Origin: a virus
Virus record (IMG/VR): IMGVR_UViG_3300035156_000214
Location: 1 to 38,895 of that record
DNA: 38,895 nt
Strand: one strand, 5' to 3'
Positions 1 to 38,895 of the stretch are shown in pieces. The position numbers and the translations under genes are program-made. Under the pieces are notes generated by a model. The model saw nothing but the letters and a program-made list of their open reading frames with translations, made no database searches and was not told where the DNA came from. Position 1 is the stretch's first letter, and every line of letters starts with the position of its first letter.

Positions 1-127
1 ATCGCTTCGCCGACGTCGAGCAGTTCCGCATCACGGACGCAAAGAAGGTGTCGCCGGCCCGCGCGGCGTTCGACAAGTTGCTGCGCAACGGCCCTGGTGC
101 GTTGACGATGGAAGAGATTCAGATCGT
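1..127. repeat. Terminal overlap of a circular assembly (left copy)
   Basis: Bases 1-127 are identical to 38769-38895. The length of exactly 127 is the usual k-mer size at which de Bruijn assemblers leave an overlap on circular contigs, and the repeat lies inside a single reading frame (major capsid). I therefore read it as an assembly overlap, not a biological terminal repeat. The unique circle is 38,768 bp. Confidence 0.95.
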
Positions 128-1022
128 CCGGAACGTAACGTCGACCACCACCGGCAACCAGGGCGGCTTTGCCGTCGAGACATCGGTCGCGTCCGAGCTG
201 ATTAACATCCTCAAGGCCTATGGCGGGATGCGTGCAGTTGCTAGCTCCATCGCTACCGCGCAGGGCAACGGGTTGAGCTATCCAACTTCGGACGGCACGT
301 CAGAAACTGGCGAATGGGTTCCTGAGAACACACAGGCCAGCTCGGCAGACCCAACCTTCGGGACCGTCAGCCTCAATGCGTTCAAGGCAAGCTCGAAGAT
401 CATCACCGTTCCGATCGAGCTGCTGATGGACGCCACGATCGATGTTGTCGGCATGGTCAACAGCCGTATTCGCGATCGCCTGGGCCGCACTTTCAACGGC
501 GGCTTTACCACTGGCAGCGGCACCGGCCAGCCGCAAGGATGGGTTGGCGTCGCGCCAGTCGGGAAAGTCGGCGCCGGTGGCCAGGTCGCTACGGTTCTTT
601 ACGACGACCTGATCGACGTTCAGGAATCCATTGACCAGGCATATCAAGACGGCGGCGACTGCCGCTGGATGATGCACCAGCAGACCCGCAAGGTTGTTCG
701 CAAGCTGAAGGACAGCAGCGGTCGCCCGATCTGGATGGACTCGTACGAATCCGGCATCAAAACCGGCATCCCGGCGCAGCTCCTGGGCAGCGACGTGCAG
801 ATCAACAACGACATGGCCGTGCCGGCTGCGAACGCCAAGACGATCGGTTACGGCGATTTCAAGAAGTACATGATCCGTGACGTGATGGAAATGATGCTGT
901 TCCGTTTCGAAGATTCGGCGTACGTCAGCAAAGGTCAGATCGGCTTCCTCGCCTGGGCCCGCGCCGGCGGCAACCTGCTCGACACGCAGTCGATCAAGAC
1001 CTACCAGCATCCTGCGGCGTAA
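1..1022 (+). CDS. Major capsid protein, HK97 fold (C-terminal part; gene starts at 38573)
   Basis: This is the continuation of the gene that begins at 38573 and crosses the artificial contig ends; joined across the 127-bp overlap it encodes about 405 residues, normal for HK97-type capsid proteins. The frame is open from base 3, so a GTG at 48 is not the real start. The N-terminal ~100 residues (on the other end) are charged and helical, like the HK97 scaffold-like delta domain that the head protease removes. The mature part has typical features of the family: an N-arm, a Gly-rich segment, the motif GSGTGQPQG, and a C-terminal stretch ending in a membrane-like GFLAWARAGG segment. It follows the ClpP-like protease and portal, the canonical order. 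It builds the procapsid shell in the cytoplasm. Confidence 0.95.
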   Translation, partial: RFADVEQFRITDAKKVSPARAAFDKLLRNGPGALTMEEIQIVRNVTSTTTGNQGGFAVETSVASELINILKAYGGMRAVASSIATAQGNGLSYPTSDGTSETGEWVPENTQASSADPTFGTVSLNAFKASSKIITVPIELLMDATIDVVGMVNSRIRDRLGRTFNGGFTTGSGTGQPQGWVGVAPVGKVGAGGQVATVLYDDLIDVQESIDQAYQDGGDCRWMMHQQTRKVVRKLKDSSGRPIWMDSYESGIKTGIPAQLLGSDVQINNDMAVPAANAKTIGYGDFKKYMIRDVMEMMLFRFEDSAYVSKGQIGFLAWARAGGNLLDTQSIKTYQHPAA

Positions 1023-1034
1023 TCGCTGCGCCGT

Positions 1035-1059
1035 GCGCCACTCTTCCCGGGAGTGGCGC
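1035..1059 (+). terminator. Hairpin after the capsid gene, possible partial terminator
   Basis: A perfect 9-bp inverted repeat (GCGCCACTC / GAGTGGCGC) with a 7-nt loop lies 13 bp behind the capsid stop codon. There is only a weak T stretch behind it, so it may act as an mRNA 3' stabiliser or a leaky terminator that sets capsid protein above its neighbours. Confidence 0.55.
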
Positions 1060-1095
1060 TGCTGTTTCATCCATCCGAAAATCTAAGGAGCCAAC

Positions 1096-1329
1096 ATGGC
1101 TAATAAGAGCAAAACGAACGCCCGCATCCTGGTCGAGCTGACCCACCAGGGCAAGACCTACAAACCGAACCAGGTTGTGTCGTTCGATTCGAACACCGCA
1201 AAAGGCCTGGAGAAAGAAGGCCAGGTCGACACCTCGGCAGCTGCCGTCTCGTACTGCCAGTCGGAAGGCGCGGAAGTGATCGAGCACGAAGGCCCGGCGG
1301 ACGAAGCCGCGGCGCTGGACGCCGCGTAA
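1096..1329 (+). CDS. Small virion-module protein, unknown
   Basis: A 77-residue protein with a good ribosome site (TAAGGAG, 6-8 nt before ATG). The first half (MANKSKTNARILVELTHQGK, then TYKPNQVV) looks like a compact beta domain; the C-terminal third is acidic and Ala-rich (EHEGPADEAAALDAA). It sits directly behind the capsid gene and is followed by a strong terminator, so it is probably made in large amounts. Small proteins in this position are often head decoration or head-completion proteins, but I do not recognise the family. Confidence 0.75.
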   Translation: MANKSKTNARILVELTHQGKTYKPNQVVSFDSNTAKGLEKEGQVDTSAAAVSYCQSEGAEVIEHEGPADEAAALDAA

Positions 1330-1339
1330 CCAGCAAACG

Positions 1340-1375
1340 AAATCAACCCGCGCCTGATGGCGCAGGGTTGATTTT
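1340..1375 (+). terminator. Rho-independent terminator
   Basis: A 10-bp outer stem (AAATCAACCC / GGGTTGATTT) encloses a second 5-bp stem (GCGCC / GGCGC) and ends in a T run. It is one of the strongest hairpins in the window and closes the capsid plus small-protein unit. Confidence 0.85.
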
Positions 1376-1400
1376 TGAAGAAAATTTAAAAGGGTTTCAC

Positions 1401-1973
1401 ATGCGATCAGATCGATTGAAGAGCCGCGCTATCGTAGCCGCGCTGGTGGCCTGCGCTGCAGGGCAAGCGGAAGCGCTTGAAGCGAAGGGGGTCTACACCG
1501 CTGTCTGCTACGACGCAGACGGCAACGTGAAGTGGACCGACGAATACAAGAACATTGTTGTTACGCAGGGCAAGAACGACATGCTCGACAAGTACCTTGC
1601 CGGCAGCGCGTACACCGCAACCTTCTATCTCGGACTGATCAGCTCTGTAGGCTATGGCGCGATCTCGGCAGCCGACACCATGGCTGCTCATGCAGGGTGG
1701 ACCGAAGCGGGCGCTGCGAACGCGCCGGCTTATTCCCAGGGCGCGCGCCCGACTGCGGCTTGGGCTGGAGCCAGCGCCGGCGCAAAGGCGCTGAGCGCGG
1801 CCTTGTCCTTCTCGATCACCTCGGGCGGCACCATTAAGGGGTCGTTCCTGACCACGGTCGCAGCGAAAGACGGCGCGACCGGGATCCTGGTCAGTGCTGG
1901 CTTGTTCGCAGGCGGCGACAAGCTCGTCGCACCAGGCGATGTTGTGAACGTCAGTTATTCCCTCGGCGTATAA
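1401..1973 (+). CDS. Phage virion-associated protein (decoration-like)
   Basis: A 190-residue protein. The chosen start (ATG 1401) has a weak AGGG upstream; an in-frame start at 1368 would lie inside the terminator hairpin and is less likely. The body has a pattern I know from many phages next to the capsid gene: YDADGNVKW near residue 38, then KNDMLDKYLAGSAYTATFYLG, and a C-terminal Ala/Gly-rich beta region ending in NVSYSLGV. Function in the family is not established; decoration or head fibre is the usual guess. The first ~25 residues are basic, then Ala-rich, slightly like a signal peptide, but the neighbours are cytoplasmic virion genes, so I do not call one. Confidence 0.8.
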   Translation: MRSDRLKSRAIVAALVACAAGQAEALEAKGVYTAVCYDADGNVKWTDEYKNIVVTQGKNDMLDKYLAGSAYTATFYLGLISSVGYGAISAADTMAAHAGWTEAGAANAPAYSQGARPTAAWAGASAGAKALSAALSFSITSGGTIKGSFLTTVAAKDGATGILVSAGLFAGGDKLVAPGDVVNVSYSLGV

Positions 1974-1986
1974 GGAGAACCCGGAT

Positions 1987-2163
1987 ATGCCAGTCTCACA
2001 TAAAGTCGGCGCTAAAGTGCGCCAGGTCGTTCCAGTCATTGAGGGCGAGGTCGTCGATATGAAGCTCGTCGACGGCGAAGTCCAGTTCGAGGTTTCTTAC
2101 ATCGGCGCTGACGGCGAAGCGCATTCGCGCTTCTTTTCCGAATCCGAAATTGAGGCGGTCTAA
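1987..2163 (+). CDS. Small conserved-looking protein, 58 aa
   Basis: A short gene with a textbook ribosome site (AAGGAG, 8 nt before ATG 1987) that stops at 2163, immediately before the next ATG at 2164. It begins MPVSHKVGAKVRQVVPVIEG and ends with an acidic SESEIEAV. The VxGEVVDMKLVDGEVQFEVSY segment looks like a small SH3-like beta barrel of the sort seen in small phage accessory proteins. The tight spacing to both neighbours supports translation as part of the virion accessory block. Confidence 0.8.
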   Translation: MPVSHKVGAKVRQVVPVIEGEVVDMKLVDGEVQFEVSYIGADGEAHSRFFSESEIEAV

Positions 2164-3048
2164 ATGCTCGGCAACGGAATCAAGCAGGCCACGGCGACGA
2201 CCGGAACGGGTGCGCTCACCCTTTCGGCAGTCGCTGGCATGCCGATGCTCTCGGATGTGTTCGCGCCTTACCAGCCCTTCAGCTACGCGCTGCTTGACTC
2301 GGCGGGGCTGTTCGTCGAGGCAGGGGTCGGCTATTTATCTGGCGCAAGCACAATGGTGCGCGCGCGCGTGACCTCAACGTACATTGCGGGTGTCTACACA
2401 AGCCAAGGCGCTACCGCTGCCAGTCTAACTGGCGTGACTACGGTAATCTGCGCGCCCAACGCCGCATCGCTGTACTCGGGATTTCCCACGGTCGACTCAC
2501 AGTCCACTGGCCATTTGCGATACCTGTCGTCCGCGTCCCGCAATTGTGGCTTTGCGTCCCTGACTCCTGCTGCGAATAGGCAGGTCTACAGCACCTTTGA
2601 GCTGAAATCATCGGTTGTTCTTCTCGCGTTAAATTTCAACGTGAACACAGCCGGAGCGGCACTTTCGACGGCCCGCATGGCGCTCTACTCCTGCAACGAA
2701 AAGGGGTATCCGGGTGTAATTCTTGCAGGCAATACGATAGCGCACGATACAGCCACCACGGGCATCAAAACGGAAGCTTTGGCGACCCCATTGTTCCTGC
2801 CTGCCGGATGGTATTTCACGTCCCTCGCTTGCAGTGCCACTCCTGTTGTCAGTGCGTACGCGACCGGGGCGGTCAATATGATCGGGGGGCACCCGTTTGG
2901 GCATGTCGCGTTTCAAGCGCCGATCGACTACCGTTTTGAGGCGCTTAGCGCTTCTTTTGCCACACTGGCTACTACGCCTAACCCAGTAACATCCAGTCAA
3001 AGCGCGGGTAGTTTTAACCAGCCGCTCGTTCTCCTTGGGGTCCAATAA
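2164..3048 (+). CDS. Putative virion surface/fibre protein
   Basis: A 294-residue protein with low charge, rich in Ala, Ser, Thr and Gly, with alternating hydrophobic strands through the whole length. The N-terminal ~90 residues (GNGIKQATATTGTGALTLSA onward) resemble phage head-fibre or tail-fibre attachment repeats; the C-terminal ~170 look like a beta-sandwich (residues around 155-250: ALNFNVNT, ARMALYSCNEKGYPGVIL, LPAGWYF). That is the kind of domain found on adsorption or decoration proteins. It starts one base after the previous gene's stop and is followed 2 bp later by a chaperone-like gene, which fits a fibre plus helper pair. No enzyme motif is seen. Confidence 0.75.
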   Translation: MLGNGIKQATATTGTGALTLSAVAGMPMLSDVFAPYQPFSYALLDSAGLFVEAGVGYLSGASTMVRARVTSTYIAGVYTSQGATAASLTGVTTVICAPNAASLYSGFPTVDSQSTGHLRYLSSASRNCGFASLTPAANRQVYSTFELKSSVVLLALNFNVNTAGAALSTARMALYSCNEKGYPGVILAGNTIAHDTATTGIKTEALATPLFLPAGWYFTSLACSATPVVSAYATGAVNMIGGHPFGHVAFQAPIDYRFEALSASFATLATTPNPVTSSQSAGSFNQPLVLLGVQ

Positions 3049-3050
3049 TA

Positions 3051-3554
3051 ATGGCGATCACATATACCGAAAAGGGCTACGGCCTGCACAATGCCATCCG
3101 GGCTGCCGGGCACCACCTAGAGCAGCTGGATGGAATCTGGACGTCCAGTGATGATTCCGCTGTTCAGATCATTATCGACGCATATACGCTTGACGCGGCG
3201 AAGGCCGAGGTGACCAAGAAGGTGTCGGCTCACGCGAAAGTGCTACGCGATCGCGTGGTCTCGGAAATAAGCATGGGCGAGTTAGCGAGCTGGCCCGTTA
3301 AGCTGGCGGAGGCGGTGCGCTTTGCGGAAACGGGGAATGGGGCGAACTGCCCAATGCTTTCGGCTGAAGCGCAAGCGCGGGGCATCCCCTTGGCGGCCCT
3401 TGTTGGCAAAGTTGGCGGAAACGCACTAGGGTTCTCGGCCATCGAGGCGGCGATAGGTGGCGCAGACGGCAAGCACCGAGACGCAATCAAAGCGATTACC
3501 ACCTTTGTAGCACTTGCGGATTACGACTGCACTGCCGGCTGGCCGGAGGTCTAA
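3051..3554 (+). CDS. Possible fibre-assembly/chaperone-like protein (DUF4376-like)
   Basis: A 167-residue protein. Residues ~40-165 contain a helical domain (AEVTKKVSAHAKVLRDRVVS, then SWPVKLAEAVRF) that looks to me like the C-terminal helical domain of phage fibre-assembly-type proteins. The N-terminal ~35 residues hold a short beta piece (GIWTSSDD). It lies between two fibre- or decoration-like genes and starts 2 bp behind the first, with the next start (GTG 3555) directly after its stop. It could therefore be the dedicated folding helper. The assignment rests on fold impression and context only. Confidence 0.7.
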   Translation: MAITYTEKGYGLHNAIRAAGHHLEQLDGIWTSSDDSAVQIIIDAYTLDAAKAEVTKKVSAHAKVLRDRVVSEISMGELASWPVKLAEAVRFAETGNGANCPMLSAEAQARGIPLAALVGKVGGNALGFSAIEAAIGGADGKHRDAIKAITTFVALADYDCTAGWPEV

Positions 3555-4241
3555 GTGTCGCTCGGGCTTACACCAGTCGGCCTCCGATCTTTAGCACTCG
3601 GTCCTGACCAGACAACGGGTGTGGGGGCGACATACCCAGTCGCGTTGTTTGAGACGGTCGCTGCAGCGGACGCGTCCTCCCTGACGATCGTCTCAGCGGC
3701 AAGCCTAGTGGAGGCCGGCGCGGCCCTGGACGGCGTCCTCGCGACCGCAAACGCCGGAGCGTTGGTTATAGAGCAGGCCGGCGCTTCCGAATCCCACTCC
3801 GGGCAGACGATCGCCGCCGTGCAGTCGCAAGAGGTTACGGCGGGATACGATCAGACCGCGACTGGCGGCGCGGCTACGTCGGCCGCTGTGGTTGAGGCTT
3901 TGGCAGCGGCCGATGTCGTCGCCGGCGCTCTAACGATGAACGTCACAGTCCAGCACGCAGCTGCGGCGCTTGACGCGATTAGCGCCGGGTCGTCCTCGCT
4001 GGCCCTGGTGAACGAATACATCCCAGTCGTGGAAAGCATATCGTCGCCATCGGTTCGGTGGATCTCCATTTCGGAAACCGCTGCAGCGGTCGACGTAGGC
4101 ACGGGGGCCTTAGTAGGCTCCGTCGTCTTCGCGCGCGCGCCAGCTGGTCCAAGTTACTACCCGAGGGCGTCAGAAGTCGAAGTATCGCGCGCCGGATCCC
4201 CGCCGTCCTGGCGTCAACAGAATGAAAGGAACACACGATGA
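3555..4241 (+). CDS. Ala-rich repeat protein of the virion accessory block
   Basis: A 228-residue protein starting with GTG directly behind the previous stop. Its stop overlaps the next ATG (ATGA at 4238), strong evidence that it is translated. It is made of about eight irregular repeats of 20-27 residues whose core reads roughly E-x-x-A-A-x-D followed by a short Ser/Gly/Leu strand (for example FETVAAADASS, VVEALAAADVVAG, QHAAAALDAIS, SETAAAVDVG). Repeats like these occur in phage fibre and decoration proteins. The last ~40 residues are basic and without repeats. Enzymatic function is unlikely. Confidence 0.75.
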   Translation: MSLGLTPVGLRSLALGPDQTTGVGATYPVALFETVAAADASSLTIVSAASLVEAGAALDGVLATANAGALVIEQAGASESHSGQTIAAVQSQEVTAGYDQTATGGAATSAAVVEALAAADVVAGALTMNVTVQHAAAALDAISAGSSSLALVNEYIPVVESISSPSVRWISISETAAAVDVGTGALVGSVVFARAPAGPSYYPRASEVEVSRAGSPPSWRQQNERNTR

Positions 4242-4804
4242 AACCGCAACTTACCGTGCCGCCTGCGGTCCTCGCGGTGACGCTCGAGGACGCCAAGAAA
4301 AACCTTCGCATCGACGGCAACTACCAGGATTCGATGGTCGAGCTGTGGTTGTGGGGTGTGATCACGTTTGCGGAAAACTTTACCGAGCGCTCCATCATGG
4401 AGCAAACATGGACGCAAAAACGAGATTGCTTCCCAAGCAACGGAATTATCAAACTTAAGCGCCCTCCAGTAATGGAAGTCGAGAGCATTAAGTATTACGA
4501 CGCCGCGAACGTGCTGCAGACCCTCGACCCTGCGGACTACCAGGTTGATAACGCGAGCGATCGAGCCGGCTTCATTGTTCCAGGCGTCGGCCTGGGGTGG
4601 CCGGTAACGTTCCCGCGAATCAACGCCGTTGAAATTCGGTACCGATGCGGGTACGGAAATACGGCCGTCGCCACCCCTCGCGATCTCAAGCTCTACGTGC
4701 TGGCGAAGCTGAACGAACAGTTTGACCCATTGGTGAGGCCCGACAAGGAGACCGTGCAGACGACATTCATCGACGGCCTGCTCGACCCGTATCTGACTTA
4801 CTAA
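4238..4804 (+). CDS. Head-tail connector protein, gp6-like
   Basis: A 188-residue protein with ATG at 4238, AAAGGA upstream, overlapping the previous stop. The first half matches the HK97 gp6 / phage QLRG-type connector family: VTLEDAKKNLRIDGNYQDSM, then a helix with the motif ITFAENFTERS. The second half has the usual beta part (YYDAANVLQTLDPADYQVDN) and RIELRYRCGYG-type strand (here VEIRYRCGYGN), then a C-terminal helix. The family forms a dodecameric ring under the portal. The position after the head genes and before closure, gp10 and terminator genes fits. Confidence 0.9.
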   Translation: MKPQLTVPPAVLAVTLEDAKKNLRIDGNYQDSMVELWLWGVITFAENFTERSIMEQTWTQKRDCFPSNGIIKLKRPPVMEVESIKYYDAANVLQTLDPADYQVDNASDRAGFIVPGVGLGWPVTFPRINAVEIRYRCGYGNTAVATPRDLKLYVLAKLNEQFDPLVRPDKETVQTTFIDGLLDPYLTY

Positions 4805-4808
4805 TCGT

Positions 4809-4824
4809 GTGCAGACGTCTGCAC
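4809..4824. repeat. Dispersed 16-bp palindrome, copy 1 (exact)
   Basis: GTGCAGACGTCTGCAC, a perfect palindrome, lies between the connector stop (4804) and the ribosome site of the head closure gene (ATG 4836). Five related copies occur elsewhere in the genome; see the finding on dispersed palindromes. Confidence 0.9.
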
Positions 4825-4835
4825 TGGGAGGAACA

Positions 4836-5177
4836 ATGGCGGCAAATAAGTTTAAGGACCGGATCCGCATCGAAATGCCGGGGCCAGGCAGGGACCCGGT
4901 GTACAACACGCCGATTGCCGCCTCGTGGATCCCGTTCGCTGAAGTCTGGGCGGAGGTTCAGGATGTCGCGCCGAGCAAGGCTGAAGCGACTGCGAATGGC
5001 TTGCGCCTGGCTCGGGACGCGATTCGAATTCGAATCCGTCATCTGCCTGGGCTGCTGGCATCAATGCGCGTAGTCGAGCTTACGGGCGAGCAGCGGACGC
5101 TGTCCATCATCGGCGGACCCGCCGGAATTTTTAACGGGCGCGAAATGGAAATGATGGCCGAACGGTTCTCGTCATGA
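4836..5177 (+). CDS. Phage head closure protein (head-tail adaptor)
   Basis: A 113-residue protein. The start is ATG 4836, preceded by GGGAGGAACA; a GTG at 4809 in the same frame falls in the palindrome and is not needed. The sequence follows the head-closure pattern: an N-terminal FKDRIRIE strand, PVYNTPIAASWIPFAEVWAE (the usual N...G..W..va.vWA. stretch), a variable middle, then RIRIRHLPGL and a C-terminal RTLSIIGGPAGIFNGREMEM strand pair. The family docks below the gp6 ring and closes the filled head. Its stop overlaps the next start (ATGA, 5174). Confidence 0.9.
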   Translation: MAANKFKDRIRIEMPGPGRDPVYNTPIAASWIPFAEVWAEVQDVAPSKAEATANGLRLARDAIRIRIRHLPGLLASMRVVELTGEQRTLSIIGGPAGIFNGREMEMMAERFSS

Positions 5178-5659
5178 GCGATGATCGCAACATCACTGGC
5201 GGGGCCGAGCTGGACGCGTTCCTAAAAACGCTGGCCCCGAAAATCGAGAAGAACATCATGCGCTCGGCGTTGCGCGCTGGCGCAAAGGTCTTCAAGGCTG
5301 AAGCTCAAGCGAATGTTCCGGTGCGCTTGGGTACGCTCCGCAAGAGTGTTCGTGTCAGCGGAGGGTCCAAGAAGGGTGAGGTGTTTGCCAGCGTCAAGGC
5401 GGGCAACAAGAAGGCCTGGTACTGGCACTTTATCGAGTTCGGTACCGGTGCGCATCGAATAGGCCCCAAGGTTGCAAAGGCGCTTCTGGTAGGTGGTGCG
5501 GTGGTTGAGAAGATCAATCACCCGGGGGCACAAGCAAAACCCTTTCTCCGGCCCGCCCTTGACGTGAAAGCCGATGAGGCAATCGCGGCAATCACAGCCC
5601 AGATCCGCAAGCGTCTGACGCTGGAAGGTATCAATACACCGGCTCCGGAGGAAACATGA
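5174..5659 (+). CDS. HK97 gp10-type tail-completion protein
   Basis: A 161-residue protein of the HK97-gp10 family. Signs are the N-terminal helix with LDAFLKTLAPKIEKNIMRSA, the segment VPVRLGTLRKSVRV (the family hallmark P-x-x-T-G-x-L-R-x-S), WYWHFIEFGTGAHR (the hallmark xxxEFGT), and a C-terminal HPGAQAKPFLRPALD. It connects the head-closure ring to the tail terminator in siphophages. It is translationally coupled on both sides: ATGA overlaps at 5174 and 5656. Confidence 0.92.
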   Translation: MSDDRNITGGAELDAFLKTLAPKIEKNIMRSALRAGAKVFKAEAQANVPVRLGTLRKSVRVSGGSKKGEVFASVKAGNKKAWYWHFIEFGTGAHRIGPKVAKALLVGGAVVEKINHPGAQAKPFLRPALDVKADEAIAAITAQIRKRLTLEGINTPAPEET

Positions 5660-6060
5660 CAGCAGTTGCAGCAATTCTCGAGTTGTTGGTCGCAAGCGAT
5701 GTAGTAGCCATTTGCCCGGCAACGGACATAGTTGCCGGCGTAGTGGCCCAGGGCGCTGACCTGCCGGCGATCTCGATCATGCACATCAGCACCGTTCCGT
5801 TCGCGGCGATGGACGCACAGGCCGAGTTTAACCTGGTCACAAGCCGCGTTCAGGTCACGGCCATGGCGAAGGACTACCCGACCGTTAAAACGCTCCTGGG
5901 AGCCGTCAGGATGGCTTGCAACTACCGGCGCGGCCTTCTCGCCGGTGTCCAGGTCGTCAGCGTGGTCCGGGATACGGTCGGTCCAGACTTGGCGGACGAC
6001 GACGCGACGATCCATTTTCAATCGATGGACTTCAAGGTGACGTTTCACGAGCCAAACTAA
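5656..6060 (+). CDS. Tail terminator / completion protein (DUF3168-like)
   Basis: A 134-residue protein starting in an ATGA overlap with gp10. It has the pattern of tail terminator proteins: an N-terminal helix (AVAAILELLVASD), PAISIMHISTVPFAAMD, a strand pair with the conserved ARVQVTA-like motif (SRVQVTAMAKDYPTVKTLLG), and a C-terminal DATIHFQSMDFKVTF strand. This class caps the tail tube when it reaches full length. A clear terminator follows at once. Confidence 0.85.
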   Translation: MTAVAAILELLVASDVVAICPATDIVAGVVAQGADLPAISIMHISTVPFAAMDAQAEFNLVTSRVQVTAMAKDYPTVKTLLGAVRMACNYRRGLLAGVQVVSVVRDTVGPDLADDDATIHFQSMDFKVTFHEPN

Positions 6061-6080
6061 AGCGCAGCTTTTTCAACCCG

Positions 6081-6111
6081 AACCGCAACGCATCCGCTTG
6101 CGGTTTTTTTT
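6081..6111 (+). terminator. Rho-independent terminator before the tail tube gene
   Basis: An 8-bp perfect stem (AACCGCAA / TTGCGGTT), a 9-nt loop and a run of eight T. It separates the connector cluster from the highly expressed tail tube gene, which has its own AAAGGA ribosome site at 6114-6119. Confidence 0.88.
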
Positions 6112-6127
6112 CGACTAAAGGATTCAA

Positions 6128-7339
6128 ATGGGCATTGCAAGCGGAGTATTTAAGCAGGTCACGGTCAAGCCGGAGGTCACTTACGGTGTGCTTCCGGCGC
6201 AGGCTGCCGGTCAGGCTATGCGGCGTGTTACGTCGAACCTGTCGCTCAGTAAGGACAGCTATCAATCCAACGAGCAGCGGCCCGACTTTCAAGTCGCGGA
6301 CTTCCGCCATGGCCTGCGCAAGGTGGCAGGCTCCATCAACGGCGAACTGTCGGCCAAGACGTATGCCGAGTTCATTGCGGCAGCCCTGAAAAAAGATCTC
6401 GCCGCAGGGGTCACGGTTGCCGGCGCTTCGGTGACGGTGGGTGGCGTAGCGGGCGCCTGGACCTTGACGCGGGCGGCAGGGTCGTTCCTGACTGACGGCT
6501 TCAAGATCGGTGACGTCGTCCGGCTGACAGCCGGCGCATTCAACGCCGCGAATTTGGGCAAGAACTTCCATGTGTCGGGCGTGACGGCATTGGTGCTTAC
6601 CGGCGCAACGCTGAATGCATCGGCCATGGTCCCTGAAGGTCCGATCGCAGCTGCAGGTGTCGGAGTCATCGGCAAGAAGACGCTGGTCCCGCAGGCCGGC
6701 CATACCGACAAGTCTTTCTCGATCGAACACTGGCACCCTGACGTCCCGGCTAGCGAAGTGTTCACCGGCTGCAAGGTATCGAAGATCAGTTTCAACTTGC
6801 CGGCAACTGGGATGGCAACCATCGCTGTCGAGTTCGTCGGAAAGGACGTTACCCCAGGCGTCGCGCAATACTTCACTGCGCCGACGGCCGTCACGTTGAC
6901 CGGAACCATGGCGGCGGTCAACGGCGTTGTCAAGGTCGGCGCGGCCAGCGGTGGAACGATCACCAGCGCGACGATTGACATCATGTGCGCACAGTCGAGC
7001 GAGCCTGGAATCGGGTCGAACGTTACTGACCAGGTCGCAACGGGTCGCGTCATCGTCACCGGCCAGATCACGGCAAAGTTCGACTCGACTTCCTTGCGCG
7101 ACGCTTTCTACAACGAGAGCGAAGTATCGGCGTACTTGGCCTTTACAGCTGACAACTCTGCCGGCTCCGACTTCATCGCCTTCAGCATGGGGCGTTTGAA
7201 GCTGAATGGTGCTGACAAGGATGACGGCGAGAAGATTCTGATCCAAACCATCCCGTTCCAAGCGCTGCTCAACGGCGCTGGCGGCGCTGGCGTGGCGACG
7301 GACCTCACAACGGTGAGCGTTCAGGACTCGGCTGCTTAA
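6128..7339 (+). CDS. Major tail tube protein
   Basis: A 403-residue protein, rich in Gly, Ala, Val and Thr, of the long siphophage tail tube type. The N-terminal part (GIASGVFKQVTVKPEVTYGV, then RRVTSNLSLSKDSYQSNEQR) is the typical opening of the family, followed by FRHGLRKVAGSINGELS. The middle region (about residues 95-200) carries beta-rich insert sequence, consistent with a surface domain on the tube. The C-terminal half (SFSIEHWHPD, FTGCKVSKISFNLPATGMA) is the tube fold repeat. It is located between terminator and chaperone genes as expected. It forms hexameric rings stacked along the tail. Confidence 0.9.
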   Translation: MGIASGVFKQVTVKPEVTYGVLPAQAAGQAMRRVTSNLSLSKDSYQSNEQRPDFQVADFRHGLRKVAGSINGELSAKTYAEFIAAALKKDLAAGVTVAGASVTVGGVAGAWTLTRAAGSFLTDGFKIGDVVRLTAGAFNAANLGKNFHVSGVTALVLTGATLNASAMVPEGPIAAAGVGVIGKKTLVPQAGHTDKSFSIEHWHPDVPASEVFTGCKVSKISFNLPATGMATIAVEFVGKDVTPGVAQYFTAPTAVTLTGTMAAVNGVVKVGAASGGTITSATIDIMCAQSSEPGIGSNVTDQVATGRVIVTGQITAKFDSTSLRDAFYNESEVSAYLAFTADNSAGSDFIAFSMGRLKLNGADKDDGEKILIQTIPFQALLNGAGGAGVATDLTTVSVQDSAA

Positions 7340-7432
7340 ACGCAGCCAAACCCCGCACCGATCGATCGCTGTCGCCTTCGCGGGCGCAGCGGTCGACACG
7401 GGCTTTATCTATAACTACCCGCGAAAGTAAAT

Positions 7433-7879
7433 ATGAACACTCAAGAGCCAAGCAACCTGTTGATCAAGATGATTTCCAACCTGGACATCGATGACTTCGA
7501 AGACATGCCAACCGGCAAGCTCGTCCTGCTCAACCCTAAGACGCAGGAACCCACGACGGCCTTTATCGAACTGGCAAGCCCGGAGCATGATTCGCGCAAG
7601 CGCCTCGATCTGAAGCGTACCCGGGCGCTGCGCGCTGAGTTCGCGCAAACCGGAAAAATGCCAAGCTCCGATCCGCTCGAAGACATCCAGGACGAAACCG
7701 ACTACCTGGTCGAGGCGACGTTGTCCTGGAACCTGACCCAAGGCGGTGCGCCGGTCGAGTTCAACGCCGCCAACGCGCGCAAGCTGTACACGGACCCTAA
7801 AAAGCTGTGGCTGCGCGCGCAGGCACTGGCCGGCCTGAAAAAGACCGAGCTTTTTATCAAAACCTCCGCAAAAGCCTAG
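7433..7879 (+). CDS. Tail assembly chaperone, zero-frame product (G-like)
   Basis: A 148-residue acidic protein between tail tube and tape measure, the fixed place of tail assembly chaperones. It carries DIDDFEDMPTGKLVLLNPKT, then a beta segment and helices up to KKLWLRAQALAGLKK. Downstream, a second open frame in -1 overlaps its 3' end and runs to the tape measure gene without its own ribosome site. A GAAAAAG stretch at 7837-7843 is read as codons AAA-AAG near residue 136-137, a plausible slip site. This shorter form would be the abundant product and bind the tape measure protein with the longer fusion. Confidence 0.87.
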   Translation: MNTQEPSNLLIKMISNLDIDDFEDMPTGKLVLLNPKTQEPTTAFIELASPEHDSRKRLDLKRTRALRAEFAQTGKMPSSDPLEDIQDETDYLVEATLSWNLTQGGAPVEFNAANARKLYTDPKKLWLRAQALAGLKKTELFIKTSAKA

Positions 7880-8208
7880 CGGAGTGCTGCCGCGTCGAAT
7901 ATGAACTGTCGGCGCGGCAAGGCGACGGCGCAAGCCTGCGCACCAGCTTGAAGCGGGTCGCCAAGAATACCGGCGAAGTCGACCCGCGCCTGCTCCTCGG
8001 ATGGCCGAAGCATGGCCGTCCACTGTGGGAGGCGTTCACCAGGCTGAGCAGGCCGTCATCGATGGGCGGCATGGAGCGGATCAGCTCACAGGAATTAATC
8101 GCCTACCAGCAGCTGTGGGGCGTTCGCTTCACCAGGTGGGAACTTGAAACCCTGGCTATGTTCGACTCGATAGCAATCGAGCAATCAAATAGAAAATCAG
8201 AGGGCTGA
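7801..8208 (+). CDS. Tail assembly chaperone, -1 frame extension (T-like part)
   Basis: This open frame begins after a TAA at 7798 and overlaps the preceding gene by 79 bp. No ATG with a ribosome site precedes it; the first candidate is a GTG at 7807 without Shine-Dalgarno. If ribosomes slip back one base on codons AAA-AAG (7838-7843), the fusion is about 258 residues: 137 from the first frame plus 121 ending FDSIAIEQSNRKSEG. The extension has the usual features of this part: a helical stretch, then WELETLAMFDSIAIEQ near the end, and the segment GGMERISSQELIAYQQLWGV, which I recognise from tail chaperones of other phages. The slip itself is inferred. Confidence 0.8.
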   Translation, partial: KAVAARAGTGRPEKDRAFYQNLRKSLAECCRVEYELSARQGDGASLRTSLKRVAKNTGEVDPRLLLGWPKHGRPLWEAFTRLSRPSSMGGMERISSQELIAYQQLWGVRFTRWELETLAMFDSIAIEQSNRKSEG

Positions 8209-8210
8209 GT

Positions 8211-11200
8211 ATGTCGACAATCGTTGGTGATATGGAGATTCGGCTGCGTGCCGATATCGCGCGGCTGCAGGCCAACATGGATGATGCGCGCCGCGTAGTC
8301 GGCGGCTCCATGGACCGCATCGGGCGCATGGCCGGCCAAGCCAAGGCCGCCCTCGGCGCGATCGCGGGCGTGCTTTCGGTCGCCGCCTTCGCGACCTGGA
8401 TCCAAGGCGCGATCGACGCCGCTGACGCGGCTGGAAAATTTTCCGATAAGACGGGCGTCGCTGTAAAGGATGTCGCTGGCCTGCAGATGAGTTTCGAGCT
8501 GGGCGGGGTCAGTGCCGAGAAGATGGTTAAATCCATGTCGAAGCTGTCGAAGGAAATCGTAGACCAGAACAAGGTTTTTGAAACGCTCGGCATCAAGACC
8601 AAGGATGCACAGGGCTACTTCCTCAGCACTCGCGACGTTCTGCATGCAGTTGCCGATGAGTTCGCAGAAATGGAGAACGGCGCGCTCAAGACGGCAAAGG
8701 CTGTCGCAATCTTCGGAGAGACGGGGGTTGACCTAATCCCCATGCTGAACGGCGGCTCGGCAGCCCTGCGCGAGATGGACGAGATGGCAAAAAAGCTCGG
8801 CCTCACGATGAGCGCAGAGACCGCGGCCAAAGCGGGCGAATTCAACGACACGCTCGATCTGCTCAAAACTGGCAGCCAGGGTGTAGCGCGCGGTGTGGCG
8901 GCTGAATTGTTGCCCACGTTGACTAGCCTCAGCGGGGCATTTTTGACGTCCATGACCGAAGGAAACAAACTCAGCCGCACAGCCGAAGTGATCGGCACCG
9001 CCTTGAAAGGGCTTTACACGGTCGGTGTCATTGTTGCTGAAGTGTTTAACACCGTGGGTAGCGTTGTCGCCGGCGTCGTCGCACAGGTCACCACGCGAAT
9101 CGACGGCTTCTTCGCTGTCGTGGACAAGATCCGCGCTGGCGAATTTTCGGCAGCCATGGACCAGGTGACCGAGAACACGCGGCAGCAAAGCGCGCTCATG
9201 AACGACATTGGGCAGGACCTAGCTAACGGTTGGCAGAGTTCGATGAAGTCGATTTCGGCGGCGTGGTCTGGCGAGGGTGACGCAGCAGTTGCGGCCATGG
9301 CCAAGACCGCGAAGGCACAGCAGGATCTGCTCGCGGCGCAGGATAAGCGCGATGCAGCAGCCCTTAAGGCGAAGCAGGTGTCGGACGCGGCTCGGAAGGC
9401 GCAAGAGGCGTACATCGCGGGGATTCAGAAAGAAGTTGCGGAGCTGGGCCTTAGCGCTACCGCGATCAAGCTGCGCGAGGGCGCGCTACTCGGTCTGGCT
9501 CCTGCCGAGCTGCGTGCTGCCGCTGCGGCTCTGGCGAAACGTGACGCTTATATTGAAGAAAAGAAGCGGGCTGATGAACTCAAGAAGGTGAATGAAAAGG
9601 CGATAGCCGACTCCGACGCGATCGTTGCCGGCATTGGTGAGGAGACGCGGACAATCCGTGAAAAGATCAAGACATATGGCCTGCTTCCGGAAGCCATCAC
9701 GCGCGGCAAGATTGCTGAACTGGAGGCGTCCAAGCAGTCGGTAAACCTGACCGAGGCGAATATCGCCGACATCCAACGGCGCATTGATGCCCTGGGAGAA
9801 CTGGCAGCCGCGCAGGGTAGCTCGGCTCGGCAGGACATCGAAAAGAAGGCGATCGAGGACAACATCAAGGCGCAGGCTTCGATGTGGGAATCGATCGAAA
9901 GCACGGCTCACGATACTTTCGTAAGTATTTTCGATAGTGGCAAGAGCGCATTCGACCGTCTGCGCGACACGTTGAAAAACGGCCTGCTTGACCTCCTTTA
10001 CCAGATGACCGTTAAGAAGTGGATTTTCAGTATTTCTGCGTCGGTGACGGGCGGGGCGTCGGGAATGGCACAGGCGGCAGGGATGCCAGGTGTGGGCGGC
10101 ATGGACCTCAGCAGTATCTCGGGGGTGGCAGCAGCCGCGAAGACAGCCTACGCCGCAATCAGTTCCGGGTTTAGCGGGATATCGACCGCAGTTGCTGACG
10201 GCGTGCAGGGTGCCTTGTATCAAAGTGGCGCTACGACTCAGATTGCGAGCAACGGAGCATTCGCGCAGGGGGCTGGAACTGTTGCCGGATACGCTGCAGG
10301 GGCGGCGGTCGGCGTGTACGGCGGTCGCGCTGTCTCGAACGGCTATGCGATCAGCGGCTCTGGCAATGGCGTTGTCAACGCGGGTACGGCGATCGGCGCT
10401 ATCGTTGGCGGTCCGATCGGTGCAGCGATTGGGGGCTTGATCGGTGGCGCGGCAAATCGCTTGTTTGGCCGGCGCCCGCGCCAGACAGAAGACACATGGC
10501 TGAATGGCTCCTTCAACGCTTCCGGCAACTTCCAGGGCGGCACGGATGACTGGTGGCGCGAGAAGGGTGGCGTACTCCGGAGCGATAAGTCGGGCGTTAC
10601 GAAGACCGCGCTCGGCTCCAGTGAGGCGCAGTCTCTCACCGACGGCTATCAAGCGCTGAAGGCAGCCTCAGCGGATTTTGCGACGTCGCTCGGGTTGAGT
10701 GCGGAATCGATCAAGAACCGCTCGCAGAGCATGGTTTTCAGGCTGACGAACGATCAGGCCGCGAACGAAGCTTTGTTCGTGAAATTTTTCACCGACGTTG
10801 GCGATACGATTGCAAAGGAACTGGTTCCCGACATCGCCGCGTTTGCGAAGGCCGGCGAGTCTGCCGGCGCGACGCTGCAACGCATCGCTGAGGGTTATGC
10901 CTTCGTCGACGCTGCGCTCGAGGCGATGGGAACAACGTTCAAGAGCGTTGGCATCGGTTCGCTGAAAGCGCGGGAAAATCTGGTCGACCTGGTTGGTGGC
11001 CTGGACTCACTTGGAAAGGGGGCAGCGTTCTTTGCGGCCAACTTCATGAGCGAATCCGAGCGCCTGGCTCCGGTGGCAATTCGGCTGAAGGCGTCGCTCG
11101 CTGAGATGGGACTTGCTTTTGTCGACACGCGCGAGGAATTCAAAGCGGTGGTGATGGGGCTTGACGCGTCCGATGCCGACGACGCCAAGACCCTGGCGGG

Positions 11201-11987
11201 CCTGTTCAAGATTCAGGAGCAGTTTGCCCAGTTGTACCCGGCCACCGAAGCGGCGACAGATGCGATGTCTGCTGCACGCGAGGCGCAGGATGCGATGAGG
11301 GCCAGCCTGGAGGATGTCATCGGCAGCATGACTTCGTTCGGGGCGTCGACGCGCAATCTGAAAAATGATTTGCTGACGGGGAGCCTGTCGACGCTGACGC
11401 CTGAGCAGCAATATGCTGAAACGCGCCGCCAGCTGCAGGCAACCGTCGCTGCGGTGAAGGGTGGAGATGCGGCGGCGCAGGGGCAGTACTCCTCTGCGGT
11501 CACAGCGTTTCTGTCGGCGTCGCGGACGGTCAACGCATCGAACTCGACCTACTCTGCAGATTTCGCCGGCGTCTTGCAAACGACAGATGAGCTTTCGCAA
11601 TGGGCTGCCGGTCAGGTCGACGTGGCGCAATCGAGTCTCAATGCCTTGAATGCGCAGGTCGCCGGGATCGGCCAGCTCAACGCCACCATGCTCGAAGTCG
11701 CACAAGGGGTTAGCAGCCTGCCAGCTGCGATTATTTCGCCGCCGCCTGACCAAGGGGCGTCGCCAATGGCTGCGCTGCTGTCAGAGGTAACAGCACTGCG
11801 AGTGAGCAACCAGGCGCTCACGACTGAGGTACAAGGGCTGCGCAAGGACCAGATGCACCAGACTGAGGATCTCATGCGCAATGCCACTAAGTCGGCGGCA
11901 GATGCGGCAGATGAAATGGTCCGCGGCACATCTGGAGCGGAGCGGGCGAAGCGTTGGGAAATTGAATCGGAGGCAAAATTAGTATGA
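8211..11987 (+). CDS. Tail tape measure protein
   Basis: A 1258-residue protein, the longest in the window, which sets tail length and passes through the tail tube during DNA entry. It has long Ala-rich coiled-coil stretches (about residues 10-70 with LRADIARLQANMDDARRVVGG, 360-560 and 1160-1258). Central Gly/Ala hydrophobic segments (around 693-705 and 724-753: GTAIGAIVGGPIGAAIGGLI) could span the inner membrane at infection. I see no lysozyme or peptidase motif. The helical length would predict a tail near 190 nm by the usual rule of about 1.5 angstrom per residue. Start ATG 8211 lies 2 bp after the chaperone stop. The end overlaps the next start (ATGA). Confidence 0.93.
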   Translation: MSTIVGDMEIRLRADIARLQANMDDARRVVGGSMDRIGRMAGQAKAALGAIAGVLSVAAFATWIQGAIDAADAAGKFSDKTGVAVKDVAGLQMSFELGGVSAEKMVKSMSKLSKEIVDQNKVFETLGIKTKDAQGYFLSTRDVLHAVADEFAEMENGALKTAKAVAIFGETGVDLIPMLNGGSAALREMDEMAKKLGLTMSAETAAKAGEFNDTLDLLKTGSQGVARGVAAELLPTLTSLSGAFLTSMTEGNKLSRTAEVIGTALKGLYTVGVIVAEVFNTVGSVVAGVVAQVTTRIDGFFAVVDKIRAGEFSAAMDQVTENTRQQSALMNDIGQDLANGWQSSMKSISAAWSGEGDAAVAAMAKTAKAQQDLLAAQDKRDAAALKAKQVSDAARKAQEAYIAGIQKEVAELGLSATAIKLREGALLGLAPAELRAAAAALAKRDAYIEEKKRADELKKVNEKAIADSDAIVAGIGEETRTIREKIKTYGLLPEAITRGKIAELEASKQSVNLTEANIADIQRRIDALGELAAAQGSSARQDIEKKAIEDNIKAQASMWESIESTAHDTFVSIFDSGKSAFDRLRDTLKNGLLDLLYQMTVKKWIFSISASVTGGASGMAQAAGMPGVGGMDLSSISGVAAAAKTAYAAISSGFSGISTAVADGVQGALYQSGATTQIASNGAFAQGAGTVAGYAAGAAVGVYGGRAVSNGYAISGSGNGVVNAGTAIGAIVGGPIGAAIGGLIGGAANRLFGRRPRQTEDTWLNGSFNASGNFQGGTDDWWREKGGVLRSDKSGVTKTALGSSEAQSLTDGYQALKAASADFATSLGLSAESIKNRSQSMVFRLTNDQAANEALFVKFFTDVGDTIAKELVPDIAAFAKAGESAGATLQRIAEGYAFVDAALEAMGTTFKSVGIGSLKARENLVDLVGGLDSLGKGAAFFAANFMSESERLAPVAIRLKASLAEMGLAFVDTREEFKAVVMGLDASDADDAKTLAGLFKIQEQFAQLYPATEAATDAMSAAREAQDAMRASLEDVIGSMTSFGASTRNLKNDLLTGSLSTLTPEQQYAETRRQLQATVAAVKGGDAAAQGQYSSAVTAFLSASRTVNASNSTYSADFAGVLQTTDELSQWAAGQVDVAQSSLNALNAQVAGIGQLNATMLEVAQGVSSLPAAIISPPPDQGASPMAALLSEVTALRVSNQALTTEVQGLRKDQMHQTEDLMRNATKSAADAADEMVRGTSGAERAKRWEIESEAKLV

Positions 11988-13432
11988 TTGACGATACCCA
12001 ATTCGCAGCCTGGCTATCAGACTCCACAGCGCAGCGCGTGACGCTGTTTGAGATTGGCGTAAATAGTGAAGTCCGCTATTTGTCGAACGCCGATTACAAG
12101 GGCGGGTCGTCCGCAACTCCGTACGCTGCTGTTGTTGCGGGCGGACTCAAGATCGTCGAGTCGATTTCGCTCGGCAGTGAGGCAGCGCTCGTTGCAGGCG
12201 ATATCGAGATCGTCAACGTCGATGGCTCGTTAGACTCCTGGCTGGGCGACGTGTGGGTCAATAAGACCGCACAGGCCTGGGTGGGCGATTATCGTTGGCC
12301 GCGCGAAGATTTCCGGTTGATCTTTAACGGGATCGTCGCCGACATCGGCAGCAGGAGCCGCGATCGCTTGAACATCAAACTTCGCGACAAGCTTCATCGG
12401 TTGAACACGCCGCTTACTGACGTGAAGCTTGGTGGCACGACGCCGAACAAGGACTCGCTGCTGCCACTTTGTTTTGGCGAGTGCCACAATGTCACGCCCC
12501 TGTTGATCAACCCGGCGACGCTGCAGTACCAGGTGCATGATGGCGCGGTAGAAAGCATCTTCGAGGTGCGCGACAACGGGAAGCCGGTTGCCGCCACGGT
12601 CGACAACGCGACAGGCAAGTTCACCTTGGCTGCTGCGCCGGCCGGAACGATCACCTGCAGCGTCCAGGGCGATAAGCCTGGCGGTGTATACAGCAATACG
12701 ATTTCCAAGCTGATCCAACGCATCGTGACTGGGTATGGTAAGGCGAGCGACCGGTACGTCGCCGGCGACCTCGACGCGGTGAACCTGGCCGCGTTCGAGG
12801 CGGCGCATCCGCAGCCGGTCGGCTTGTATGTGCCGGCACGGATAAATGTGATCGAGGCATGCCGACAGCTGGCAAGCAGTGTTGGTGCTCAAATGGTGCC
12901 TTCGCGCGCCGGCCTGCTCCGTTTGATAAAGATGGTGTTCCCAACTGACGCGGCGTTGGAGATTCCGCGCGCCAACCAGGTCGATCGCTCGATCTCGATC
13001 GCATCGAGGAGCGATGTCGCCGCGGCTGTGAAGGTCGGCTTCTGTCGGAACTGGACAGTGCAGCCGGGCCTGCAGACCTCGCTGCCGGCGCAGCACAAGG
13101 ACCTGTTCGCAATCGAATGGCTTTCGGTAACGCAGTCCGACGCCGGCGTGCAAGCTACCTACAAGCTGAACCTGGAGCCGGTGCAGCGGGATACTTGCCT
13201 GCTGGTGGAGGCAGACGCCGCTGCCGAGGCGACGCGGGACCTGACAAACCGAAAGGTGGTGCGTACGACGTACAACATGGAGGGCCCGCCGAGCTTGTTG
13301 CTGCTGGAACTCGGGGAGGCGCGGAAGCTTTTTAGTAATCGCTTCTTGCTGATCAATGGCAAGGCAGGGCTCGTCACTTCGATTGCGCCGGATTGGGGCA
13401 ATTTTCACGTAACCGTAGAGGTCACCATCTAA
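11984..13432 (+). CDS. Tail tip / hub protein, distal-tail position
   Basis: A 482-residue protein translationally coupled to the tape measure gene (ATG 11984 inside ATGATT, overlapping its stop). Its N-terminus, WLSDSTAQRVTLFEIGVN, opens like proteins that attach to the end of the tail tube. The segment VAGDIEIVNVDGSLDSWLGD followed by FRLIFNGIVADIGSRSRDRL resembles a beta-rich tail ring domain. The second half alternates helices and strands (VPARINVIEACRQLASSVGA; KVGFCRNWTVQPGL) as in hub proteins of phages that lack a large lambda-J-type protein. No peptidase motif is visible. The exact family is not recognised; the role follows from position. Confidence 0.75.
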   Translation: MIDDTQFAAWLSDSTAQRVTLFEIGVNSEVRYLSNADYKGGSSATPYAAVVAGGLKIVESISLGSEAALVAGDIEIVNVDGSLDSWLGDVWVNKTAQAWVGDYRWPREDFRLIFNGIVADIGSRSRDRLNIKLRDKLHRLNTPLTDVKLGGTTPNKDSLLPLCFGECHNVTPLLINPATLQYQVHDGAVESIFEVRDNGKPVAATVDNATGKFTLAAAPAGTITCSVQGDKPGGVYSNTISKLIQRIVTGYGKASDRYVAGDLDAVNLAAFEAAHPQPVGLYVPARINVIEACRQLASSVGAQMVPSRAGLLRLIKMVFPTDAALEIPRANQVDRSISIASRSDVAAAVKVGFCRNWTVQPGLQTSLPAQHKDLFAIEWLSVTQSDAGVQATYKLNLEPVQRDTCLLVEADAAAEATRDLTNRKVVRTTYNMEGPPSLLLLELGEARKLFSNRFLLINGKAGLVTSIAPDWGNFHVTVEVTI

Positions 13433-15772
13433 ATGGCAACCATCGTTAATACCCGGGATGTCCTCCTGCAGGCGGCTGTTCCGCGCTTCTCGACTTCACC
13501 AGTCGAGCAGGCCAGTGCGGCGGCAGCAGCAGCGCAGCAGGCCGCCATCACTGCAGCAAACCAAGCTGCTCTGGCTCTCACCAAGTACGACAACATCTCG
13601 AACGACGGGGTGCTTGACCGCAGCGAGAAAGCGCAAGTCGTTTTGGACTGGGCAGCGATTTTAGGAGAATTCAATAGTATTCAGGTGCAGGCAGACAACC
13701 TAGTGGTTACGCACACCTCGTTTGATAGCGCGTATGTTGCACTTTTTAATTACCTGAATGGACTGTCTCCTGCATTTAACGACACTACGCAAGATACTGG
13801 AATTGTTCGCACGACATTCAACTCAATGTGGACAGGCTACTTCAGCGCGAAAGTTGCACTGCTTAATGCCATCGCAGCCAAAGCCGCAGCCGCACCACTG
13901 GCGATTATCGGCGGACGGAACCTACACCCGGATGGCGGATTTGAGCGCGGAACACATCCTTGCACAGAGCGATCCGCAGCTGTTTTAAACGCATACCCGA
14001 ACGACATAAGTTCCTACGCTGGAACCAAGTGCCTGTTCCTTGAAACCAATGGCGGGGACGCCTATCTCTACATCGGTGGGCCGAAGACACAGGTTGTAGA
14101 AGGGCGCCAATACGTGCTGTCTTTCATGTATCGGACCGCCACAGTGGGATCGATCAATTCCAGCAGTAGCTACATCCGGTACAGCAACGGAACCAACCTT
14201 ATCTTGTCGCTGCCGCTGCTCAACACCTCGCACACCTGGACAGTATTTGAAATGTTGTGGACGTGCCCCACCGGTGTGACGAATATTGAATTCCGTTTTG
14301 GATTCAACTCGACCGGATATTCATGGATGCGGGCTGATTGCATTCAGGTGGAGGAGGGGAACAAGCGGACTCAGTGGATGCCAGCGCCGGAAGATGTCGC
14401 AGCAGACACCGCCATTGCCGCAACCACCGCGACAGGGCTAACGCTTGGAAGTACCGGAGTGCTCACGGGACCGGGCGGCGCGCAGGGTCAGATGACATCC
14501 CTACCAGTGATTGATCTGGGTGATGGCCCACACTTTGGTGCACGCAATCGTAACGACGCTCCCAGCGAATACCCGGTAGGCGCGTCTAGGCAATTCAAGG
14601 ATGCTTATTATCTCGGGGTGCAGGGAACTTCCCCTTTTACGTATTGCAACCTTGAAACATCCAAGCAATATCTTGATAACTCTGGGGGTGGTGCTCAGCA
14701 GTACGTGTTTATCAACGACAAAACCTATCGTCGCTACACTACCCAAGCGGCCAATCCTAGCCCCGGCGCGTGGACCTCATGGGTCCTAGACCTTGACCGC
14801 AACGCATACACAGGTGATCTGGACGCGACAAAAGATATTTCTCTGGTGGCCGCTGGTGCCGGGACGGTGATCACAGGTAACTCGGTATCCCGATCAGGGC
14901 AGGTTGGATGGGATGGCGGAGCTTTTACCTATATGGGGTATGCGGGCGGGGCATCAGTGTCTTTTGAGCCGCTGTCAGGTGGTGACTGGATGGCCGGTCT
15001 GGACAGTAATCCTGCGCAAGACAGCAGCTACGTCAATATTGATTACGCTTTTTATGGCACAAGTAATGCCCTCTATTTTTATGAATCAGGTACGCCCATT
15101 ACGAATGTGAACCACGGGTACGCCACAGGGGACGTACTGTCCATCATCTACGATGGCAGCACTGTCATCTACATGAAAAACAGGACCGTGCTGCGCACCG
15201 TGGCCGCGAACATTACCGCGCCATTGGGCTTCGACTCATCCATCATTTCCGGGACGCTGAAGAACATCCGTCTGAACCCATTGAGCAGCAATAATTTTGA
15301 TTCTGTGGGCGGACCGAACAAGCCTGCCAACGGCGCGACAGTGGGCGCACCCTCCGGCACCAACGTGGGCAGCACTCCGGCCACAACGGTGGAGGCTAAT
15401 GCAGCAGCAGGCGCCGCCGGAGCGAACAAGCTAAACAACCCGCCAGTGTTGGGCAACGTGTCGAACATTATCACGAACTATTCCGCTGGCGGTCCGGCTA
15501 AAACTGTTAGCACAATCAACATGAGCAGCACCGGGGGAACGGCCCCGTACAAGTATTCCTATACCTACACATCCCTCCAGTCCAATGACGAGGTGGAGAT
15601 TACGTTCACCAAGTCAAGCAGCGGCGGCAATACTGACAACACATGCGTGGTCAAGGCATTGACGTTCACTAGTGGATTGGTGGACAAGGGGGAGCTAACG
15701 GTGACAGTTCGAGATGCTTCGGGTTTGACTGCCTCTTACACGGCTGTTGTGCAGATTACGTCAGTGCCTTAA
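13433..15772 (+). CDS. Receptor-binding / tail fibre candidate with lectin-like domains
   Basis: A 779-residue protein directly after the hub gene. The N-terminal ~150 residues are helical and probably join it to the tail tip. Residues ~158-330 (GGRNLHPDGGFERG, then RQYVLSFMYRT, then a closing WMRADCIQVEEGNKRTQWMP) look like a carbohydrate-binding jelly roll. Residues ~350-460 hold a fibre-end type insert (HFGARNRNDAPSEYPVG, YRRYTTQAANPSPGAWTSW). Residues ~465-620 resemble a concanavalin/SPRY-like sandwich, and ~690-779 an Ig-like domain (APYKYSYTY, ELTVTVRDASGLTASYTA). AT content and codon use shift compared with the tape measure gene, as expected for a swapped host-range gene. A chaperone-like gene follows. 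Confidence 0.8.
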   Translation: MATIVNTRDVLLQAAVPRFSTSPVEQASAAAAAAQQAAITAANQAALALTKYDNISNDGVLDRSEKAQVVLDWAAILGEFNSIQVQADNLVVTHTSFDSAYVALFNYLNGLSPAFNDTTQDTGIVRTTFNSMWTGYFSAKVALLNAIAAKAAAAPLAIIGGRNLHPDGGFERGTHPCTERSAAVLNAYPNDISSYAGTKCLFLETNGGDAYLYIGGPKTQVVEGRQYVLSFMYRTATVGSINSSSSYIRYSNGTNLILSLPLLNTSHTWTVFEMLWTCPTGVTNIEFRFGFNSTGYSWMRADCIQVEEGNKRTQWMPAPEDVAADTAIAATTATGLTLGSTGVLTGPGGAQGQMTSLPVIDLGDGPHFGARNRNDAPSEYPVGASRQFKDAYYLGVQGTSPFTYCNLETSKQYLDNSGGGAQQYVFINDKTYRRYTTQAANPSPGAWTSWVLDLDRNAYTGDLDATKDISLVAAGAGTVITGNSVSRSGQVGWDGGAFTYMGYAGGASVSFEPLSGGDWMAGLDSNPAQDSSYVNIDYAFYGTSNALYFYESGTPITNVNHGYATGDVLSIIYDGSTVIYMKNRTVLRTVAANITAPLGFDSSIISGTLKNIRLNPLSSNNFDSVGGPNKPANGATVGAPSGTNVGSTPATTVEANAAAGAAGANKLNNPPVLGNVSNIITNYSAGGPAKTVSTINMSSTGGTAPYKYSYTYTSLQSNDEVEITFTKSSSGGNTDNTCVVKALTFTSGLVDKGELTVTVRDASGLTASYTAVVQITSVP

Positions 15773-15783
15773 GGAGGGATGCT

Positions 15784-16359
15784 ATGAAAAATTTTGCAGG
15801 CGTTGACGAGAACGGCGATGTCGTTGTTCAACTAGCCTACGACGGAGCGATGGCTCTGGACGGCATGGGGCCTCCCAACCCTTTTCCAAACGGACCGTAC
15901 GAGTATTTCGAAATTCCTGAGATGGAGTTCAATGAACCAAGGCCAACAAAAACCTGCAGGCTCAAATGGGTCAACGGCGCGCGGGCTTGGGTAGAGACGT
16001 CGACGCTGGCCGAGTTCAAGTCTCAGCGCGAGGCTGAGATCACCAAGGCCAAGATTGAGGCCAATGATGACTACTTCACCTTCCAGGGCAAGAAGGTCGC
16101 GGTTACCGAGCCCGACTTCAAGGAAATGCAGTCGATCTGTGCCTGGGTGGGGATGACGGGCACTATGCCCCCGAACTGGCCAGGCGGCTGGAAGGTCATG
16201 GGCGGCGGATTCGTCCAGTTCAGTACCGTGCCCGAGTGGATCAACTTCTACGGAGCCATGGTGCAGGCAGGCCTTAGCAACTTCATGAAATCCGAGCAGT
16301 TAAAGGCTCAGATCGAAAACGCAACCACGCACGACCAAGTCGCAGCGATTAACTGGTAG
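15784..16359 (+). CDS. Tail fibre assembly-like protein (DUF4376-like C-terminus)
   Basis: A 191-residue protein with a perfect AAGGAGG site before ATG 15784. The N-terminal part (FAGVDENGDVVVQLAYDGAM, then FNEPRPTKTCRLKWVNGARA) resembles tail fibre assembly proteins; residues ~75-150 (EIEITKAKIEANDDYFTFQG-like helix then FKEMQSICAWVGMTGTMPPN) resemble the DUF4376 helper domain. It lies 11 bp behind the receptor-binding candidate and is likely needed to fold it. It may be specific for that fibre, so the two genes should be exchanged together. Confidence 0.78.
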   Translation: MKNFAGVDENGDVVVQLAYDGAMALDGMGPPNPFPNGPYEYFEIPEMEFNEPRPTKTCRLKWVNGARAWVETSTLAEFKSQREAEITKAKIEANDDYFTFQGKKVAVTEPDFKEMQSICAWVGMTGTMPPNWPGGWKVMGGGFVQFSTVPEWINFYGAMVQAGLSNFMKSEQLKAQIENATTHDQVAAINW

Positions 16360-16369
16360 GGGATGATCT

Positions 16370-16654
16370 ATGAATCTTAAGCATGGTTTTGTGCAGCTAT
16401 TTATCGCGTTCGACCAGTTGTTGAACGTTCTCCTCAGTCCCTGCAGCGAGGAGACCTGGGCTGATGAAACACTGTCGTCTCGTTGCGGTCGGCTTGGTCA
16501 TCGCTATCCCTACAAGTTCTACCGTCCGATCATCGATTGGATTTTCGGCTGGTGGCAAGGACCTGGGCACTGCGTCAACGCTTTCGAGAAAGAGAAGACA
16601 CGCTATCAGTGCCCTCCGGCGATGCGTGTCCCTCCACCTGTAGCCAAGGAATAA
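16370..16654 (+). CDS. Small tail-module protein, unknown
   Basis: A 94-residue protein, ATG 16370 preceded by GGGGATGATCT. The N-terminus is hydrophobic (LKHGFVQLFIAFDQLLNVLL) and may be a membrane helix. The middle has the pattern DETLSSRCGRLGHRYPYKFY, then IIDWIFGWWQGPGHCVNAFE with several Trp, Cys and His. I have seen similar small phage proteins annotated without solid basis as pseudouridine synthase; no such domain is visible. The location between fibre chaperone and the next tail gene suggests a virion or membrane accessory role. Confidence 0.75.
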   Translation: MNLKHGFVQLFIAFDQLLNVLLSPCSEETWADETLSSRCGRLGHRYPYKFYRPIIDWIFGWWQGPGHCVNAFEKEKTRYQCPPAMRVPPPVAKE

Positions 16655-16659
16655 GCTAT

Positions 16660-17508
16660 ATGCCAAATTTTCGAATAGTTTCGGATAACGCAATTGATCG
16701 GGCGGACAGCCTTATCGCGTCGACGACTGCCGGCGCGCTGGCCGCCTCTAACCTGAAGACGGACAAGAAATCGTCTGTGTGGCGGTCGACGGTCATTACA
16801 GCAACGACCCTCACTGCGACCTGGGCGATCGCGGAAACAATCGCCTGCGCGGCGCTGGCCCCTTGTAACCTGTCCAGCATCGCCACTATCCGCGTGCAGC
16901 TCTATGACGCGGTTGCCGGCGGCAACTTGTTACTAGATACGGTCACGCTGCAGCCAAATAAGCTTGCTTGCCCTGCAGCTGCGGTCCCTCTGCGCGGCTT
17001 CACAGCAGCTGCAGCGGCGAGCGCGTATGCGTACGGTGGTGGTGCCTGCGCGCGGATCTGGTTCGCGTCGACGCCTGGGGTAAAGCGTATGGTCGTCACG
17101 CTGACGGATGCGGGTAACCTGCAGGGGTACATCGAGGCCGCCAGGCTCATCGCAGGGAAGTATTGGTCGCCCACCTACAATGCTGACTATGGAGCCTCCT
17201 TGACCCGTCAGGACCTCAGCAAACACTATCGAACGGACGCTGGCGACCTGATGACAGATGCCGGCACCAGGTCGCGCAAGATGCAGCTTCCATTGAGCTA
17301 CATGCCGCCTGCAGATCGCACGGCGCTGTTTAACATCCTCACCGGTAGCGGCATGGCCTGGCCGCTCCTGGTGAGCCTGTACCCCGACAACGCTGACCTC
17401 GAACTCGAGCGTGATCACACCATCTATGGCAGGCTCTCCAGCCTGTCAGCGATGATGATCGCCAACTTCAATGCTTACTCCAGTTCGCTCGAAATCGAAG
17501 AACTCTAG
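16660..17508 (+). CDS. Putative virion/tail-associated protein, 282 aa
   Basis: Start ATG 16660 with AAGGAAT upstream, 5 bp behind the preceding stop; an in-frame earlier start would lie inside that gene. Residues 1-60 hold FRIVSDNAIDRADSLIASTT followed by ALAASNLKTDKKSSVWRST, a pattern of phage proteins with a discoidin-like beta-sandwich in residues ~10-160 (GYIEAARLIAGKYW). The second half (YNADYGASLTRQDLSKHYRT; RTALFNILTGSGMAWPLLVS) is shared by unnamed tail-module proteins of related phages. It is the last gene before the lysis cassette terminator. A carbohydrate-binding tail accessory is possible. Confidence 0.78.
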   Translation: MPNFRIVSDNAIDRADSLIASTTAGALAASNLKTDKKSSVWRSTVITATTLTATWAIAETIACAALAPCNLSSIATIRVQLYDAVAGGNLLLDTVTLQPNKLACPAAAVPLRGFTAAAAASAYAYGGGACARIWFASTPGVKRMVVTLTDAGNLQGYIEAARLIAGKYWSPTYNADYGASLTRQDLSKHYRTDAGDLMTDAGTRSRKMQLPLSYMPPADRTALFNILTGSGMAWPLLVSLYPDNADLELERDHTIYGRLSSLSAMMIANFNAYSSSLEIEEL

Positions 17509-17529
17509 ACCGCCTCGCTTCACTCACCA

Positions 17530-17552
17530 AACCCGCCTCGAGCGGGTTTTTT
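17530..17552 (+). terminator. Rho-independent terminator between tail and lysis genes
   Basis: A 7-bp stem (AACCCGC / GCGGGTT), a 5-nt loop (CTCGA) and a T run. It sits 21 bp after the last tail gene and just before the ribosome site of the first lysis gene. The lysis genes then need read-through (antitermination) or their own start. Confidence 0.87.
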
Positions 17553-17564
17553 ATTAGGTTGCCC

Positions 17565-17918
17565 ATGCACCAGACCAATAGCAAGAAACCCGCACGTAAA
17601 GCGGTACCTCGCGCAGATGTGGAGGCCCGCCTGGAAAGGCTCGAAACCCTTGTCGAAAAGCTTTCGTTCGACACCCACGCGATCAAAGGAAACCTTGCCG
17701 CCAATACCGCACTCACCATTGAAGCTGTCGACAGCAACTCCGAAACCAAGGCGTTGCTGCAAAAAATCGACTTCAATCAGATGGCGGATTTGTTGGGTAA
17801 GTTCGAGAGCATGGCCGGGGGCGTGCGCGTGTTGGGATGGCTGGAGCGCCCGGCCAAATGGATTGCCGCAGTTGGTGCGGCTGTTGCAGTTATCTATTCA
17901 CTTTGGAACTCAAAATGA
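17565..17918 (+). CDS. Coiled-coil protein with C-terminal membrane segment, lysis cassette
   Basis: A 117-residue protein, ATG 17565 with TAGG 6 nt upstream. The N-terminus is basic (QTNSKKPARKAVPR), followed by a leucine-rich coiled coil (DVEARLERLETLVEKLSFD). Near the C-terminus is one membrane helix (AKWIAAVGAAVAVIYSLW) ending after a few polar residues. The layout resembles XhlA-type haemolysin/holin partners but sequence identity to that family is not evident to me. It overlaps the holin start (ATGA at 17915), so the two membrane proteins are probably co-produced and may interact. Confidence 0.8.
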   Translation: MHQTNSKKPARKAVPRADVEARLERLETLVEKLSFDTHAIKGNLAANTALTIEAVDSNSETKALLQKIDFNQMADLLGKFESMAGGVRVLGWLERPAKWIAAVGAAVAVIYSLWNSK

Positions 17919-18385
17919 TCTTGACTCTACTTTCAATGCTCGGCGGCGGCCTCATGCGGATCCTGCCTGAACTTGTTGGCTTCATGAATAAGAAGACCGA
18001 TAACAAGCACGAGCTGGCGATGCTGGACCGCCAGTTCCAACTCGAGGCGACCAGGTCGGCGGCTCGCGTCCATGAAATCGAAGTGCAGGGCGACATCAGC
18101 CAGGCCGTCGCGATGATGACTGCGCAGACCGAAGCGCTACGCGGTCAGATGCAGGTCGTCGGCGTGTGGTGGGTTGATGCGGCCAACTTCCTCGTGCGGC
18201 CGCTCACGACCTATTACTTCCTGCTGTTCTACGGAATCGTGAAGATGGCCACGATCGTGGTGGCCATGCGCGCAGCCGATCCGTGGGTTTCGATTATTCA
18301 GTGCTGGACGGATGAGGACGCGGCGATCTTGGCGGGGATCCTTTCGTTTTGGTTCGTTGGCCGCGTCTTCGACAAAAACAAATGA
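17915..18385 (+). CDS. Holin, 3TM family-like
   Basis: A 156-residue protein, ATG 17915 in an ATGA overlap with the previous gene. It follows the layout of the 3TM holin family: an N-terminal short amphipathic segment (ILTLLSMLGGGLMRILPELV), a charged helix with KHELAMLDRQFQLEATRSAA, then membrane helices (VVGVWWVDAANFLVRPLTTY, YYFLLFYGIVKMATIVVAMR) and a C-terminal AAILAGILSFWFVGRVF. It would form inner-membrane lesions that let the lysozyme reach the peptidoglycan. Its stop overlaps the lysozyme start at 18382. Confidence 0.88.
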   Translation: MILTLLSMLGGGLMRILPELVGFMNKKTDNKHELAMLDRQFQLEATRSAARVHEIEVQGDISQAVAMMTAQTEALRGQMQVVGVWWVDAANFLVRPLTTYYFLLFYGIVKMATIVVAMRAADPWVSIIQCWTDEDAAILAGILSFWFVGRVFDKNK

Positions 18386-18909
18386 GCGCCATCAAGCTCG
18401 CTGTCCCGCTAGTGAAGATGGCCGAGGGGCTTTGCCTGCGGGCGTATCCGGATCCAAAGTCCCCTCTGTCAGATGCATTGTCGCAACGCAATCTCCTTCG
18501 GAAATACAAGGCATTCGCTGCTGAGATCCCGCCTGATCTGCGGCACCTTTCCGGAGCGCCGTGGACTATCGGCTATGGGGAGACACTCGGGATTGTCGAG
18601 GGCATGGTCTGGACGAAGGAAAAGGCCGAACTGGAGCTTGTGCGGCGCTTGGTAGGATTTGCCAAGGGCGTCCTCAGGCGCTGCCCCCAGTTGCATTTGG
18701 AACCGGACACGCGGCTCGCTGCGTGCATCTCGTTCGCCTACAACGTCGGCCTGGGGGCATTCGGCTCCAGCTCGGTCTGCAGGCATACGACCAGGCGAGA
18801 GTATCAAGCCGCAGCCGGGTCGCTCCGATTGTGGAACAAGGCGGGTGGCCGCGTGATGCCAGGCCTTACGACGCGGCGGGCCCTGGAGCGCGATCTTTAC
18901 CTGCAATAG
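18382..18909 (+). CDS. Endolysin, GH24 lysozyme
   Basis: A 175-residue phage lysozyme that cleaves the glycan strand of peptidoglycan. The expected catalytic residues are visible: Glu15 (VKMAEGLCLRAYPDP), Asp24 and Thr62 (APWTIGYGET), and the family signature around residues 116-125 (ISFAYNVGLGAFGSSS). Between Asp24 and Thr62 there is an insertion of about 30 residues not present in T4 or P22 lysozyme. No signal peptide or membrane anchor is seen, so release depends on the holin. Start is ATG 18382 in an ATGA overlap. No Rz/Rz1 pair follows. Confidence 0.93.
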   Translation: MSAIKLAVPLVKMAEGLCLRAYPDPKSPLSDALSQRNLLRKYKAFAAEIPPDLRHLSGAPWTIGYGETLGIVEGMVWTKEKAELELVRRLVGFAKGVLRRCPQLHLEPDTRLAACISFAYNVGLGAFGSSSVCRHTTRREYQAAAGSLRLWNKAGGRVMPGLTTRRALERDLYLQ

Positions 18910-18914
18910 AAAAA

Positions 18915-18940
18915 GCCGAGTGCAGACGTCCGCACTCGGC
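18915..18940. terminator. Hairpin terminator behind the lysozyme, containing palindrome copy 2
   Basis: A 9-bp stem (GCCGAGTGC / GCACTCGGC) with an 8-nt loop. On the minus strand it is followed by TTTTT, so it should stop leftward transcripts; on the + strand only a short T4 follows. The central GTGCAGACGTCCGCAC (18920-18935) is a one-mismatch copy of the dispersed palindrome, so one element seems to serve two purposes. Confidence 0.75.
18920..18935. repeat. Dispersed palindrome, copy 2 (one mismatch)
   Basis: GTGCAGACGTCCGCAC differs from the consensus at position 12 (C for T). It is embedded in the hairpin terminator at the border between the lysis genes and the integration region. Confidence 0.8.
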
Positions 18941-19264
18941 GTACCTTTTGGCGTAACTTTGGTGTTTCAGGAGGCTATTCTCATAGGGTGGAAACCCTGC
19001 TGCATCATAGGCGTATGCTTGCCTTGGGGTATGTTCGCAACCTCTTGATTTGATACCATATTCATCGTTAAGCTATTGATTCCTCGGGCAATCCTTTAAC
19101 ATCGGGTTTCTTCGTTGATAGTCACAACGCCCCACAAAGCACCACAACACTTGCTAGTTTAGCGTAGCTTTTTTTGCGCTTTAAAAAAAGCTACGCTAAA
19201 CTTCGCCTTCGTTTTCCCGCTCCTCGGGAAAAGCTACGCCGGACCTACGCCGGCAGAGGGCAAT
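18941..19264. other. Gene-free integration region, probable attP
   Basis: About 320 bp without a convincing gene between the lysozyme terminator and the integrase. It is AT-richer than its surroundings. It contains a small hairpin (AGGGTGGAAACCCT, near 18987-19000), a perfect 18-bp inverted repeat (19158-19200) and further copies of the AGCTACGC/CCTACGCC motif up to the integrase start. Integrases of this class carry attP next to their gene, so this is the best place for it. I see no tRNA 3' end remnant and cannot name the core sequence. Confidence 0.6.
19158..19200. repeat. Perfect 18-bp inverted repeat upstream of integrase
   Basis: Left arm TTTAGCGTAGCTTTTTTT (19158-19175), spacer GCGCTTT, right arm its exact reverse complement (19183-19200). 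The core AGCTACGC occurs again at about 19230 and a similar CCTACGCC at about 19243. This could be arm-type binding sites for integrase or excisionase, or a terminator shielding int from late transcription, with T or A runs on both strands. Confidence 0.75.
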
Positions 19265-20551
19265 ATGCAATTCGACGCGCGCGCGGCCAAGCTGCTCACT
19301 GCAGGACAGCACTTTACCATTTCCGATTGCCCTGGGTTGCGCCTGGAGGCATCGACCGCGCGACGCAGCTGGATCTATCGCTACAAAAGTCCCGTCGACG
19401 GGCGCATGCGCCAGGTCAAACTGGGCGAGTGGCCGGCCATGTCGCCGGCAGCGGCAGAGGTCGAGTGGGAGAAGCGCCGGGCCGATCGCGACGCTGGCGT
19501 CGACCTTTCGGCCGAGAGCAAGGCCGCGCGCGCCGCCGATCGGGCGGCGCAGCTGGTCGAGAAGGAGCGGCAGCGCAACGGCGTGCTGACGGTCGGGCGC
19601 GTTTTCGAGGAGTACCTGGTCGAGCGCGTGGAAAAGAACCGGGCCAAGAAGGGCGCAGCCGAGATCCGGCGCATGTTCAACACAATGCTTGGCGACACGG
19701 CGGACATCGAGGCTGCGACGCTGACCCGCAAGCAGGCGTTCGATCTGATCAGCCGCTACCTCGACATACCGGTCCAGGCGGCAAAGCTGCGGGCCGAGAT
19801 GGGCGCGGCCTGGGACTACTCGCACGACGCCGGCCGGCTGCCCGAGTCGGCGCCGAACTGGTGGCGATTGATCATGCGCGGCCAACTTAAGAGCAAGGGC
19901 CGAACGATCGAGGGCAAATCTGTCGGCACGAAAAAGCGGGTCCTGGACAACGCGGAGCTGGCCACGCTGATTCCTTGGCTGCCCAACTTTTCGCGCCTGG
20001 CCGAAGACGTTCTCACGCTATACCTGTGGACATGCACGCGCGGGGCGGAAATTACGCAGATGGAAAAGCACGAGCTTAGCGACGAGATCGACGGCTTGTG
20101 GTGGACTTGCCCAAAAGAGAAGACCAAGAACGACTGGCGGGAGAATGCGGGCGACTTGCGCGTGCCCCTGGTTGGACGGGCCGAGACGATCGTGCGGAGG
20201 AGGGCGGCGGCAGCAGCGGGATCGTACTTGTTTCCTGCGAGGGGAGAAACGCCTTGGGTGCAGCAGAAGGTGATCGGTGTTGCGGTTTGGTCAGCAATGC
20301 CCTACAGCAAAGTGCATCCGGAACGGGTGCGGCCACGGCTGCCGGTGACCAGGTGGGCGCCGCACGATCTTCGACGCTCTGGCCGTACGCTGCTGGCAGC
20401 ACTTGGCTGCCCTGATGATGTTGCCGAGGCGGTGATCGGTCACATGCCGCCCGGCTTGAAAGGCGTGTATAACTTGCACAAGTACGATAAGGAGCGGCGG
20501 CTTTGGCTGACCAGGTTGAGCGATCACCTGGAGAGCCTTGTCACCGCCTAG
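19265..20551 (+). CDS. int: Tyrosine integrase (site-specific recombinase)
   Basis: A 428-residue tyrosine recombinase of the P4/DUF4102 type. The N-terminal ~90 residues are the arm-binding beta domain (FTISDCPGLRLEAS, SWIYRYKSP, VKLGEWPAMSPAAA). The core-binding domain follows (~105-215), then the catalytic domain. Catalytic residues are seen: Arg259 (LWTCTRGAEI), Lys near 284-286 (PKEKTKND), His367-x-x-Arg370 (APHDLRRSGRT), His393 (IGHMPPG) and Tyr402 (GVYNLHKY). Start ATG 19265 has AGAGGG 5 nt upstream. It ends in a CTAG shared tail to tail with the excisionase candidate on the other strand. Confidence 0.95.
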   Translation: MQFDARAAKLLTAGQHFTISDCPGLRLEASTARRSWIYRYKSPVDGRMRQVKLGEWPAMSPAAAEVEWEKRRADRDAGVDLSAESKAARAADRAAQLVEKERQRNGVLTVGRVFEEYLVERVEKNRAKKGAAEIRRMFNTMLGDTADIEAATLTRKQAFDLISRYLDIPVQAAKLRAEMGAAWDYSHDAGRLPESAPNWWRLIMRGQLKSKGRTIEGKSVGTKKRVLDNAELATLIPWLPNFSRLAEDVLTLYLWTCTRGAEITQMEKHELSDEIDGLWWTCPKEKTKNDWRENAGDLRVPLVGRAETIVRRRAAAAAGSYLFPARGETPWVQQKVIGVAVWSAMPYSKVHPERVRPRLPVTRWAPHDLRRSGRTLLAALGCPDDVAEAVIGHMPPGLKGVYNLHKYDKERRLWLTRLSDHLESLVTA

Positions 20552-20793
20552 TTGGTTTTGCATTTTGACTTCTTCGCGCCGGTGTTTTCAGGCGGCAGGT
20601 TGTCGGCAACAGGGCGCTCCTCCGCCCACGCCTCTACTTCGCGGTACAGCCAGCCGACCCGACGAGGAGACAGTTCGCGCGGCTGCGGGAATGCCTTCTC
20701 GCGCACCAGGCGCTGCACCGCGGACTCGCTCAACGAGACGAATACCGCCACGGTGGGGAGGTCCAGCAGCAGCGGCGGTACTAAGTTTTTCAT
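20548..20793 (-). CDS. AlpA-like helix-turn-helix protein, likely excisionase
   Basis: An 81-residue protein. The fold is the small winged MerR/AlpA type: DLPTVAVFVSLSESAVQRLV is the helix-turn-helix, followed by FPQPRELSPRRVGWLYREVE, whose WLYREVEAW end is characteristic of AlpA and excisionase proteins. The C-terminal tail is basic (GAKKSKCKTN). It is the last gene of the leftward operon and its stop overlaps the integrase stop, the ideal place for an Xis partner. It starts in an ATGA overlap with the gene before it (20790). A role in regulating integrase transcription is also possible, as for P4-type AlpA. Confidence 0.88.
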   Translation of the reverse strand: MKNLVPPLLLDLPTVAVFVSLSESAVQRLVREKAFPQPRELSPRRVGWLYREVEAWAEERPVADNLPPENTGAKKSKCKTN

Positions 20794-21398
20794 GACGTCT
20801 TTCCCTTCGTTTCGCTCATCGCATGGTCGACCAGGTCGCGGCCCTTGTAGCCCGCGATGAGGGCGCGGGCTAGCGCCATCGTCCTGGCATCAGCCAACGC
20901 CTCATCGTTGCCACAGATGATTGGGAGAACCCACTCAAGGCGGGTGGTGTCGGCGCTGTCTGCCGGCAGGATTGAGCGTAAGCGAGCGACTTCGTCACGA
21001 ACGATATCCGCGCGGTGCTGTCCCAATTTCGCAAGCGGGAACCGGTTCTGCTGGAAGTCCGTCTGAATCCAATCGGTCTTGTCGATCCACTCCTTGTTAG
21101 CGACGTCGCCCGAGTGCATGAGCAGCACCCACTTATTTACAAAGGATGCGATATGCCCGAGGGCGTACCCGCCGATTTGCTGGCCGAACGTCTCGCGAAA
21201 TACGGCTTGGAAAAGCGGAGTGTCGATGCTATCCCCCAGGTGAGGCCGCGGAGCGTCGATGCACGGACAGCGCATGCCCCAAGAAATGCCGGTACCGAAA
21301 CAAGCCTCGCAGCCGGCAACAGCTCCCGCGTCGCATGCGCAAGCCTTGCCGAACGAGTGCCCTGTGCCGGAGCAGATGTCGCAATCGGCGCGGTTCAT
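20790..21398 (-). CDS. DnaJ-like zinc-motif protein, unknown function
   Basis: A 202-residue protein, start ATG 21398 in an ATGA overlap with the preceding gene. Residues 5-52 contain CDICSGTGHSFGKACACDAG, then CEACFGTGISWGMRCPC, i.e. CxxCxGxG repeats as in the DnaJ zinc domain, probably binding two zinc ions. The rest (~60-200) is helical, with FRETFGQQIGGYALGHIASF and DIVRDEVARLRSILPAD. There is no J-domain, so it is not a chaperone of the DnaJ type; similar cysteine-rich proteins occur in phages without known function. Confidence 0.82.
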   Translation of the reverse strand: MNRADCDICSGTGHSFGKACACDAGAVAGCEACFGTGISWGMRCPCIDAPRPHLGDSIDTPLFQAVFRETFGQQIGGYALGHIASFVNKWVLLMHSGDVANKEWIDKTDWIQTDFQQNRFPLAKLGQHRADIVRDEVARLRSILPADSADTTRLEWVLPIICGNDEALADARTMALARALIAGYKGRDLVDHAMSETKGKTS

Positions 21399-21775
21399 GC
21401 CTTCACCCCGCCAACGTGCTTCGCAAGGAAGGTCAGCAGCAGGTCCTGCAGGCCGTCGACGCATGCTTCGTCGCCGTTGTGCCAGCCTTTAGCGATAAGC
21501 TCCTGTGCGAACGTCTCGGCGGCGTCGCGGGTGAACTGGTGCGGCGTGCGTGCGCTGCCCATGACGTCGAGGAGCGATACCCACGGTCCGTGCTGGCGGT
21601 CGATCTTCATGCCGCCGTATGGGCTGGTCGTGTATCTGGTCAGGTCCGCGATCTGGACTATCACGCCGCTGAGGACCATCTTCTCGAGAACGGCGATACG
21701 GCGGAGGGCGCAGGGATACGGGTGTGCATCGGGGTAGCCGGATGCGGCCAACGGCATTTGGAAGGGCTTGTTCAT
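21395..21775 (-). CDS. Conserved-looking phage protein of unknown function
   Basis: A 126-residue protein from ATG 21775, which has GGAG 6-7 nt upstream. The frame remains open further upstream to a GTG at 21916 that touches the stop of the pseudo-helicase gene, so a 173-residue form is possible. Visible parts: ALRRIAVLEKMVLSGVIVQI near the start, then HGPWVSLLDVMGSARTPHQF and a C-terminal helix CVDGLQDLLLTFLAKHVGGV. No motif recognised. It overlaps the next gene by ATGA, so it is translated within the operon. Confidence 0.72.
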   Translation of the reverse strand: MNKPFQMPLAASGYPDAHPYPCALRRIAVLEKMVLSGVIVQIADLTRYTTSPYGGMKIDRQHGPWVSLLDVMGSARTPHQFTRDAAETFAQELIAKGWHNGDEACVDGLQDLLLTFLAKHVGGVKA

Positions 21776-21915
21776 GACTGGCTCCACAGGGAAGGAAAAA
21801 GCGCGATCGATCTTGCTCATAAGAGCGGCGCGATACTGGCCGAATGATTGGAAGGTGCAAGCATGCGAGTCATCGGCGATGACAGCCCGCAGCTGTAGCA
21901 GCTCGGGCGCAAGCA

Positions 21916-22650
21916 CTATGCGAACTCCCTGGCTTCGACCGCCAAACGCGGCGGCTCGCTAAACTGGTTGAAGTCCACCAGGTCGACGCCATGCGTGAGG
22001 TAATCGCGGAACGCGTCGATCCCCCCGTTCGCGATCTCATCTGCCACTGCGTCGTAAAAAATACGCTCGCGCTTCGGTGGAGCTTCGACAACAAACAGCC
22101 GCCGATTTGTTGCGCTCAGGGGGAGGAAGTTTTCAGACCCGGATAGGAAGACGAAATTGATCCGGTTGTCGATCTGGACGGGCTCAAGTCCCTTGCGGTT
22201 AAGTTCAATCTTTGGCGATGTTACGAACAAGCTTATCGCCGCCTTGGCAACCGGCTGTGTGGTATCGACAAGCGCAAAGCGGGCAGCGTGTGCCCAACCG
22301 TTAAACGCCCTGGATAAGTCATTTTGGTGAAGAACGCGGGCCGAATGAGAGTACATCGCGGCCATGACCATACCGAAGAACATCGTGCTTCCTGTGCCTG
22401 GCTGGCCGTTGACGTGGATGGCGTACTGCATCTTCGCGCCCGGATGCTGCAGGGGGTAGGCGAGCCACTTGACCAAGTAACGGTAAGTGCGCTGGTCGAA
22501 GTCGCACAGGTGCATGAGCAGCGCGTTGATGTTAGTGCAGTTGGCGGGCATGGTTTTCGGCGTCGGCGTGATGACACGGCTCACCGTGCGGATTACGGTC
22601 TTGGCCGAGGTAACGAGGCGCTTGATGAGTGCGTTTGTGCTTGGGTGCAT
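21916..22650 (-). CDS. Truncated D5/SF3 helicase paralog with dead Walker motifs
   Basis: A 244-residue protein, start ATG 22650 with GAGGATCATC before it. It is clearly similar over nearly its full length to residues ~590-800 of the phage's own primase-helicase. Examples are KWLAYPLQHPGAKMQYAIHV against RWLAYPLRNAGAKMETSIIM, and RINFVFLSGSENFLPLSATN against QMNFVFLSNELQPLALDKTD. The P-loop reads GQPGTGST (82-89), with Ser where the active copy has Lys, and the Walker B region reads LVDTTQ where the active copy has VADEVV, so the catalytic Glu is gone. The Toprim domain is absent. The frame is intact and coupled to its neighbours, so it is not simple decay. It may bind DNA or the active hexamer and block replication; this is inference. 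Confidence 0.85.
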   Translation of the reverse strand: MHPSTNALIKRLVTSAKTVIRTVSRVITPTPKTMPANCTNINALLMHLCDFDQRTYRYLVKWLAYPLQHPGAKMQYAIHVNGQPGTGSTMFFGMVMAAMYSHSARVLHQNDLSRAFNGWAHAARFALVDTTQPVAKAAISLFVTSPKIELNRKGLEPVQIDNRINFVFLSGSENFLPLSATNRRLFVVEAPPKRERIFYDAVADEIANGGIDAFRDYLTHGVDLVDFNQFSEPPRLAVEAREFA

Positions 22651-22666
22651 GATGATCCTCTGTGAG

Positions 22667-24688
22667 TTAGGCGGAAACTTCAGTGTTGGGTGCATCGACG
22701 GCGGCGCACTGGCGGCTGGCGAGCGCTTCGTCGCCGGTCTTTGGGAAGGGCCATGCGGCTGCGGGGGCTAATTTCTGTTTGGTCTTTGCCTTAGGAGCCT
22801 CGGCCACAGTCGCCAGCTGGTCGACGTCGCTGCTTTCTTGCCCGGCTGGAGGTGCCGCCTGCATTTCCGCCGGCGCTGGTGACTCGATCAGTACGAAGCC
22901 GTCCTGGGTGTACTTGAACCCGCAGGCCTTCGCGGCCCGCTCAAGCGCGCCAACTAGGCAGCCTTCTACCTTGATGATGTTTGCCAGTTCATTGATGCGG
23001 TTGGGTGCGGTTTTGATGAACTTGACCAGGTCGTCGTAGTCCATTCCGCTGATGTCGATAGGCGATGGGAAAAGCTCCTCGCGCACGGCATCAGGGTCAA
23101 TTCCTTCCGCTTTTGCCATCGAAAGGACTTCTGCGAAATTCTCGTCCGCGTGGCCGTTCTTAAGGTCCCAGTAGCCGACTTCAAGCGACTCGCCAACGAG
23201 CAGGTCAATAAGTATGAGCTGGATTTCTGGCAGCTCGGCCTGGTCGATGTGGGCGCAAATCGATTTGACGTTGGAGGTGTCGAAGGCGTAGACATCGCTG
23301 AGAAGGTCGTCAGGCAGTCTCAGCATGCCCGTGGCCAGCTTCGTGAATTCGCGTAGCGACTGCAGGCTGAACCCCGTTGCGCCCTTGGCGCGGAAGCGCT
23401 TGTAGAGTTCGACGCGGAAAGTGGTTTCGTCGTCAGCTTTTTGCGTCAATTCTTGTTGTGCCTTCGCAGCAGCAACTTGCTTCGCAGACGCCTCTTTCAT
23501 TGTCGGCGTTGGATTTGCTTGCCGCTCATCGCGCGCAGCGATTGATTCGCACACACCTGCTTTTTCGAGTGCAGATTGAAGCGCGGTCACCTCGTAGATT
23601 GGTACCAGCTTATCGCCACTTTTTTTGTAAGCCTTTACCGCCCCGCCGATACTAAGATCCGCCAAAACCTTGTGCAACGGCGCGTAGTAGTTCTGACTGT
23701 CGACAATGCGTTCTAGGCAGTGTCCTGCGTACTGGTCGGCCACAACGAATTTCTCCTCGCCGACAAATTCGCTCACTGCGTCACTGGTTTCAAGAACTGG
23801 AATCCCTTTCTTGTTCGCCTGGACGATGAGGCGTGCCGTCACTGCGCCCCGTTTCTCCGCGAAGCAATCGGGGTCCGTGCAGACGTCTGCACTTACGTCC
23901 ACAAACACTTCGGGCTGGTTGCCGGTTCGCTTGGGGCAGGCCGTGCAGCTGCCCGCAGCGGCAAGCAGTTTGATGTCGTTCAACTGGAATGGCGCGGTCG
24001 TCAAATCAAGCATGTAGCGCCCCTGGATGTGGGCGACCGCCTCGCGGTACGACATTGGGTGCCAATTCGGATTGTCCTCGCGTACGATTTCCTTGTAGGC
24101 CTGCAGTTGCAGCGCCGGCACGGCGATCCGGGCGATGATCAACGCCGTCGACGGGGAGATTTTGTCGTTCAGGAACTGTTCGCGAACCTCGGTCGTCAAC
24201 GCGCACAGCTTGAGCCGGCCATAGACATAGGCTTTGCTTTTCTTGATTTCTTCGGCCAGTTGGTCTGCGTTGTAGCCGTGAGTGAGCATCAGTTGCTCAT
24301 ACCCGGTGGCCTCCTCCATTGCATGCGGGTCTTCGCGCTGCAGGTTTTCGAGAATGCGAATCTTCGCGGCCTGGAGGTCCGACAGTGGCCGCACCATAGT
24401 TGGGATGGTGGTCAGCCCGGCGATCTTCGACGCGCGGTAGCGCCGCTCACCGGCTACGATCTCGAACGGCTCCGGCTGCGCCTCGGTCGGCGTAACTGGG
24501 CGGATCAGAATGGGCTGCGCGACACCGTCAGCCTTGATGCTCGCGGCCAGCTCCCGCAGGGCGGCTTCGTTGAACCGCTTGCGGTTGTCGGGCGAAATGC
24601 GGATCTGGTCAATTTGGCTGATGCGGAACTCGCCGTCGGGTGCGACTTCGACAGTTGCGATTGCGTTTTTGTTGTTAGATTTTTTCAT
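22667..24688 (-). CDS. ParB-like partition/DNA-binding protein (no ParA partner)
   Basis: A 673-residue protein, about twice the length of chromosomal ParB. Residues ~20-120 are the ParB N-terminal CTP-binding domain (QIDQIRISPDNRKRFNEAAL, GERRYRA at 80-86, ENLQREDPHAMEEA at 114-126). Residues ~127-200 contain the helix-turn-helix (ADQLAEEIKKSKAYVYGRLK). A cysteine cluster follows near 245-285 (GSCTACPKRTGNQPEVF, then VCTDPDCFAEKRG). The long C-terminal part is acidic and helical, with no recognised domain. No ParA-type ATPase is encoded. Copy 3 of the dispersed palindrome lies in its coding sequence. ATG 24688 has GGGA upstream. Likely role: site-specific DNA-binding and regulation, maybe spreading on DNA; partition is unproven. 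Confidence 0.88.
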   Translation of the reverse strand: MKKSNNKNAIATVEVAPDGEFRISQIDQIRISPDNRKRFNEAALRELAASIKADGVAQPILIRPVTPTEAQPEPFEIVAGERRYRASKIAGLTTIPTMVRPLSDLQAAKIRILENLQREDPHAMEEATGYEQLMLTHGYNADQLAEEIKKSKAYVYGRLKLCALTTEVREQFLNDKISPSTALIIARIAVPALQLQAYKEIVREDNPNWHPMSYREAVAHIQGRYMLDLTTAPFQLNDIKLLAAAGSCTACPKRTGNQPEVFVDVSADVCTDPDCFAEKRGAVTARLIVQANKKGIPVLETSDAVSEFVGEEKFVVADQYAGHCLERIVDSQNYYAPLHKVLADLSIGGAVKAYKKSGDKLVPIYEVTALQSALEKAGVCESIAARDERQANPTPTMKEASAKQVAAAKAQQELTQKADDETTFRVELYKRFRAKGATGFSLQSLREFTKLATGMLRLPDDLLSDVYAFDTSNVKSICAHIDQAELPEIQLILIDLLVGESLEVGYWDLKNGHADENFAEVLSMAKAEGIDPDAVREELFPSPIDISGMDYDDLVKFIKTAPNRINELANIIKVEGCLVGALERAAKACGFKYTQDGFVLIESPAPAEMQAAPPAGQESSDVDQLATVAEAPKAKTKQKLAPAAAWPFPKTGDEALASRQCAAVDAPNTEVSA
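23877..23892. repeat. Dispersed palindrome, copy 3 (exact), inside the ParB-like gene
   Basis: GTGCAGACGTCTGCAC. On the minus strand it encodes part of the Cys-cluster peptide SADVCTD. Because that peptide looks conserved in such proteins, this copy alone could be a coding coincidence; the other five copies cannot be explained that way. Confidence 0.85.
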
Positions 24689-24746
24689 GATGGTCCCATG
24701 GGTTTTTGAGGCTGTTAAGATTAAAAATTTAGTAAGGGAAATTCGA

Positions 24747-25016
24747 ATGGCAGAACTGTCGATGTCGTATTCAAAATTGAATCAGCAGGCATCCGAAACG
24801 GCTGAGAGCTACTTGTTCCGTGCTATCGCATCGGTAGAAGCCGTGATGGGGGAGGGTGCGGCAGCCAAATATCCTGCGATCGTGGCCGCCGTTATCGCTG
24901 CGGCGGCAAGCGACTACGCGGCGGCGATGATCAGTCATCGGTTGGTGCCTGCGCTGGACGACGTTTCGGCGGCGATCGGGGGCGTTGCCGATGCTATCTC
25001 CGTCGCCGATGCGTGA
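24747..25016 (+). CDS. Small Ala-rich protein, divergent from the ParB-like gene
   Basis: An 89-residue protein on the + strand, start ATG 24747 with AAGGGAA upstream. It begins MAELSMSYSKLNQQASETAE and is helical, with a hydrophobic Ala/Ile/Val core (AIVAAVIAAAASDYAAAMIS). The composition and codon pattern look coding. It is read against the surrounding leftward operon, starts 58 bp from the divergent ParB-like start, and overlaps the next leftward gene by 82 bp at the 3' ends. Function is unknown. The intergenic strip 24689-24746 probably holds its promoter. Confidence 0.6.
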   Translation: MAELSMSYSKLNQQASETAESYLFRAIASVEAVMGEGAAAKYPAIVAAVIAAAASDYAAAMISHRLVPALDDVSAAIGGVADAISVADA

Positions 25017-25219
25017 GATCTAGCTACAAACAGTGCGCCGAGTGGGCCGCATACCTGCCCCGGCTCCCGCACCTTTCTGCAAGGCTTCGGGGTGGGACCG
25101 TCGACTAGGTCGATGTCGGCGGCCTGCGGGGCGGCGCATCCTGGCCCCTCACCCTTGAGTGGCGCCCGCCGGTGTACGCAATCTCTGCAGAAAAGAGTTG
25201 GTTGCAAAACTGTAGTCAT
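24935..25219 (-). CDS. Small cysteine-motif phage protein
   Basis: A 94-residue protein with a pattern I recognise from many small phage proteins: CRDCVHRR near residue 11, a Gly-Cys at ~28 (GPGCAAP), an internal LVDG, Cys at 47, and CGPLGALF near the end of the conserved part (residues 57-64). The four or five cysteines probably bind zinc. The last ~28 residues, after LFVAR, are Ser/Ala/Thr-rich and overlap the convergent gene on the other strand, so they may be non-conserved read-on. Function unknown. It starts 16 bp after the preceding gene's stop. Confidence 0.75.
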   Translation of the reverse strand: MTTVLQPTLFCRDCVHRRAPLKGEGPGCAAPQAADIDLVDGPTPKPCRKVREPGQVCGPLGALFVARSHASATEIASATPPIAAETSSSAGTNR

Positions 25220-25234
25220 GGTTGTTGTCTCAGG

Positions 25235-25570
25235 TTAGGAGTGGTTGGGGGTGGAAAATGAGAGGGTGACGCCGACGCCGCCCGGCAGGCGGACTTCGAC
25301 GAGCCATGTGGTGTGGCCCTTGCGCAGCTGTTGCTGCGGGCGGGCCGGCTCGCTGACCTGATAGCCTCGAGTGCGCATAAGGTCGAAGACCTTGAGCATG
25401 TCGAGGCGCTTGCCGTCCGCCGATACCTGGGCGGGAGTGCAGACGTGTGCACTACAGAACGCGTTCAGGCGTCCGAGGTCGCGAGCGTCCTCCAGGGCGT
25501 GGGCCAACTCGCCCGTGCCGGGTGGAGTGGTGTGCGCGCGGACTGGTGCGCGGACGGCGGTGGTTGGCAT
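25235..25570 (-). CDS. Small leftward operon protein, unknown
   Basis: A 111-residue protein from ATG 25570, two bases behind the preceding stop. It begins MPTTAVRAPVRAHTTPPGTG. The middle (ARDLGRLNAFCSAHVCTPAQ, then RLDMLKVFDLMRTRGYQVSE) is helical; the C-terminal ~35 residues form a basic beta stretch ending WLVEVRLPGGVGVTLSFSTP. I do not recognise the family. Copy 4 of the palindrome lies in the coding region. Confidence 0.7.
   Translation of the reverse strand: MPTTAVRAPVRAHTTPPGTGELAHALEDARDLGRLNAFCSAHVCTPAQVSADGKRLDMLKVFDLMRTRGYQVSEPARPQQQLRKGHTTWLVEVRLPGGVGVTLSFSTPNHS
25437..25452. repeat. Dispersed palindrome, copy 4 (one mismatch)
   Basis: GTGCAGACGTGTGCAC, with G for C at position 11. 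It lies inside the small leftward gene at 25235-25570. The same variant recurs exactly at 33296-33311, in unrelated context. Confidence 0.8.
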
Positions 25571-25572
25571 GG

Positions 25573-25737
25573 TTAGTCCGCAATGCCCGGCTGTTTGGCA
25601 GGCGCGGGAGTGACGGTGACTGCGCATGCCCCAAAGCGTTCTAGGGCGTTCATCAGAACGGCGGCGCTATCGGTGCCGATGGCGGAGTACGTAAAGCGGG
25701 AGCGCTCCGTCCGTACTTGCACAACGAACGCGCTCAT
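25573..25737 (-). CDS. Small protein, 54 aa
   Basis: A short gene fitted exactly between its neighbours: its ATG (25737) overlaps the stop of the P-loop gene as ATGA, and its stop lies two bases before the next ATG at 25570. It begins MSAFVVQVRTERSRFTYSAI and continues with AVLMNALERFGACAVTVTPA. The alternating strands and one helix suggest a small alpha-beta protein. No family recognised. Coupled starts on both sides make it likely real. Confidence 0.72.
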   Translation of the reverse strand: MSAFVVQVRTERSRFTYSAIGTDSAAVLMNALERFGACAVTVTPAPAKQPGIAD

Positions 25738-26111
25738 GCTGGCTCACCAGCGACAAACGGGATCAGAGCGCAATGTGCTAAATGTGGGTCGCCGAGTGGC
25801 TGCTGGCACTCGATGCATTTTGATGGGCTGCGGCTGATAGGCCGAGGAGCAACCGGGTGAGGGAGCTTAATGCCGGCAATTTTCGCAGCACTGTAAAAGT
25901 CGACGGAGCCGTCGTGCGGGTGGTTCGTTAGTACGATGGAGTCATCGTCCACCTTGCCGCCGGGTATCCAGTTATCGACGATTCGCGTTTTGCCGAAATG
26001 GGCCGCAAGCGCTTTTGCGTACGTAGATTTGCCGCACCCGGACTCACCATAGATGACGATCCCGGTGGATGCGGCTTGTGGAAGAGACGTGTATGCTTGC
26101 GTGTATGACAT
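25734..26111 (-). CDS. Small P-loop NTPase with zinc-like tail; first gene of the leftward operon
   Basis: A 125-residue protein from ATG 26111 (GGAAATCACGA before it). Residues ~17-26 hold a perfect Walker A motif (YGESGCGKST). After it come FGKTRIVDNWIPGGKVDDDS and IVLTNHPHDG, a short nucleotide-kinase-like pattern common to small phage ATP-binding proteins. The C-terminal part has CIECQQPLGDPHLAHC (CxxC...HxxHC), which may bind zinc. It is much smaller than a complete AAA+ or kinase domain, so it may act with a partner. It is directly under the predicted leftward promoter and operator at 26148-26175, like lambda N. Confidence 0.83.
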   Translation of the reverse strand: MSYTQAYTSLPQAASTGIVIYGESGCGKSTYAKALAAHFGKTRIVDNWIPGGKVDDDSIVLTNHPHDGSVDFYSAAKIAGIKLPHPVAPRPISRSPSKCIECQQPLGDPHLAHCALIPFVAGEPA

Positions 26112-26147
26112 TCGTGATTTCCATTCATTTCTTGATTGAATGGAAGA

Positions 26148-26175
26148 ATAATACACGAATGTATAAACAATTCAA
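26148..26175 (-). promoter_or_regulatory. Predicted leftward early promoter (PL-like)
   Basis: On the minus strand: -35 TTGAAT (26175-26170), 16-bp spacer, -10 TATTAT (26153-26148). The operator-like site at 26151-26164 lies in the spacer and over the -10, so repressor binding would block it. It would drive the operon from the P-loop gene to the excisionase. Confidence 0.62.
26151..26164. promoter_or_regulatory. Operator-like site O4 (leftward promoter)
   Basis: ATAC-ACGAAT-GTAT, the same ATAC-N6-GTAT dyad as in the repressor/cro intergenic region about 1 kb away. The sharing of the motif between the two control regions is typical of phage operators. Confidence 0.7.
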
Positions 26176-26237
26176 TGCACAGATGCATAAATTGTGGCGT
26201 TATTGCTCGCCCGCTAGATTCGAGACGGCAGGAAAGG

Positions 26238-26522
26238 TCAGAACGGCAGTGCGGGCTCCGGAATCGGCGTTGAGAGATCAAGCGTCTCTAGTTGCAAGTT
26301 CTCGAGCTGGATTAAGGCGAGAAGGACGTGCGTTTCAAAAGGGGCGTACGCTCTTAAACCATTGTCCTCGATAGAAACTAGCATAACGGGCACTGCAGGG
26401 CGTTGGCGTTGAATTTTGTCGATCATGGCGGGGCCGGTCTCAGGCGTCGTAAATTTGGACGGAACTATCGCGATCAATATCGGCGCTCCATACGACGTAA
26501 CCTCAGCAACGCTTACGATCAC
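26238..26522 (-). CDS. Small gene coupled to the repressor (rex position)
   Basis: A 94-residue protein whose GTG start overlaps the repressor stop (GTGA at 26519-26522), so it should be co-translated with the repressor in a lysogen. It begins MIVSVAEVTSYGAPILIAIV; the middle reads VPVMLVSIEDNGLRAYAPFE followed by LLALIQLENLQ, and the end is acidic and Pro-rich (STPIPEPALPF). No known family. The position, between repressor and leftward promoter, is that of the rex genes of lambda, where lysogenic conversion or exclusion genes are commonly found. The function is inference. Confidence 0.72.
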   Translation of the reverse strand: MIVSVAEVTSYGAPILIAIVPSKFTTPETGPAMIDKIQRQRPAVPVMLVSIEDNGLRAYAPFETHVLLALIQLENLQLETLDLSTPIPEPALPF

Positions 26523-27214
26523 TCAACGTCCATTTCCATGCGAACAACTCTGCCGAGTACTCGGGAGTCGTTGTCTACAGCGCGGCGGCCGTATTCTGGT
26601 AGGGGATTGTCCGATGCGAGATACCACTGTCCTGCGTGGCGTTCCATTCGTTTTACCATCGGTCGTCCGTTGTGGTTCACGGCAAACAGCTTGCCGTCTG
26701 CAGGGAGGATATTGGTTCGGTTCGCAACAATTATCGTCCCATCGGGAATTGTTGGGTACATGCTTTGGCCGCTTGCCTTGAAGGCAAACAAGTCGCCGGG
26801 GGCCATCCTTTTCGAGCGTAGCCATTCAACAGGAAGGCTAAGTGACACTTCCTCCTCATATTCCCAATCCGCGTCTACGCCATCAACGCCCAGGTAGACC
26901 TGTCGCTTTAGCATTCGGATCCCAATGAACTGTCCCTCGCCGTCGCCGTCACCGGACTCAACTTTGATGATCCCTCCGACGCCTGCATCGCTTTGCTTTT
27001 CCATTGGGCCAATGCCTTCATAGAGCCATTGGAACGAAACGCCACAGGCATCAGCTAACAGCTTGATTGTGTTGCCCGACGGACTTTTCTTGGCCGTGTC
27101 CTTCAAGATCCGGCTAATTGTCGGCTGTGGGATCGTCGCGGCATCTGCCAACGATTGTTGGTTGAGAAAGCCTGCCCACTGCATGGCCTGTTCGAGTCTG
27201 TGTCCTATTGTCAT
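26519..27214 (-). CDS. CI/LexA-like phage repressor (HTH plus S24 peptidase)
   Basis: A 231-residue repressor. Residues ~8-60 form the helix-turn-helix domain (NQQSLADAATIPQPTISRIL). The C-terminal part (~95-231) is an S24 peptidase with nucleophile Ser151 in the signature FKASGQSMYPTIPDGT and the general base Lys188 (PMVKRM). An Ala77-Gly78 in the linker is a candidate self-cleavage site, so RecA-dependent SOS induction is expected. The start is ATG 27214; the frame extends upstream but ATG 27214 lies six bases behind the predicted -10 TATATT, suggesting a leaderless message as for lambda cI. It represses both early promoters through the ATAC-N6-GTAT sites. Confidence 0.93.
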   Translation of the reverse strand: MTIGHRLEQAMQWAGFLNQQSLADAATIPQPTISRILKDTAKKSPSGNTIKLLADACGVSFQWLYEGIGPMEKQSDAGVGGIIKVESGDGDGEGQFIGIRMLKRQVYLGVDGVDADWEYEEEVSLSLPVEWLRSKRMAPGDLFAFKASGQSMYPTIPDGTIIVANRTNILPADGKLFAVNHNGRPMVKRMERHAGQWYLASDNPLPEYGRRAVDNDSRVLGRVVRMEMDVE

Positions 27215-27220
27215 TGCGGG

Positions 27221-27249
27221 AATATACGCCCGTGTATAGGCAGGTACAA
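27221..27249 (-). promoter_or_regulatory. Predicted repressor promoter (PRM-like), leaderless
   Basis: On the minus strand: -35 TTGTAC (27249-27244), 17-bp spacer, -10 TATATT (27226-27221). The start codon follows six bases later, so transcription would begin at or next to the ATG. Operator O1 overlaps the -10 and spacer, which permits auto-repression or Cro repression. Confidence 0.62.
27224..27237. promoter_or_regulatory. Operator-like site O1
   Basis: ATAC-GCCCGT-GTAT, nearest the repressor gene and overlapping its predicted -10. By analogy to lambda OR3 it would shut off the repressor gene. Confidence 0.68.
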
Positions 27250-27255
27250 CACCGC

Positions 27256-27269
27256 ATACATTTAGGTAT
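27256..27269. promoter_or_regulatory. Operator-like site O2
   Basis: ATAC-ATTTAG-GTAT, 32 bp (about three helical turns) from O1. It abuts the predicted -35 of the rightward promoter. Confidence 0.68.
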
Positions 27270-27295
27270 TGCATAAATATTCGTTCGTGTATAAA
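27269..27295 (+). promoter_or_regulatory. Predicted rightward early promoter (PR-like)
   Basis: -35 TTGCAT (27269-27274), a short 15-bp spacer, -10 TATAAA (27290-27295). O2 touches the -35 and O3 covers the -10. The cro start lies only 4-10 bp downstream, so this message may also be leaderless or nearly so. The short spacer lowers confidence. Confidence 0.45.
27279..27292. promoter_or_regulatory. Operator-like site O3
   Basis: ATTC-GTTCGT-GTAT, one mismatch from the dyad. Its extended sequence (ATATTCGTTCGTGTATA) matches O1 (ATATACGCCCGTGTATA) at most positions. Confidence 0.6.
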
Positions 27296-27298
27296 GTC

Positions 27299-27541
27299 AT
27301 GCTCATGGACAAAGACATCTCTACCCTGCTCAGGGAAATTAAGGATATTTCAAAGTTGAGCGAGCCACGCATAGCGGAGCAGCTTGGCACTTCTCAACCG
27401 ACAGTGAATCGGATCCTTAACGGCCAGGGAGACTGTAAGGGTCGGACGTTCAAGGCTATTGCGGAGATGCACGCCAGAGTAGTTGGCGCTTCTGCGATTA
27501 GCGCAGTCGCTGAACAGCGAGATAGTCCGCCCGCTACCTAA
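27299..27541 (+). CDS. Cro-like regulator
   Basis: An 80-residue protein divergent from the repressor; ATG 27299 or the second ATG at 27305. It has a helix-turn-helix at about residues 18-45 (SEPRIAEQLGTSQPTVNRIL), followed by NGQGDCKGRTFKAIAEMHAR. The recognition helix residues QPTVNRIL are similar to QPTISRIL of the repressor, which supports binding of the same operators. It is the first rightward early gene. It would turn down repressor synthesis during lytic growth. Confidence 0.88.
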   Translation: MLMDKDISTLLREIKDISKLSEPRIAEQLGTSQPTVNRILNGQGDCKGRTFKAIAEMHARVVGASAISAVAEQRDSPPAT

Positions 27542-27702
27542 ACCGCGCTTCTAGACATTTTACGCCTCGTCGTTTTTTAGACGGATACAGTCACATCATA
27601 AAAATTTCCAACAGGAAATAATTCTTGGGCAATTCTCGCTTGCAGCCTACGAAGCTTAACGAATCGAAACAAATTAGCAAACCACCAATACGAGGGGAAG
27701 TT

Positions 27703-28170
27703 GTGGAAATCCGAGAATCTTATCTTGCCATGATCCGGGCCATGTCCGGAGGCTGGGGCGCAATGTGCGGGGCACTGGCGATGTCGCGCGATGCGGTCGA
27801 GAACCGCGTGTATGAGCGCAAGGGGCAGGGCGTACTTGTCGAGACAGCCCTTGCGATGCAGAGCTTTTCAGGCACAACGCTTTTTGCTGAAGCGATCGCG
27901 ACAGCAAGCGGCGGCACCTTCGTGAAACTCCCTGCGGATGTGTCGGGCAAGAACGACATCCTCATGAACAAATTTCAGGAGTTGTACACGGAGCTCGGGC
28001 AGTTCTCCAAGGATTTCGCTGAGGCGACCGCCGACGATGTTATCGACAAGGGCGAGCGCAAGATGCTGGAGGCAGACGGCGCGCGATTGCACAAGGTCGT
28101 GGCCGAACTGATGGGCCTGACGATCCGCATTTATTGCCCCAATGGCGGGCAAGAGGAGTCCGCGCAATGA
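27703..28170 (+). CDS. YmfL-family phage regulatory protein (CII position)
   Basis: A 155-residue protein from GTG 27703 with AGGGG upstream; a TTG at 27625 (AGGA upstream) would add 26 residues. The hallmark segments of the family are present: MIRAMSGGWGAMCGALAMSR, then VENRVYERKGQGVLVETALA, ALAMQSFSGTTLFAEAIATA and GGTFVKLPAD. The C-terminal half is a coiled-coil-like helix with IDKGERKMLEADGARLHKVV, ending IRIYCPNGG. The family occupies the place of CII in related prophages and is taken as a transcription regulator; the DNA target is unknown. It overlaps the next gene by ATGA (28167). Confidence 0.88.
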   Translation: MEIRESYLAMIRAMSGGWGAMCGALAMSRDAVENRVYERKGQGVLVETALAMQSFSGTTLFAEAIATASGGTFVKLPADVSGKNDILMNKFQELYTELGQFSKDFAEATADDVIDKGERKMLEADGARLHKVVAELMGLTIRIYCPNGGQEESAQ

Positions 28171-28610
28171 GTACCGTCCTCGACGGCCCTCGCGCCGGCA
28201 GCCGCGCCTTCATGGCGTTGAAAAAATTGAACGACATGGGCGGGCAGGCCAGCGTTGCCGAGTGGATGCGGTTTTGCGCATGGGATATCACTGTCAAGTC
28301 GTTTCGCGCCGAGTGCGTCGATAAGCTATTGGTCCGCATGAAGTTGTTTGCGCGGGGCGACATCTACTTCATCAGCGACGACGGCATGATCCACCTCGGG
28401 CTTTCCCCCGACGCGCCGCGCAGCGCGCCGCACGGCTTGGTCCCCGCTCCCCAGGCGCCAGCGCAGCGGCCCCTGCGATCGCAGAACAAGGTGCGGCTGC
28501 AGGTAATGCGTGAGGGAGCGTTTGACTATATGGCCATACCGTCATTGCACGGCAGCGTCCGCGTTGAACACAAGACCAGCCTCGCGATCGCCGGAGTGCA
28601 GCAAGGATGA
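28167..28610 (+). CDS. Small early protein, possible winged-helix
   Basis: A 147-residue protein, ATG 28167 coupled to the YmfL-type gene (ATGA). Residues ~10-75 look like a small winged-helix (SRAFMALKKLNDMGGQASVA, EWMRFCAWDITVKSFRAECV, LFARGDIYFISDDGMIHLGL). The remainder is Pro-rich, then a strand-rich tail. It is located immediately before the primase-helicase gene and coupled to it by ATGA (28607). A role in replication initiation (DnaA/O-like or helicase loader) is possible but not shown by a motif. Confidence 0.75.
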   Translation: MSTVLDGPRAGSRAFMALKKLNDMGGQASVAEWMRFCAWDITVKSFRAECVDKLLVRMKLFARGDIYFISDDGMIHLGLSPDAPRSAPHGLVPAPQAPAQRPLRSQNKVRLQVMREGAFDYMAIPSLHGSVRVEHKTSLAIAGVQQG

Positions 28611-31378
28611 GCGACGTCGGGCAAGTCATCGCTCAGATGGTCGATCACGACATGCCCCAGCTGCCAGCTGGGCATCCGAAGCTCGACGGGAAATTTAACA
28701 GGTTCGGCAAGGGCAAGAAGGCTTGGTACATCCTGCGCGAAATGACGCTCAAGTCTGGCCGCGTCGTCGTAACCGGCGCGTTCGGCTTCTTCCAGGGCGA
28801 GAACCGCAATACAGTGCCTGTCACCGTCGACATGCAGGCGATGACGGAAGAGGAGAAGTCTGAGTTCTCCCGGAAGCAGCGCGCCACCGAAAAGGACGAG
28901 GCGGAAAAGAAGGCAACCGCAGCGCGCCTTGCTGCTGGCCGAGCGCGCGACTGGTGGAAGAAGGCGGAAGCCAACCCGGTTGAGCATCCATACCTGGTGC
29001 GCAAGCAGGTCGATCCGATGGGTCTGCGCGTAACCAGTGATGGCATTCTGCTGATCCCATTAATGCGCGACGGCCAGTTAGTCGGCCTGCAGAAGATCGA
29101 CAGGGCAGGTGAGAAGCGCTTCAGCGATGGCATGGAAGCGGCGGGTGCATCGCACACGCTTGGCTCGTTTGTAGGCGCAGACGTGATCGCGGTAGGTGAG
29201 GGTTACGCGACCGGCGCAAGCGCTCGCATGAGCGTTAGCGCCATGATCGACCTGCCCGTCGCGCTGGCCTTCAGTGCCGGCCAGATCATGGCGGTAGCGA
29301 AGCGTTTGCGCGTGAGCTACCCGGATGCGCATTTGCTCTTCCTCGCTGACGATGATTACCAGTTGACCCAACGATACGTCGAGCGCTTGCGCGAGGAATT
29401 CAAAGTATCCGCGCTGGTGGCGATCGATGGGCAGCCGCACCTGGTGCTGGCCGACGACGCCGCCGAAGTGACAGTTACCGCATGGTGGCGCACCGATCCG
29501 CAGGGTATCCGCTACATCGAGGCCGACATCCGCCGCGGTCGTATCGTCCGCAACTACAAGTACCACAATGCAGGCGTGGCCGCGTGCCACGCAGCCGCAG
29601 CCGCAGTCGGGAATGCCTCCGTTGTCATGCCCCTCTTCAAGGAACGGGGCGACCTCAAGCTCACCGATTTCAACGACCTGCACGCGGTGGAGGGCATCGA
29701 AGCAGTCGAGGCGCAGATCGCGCTTGCCCTTCTCGCTGCGAAGCAGCCTAAACTTGATTCCCCTGCTTCTGGTCGGGCCGGGGACCAGGAGGCTCTTGTC
29801 CTTCCTGCTGCGCAGCAGCCCGAAAATGGTTCCCCCGCCCCCCTCGCGGCGGCAGCCGCCCCTGTTCGCGCTGCTTTGTCGCTTGTCGCCCCTCCGGTCC
29901 CCCCTCCCCCCGGCGCGAAGCAGCCGCCTGAAGGCGACGATCCGCCAGCGGATTTTAACGAGCGTTTCGACTCAGAACAGGCGTATGAAGGCCCGTTCTC
30001 GGTCCCTGGTGCGCCTGACGGCCCGGGGGAGGGGGGCGAAGACGAAAAGTCGCGGAAAAAGGATAAGCCTAAAAAGATCTACGGGCAGGCGCACTGGGAC
30101 CAGGTTGACGATGTGCTGGAGAACTTCATTTTGATCTACGGCGAGGACCTGGTGTGGGACTGCCGGCAGCGGATGCTGATGAAGCTATCGGCTATGCGCA
30201 CGATCGTGCAGAACAATGACGTGATGAAGTTTTGGGGCGGTGAGGCACGTAAGTGGGTCTTGAAAAAGAACATCGTGTTTGACCCGAGCGAGACGCCCAG
30301 TCCGGCCAAGAGCGGCCCTACTGCCACGGTCAACCTATTCAGCGGTTGGAAGATGATGCCCAAGAAGGGCAACTGCATCCAGATCCTGACGCTTCTGTCG
30401 CACCTGTGCAACGGCGTCGAGGAAATGGAGACGTGGATCGCGCGCTGGCTTGCCTACCCGCTGCGCAATGCCGGCGCGAAGATGGAGACCTCCATCATCA
30501 TGCACGGCGACGAAGGGTCCGGTAAAAATTTCTTCTTCGAGAAGGTCGTCAAGGCCATCTATGGCGAATACGGCTACGTCATCGGCAATGCGCAGCTGGA
30601 GTCGAACTTCAACGACTGGGCCTCGATGAAGCTGTTTATGGTGGCAGATGAAGTGGTCACGCGGGCCGAACTGAAGCAGATGAAGGGGAAGCTCAAGTAC
30701 CTGGTATCGGGCGACACCGTCATCGTCAACCCGAAGGGGCTGCCCGAGCATAGCGAAGCAAACCAGATGAACTTCGTCTTCTTGTCAAACGAGCTGCAGC
30801 CGCTTGCGCTCGACAAGACTGACCGTCGCTACCTGGTCGTCTGGACCCCGCCAGCGCTCGACCGGAGTTTCTACGTCGGCGTCGCCAACGAGATCGCGGC
30901 GGGCGGCATCGAGGCGTTCTATCACTACCTGGTGCATGAGCTGGATATGGGGGACTTCAACGAACACACGAAGCCGCTCTACAACAAGGCCAAGGACGCG
31001 CTGATCGAAAAGAGCCTTGCTCCCGCCGAGCGCTTTTATCGCGAGTGGTCCAAGGGCCTGCTGCCGCTCCCATTCGTCACCTGCAGCGTGAACCGGCTGT
31101 ATGAGGCGTTCCAAATCTGGTGCGGCCGCTCGGGCGAGTCGAAGTACACGTCATTGACGATGTTTAGCCCTGCAGTCGAGCGATACGCGGGCGGCGAACT
31201 CAAGAAGGCGACGATCAAGTACGACCTGGCCGAGAGCGTCAAACAGCGCTACGTGTTCTGCGTGGGCACTCCTCCGGTCGACAAGACGCTTCGGGAGTGG
31301 GCAGAGGGCGCTGCTGGCGTGTTCGAAAGCGCCTTCAAGCTGTATCGCAATCGGGATGGCAGCAATGTTGAGACTTAA
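28607..31378 (+). CDS. Primase-helicase: Toprim domain plus SF3/D5 helicase
   Basis: A 923-residue replication protein. The Toprim primase part spans about residues 90-390, with Glu198 in AVGEGYATGAS and the acidic triplet Asp248-250 in LFLADDDYQ. A Pro/Ala-rich linker (~390-480) joins the helicase part (~500-830, DUF5906/D5-like), with Walker A GDEGSGKN (634-641), Walker B FMVADEVV (Asp681-Glu682) and the sensor region MNFVFLSNEL then KTDRRYLVVW. It should synthesise primers and unwind DNA at the phage origin. A truncated, motif-dead copy of the helicase part is encoded at 21916-22650 on the other strand. The repeats behind this gene (31366-31632) are the likely site where it starts. Confidence 0.94.
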   Translation: MSDVGQVIAQMVDHDMPQLPAGHPKLDGKFNRFGKGKKAWYILREMTLKSGRVVVTGAFGFFQGENRNTVPVTVDMQAMTEEEKSEFSRKQRATEKDEAEKKATAARLAAGRARDWWKKAEANPVEHPYLVRKQVDPMGLRVTSDGILLIPLMRDGQLVGLQKIDRAGEKRFSDGMEAAGASHTLGSFVGADVIAVGEGYATGASARMSVSAMIDLPVALAFSAGQIMAVAKRLRVSYPDAHLLFLADDDYQLTQRYVERLREEFKVSALVAIDGQPHLVLADDAAEVTVTAWWRTDPQGIRYIEADIRRGRIVRNYKYHNAGVAACHAAAAAVGNASVVMPLFKERGDLKLTDFNDLHAVEGIEAVEAQIALALLAAKQPKLDSPASGRAGDQEALVLPAAQQPENGSPAPLAAAAAPVRAALSLVAPPVPPPPGAKQPPEGDDPPADFNERFDSEQAYEGPFSVPGAPDGPGEGGEDEKSRKKDKPKKIYGQAHWDQVDDVLENFILIYGEDLVWDCRQRMLMKLSAMRTIVQNNDVMKFWGGEARKWVLKKNIVFDPSETPSPAKSGPTATVNLFSGWKMMPKKGNCIQILTLLSHLCNGVEEMETWIARWLAYPLRNAGAKMETSIIMHGDEGSGKNFFFEKVVKAIYGEYGYVIGNAQLESNFNDWASMKLFMVADEVVTRAELKQMKGKLKYLVSGDTVIVNPKGLPEHSEANQMNFVFLSNELQPLALDKTDRRYLVVWTPPALDRSFYVGVANEIAAGGIEAFYHYLVHELDMGDFNEHTKPLYNKAKDALIEKSLAPAERFYREWSKGLLPLPFVTCSVNRLYEAFQIWCGRSGESKYTSLTMFSPAVERYAGGELKKATIKYDLAESVKQRYVFCVGTPPVDKTLREWAEGAAGVFESAFKLYRNRDGSNVET

Positions 31379-31632
31379 CCCTCAACATCGGAGCAACCCT
31401 CAACAAGCAGAAGCCCCGTAGGTAAGGGCGATGTGGACAGTGTTGACAGTATTGAGGGTTTAATTTTGCTCCACGCGCACGTAAGGCAGTAAAGGCAAGC
31501 CGAGGAATGATTCGACTGCTTTGATTTTCTGAATGGATTTTATTTTTACTGTCAATAGTCTCAATACTGTCAACAAACCCAATAGGAATAAGGGTTAAAG
31601 GATGTTGAGGGTGTGTTGAGGGTATTGAGGGT
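31366..31632. repeat. Iteron-like repeat array, candidate replication origin
   Basis: Within 270 bp: TTGAGGGT in direct orientation at 31452, 31605, 31616 and 31625; the reverse ACCCTCAA at 31378 and 31396; a TGTTGAG/CTCAACA dyad at 31366-31387; and a 16-bp element TGTTGACAGTATTGAG (31441-31456) repeated in exact inversion at 31560-31575. Between the inverted elements lies an AT-rich stretch (31520-31558). Repeats spaced about one helical turn next to an AT-rich zone and directly behind the helicase gene are the typical build of an iteron origin. Confidence 0.75.
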
Positions 31633-31671
31633 TTGCCGAAAAGAAACGCTTATAGAGAACAGGCGGACGGA

Positions 31672-31974
31672 ATGGCGAAAGGCAGGCTGCGGGATCAAAT
31701 GCCAGGGGCGGCGGCGTTGATTGATGATCTGCGAAAGGCGTTCGGTGAGAAATATATCGACGACCTCATTCAGGCGGGACGGGCCGGGAAACCGGTCTTC
31801 TCGATCAGCGAGAACGGGATCACGGTGGGGACGCCGGTCGAGGCAGGGGTAAAGGTGGTGCGGAACGAGGCGGGCAGGCACTGCGTGGTTGTGCAGGCCG
31901 ATGGATCAAGGAAAGAACACAACATCGACGCTGCAAGGCGCGTCGCTAAAAAAGGGGATATCGAATGGAAGTGA
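31672..31974 (+). CDS. Small protein behind the origin region, unknown
   Basis: A 100-residue protein from ATG 31672 (AGGCGGA upstream, weak). It begins MAKGRLRDQMPGAAALIDDL, then RKAFGEKYIDDLIQAGRAGK, a helical region, and has a strand-rich middle (PVFSISENGITVG, GRHCVVVQADGS) and a basic C-terminus. It overlaps the next gene by about 10 bases. I do not recognise it; a small DNA- or RNA-binding role would fit the basic charge. Confidence 0.75.
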   Translation: MAKGRLRDQMPGAAALIDDLRKAFGEKYIDDLIQAGRAGKPVFSISENGITVGTPVEAGVKVVRNEAGRHCVVVQADGSRKEHNIDAARRVAKKGDIEWK

Positions 31975-32945
31975 TGGCAGAGCAGGATCAGGCAATATTC
32001 AGGGACGCAGGCCAGGCCGTGCATGTGGCCTTCCTGGTGATGGCACAGGAGGCAATGCAGGACGCGCCGTTTCGCAAGGCGCTGATTCGCGCGATGGAAT
32101 CTATCCACCTGGACAAGGGGCAGACTCACTGGCTCGACCAGCTGCGCGGCGAGAAAAGCGGCGCGATCAACTTTGAAGGGCTCAGCGGCGGCGAAGTCCG
32201 TGCGCAATGCGCGATGATCACGCAAGCGGTGAAGACCAATCTTCCTCCTGTAGAGCGATGGGTCTTGCAGGCCAAGTATGGTGAGACTGAGTTCGAAGAT
32301 GTGGCCGATGGTGGGGACGAAATCGGCGCAGCGGCAACCCTTGAGCGCGCGTTGGAAAAGGTCCGGTCTCTGCGCCTGAAGCTGACGCAAGCACAAGCAG
32401 AACTCAACAGTGCGACAGTTCCACGCTCCGGCCACTCCCCTGACAAGGCTGAGCGCGCTAATTTCGAGAGCGCTGCCACCGCTGTAAGTCTGTTGCGTGG
32501 CAGGATTGCGACTGCTGAGAGTGCGGTGCAGGTCGCCCAGGTCGCAGTAGGTCAGCAGAAGGCATGCCGCGCGCTCGACAATGGACCCTTGCCGAAGGGC
32601 GAGGGTGGCGTGGTTACCCGTCGATATGCGTTCTCCGCTGAACGCATTGCCGCGATCACAGGGCTGTCCGATTACTTTCAACCCATGTTCCCCCGCATCA
32701 AGCCGCTTGCTATGGACGTGATGCTAGGCAGGCTGTTTGCCAACCACAAGAAGCTGGATATCAGCACACGAGACATGGCCGCGCAATTCGGAGGAAACTA
32801 CAAGATGTACATGCGCGCGGGGTGGAAGATCAAGAACCAGGTGCGCGAACTGGAGGCGATGGCGCTGGATCGGCTCGGCCCTATCTTCACTGCGCACGGA
32901 GTCATCGAGGTCGACGAGTCACGCGCGATACAGCAAAAGCGGTAA
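31965..32945 (+). CDS. Putative late regulator (antiterminator Q position)
   Basis: A 326-residue protein, ATG 31965 with GGGG about 6 nt upstream. Residues ~1-105 form a helical domain (VHVAFLVMAQEAMQDAPFRK, GGEVRAQCAMITQAVKTNLP, VERWVLQAKYG). Residues ~125-200 are a coiled coil with Ala, Gln and Leu. Residues ~215-310 form another helical domain (SAERIAAITGLSDYFQPMFP, LGRLFANHKKLDISTRDMAA, QFGGNYKMYMRAGWKIKNQV). That last stretch looks like a helix-turn-helix. It is the last gene before two tandem terminators and the late operon, as Q in lambda. That role is inferred from position. Confidence 0.7.
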   Translation: MEVMAEQDQAIFRDAGQAVHVAFLVMAQEAMQDAPFRKALIRAMESIHLDKGQTHWLDQLRGEKSGAINFEGLSGGEVRAQCAMITQAVKTNLPPVERWVLQAKYGETEFEDVADGGDEIGAAATLERALEKVRSLRLKLTQAQAELNSATVPRSGHSPDKAERANFESAATAVSLLRGRIATAESAVQVAQVAVGQQKACRALDNGPLPKGEGGVVTRRYAFSAERIAAITGLSDYFQPMFPRIKPLAMDVMLGRLFANHKKLDISTRDMAAQFGGNYKMYMRAGWKIKNQVRELEAMALDRLGPIFTAHGVIEVDESRAIQQKR

Positions 32946-33046
32946 GTTCATCAAGGAATTTAATTACGATAGGAAATGATTTCCTGATTGCACAAAGTGT
33001 CCCAGCCGATATATATTCTCGTCATTCTCGGAGTAACTGTGTACGA

Positions 33047-33068
33047 AGCCCGCAAACGCGGGCTTTTT
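33047..33068 (+). terminator. Rho-independent terminator 1 of the late control region
   Basis: Stem AGCCCGC / GCGGGCT, loop AAAC, then TTTTT. Terminates early rightward or leader transcripts unless antiterminated. Confidence 0.9.
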
Positions 33069-33177
33069 GCATTCTGAGCGTCCGGCGCTACGTCATGCGC
33101 GCACTTCAATCCAAAGCGAAAGGTGGTGATCCTTCTCGATCCGCAATCACAAGCGGTGGATATACGCTTTCCTGTTT

Positions 33178-33200
33178 GCCCTGCCTAGCAGGGCTTTTTT
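33178..33200 (+). terminator. Rho-independent terminator 2 of the late control region
   Basis: Stem GCCCTGC / GCAGGGC, loop CTA, then six T. Together with terminator 1, 110 bp upstream, it makes a double block in front of the late operon. Confidence 0.9.
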
Positions 33201-33295
33201 ATTTATGCCTCACCTGGTAGTGCAATGATAAGGTGCGCCCGCCCGATCCTCAAGCGATTGCTGGACGGGCAGCGCTGCATCCTTGTGGATACCAG

Positions 33296-33311
33296 GTGCA
33301 GACGTGTGCAC
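33296..33311. repeat. Dispersed palindrome, copy 5 (one mismatch)
   Basis: GTGCAGACGTGTGCAC, the same variant as copy 4. It lies 13 bp before the HNH start codon and next to the ribosome site, just as copy 1 lies 11 bp before the head closure start. Confidence 0.8.
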
Positions 33312-33324
33312 TGATTGGAGCGCT

Positions 33325-33696
33325 ATGGTTACCCGGGCCAAGACGATATGCCGTCACGCTGGCTGTCCCAAGCTGGTCGACGTGTCAGGCCACTGCGAGA
33401 AGCACGCAGCGCAGCATCAACAGCAGTCTGATGCTAAGCGCGGTTCCGCTTCCTCTCGGGGCTACAACCACAAGTGGCGCAAGGCGCGCATCACATTCCT
33501 GAAGCGGTCGCCCCTGTGTGCTGAGTGCGAGCGCGAGGGGATTGTGTGCGCCGCTACTGTGGTCGACCACATCAAGGCGCACAAGGGTGACCAGGTTCTG
33601 TTCTGGGATACATCGAACTGGCAGAGCCTTTGCAAGCAACACCACGACAGGAAGACAGCCATCGAAGACGGCGGCTTCGGTCGCCTGTCCCTTTAA
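33325..33696 (+). CDS. HNH endonuclease next to terminase
   Basis: A 123-residue protein from ATG 33325 (GGAG 4 nt upstream). The N-terminus has a short Cys/His motif (CRHAGCPK...GHCEKH). The HNH core follows: CAECEREG near residue 67, VVDHIKAHKGDQVLFW (first His of HNH), then NWQSLCKQHHDRKT with the Asn and second His. Such small HNH proteins beside an HK97-type terminase are needed with the large subunit to cut cos DNA in the HK97 group. This supports a cos packaging mechanism for this phage. The gene is the first of the late operon. Confidence 0.92.
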   Translation: MVTRAKTICRHAGCPKLVDVSGHCEKHAAQHQQQSDAKRGSASSRGYNHKWRKARITFLKRSPLCAECEREGIVCAATVVDHIKAHKGDQVLFWDTSNWQSLCKQHHDRKTAIEDGGFGRLSL

Positions 33697-33717
33697 CCAC
33701 AACACCAGAGGCACCCC

Positions 33718-34110
33718 ATGAACAAAGAGAGCGCAACACAAACGGCACTGCAAATGCTCCGGTTCTCGGTGGCAGAAGGGCACCGACGCATAATTGGCGC
33801 GCGCCCGGATATGATGAATTCCATCTTCTGCGACATCGCACGCCGTGTTGAGGTGGTGGCAGATGCCTGCCTTCGCATCATGGACATCGAACGAATAGCC
33901 GGCAAGCCTCGTGCTGCCATCGCCGAACCGAACGACACCGTCATCATTACGGTGGATCGCTACCTCACCGGCCAGCAGCTGCAGGTCGTTGGCGCCTACT
34001 ACCAGAAGAAGCTGCCGAACACGAAGATCGTCATGCTCTCTGGCGGTGTGTCGGCACAGGTGGTCAAGACCGAGTCGTTGCCGTCGGCCATAGAAATTCC
34101 TGTTTTGTGA
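33718..34110 (+). CDS. Protein between HNH and terminase, unknown
   Basis: A 130-residue protein from ATG 33718 (AGG-type site). The first ~70 residues are helical (ALQMLRFSVAEGHRRIIGAR, then RVEVVADACLRIMDIERIAG). The rest alternates strands (DTVIITVDRYLTGQQLQVVG, TKIVMLSGGVSAQVVKTE). No domain recognised. Located within the packaging cluster; a packaging or terminase accessory role is possible. Confidence 0.72.
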   Translation: MNKESATQTALQMLRFSVAEGHRRIIGARPDMMNSIFCDIARRVEVVADACLRIMDIERIAGKPRAAIAEPNDTVIITVDRYLTGQQLQVVGAYYQKKLPNTKIVMLSGGVSAQVVKTESLPSAIEIPVL

Positions 34111-34260
34111 CGGAAGGGGGGTACCCAAAAGGTTGGGGCTTCCCCCTAGTAGACCGTCTGTTTCCCTTAATTTTGCGTGGCCCGAAAATCCAAGAGGGGG
34201 GGGTGTCAAAACCAGCCCGTCTGATTTTGAGGGGCCACTTTTTTTTGAACGGAGTCCTCC
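34111..34260. other. Candidate cos region upstream of terminase
   Basis: 150 bp without a gene and with unusual G tracts (34116-34121 and 34196-34203). It lies between the HNH-side genes and the small terminase subunit, the usual location of cos in HK97-type phages with an HNH partner. No overhang can be read from a circular assembly. Confidence 0.45.
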
Positions 34261-34776
34261 ATGAGCGCACCGAAGCATCTAGCGGGTCTGCCGGGCGTGA
34301 ACAGCGCAGCGGCTGCCACGTTCGATCGCATCAATGCGATCATCGAATCCGCTGTTCCCGACATGCCGGCCAAGCTGTCGGCCAAGGAAAAAAAGGTATG
34401 GCACCACGTCACCGCGGCGCTACTCGAATACGGCCTGGTGCATCGCACCGACGGCTTGGCACTGACGATCATCTGCCGCACGTTCGTCGACTGGGTCGAG
34501 GCGACCGAGCAGCTCGACAAGTACAAGGCCGATCACGAGGGTAACTACATCACGGAAAGCGCGAATGGCTACCGCTCACCGCATCCGCTTTATTACGTCG
34601 CCCGCGATCACAAGAAGTCGCTGCTGCAGTGGCTTCCCGAAGCCGCGTTGACGATCCCGAGCTTTCAAAAGATCAAAGGCAGCTCGGTCGAGAGCAACCA
34701 GGGCAGCCTGTTCGATGATCCGATCGAGGCGTTCAAAAGCAAGAAGGCCGGCATGGGCATGCGGCTTGTGAAATGA
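34261..34776 (+). CDS. terS: Terminase small subunit, P27 family
   Basis: A 171-residue protein from ATG 34261 (GGAG 6 nt upstream). It shows the layout of the P27-like family: a short N-terminal helix, KEKKVWHHVTAALLEYGLVH, then the helix with LALTIICRTFVDWVEATEQL, the family-type segment NGYRSPHPLYYVARDHKKSL, and a C-terminal polar tail. It recognises phage DNA and starts packaging together with the large subunit. It overlaps the next start (ATGA, 34773). Confidence 0.9.
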   Translation: MSAPKHLAGLPGVNSAAAATFDRINAIIESAVPDMPAKLSAKEKKVWHHVTAALLEYGLVHRTDGLALTIICRTFVDWVEATEQLDKYKADHEGNYITESANGYRSPHPLYYVARDHKKSLLQWLPEAALTIPSFQKIKGSSVESNQGSLFDDPIEAFKSKKAGMGMRLVK

Positions 34777-36446
34777 GCGCGCAGGTGGTCGACACGTCGC
34801 AATCGACGTTCGACTGGAACGAATACGGGCGCGCCGTTATCGCCGGCGAGATACCTGTCTGCCGCTGGACTCGCATGGCGGTCGAGCGACACTACCGCGA
34901 TCTTGAGGTCGGCCACCTCCGGGGGCTGTGGTTCTCCGACGACCTGGCGCAGCACGCCCTGGAGTCGTTCTTGTTCCTGAAGCATTCCAAGGGCGAATGG
35001 GCCGGCCAGACGTTTGTGCCAACCCTTTGGCAGCAGTTTTGGGTCGCCTTAGCCTTCGGCTGGATGCGGGATGACGGAACGCGCCGTTTCCGCGAGGTGT
35101 GGGAGGAGGTCCCCCGCAAGAACGGCAAGAGTACCAAGCTCGCCGGCGTGGGGCTGTATCTGTTCTTCTTCGATGGGGAGGGGGGATCGGAGGTCTACAC
35201 GGCTGCGACGAAGATGGAGCAGGCGAAGATTACGCACGATGAGGCGGTCCGCATGGTTGCCGCCAGTCCGTACCTCCGCCGTCAGATTTCCGAGCGCCGC
35301 AGCGAACTGTTCGTTCGGGGCAAGGCTGACAAGTTCGTGCCGCTCGGGCGCGACTCGAACACGATGGACGGACTGAATCCGCACGGCGGGATCCTGGATG
35401 AGGTCCACGCCCACCCGAATCGCGAGATATACGACGTCATCAAGTCAGGCATCGGCGCGCGTCGGCAGCCGATGATCTGGCAGATCACAACGGCAGGACT
35501 CAATCTGGCGAGCTTCGGGTACGAACAGCACAAGCATGCGATCAAGGTCCTCGAAGGGAAAGAGGAAAACGACGAGCTGCTCGCGATCGTGTACACGGTC
35601 GACGATCCGGAGAAGTGGACCTGCCCGATCGAGCATGCGAAGGCGAACCCGAACCTAGGCGTGTCTGTGTACGTCGATGGCTTGCGCCTGGCTTGCGAGT
35701 CCGCTGTAAAAAAGCCGACGGAGCAAGCAACGTTCAAGACGAAGCGCCTGAACATTTGGCTTAGCGGTGGCGAGACGTGGATACCAATCGCGAACTGGCG
35801 CAAGTGTGGTGACAGCACGATCAAGCTCGAAGATTTCGAGGGGGAGGAATGTTGGATAAGTCTGGACCTGGCAGAAAAGAGCGACATTGCGGCCATGTGC
35901 CTCATTTTCCGGAGAGGCGGCAAGTTCTACGTGTTTTTCAGGTTGTACCTGAACGAGTTCGAGGTCGACAAACCGGAAAACGACCACTATCGACGCTACC
36001 AGCTGCAGGGTGAACTGATCGTCAACCCGGGAAATGCGACCGATTTCGACGTTATTCGGGCGGATATTGAGGCGTTTGCGAAGCGCTTCGACGTCAAAGA
36101 AGTGCCGTATGACCCGAAATTCTCTTCATATTTCGTGACAAAGCTGATCGAAAAAGGCCTGCCGATGGTCGAGATCTCGCAGACGTCATCGCATTTCACG
36201 ATGCCAATCATCGAGATTGAGAACAAGGTGCTGACCGGCGAGCTGGTACACGAGGGGAATACCTGCATGGAGTGGATGATGGGTAACGTCGTCCTGCGCG
36301 AGTCCAAGTTCAGCGGCCTCAAGCATCCAACCAAAGACAAACCGAACGAGAAAATAGACGGCCCCGTTGCCATGCTTATCGGCATGGGGCGGGCGCTGGT
36401 GTTCGTCGACGACGACAACATCGATCAAGGCTTCGTGGGGTTATAA
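34773..36446 (+). CDS. terL: Terminase large subunit
   Basis: A 557-residue protein of the HK97-type terminase family. The ATPase has Walker A VPRKNGKST (113-121), Walker B GGILDE (205-210) and the coupling segment TTAGLNLASFGYEQHKHAIK. The C-terminal nuclease domain carries acidic residues in CWISLDLAEKSDIAAM (first Asp) and VPYDPKFSSYFV, and ends with KIDGPVAMLIGMGRAL, as usual. It translocates DNA into the procapsid and cuts it, here probably with the HNH protein. Coupled to the small subunit by ATGA. Confidence 0.95.
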   Translation: MSAQVVDTSQSTFDWNEYGRAVIAGEIPVCRWTRMAVERHYRDLEVGHLRGLWFSDDLAQHALESFLFLKHSKGEWAGQTFVPTLWQQFWVALAFGWMRDDGTRRFREVWEEVPRKNGKSTKLAGVGLYLFFFDGEGGSEVYTAATKMEQAKITHDEAVRMVAASPYLRRQISERRSELFVRGKADKFVPLGRDSNTMDGLNPHGGILDEVHAHPNREIYDVIKSGIGARRQPMIWQITTAGLNLASFGYEQHKHAIKVLEGKEENDELLAIVYTVDDPEKWTCPIEHAKANPNLGVSVYVDGLRLACESAVKKPTEQATFKTKRLNIWLSGGETWIPIANWRKCGDSTIKLEDFEGEECWISLDLAEKSDIAAMCLIFRRGGKFYVFFRLYLNEFEVDKPENDHYRRYQLQGELIVNPGNATDFDVIRADIEAFAKRFDVKEVPYDPKFSSYFVTKLIEKGLPMVEISQTSSHFTMPIIEIENKVLTGELVHEGNTCMEWMMGNVVLRESKFSGLKHPTKDKPNEKIDGPVAMLIGMGRALVFVDDDNIDQGFVGL

Positions 36447-37787
36447 ATGTGGAATAAATTGAATACCTGGTTGGGACGCAGTCCGAAGGATGGCGTCCAA
36501 GAGGACTTTGGCGCTATTGCGCATGCTCCGCCAGATTGGCCCGCAGTTAAGGATTCTTACGGCTCAGTGCAGACGTCTGCACCGGTTGCGGGGATATCAA
36601 ACGAGACGCAAATGGTCAAGCTGAGCGATCCTCAGGCCGTCCAGTTGCTCGGCAGCGCGCCGGCTGCCTCTGGATACGCCGTCACTGAATTGAGCGCGAT
36701 GAGGGTGTCGACTGTCTACGCGTGTGTGCGACTGATCGTTGGAACGATCGGAGGCATGCCCCTGCGGATCTACGAACGCACCCCTACCGGGCGAATGGAG
36801 GTCCAGTCGGACTTGTGGTACTTGCTCAACGAGCAGCCTTGCGCCAACTTTACTGCCGTGACTATGTGGGAATGGGTGTTGAAGTGCCAGCTCCTGCGCG
36901 GCGATGGCTTCGTTCAGATCATCCGGGACCGGCGCGGGAAACCGATCCAGCTGGTCCCGCTGAACCCCGATCGCGTGAAGCCGGAGCTGGTGGGAGGAAG
37001 GCTGTTCTACGCCGTGCTGCCAGTAGAGGGCAAGGCATACGGCCTCGACCAAGACGACATGCTGCACTTTCCTGGGTTTGGCTTCGATGGCGTCTCAGGT
37101 ATGTCGGTTATCAAGTTTGCCGCATTCCAATCCATCGGCATTGCATTGGCCGCCGATGGTTTTAGCGGCAAGTTCTTCGCGAACGGAGCGACGCCAAAGC
37201 ACCTGATCACTTCGCCCAAAAAGTTGGACGAAGACCAGGTCGACGAGCTGCGCCGCACTTACTCGGAACGTTATACCGGCCCGGAAAACGCCGGTAAGCC
37301 TATGGTGCTTACGCAAGGGTTGGACATAAAGGAGTTGAGCTTGTCGGCGGCGGACGCCGAGCTGCTCGAAACCCGCAAGTACCAGGTCATCGATATCTGT
37401 CGCGGCTTCGGTGTGCCGCCCTTCATGGTGGGGGCGCAAGAGACCACGACCAGCTTTGGCAGCGGAATCGAGCATATGACCCTCGGGTTCACGAAATTCA
37501 CCTGTCAACCATTGCTCACCAGGATCCAGCAGGAAGTAAATCGCAAGCTTTTCCTCACTGAGAAGTACTTCGTTGAGCACGACATGGACTCGCTGTTACG
37601 CGGTGACTCTAAAGCCGAAGGTGAATACCTGCGGCAGGCGATAGGCGGCTCCCAAGGGCCAGGTTGGCTCACGCCCAATGAAGTGCGCCGAATCAAAAAC
37701 ATGCCGCCAATTGATGGCGGACATGTCCGTTACGAACCAAAATCAGGAACCCCCAATGCACAAACGCCTACTCCAGCTACTCCGTGA
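36447..37787 (+). CDS. Portal protein, HK97 type
   Basis: A 446-residue portal that forms the 12-fold ring at one head vertex. Characteristic pieces: SAMRVSTVYACVRLIVGTIG near residue 75, MPLRIYERTPTGR, then WEWVLKCQLLRGDGFVQIIR and the stem region MLHFPGFGFDGVSGMSVIKF. The C-terminal wing/clip part includes GVPPFMVGAQETTTSFGSGI. The N-terminal ~70 residues include a flexible linker (SVQTSAPVAG) that is encoded by palindrome copy 6. ATG 36447 follows the terminase stop directly. Its 3' end overlaps the protease start by 32 bases. Confidence 0.93.
   Translation: MWNKLNTWLGRSPKDGVQEDFGAIAHAPPDWPAVKDSYGSVQTSAPVAGISNETQMVKLSDPQAVQLLGSAPAASGYAVTELSAMRVSTVYACVRLIVGTIGGMPLRIYERTPTGRMEVQSDLWYLLNEQPCANFTAVTMWEWVLKCQLLRGDGFVQIIRDRRGKPIQLVPLNPDRVKPELVGGRLFYAVLPVEGKAYGLDQDDMLHFPGFGFDGVSGMSVIKFAAFQSIGIALAADGFSGKFFANGATPKHLITSPKKLDEDQVDELRRTYSERYTGPENAGKPMVLTQGLDIKELSLSAADAELLETRKYQVIDICRGFGVPPFMVGAQETTTSFGSGIEHMTLGFTKFTCQPLLTRIQQEVNRKLFLTEKYFVEHDMDSLLRGDSKAEGEYLRQAIGGSQGPGWLTPNEVRRIKNMPPIDGGHVRYEPKSGTPNAQTPTPATP
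36567..36582. repeat. Dispersed palindrome, copy 6 (exact), inside the portal gene
   Basis: GTGCAGACGTCTGCAC falls in the part that encodes the variable N-terminal linker of the portal (VQTSAP). A palindrome placed where the protein tolerates changes suggests selection for the DNA sequence itself. Confidence 0.88.
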
Positions 37788-38493
37788 CAATGCACGCCGC
37801 GAAGCACCCAAGGTTCGCACCGAAGTGATCGCCGGCGAGACTACCGTCTACCTGTACGACGTCATCGACTCCTATTTCGGTATCAGCGCCACCGACGTAG
37901 CCGGGCAACTGGCCGGACTCAAAGGACAGCGTGTAGCGATGCGGATCAACTCGCCGGGTGGTGATGTGTTCGAGGCCCGCGCGATCGCGGTCGCAATCGC
38001 GCAGCACGGCGACGTGCACGCGCACATCGACGGCCTGGCTGCATCTGCCGCAACGTATATCGCGACAGCCTGCAAGACGGTCCAGATCGCTGACGGCGCA
38101 TTCTTCATGATTCATAACGCTTGGACCTTCGCCTACGGGAATAAGGCTGACCTGCGCACGACGGCGGACCTTCTCGACAAGGTCGACCAGACCATCATTT
38201 CCGACTTCGTTAAGAAAACGGGCCGCACGACGGAAGAAATCGCCGCCTGGATGACTGCCGAGACCTGGTTTACCGCGCAGGAAGCGCTCGAAAATGGCTT
38301 CGTCGACACGGTCTTCGACTTGAAGGAATCGTCCAAAGAGGACGACAGTCCGCAAGCGTTGGGTAACTGGAACCTGAAGGCGTATGCCAACGCGCCTAAG
38401 GCATTGACTGAACCACCGCCGCCGCCGGCGCTGGCGTGGGAAGGGCAGCGGATCGCGAATTCGAATCGCCTGCGCCTTCTCGAAGCAAGCTGA
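37756..38493 (+). CDS. Head maturation protease, ClpP-like
   Basis: A 245-residue serine protease of the ClpP/S14 phage type. Start ATG 37756 has AGGAA upstream and overlaps the portal gene. The signature pieces are there: MRINSPGGDVFEARAIAVAI, the active-site Ser in HIDGLAASAATYIATACKTV, and the catalytic His in FFMIHNAWTFAYG. After ~residue 185 a variable C-terminal part follows (DDSPQALGNWNLKAYANAPK, then PPPPPAL). It cleaves the capsid N-terminal delta domain during head maturation. A strong terminator follows at 38516. Confidence 0.94.
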   Translation: MHKRLLQLLRDNARREAPKVRTEVIAGETTVYLYDVIDSYFGISATDVAGQLAGLKGQRVAMRINSPGGDVFEARAIAVAIAQHGDVHAHIDGLAASAATYIATACKTVQIADGAFFMIHNAWTFAYGNKADLRTTADLLDKVDQTIISDFVKKTGRTTEEIAAWMTAETWFTAQEALENGFVDTVFDLKESSKEDDSPQALGNWNLKAYANAPKALTEPPPPPALAWEGQRIANSNRLRLLEAS

Positions 38494-38515
38494 CGCGCGC
38501 TGCGCAGATGCACTG

Positions 38516-38548
38516 GCCCGACAGGATGACCTGTCGGGCTTTTTTTTT
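38516..38548 (+). terminator. Rho-independent terminator between protease and capsid genes
   Basis: A 10-bp perfect stem (GCCCGACAGG / CCTGTCGGGC), a 4-nt loop and nine T. It is 23 bp behind the protease stop and 25 bp before the capsid start, so capsid expression needs read-through or its own promoter. Such an insulated position is common for capsid genes. Confidence 0.9.
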
Positions 38549-38572
38549 AGCAGTCACTTTCAAAGGGAAGAT

Positions 38573-38895
38573 ATGAAGAAGAGCATCCAAGCAATGCGGG
38601 ACAAGAAGAACGCAATCGCAAAAGAAGCACGCAACATGATCGAGCAGAAGGGCGATCGCCGCTGGACGGCGGACGAACAGGCTTTGTTCGATAAAAAGGC
38701 CGACGAGATGGAAGAACTCGATCGCGACATCAGCAATGCGCAACGCCTCATGGACCAGGACGCGCAGGATCGCTTCGCCGACGTCGAGCAGTTCCGCATC
38801 ACGGACGCAAAGAAGGTGTCGCCGGCCCGCGCGGCGTTCGACAAGTTGCTGCGCAACGGCCCTGGTGCGTTGACGATGGAAGAGATTCAGATCGT
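38573..38895 (+). CDS. Major capsid protein, N-terminal part (continues at base 1)
   Basis: ATG 38573 is preceded by AAAGGGAAGAT. The first ~75 residues are charged and heptad-like (MKKSIQAMRDKKNAIAKEAR, then ADEMEELDRDISNAQRLMDQ), typical for the HK97-type N-terminal delta domain that serves as internal scaffold and is removed by the protease upstream. The frame runs off the end of the window and, after removing the 127-bp overlap, continues without interruption to 1022 (405 residues in total). Confidence 0.95.
   Translation, partial: MKKSIQAMRDKKNAIAKEARNMIEQKGDRRWTADEQALFDKKADEMEELDRDISNAQRLMDQDAQDRFADVEQFRITDAKKVSPARAAFDKLLRNGPGALTMEEIQI
38769..38895. repeat. Terminal overlap of a circular assembly (right copy)
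   Basis: Identical to bases 1-127; see the left copy. It should be removed once to obtain the circular genome. Confidence 0.95.

Follow-up and report, generated by a model that had tools for sequence, protein, structure and literature searches.

Why would a temperate phage keep a second SF3 helicase domain without ATP-handling residues beside a helicase that looks active? The window, the whole stretch of 38,895 nucleotides analysed here, carries a 127-base direct repeat at its termini (1-127 and 38769-38895) and thus represents a complete, circularly closed genome of 38,768 unique bases. It holds exactly two SF3 domains, one in a 923-aa primase-helicase and the other in a 244-aa protein (Table 1). 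The frame of the latter starts at an ATG (22650) preceded by an AGAGGA ribosome site and stops at 21916, and an alternative start at 22695 would give a 259-aa product overlapping the ParB gene. The initial annotation had matched the 244-aa protein to the helicase half of the 923-aa protein, and alignment with residues 582-790 bore this out with 39% identity over 209 aa (149 bits, E 5e-45). Both proteins are Pfam DUF5906, the 244-aa protein with 37.2 bits against a cut-off of 27.6. DUF5906 is the AAA+ helicase body of the NrS-1/D5 type (PMC9611036). An AF2 model built on a 16-row alignment reached a pLDDT of 83. Its best Foldseek matches in the PDB were the C-terminal ring of the NrS-1 helicase, D5/E5 and SaPI5 PriRep, and its best 50 BFVD matches were nearly all full-size helicases, the shortest being a nameless 305-aa entry. 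By both sequence and fold the 244-aa protein belongs to the SF3 DUF5906/NrS-1 domains, with the body alone present and neither the head nor the tail region of the NrS-1 ring.

The substitution of the Walker A Lys by Ser and the loss of the Walker B Glu were found as first described. The accompanying statement that just these two catalytic positions are lost has to be corrected, since the sensor-1 Asn of motif C is replaced as well (LSNE in the 923-aa helicase, LSGS in the 244-aa protein, that is SNE to SGS). What had been called retained sensor-like segments in an open frame holds for the frame and for the arginine finger, here NRR, and fails for the sensor-1 Asn. An invariant Asn at residue 165 was considered as sensor 1 and set aside, because the NrS-1 alignment and PCV2 Rep both put sensor 1 at SNE. 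The sensor-1 Asn follows beta-4, and the ATPase of PCV2 Rep is abolished by changes in Walker A, Walker B or sensor 1 (PMC8406172). None of the residues expected of an SF3 enzyme at these sites, the Walker A Lys, a complete Walker B acidic pair and the sensor-1 Asn, is present in the 244-aa protein; the SF3 arginine finger is.

Table 1. Features of the window and of segment-bearing proteins in related phages (L numbers)
Feature	Positions	Strand	Basis
Stand-alone pseudo-SF3 (DUF5906) helicase domain, 244 aa	21916-22650	-	homology, Pfam, AF2 fold
Degenerate Walker A, GQPGTGST (Lys to Ser, codon 22387-22389)	22384-22407	-	against GDEGSGKN in 923-aa helicase
Degenerate Walker B, DT for DE (LVDTTQ against VADEVV; Glu to Thr, codon 22261-22263)	22261-22266	-	alignment
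Pre-sensor-1 (DNA-binding) hairpin Lys, retained	22192-22194	-	aligned with NrS-1 'KN' hairpin (PMC7102993)
Motif C strand NFVFLSG; sensor-1 Asn to Gly (22138-22140)	22138-22158	-	alignment
Arginine-finger pair RR, retained (NrS-1 Arg555/Arg556)	22099-22104	-	alignment
Active-looking primase-helicase, 923 aa; homologous domain ~30350-30976; rightward operon	28607-31378	+	homology, Pfam
ParB-like protein (ParB_N and HTH), 673 aa; directly upstream, same operon	22667-24688	-	Pfam; neighbour in most relatives
173-aa 'SFGQYR' protein; GTG overlaps pseudo-helicase stop (TAGTG); conserved downstream neighbour	21395-21916	-	sequence
CI-like repressor	26519-27274	-	translation only: N-terminal helix-turn-helix-like region, C-terminal LexA-like
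Cro-like protein, divergent from CI	27299-27541	+	translation only
Three operator-like sites (27224-27237, 27256-27269, 27279-27292), ATACRnnnnYGTAT-like, between cI and cro	27224-27292		
Candidate leftward promoter pL overlapping operator OL ATACACGAATGTAT (26151-26164)	26148-26175	-	
Segment-only protein, 75 aa, ATGA-coupled	L010:8752-8979		
Segment-only protein	L123:2769-3440	-	
Segment-only protein, 93 aa, Cys-rich region (L169/L170)	L169:4775-5053	-	Pfam VapE E 1.5e-4
Segment C-terminal to DUF4031	L054:11749-12390		
Segment-only protein	L167:4696-5208	-	
Segment-only protein	L168:6183-6743	-	
Segment-only protein	L171:5630-6037		
Segment-bearing MNAFKNHT-family protein	L016:10712-11509		
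Segment-bearing MNAFKNHT-family protein	L024:9748-11370		
Segment-only protein	L078:9905-10621		
Segment-only protein (L032/L172)	L032:9741-10523		

To place the protein in a family, IMG/VR was scanned with both the 244-aa protein and its ParB-like neighbour, and about 800 Burkholderiales genomes (the family and order around Massilia) were searched; together this yielded 20 distinct stand-alone domains, about 235-280 aa long, from phages and prophages, the window's own included. The scan of genome contigs used a single, too strict pattern and yielded only two prophages. Named hosts are Massilia polaris and Duganella phyllosphaerae. One ORF (L124) was discarded as a spurious match. The typical locus runs from a ParB-like gene through the stand-alone to a 'GQYR' gene, with a full primase-helicase 3-6 kb off on the opposite strand; L090 and L125 have other genes upstream of the stand-alone and no adjoining ParB. 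The window's ParB-like protein has a long C-terminal region and is common to many temperate phages with SF3 helicases. The stand-alone is an accessory gene, as its absence from many related phages shows, and it is missing from the majority of phages that have ParB and the same helicase. Searches of cultured phages returned no match of at least 60% identity, the matches listed being primase/helicase genes or unannotated, and a near-DNA search found no relatives there. The stand-alone protein has no family of its own in PHROGs, Pfam, NCBIfam or PADLOC, and the PADLOC defence models gave no match for P0003, P0004 or P0005.

Comparison of the stand-alones with full-length helicases located the losses. 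The Walker B Glu is present in 29/29 full-length helicases vs 3/20 stand-alones (11 Gly, 5 Asp and 1 Thr in the others), the sensor-1 Asn in 28/28 vs 1/20, and the Walker A Lys in 29/29 vs 17/20, being Ser in the window, Ala in L006 and His in L126; the Fisher p values, uncorrected for kinship, are 2e-10, 2e-12 and 0.06, respectively. Because L003, the sister of the window's protein, keeps the Lys, the tree suggests that this residue was lost at least three times. Not one of the 20 combines Lys, Glu/Asp and Asn. Each position of the arginine pair (DRR/NRR), which aligns with NrS-1 Arg555/Arg556, is conserved in 19 of them, and the pre-sensor hairpin has Lys or Arg in 17. The most eroded member (L126:4370-5128, minus strand) has an unrecognisable Walker A and B and an intact arginine finger, and a VapE-type helicase lies alongside. 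A different arrangement was seen in L057 (6789-7391) and L059, where a 201-aa stand-alone VapE-type AAA+ domain ends just past the arginine finger, directly upstream of the ParB-like gene.

We then examined selection. All 20 stand-alone frames are open, none with an internal stop, and pairwise dN/dS ranged from 0.19 to 0.43, with ratios for distant pairs being rough as their synonymous sites are near saturation. The firmest pairs were L036/L038 (dS 0.56, ratio 0.20) and L034/L128 (dS 0.86). Where both members lack catalytic residues the ratio was 0.20 (L034/L128) and 0.26 (window/L006), so the dN/dS check proposed for the dead copy came out on the side of constraint. Since no stand-alone combines the three catalytic residues, yet the arginine finger persists in 19/20 with open frames and low ratios, a selected pseudo-ATPase family is well supported, and the initial proposal of a selected pseudo-enzyme gains 20 homologues of which none is catalytically intact. 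The feature that marks an AAA+ pseudo-ATPase subunit, a degenerate ATP site in a fold and open frame retained under selection, is present here.

The stand-alone had also been taken for a copy of the phage's own helicase. When 20 stand-alone domains and 29 full-length ones were placed in a maximum-likelihood tree, however, the stand-alones formed one clade (support 100/99), the split from the full-length domains being present in 200/200 bootstrap trees, and members of this clade also reside beside VapE-type helicases. L006 shares 93% identity with the window in the helicase domain, whereas identity to the window's stand-alone never exceeds 56% among its relatives. In one and the same set of phage pairs, identity is 72-86% between helicase halves and 34-53% between stand-alones, with ParB diverging at a rate resembling that of the stand-alone. 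The clade and this divergence indicate that the stand-alone is an old, fast-evolving, monophyletic paralogue and not a copy of the resident helicase, and the tree rules out a recent duplication.

An SF3 helicase was found in every bearer with enough sequence, including L090 and L125. Because most ParB-bearing phages carry one too, the link between stand-alone and SF3 helicase is suggestive only: 18/19 bearers vs 26/34 ParB-bearing records without the module had one (records >30 kb, counted by hand; p 0.13, not significant). VapE-type helicases accompany the stand-alones of L033, L036, L038 and L126, so the stand-alones are not tuned to one helicase type.

How might such a protein act? In ring-shaped AAA+ enzymes a subunit needs its neighbour's arginine finger for a complete ATP site, so a protein with the finger face and no ATP site of its own could enter or cap a ring. 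The clamp-loader delta-prime and similar AAA+ pseudo-ATPase subunits have a degenerate ATP site and a retained arginine finger used in trans; unlike the stand-alone, delta-prime is of another AAA+ clade and is an obligate cofactor, not a phage accessory gene. P4 Cnr, which contacts the alpha protein and is not known to be homologous to the helicase, offers a functional analogy only, as a small phage-type protein limiting SF3-driven replication. Cnr exerts copy-number control on an element with an SF3 primase-helicase (PMC8628076). The closest structural counterpart is the C-terminal helicase of NrS-1 polymerase (PDB 6k9c, 6k9e, 6lrb), which matches by DUF5906 profile (E 1.5e-21) and by fold (E 4e-11) and shares the Arg-Arg finger and the hairpin Lys. 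In contrast to the stand-alone, which judging from its sequence is the body alone with catalytic residues lost, NrS-1 has the Walker A Lys, the SNE sensor-1 Asn and a head and tail, forms a hexamer and unwinds DNA. Mutation of its finger residues Arg555 and Arg556 lowers NTPase activity 7- to 15-fold and abolishes unwinding (PMC7102993). The Walker A mutant K340H of the SF3 helicase AAV Rep has no ATPase activity, still forms oligomers and exerts a dominant-negative effect on replication (PMC4944284), but it is a laboratory mutant of a full helicase whereas the 244-aa protein is a natural separate gene. Phage 77 ORF104 inhibits the AAA+ loader DnaI by taking the position of a neighbouring protomer and inserting a Lys into the ATP site (PMC4887207). 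This small phage protein has no homology to the stand-alone and its target is a host helicase loader rather than an SF3 helicase; a basic residue placed in an AAA+ ATP site would nevertheless be the mode proposed here for the 244-aa protein.

From the K340H and ORF104 precedents and the need of NrS-1 for Arg555/Arg556, we favour action in trans at the SF3 subunit interface, a reading to which we give about even credence. With its arginine-finger face docked on the ATP site of a subunit of a full SF3 helicase, the protein would join or cap the ring and leave the resulting complex slowed, capped or poisoned, as with K340H or ORF104, two analogies that make dominant-negative action on a helicase ring plausible. 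Entry into the ring is not assured, because the head and tail regions are absent. The likeliest use would be control of SF3-driven replication in early lytic growth, either of the phage's own copy number or by interference with competing SF3-dependent elements; between own and rival helicase as target, and between brake and cofactor as role, we lean towards interference because the stand-alones co-reside with three helicase types and diverge fast. Purifying selection has preserved the fold and the arginine-finger pair, and in most cases also the P-loop and DNA hairpin, in genes of the early left arm that are co-encoded with a full SF3 helicase. These results suggest that a temperate phage family retains, beside a working helicase, a small second helicase domain that lacks a complete set of ATP-hydrolysis residues but still has the arginine finger reaching into a neighbouring subunit, and that this domain may regulate or jam ring helicases. 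If so, natural conserved paralogues resembling dominant negatives, and especially free arginine-finger segments, would be a simple route for phages to regulate or sabotage hexameric helicases, and such proteins might serve as natural interface inhibitors of SF3 enzymes.

Free segments of this kind were found in related phages as small proteins with only the motif-C strand and arginine finger (pattern hh[ST]G..D.L...DRRF), often directly behind ParB. Their bearers, of which L173 is a further one beyond those in Table 1, span at least nine distinct protein contexts by our count, often at the same left-arm position. In the MNAFKNHT family two members (L016 and L024) carry the segment and five others lack it. 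An HMM built from full-length helicases alone recovered about ten segment-only proteins at E <2e-3 among 12,495 non-helicase ORFs, and in reversed or shuffled control sets it found nothing better than E 0.07, which rules out chance matches. Loss of the sensor-1 Asn, mostly to Gly, is common to the stand-alones and most segment-only proteins; the latter keep the arginine-finger face without the DNA hairpin. They could be the minimal form of the same device. Tentatively, and with less confidence than for the interface action itself, the motif-C/arginine-finger segment may be a portable phage device, deployed as a dead stand-alone domain or grafted on unrelated small proteins (Cys-rich, DUF4031, coiled-coil-like or the 75-aa minimal form), that enters the SF3 subunit interfaces of the phage or its rival as an arginine-finger decoy.

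Alternatively, the stand-alone could be a positive cofactor, a non-catalytic subunit akin to a clamp-loader stator or a ring nucleator that donates its finger to assemble or load the phage helicase. Purifying selection, probable early lytic co-expression with replication and the mostly retained finger, pre-sensor hairpin and P-loop would all fit. We regard this as rather unlikely: most phages with ParB and the same helicase do without a stand-alone, the faster divergence of the stand-alones relative to the helicase halves would be odd for an obligate partner, and the segment-only versions could not form a subunit.

Repurposing for a role apart from helicases, as a DNA-binding or ParB-associated scaffold in segregation or transcription control, also seems unlikely, and slightly more so. 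It would account for the position directly downstream of ParB at nearly all loci, for the ParB-like divergence rate and for the conserved basic residue of the hairpin. However, the bearers without an adjoining ParB weaken the case for ParB as an obligate partner, and the segment-only relatives retain the arginine-finger face but lack the DNA hairpin.

That the stand-alone still works as an NTPase, using unusual catalytic residues, is very unlikely. The Walker A Lys of 17/20 members speaks for it, as does the acidic residue at the second Walker B position in 8/20, and SF3 enzymes can have Asp at this position, as in LTag Asp474 (PMC8406172). DE is kept in L047 and L092 and DD or ED in L014, L026, L031 and L088, but the sensor-1 Asn is missing from all six, which weakens the idea that some members are active, as it is from 19/20 overall; changes of this type abolish the PCV2 Rep ATPase, and the window's protein lacks all three residues. 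Least probable, and only barely credible, is a decaying duplicate without function: catalytic residues did erode at several independent points and copies are absent from many relatives, as decay had been expected to look, but the frameshifts expected with it did not appear in any of the 20 frames, and the dN/dS values, the finger, the conserved neighbours and the translational coupling rule it out.

The immunity region (26148-27292) is lambda-like, its operator-like sites comprising one at OL and three at OR. The OL site is the fourth and is perfect, and it overlaps the region's only promoter-like match (leftward, 26175-26148). Since promoter matches in the region were no more numerous than in shuffled sequence, the pL assignment rests on this operator overlap. 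By analogy with lambda pL/OL, the leftward genes as far as those for ParB, the pseudo-helicase and a small excisionase-like protein appear to be early lytic, CI-repressed and silent in the prophage. A prophage immunity role of the 244-aa protein is therefore unlikely, and the earlier suggestion that it blocks superinfecting relatives is disfavoured as far as action from the prophage is concerned. Because a small gene in the opposite orientation (about 24748-25016) separates pL from ParB, ParB may have its own promoter. The first gene of the leftward operon (25734-26156, minus strand) encodes a small P-loop protein (GESGCGKST).
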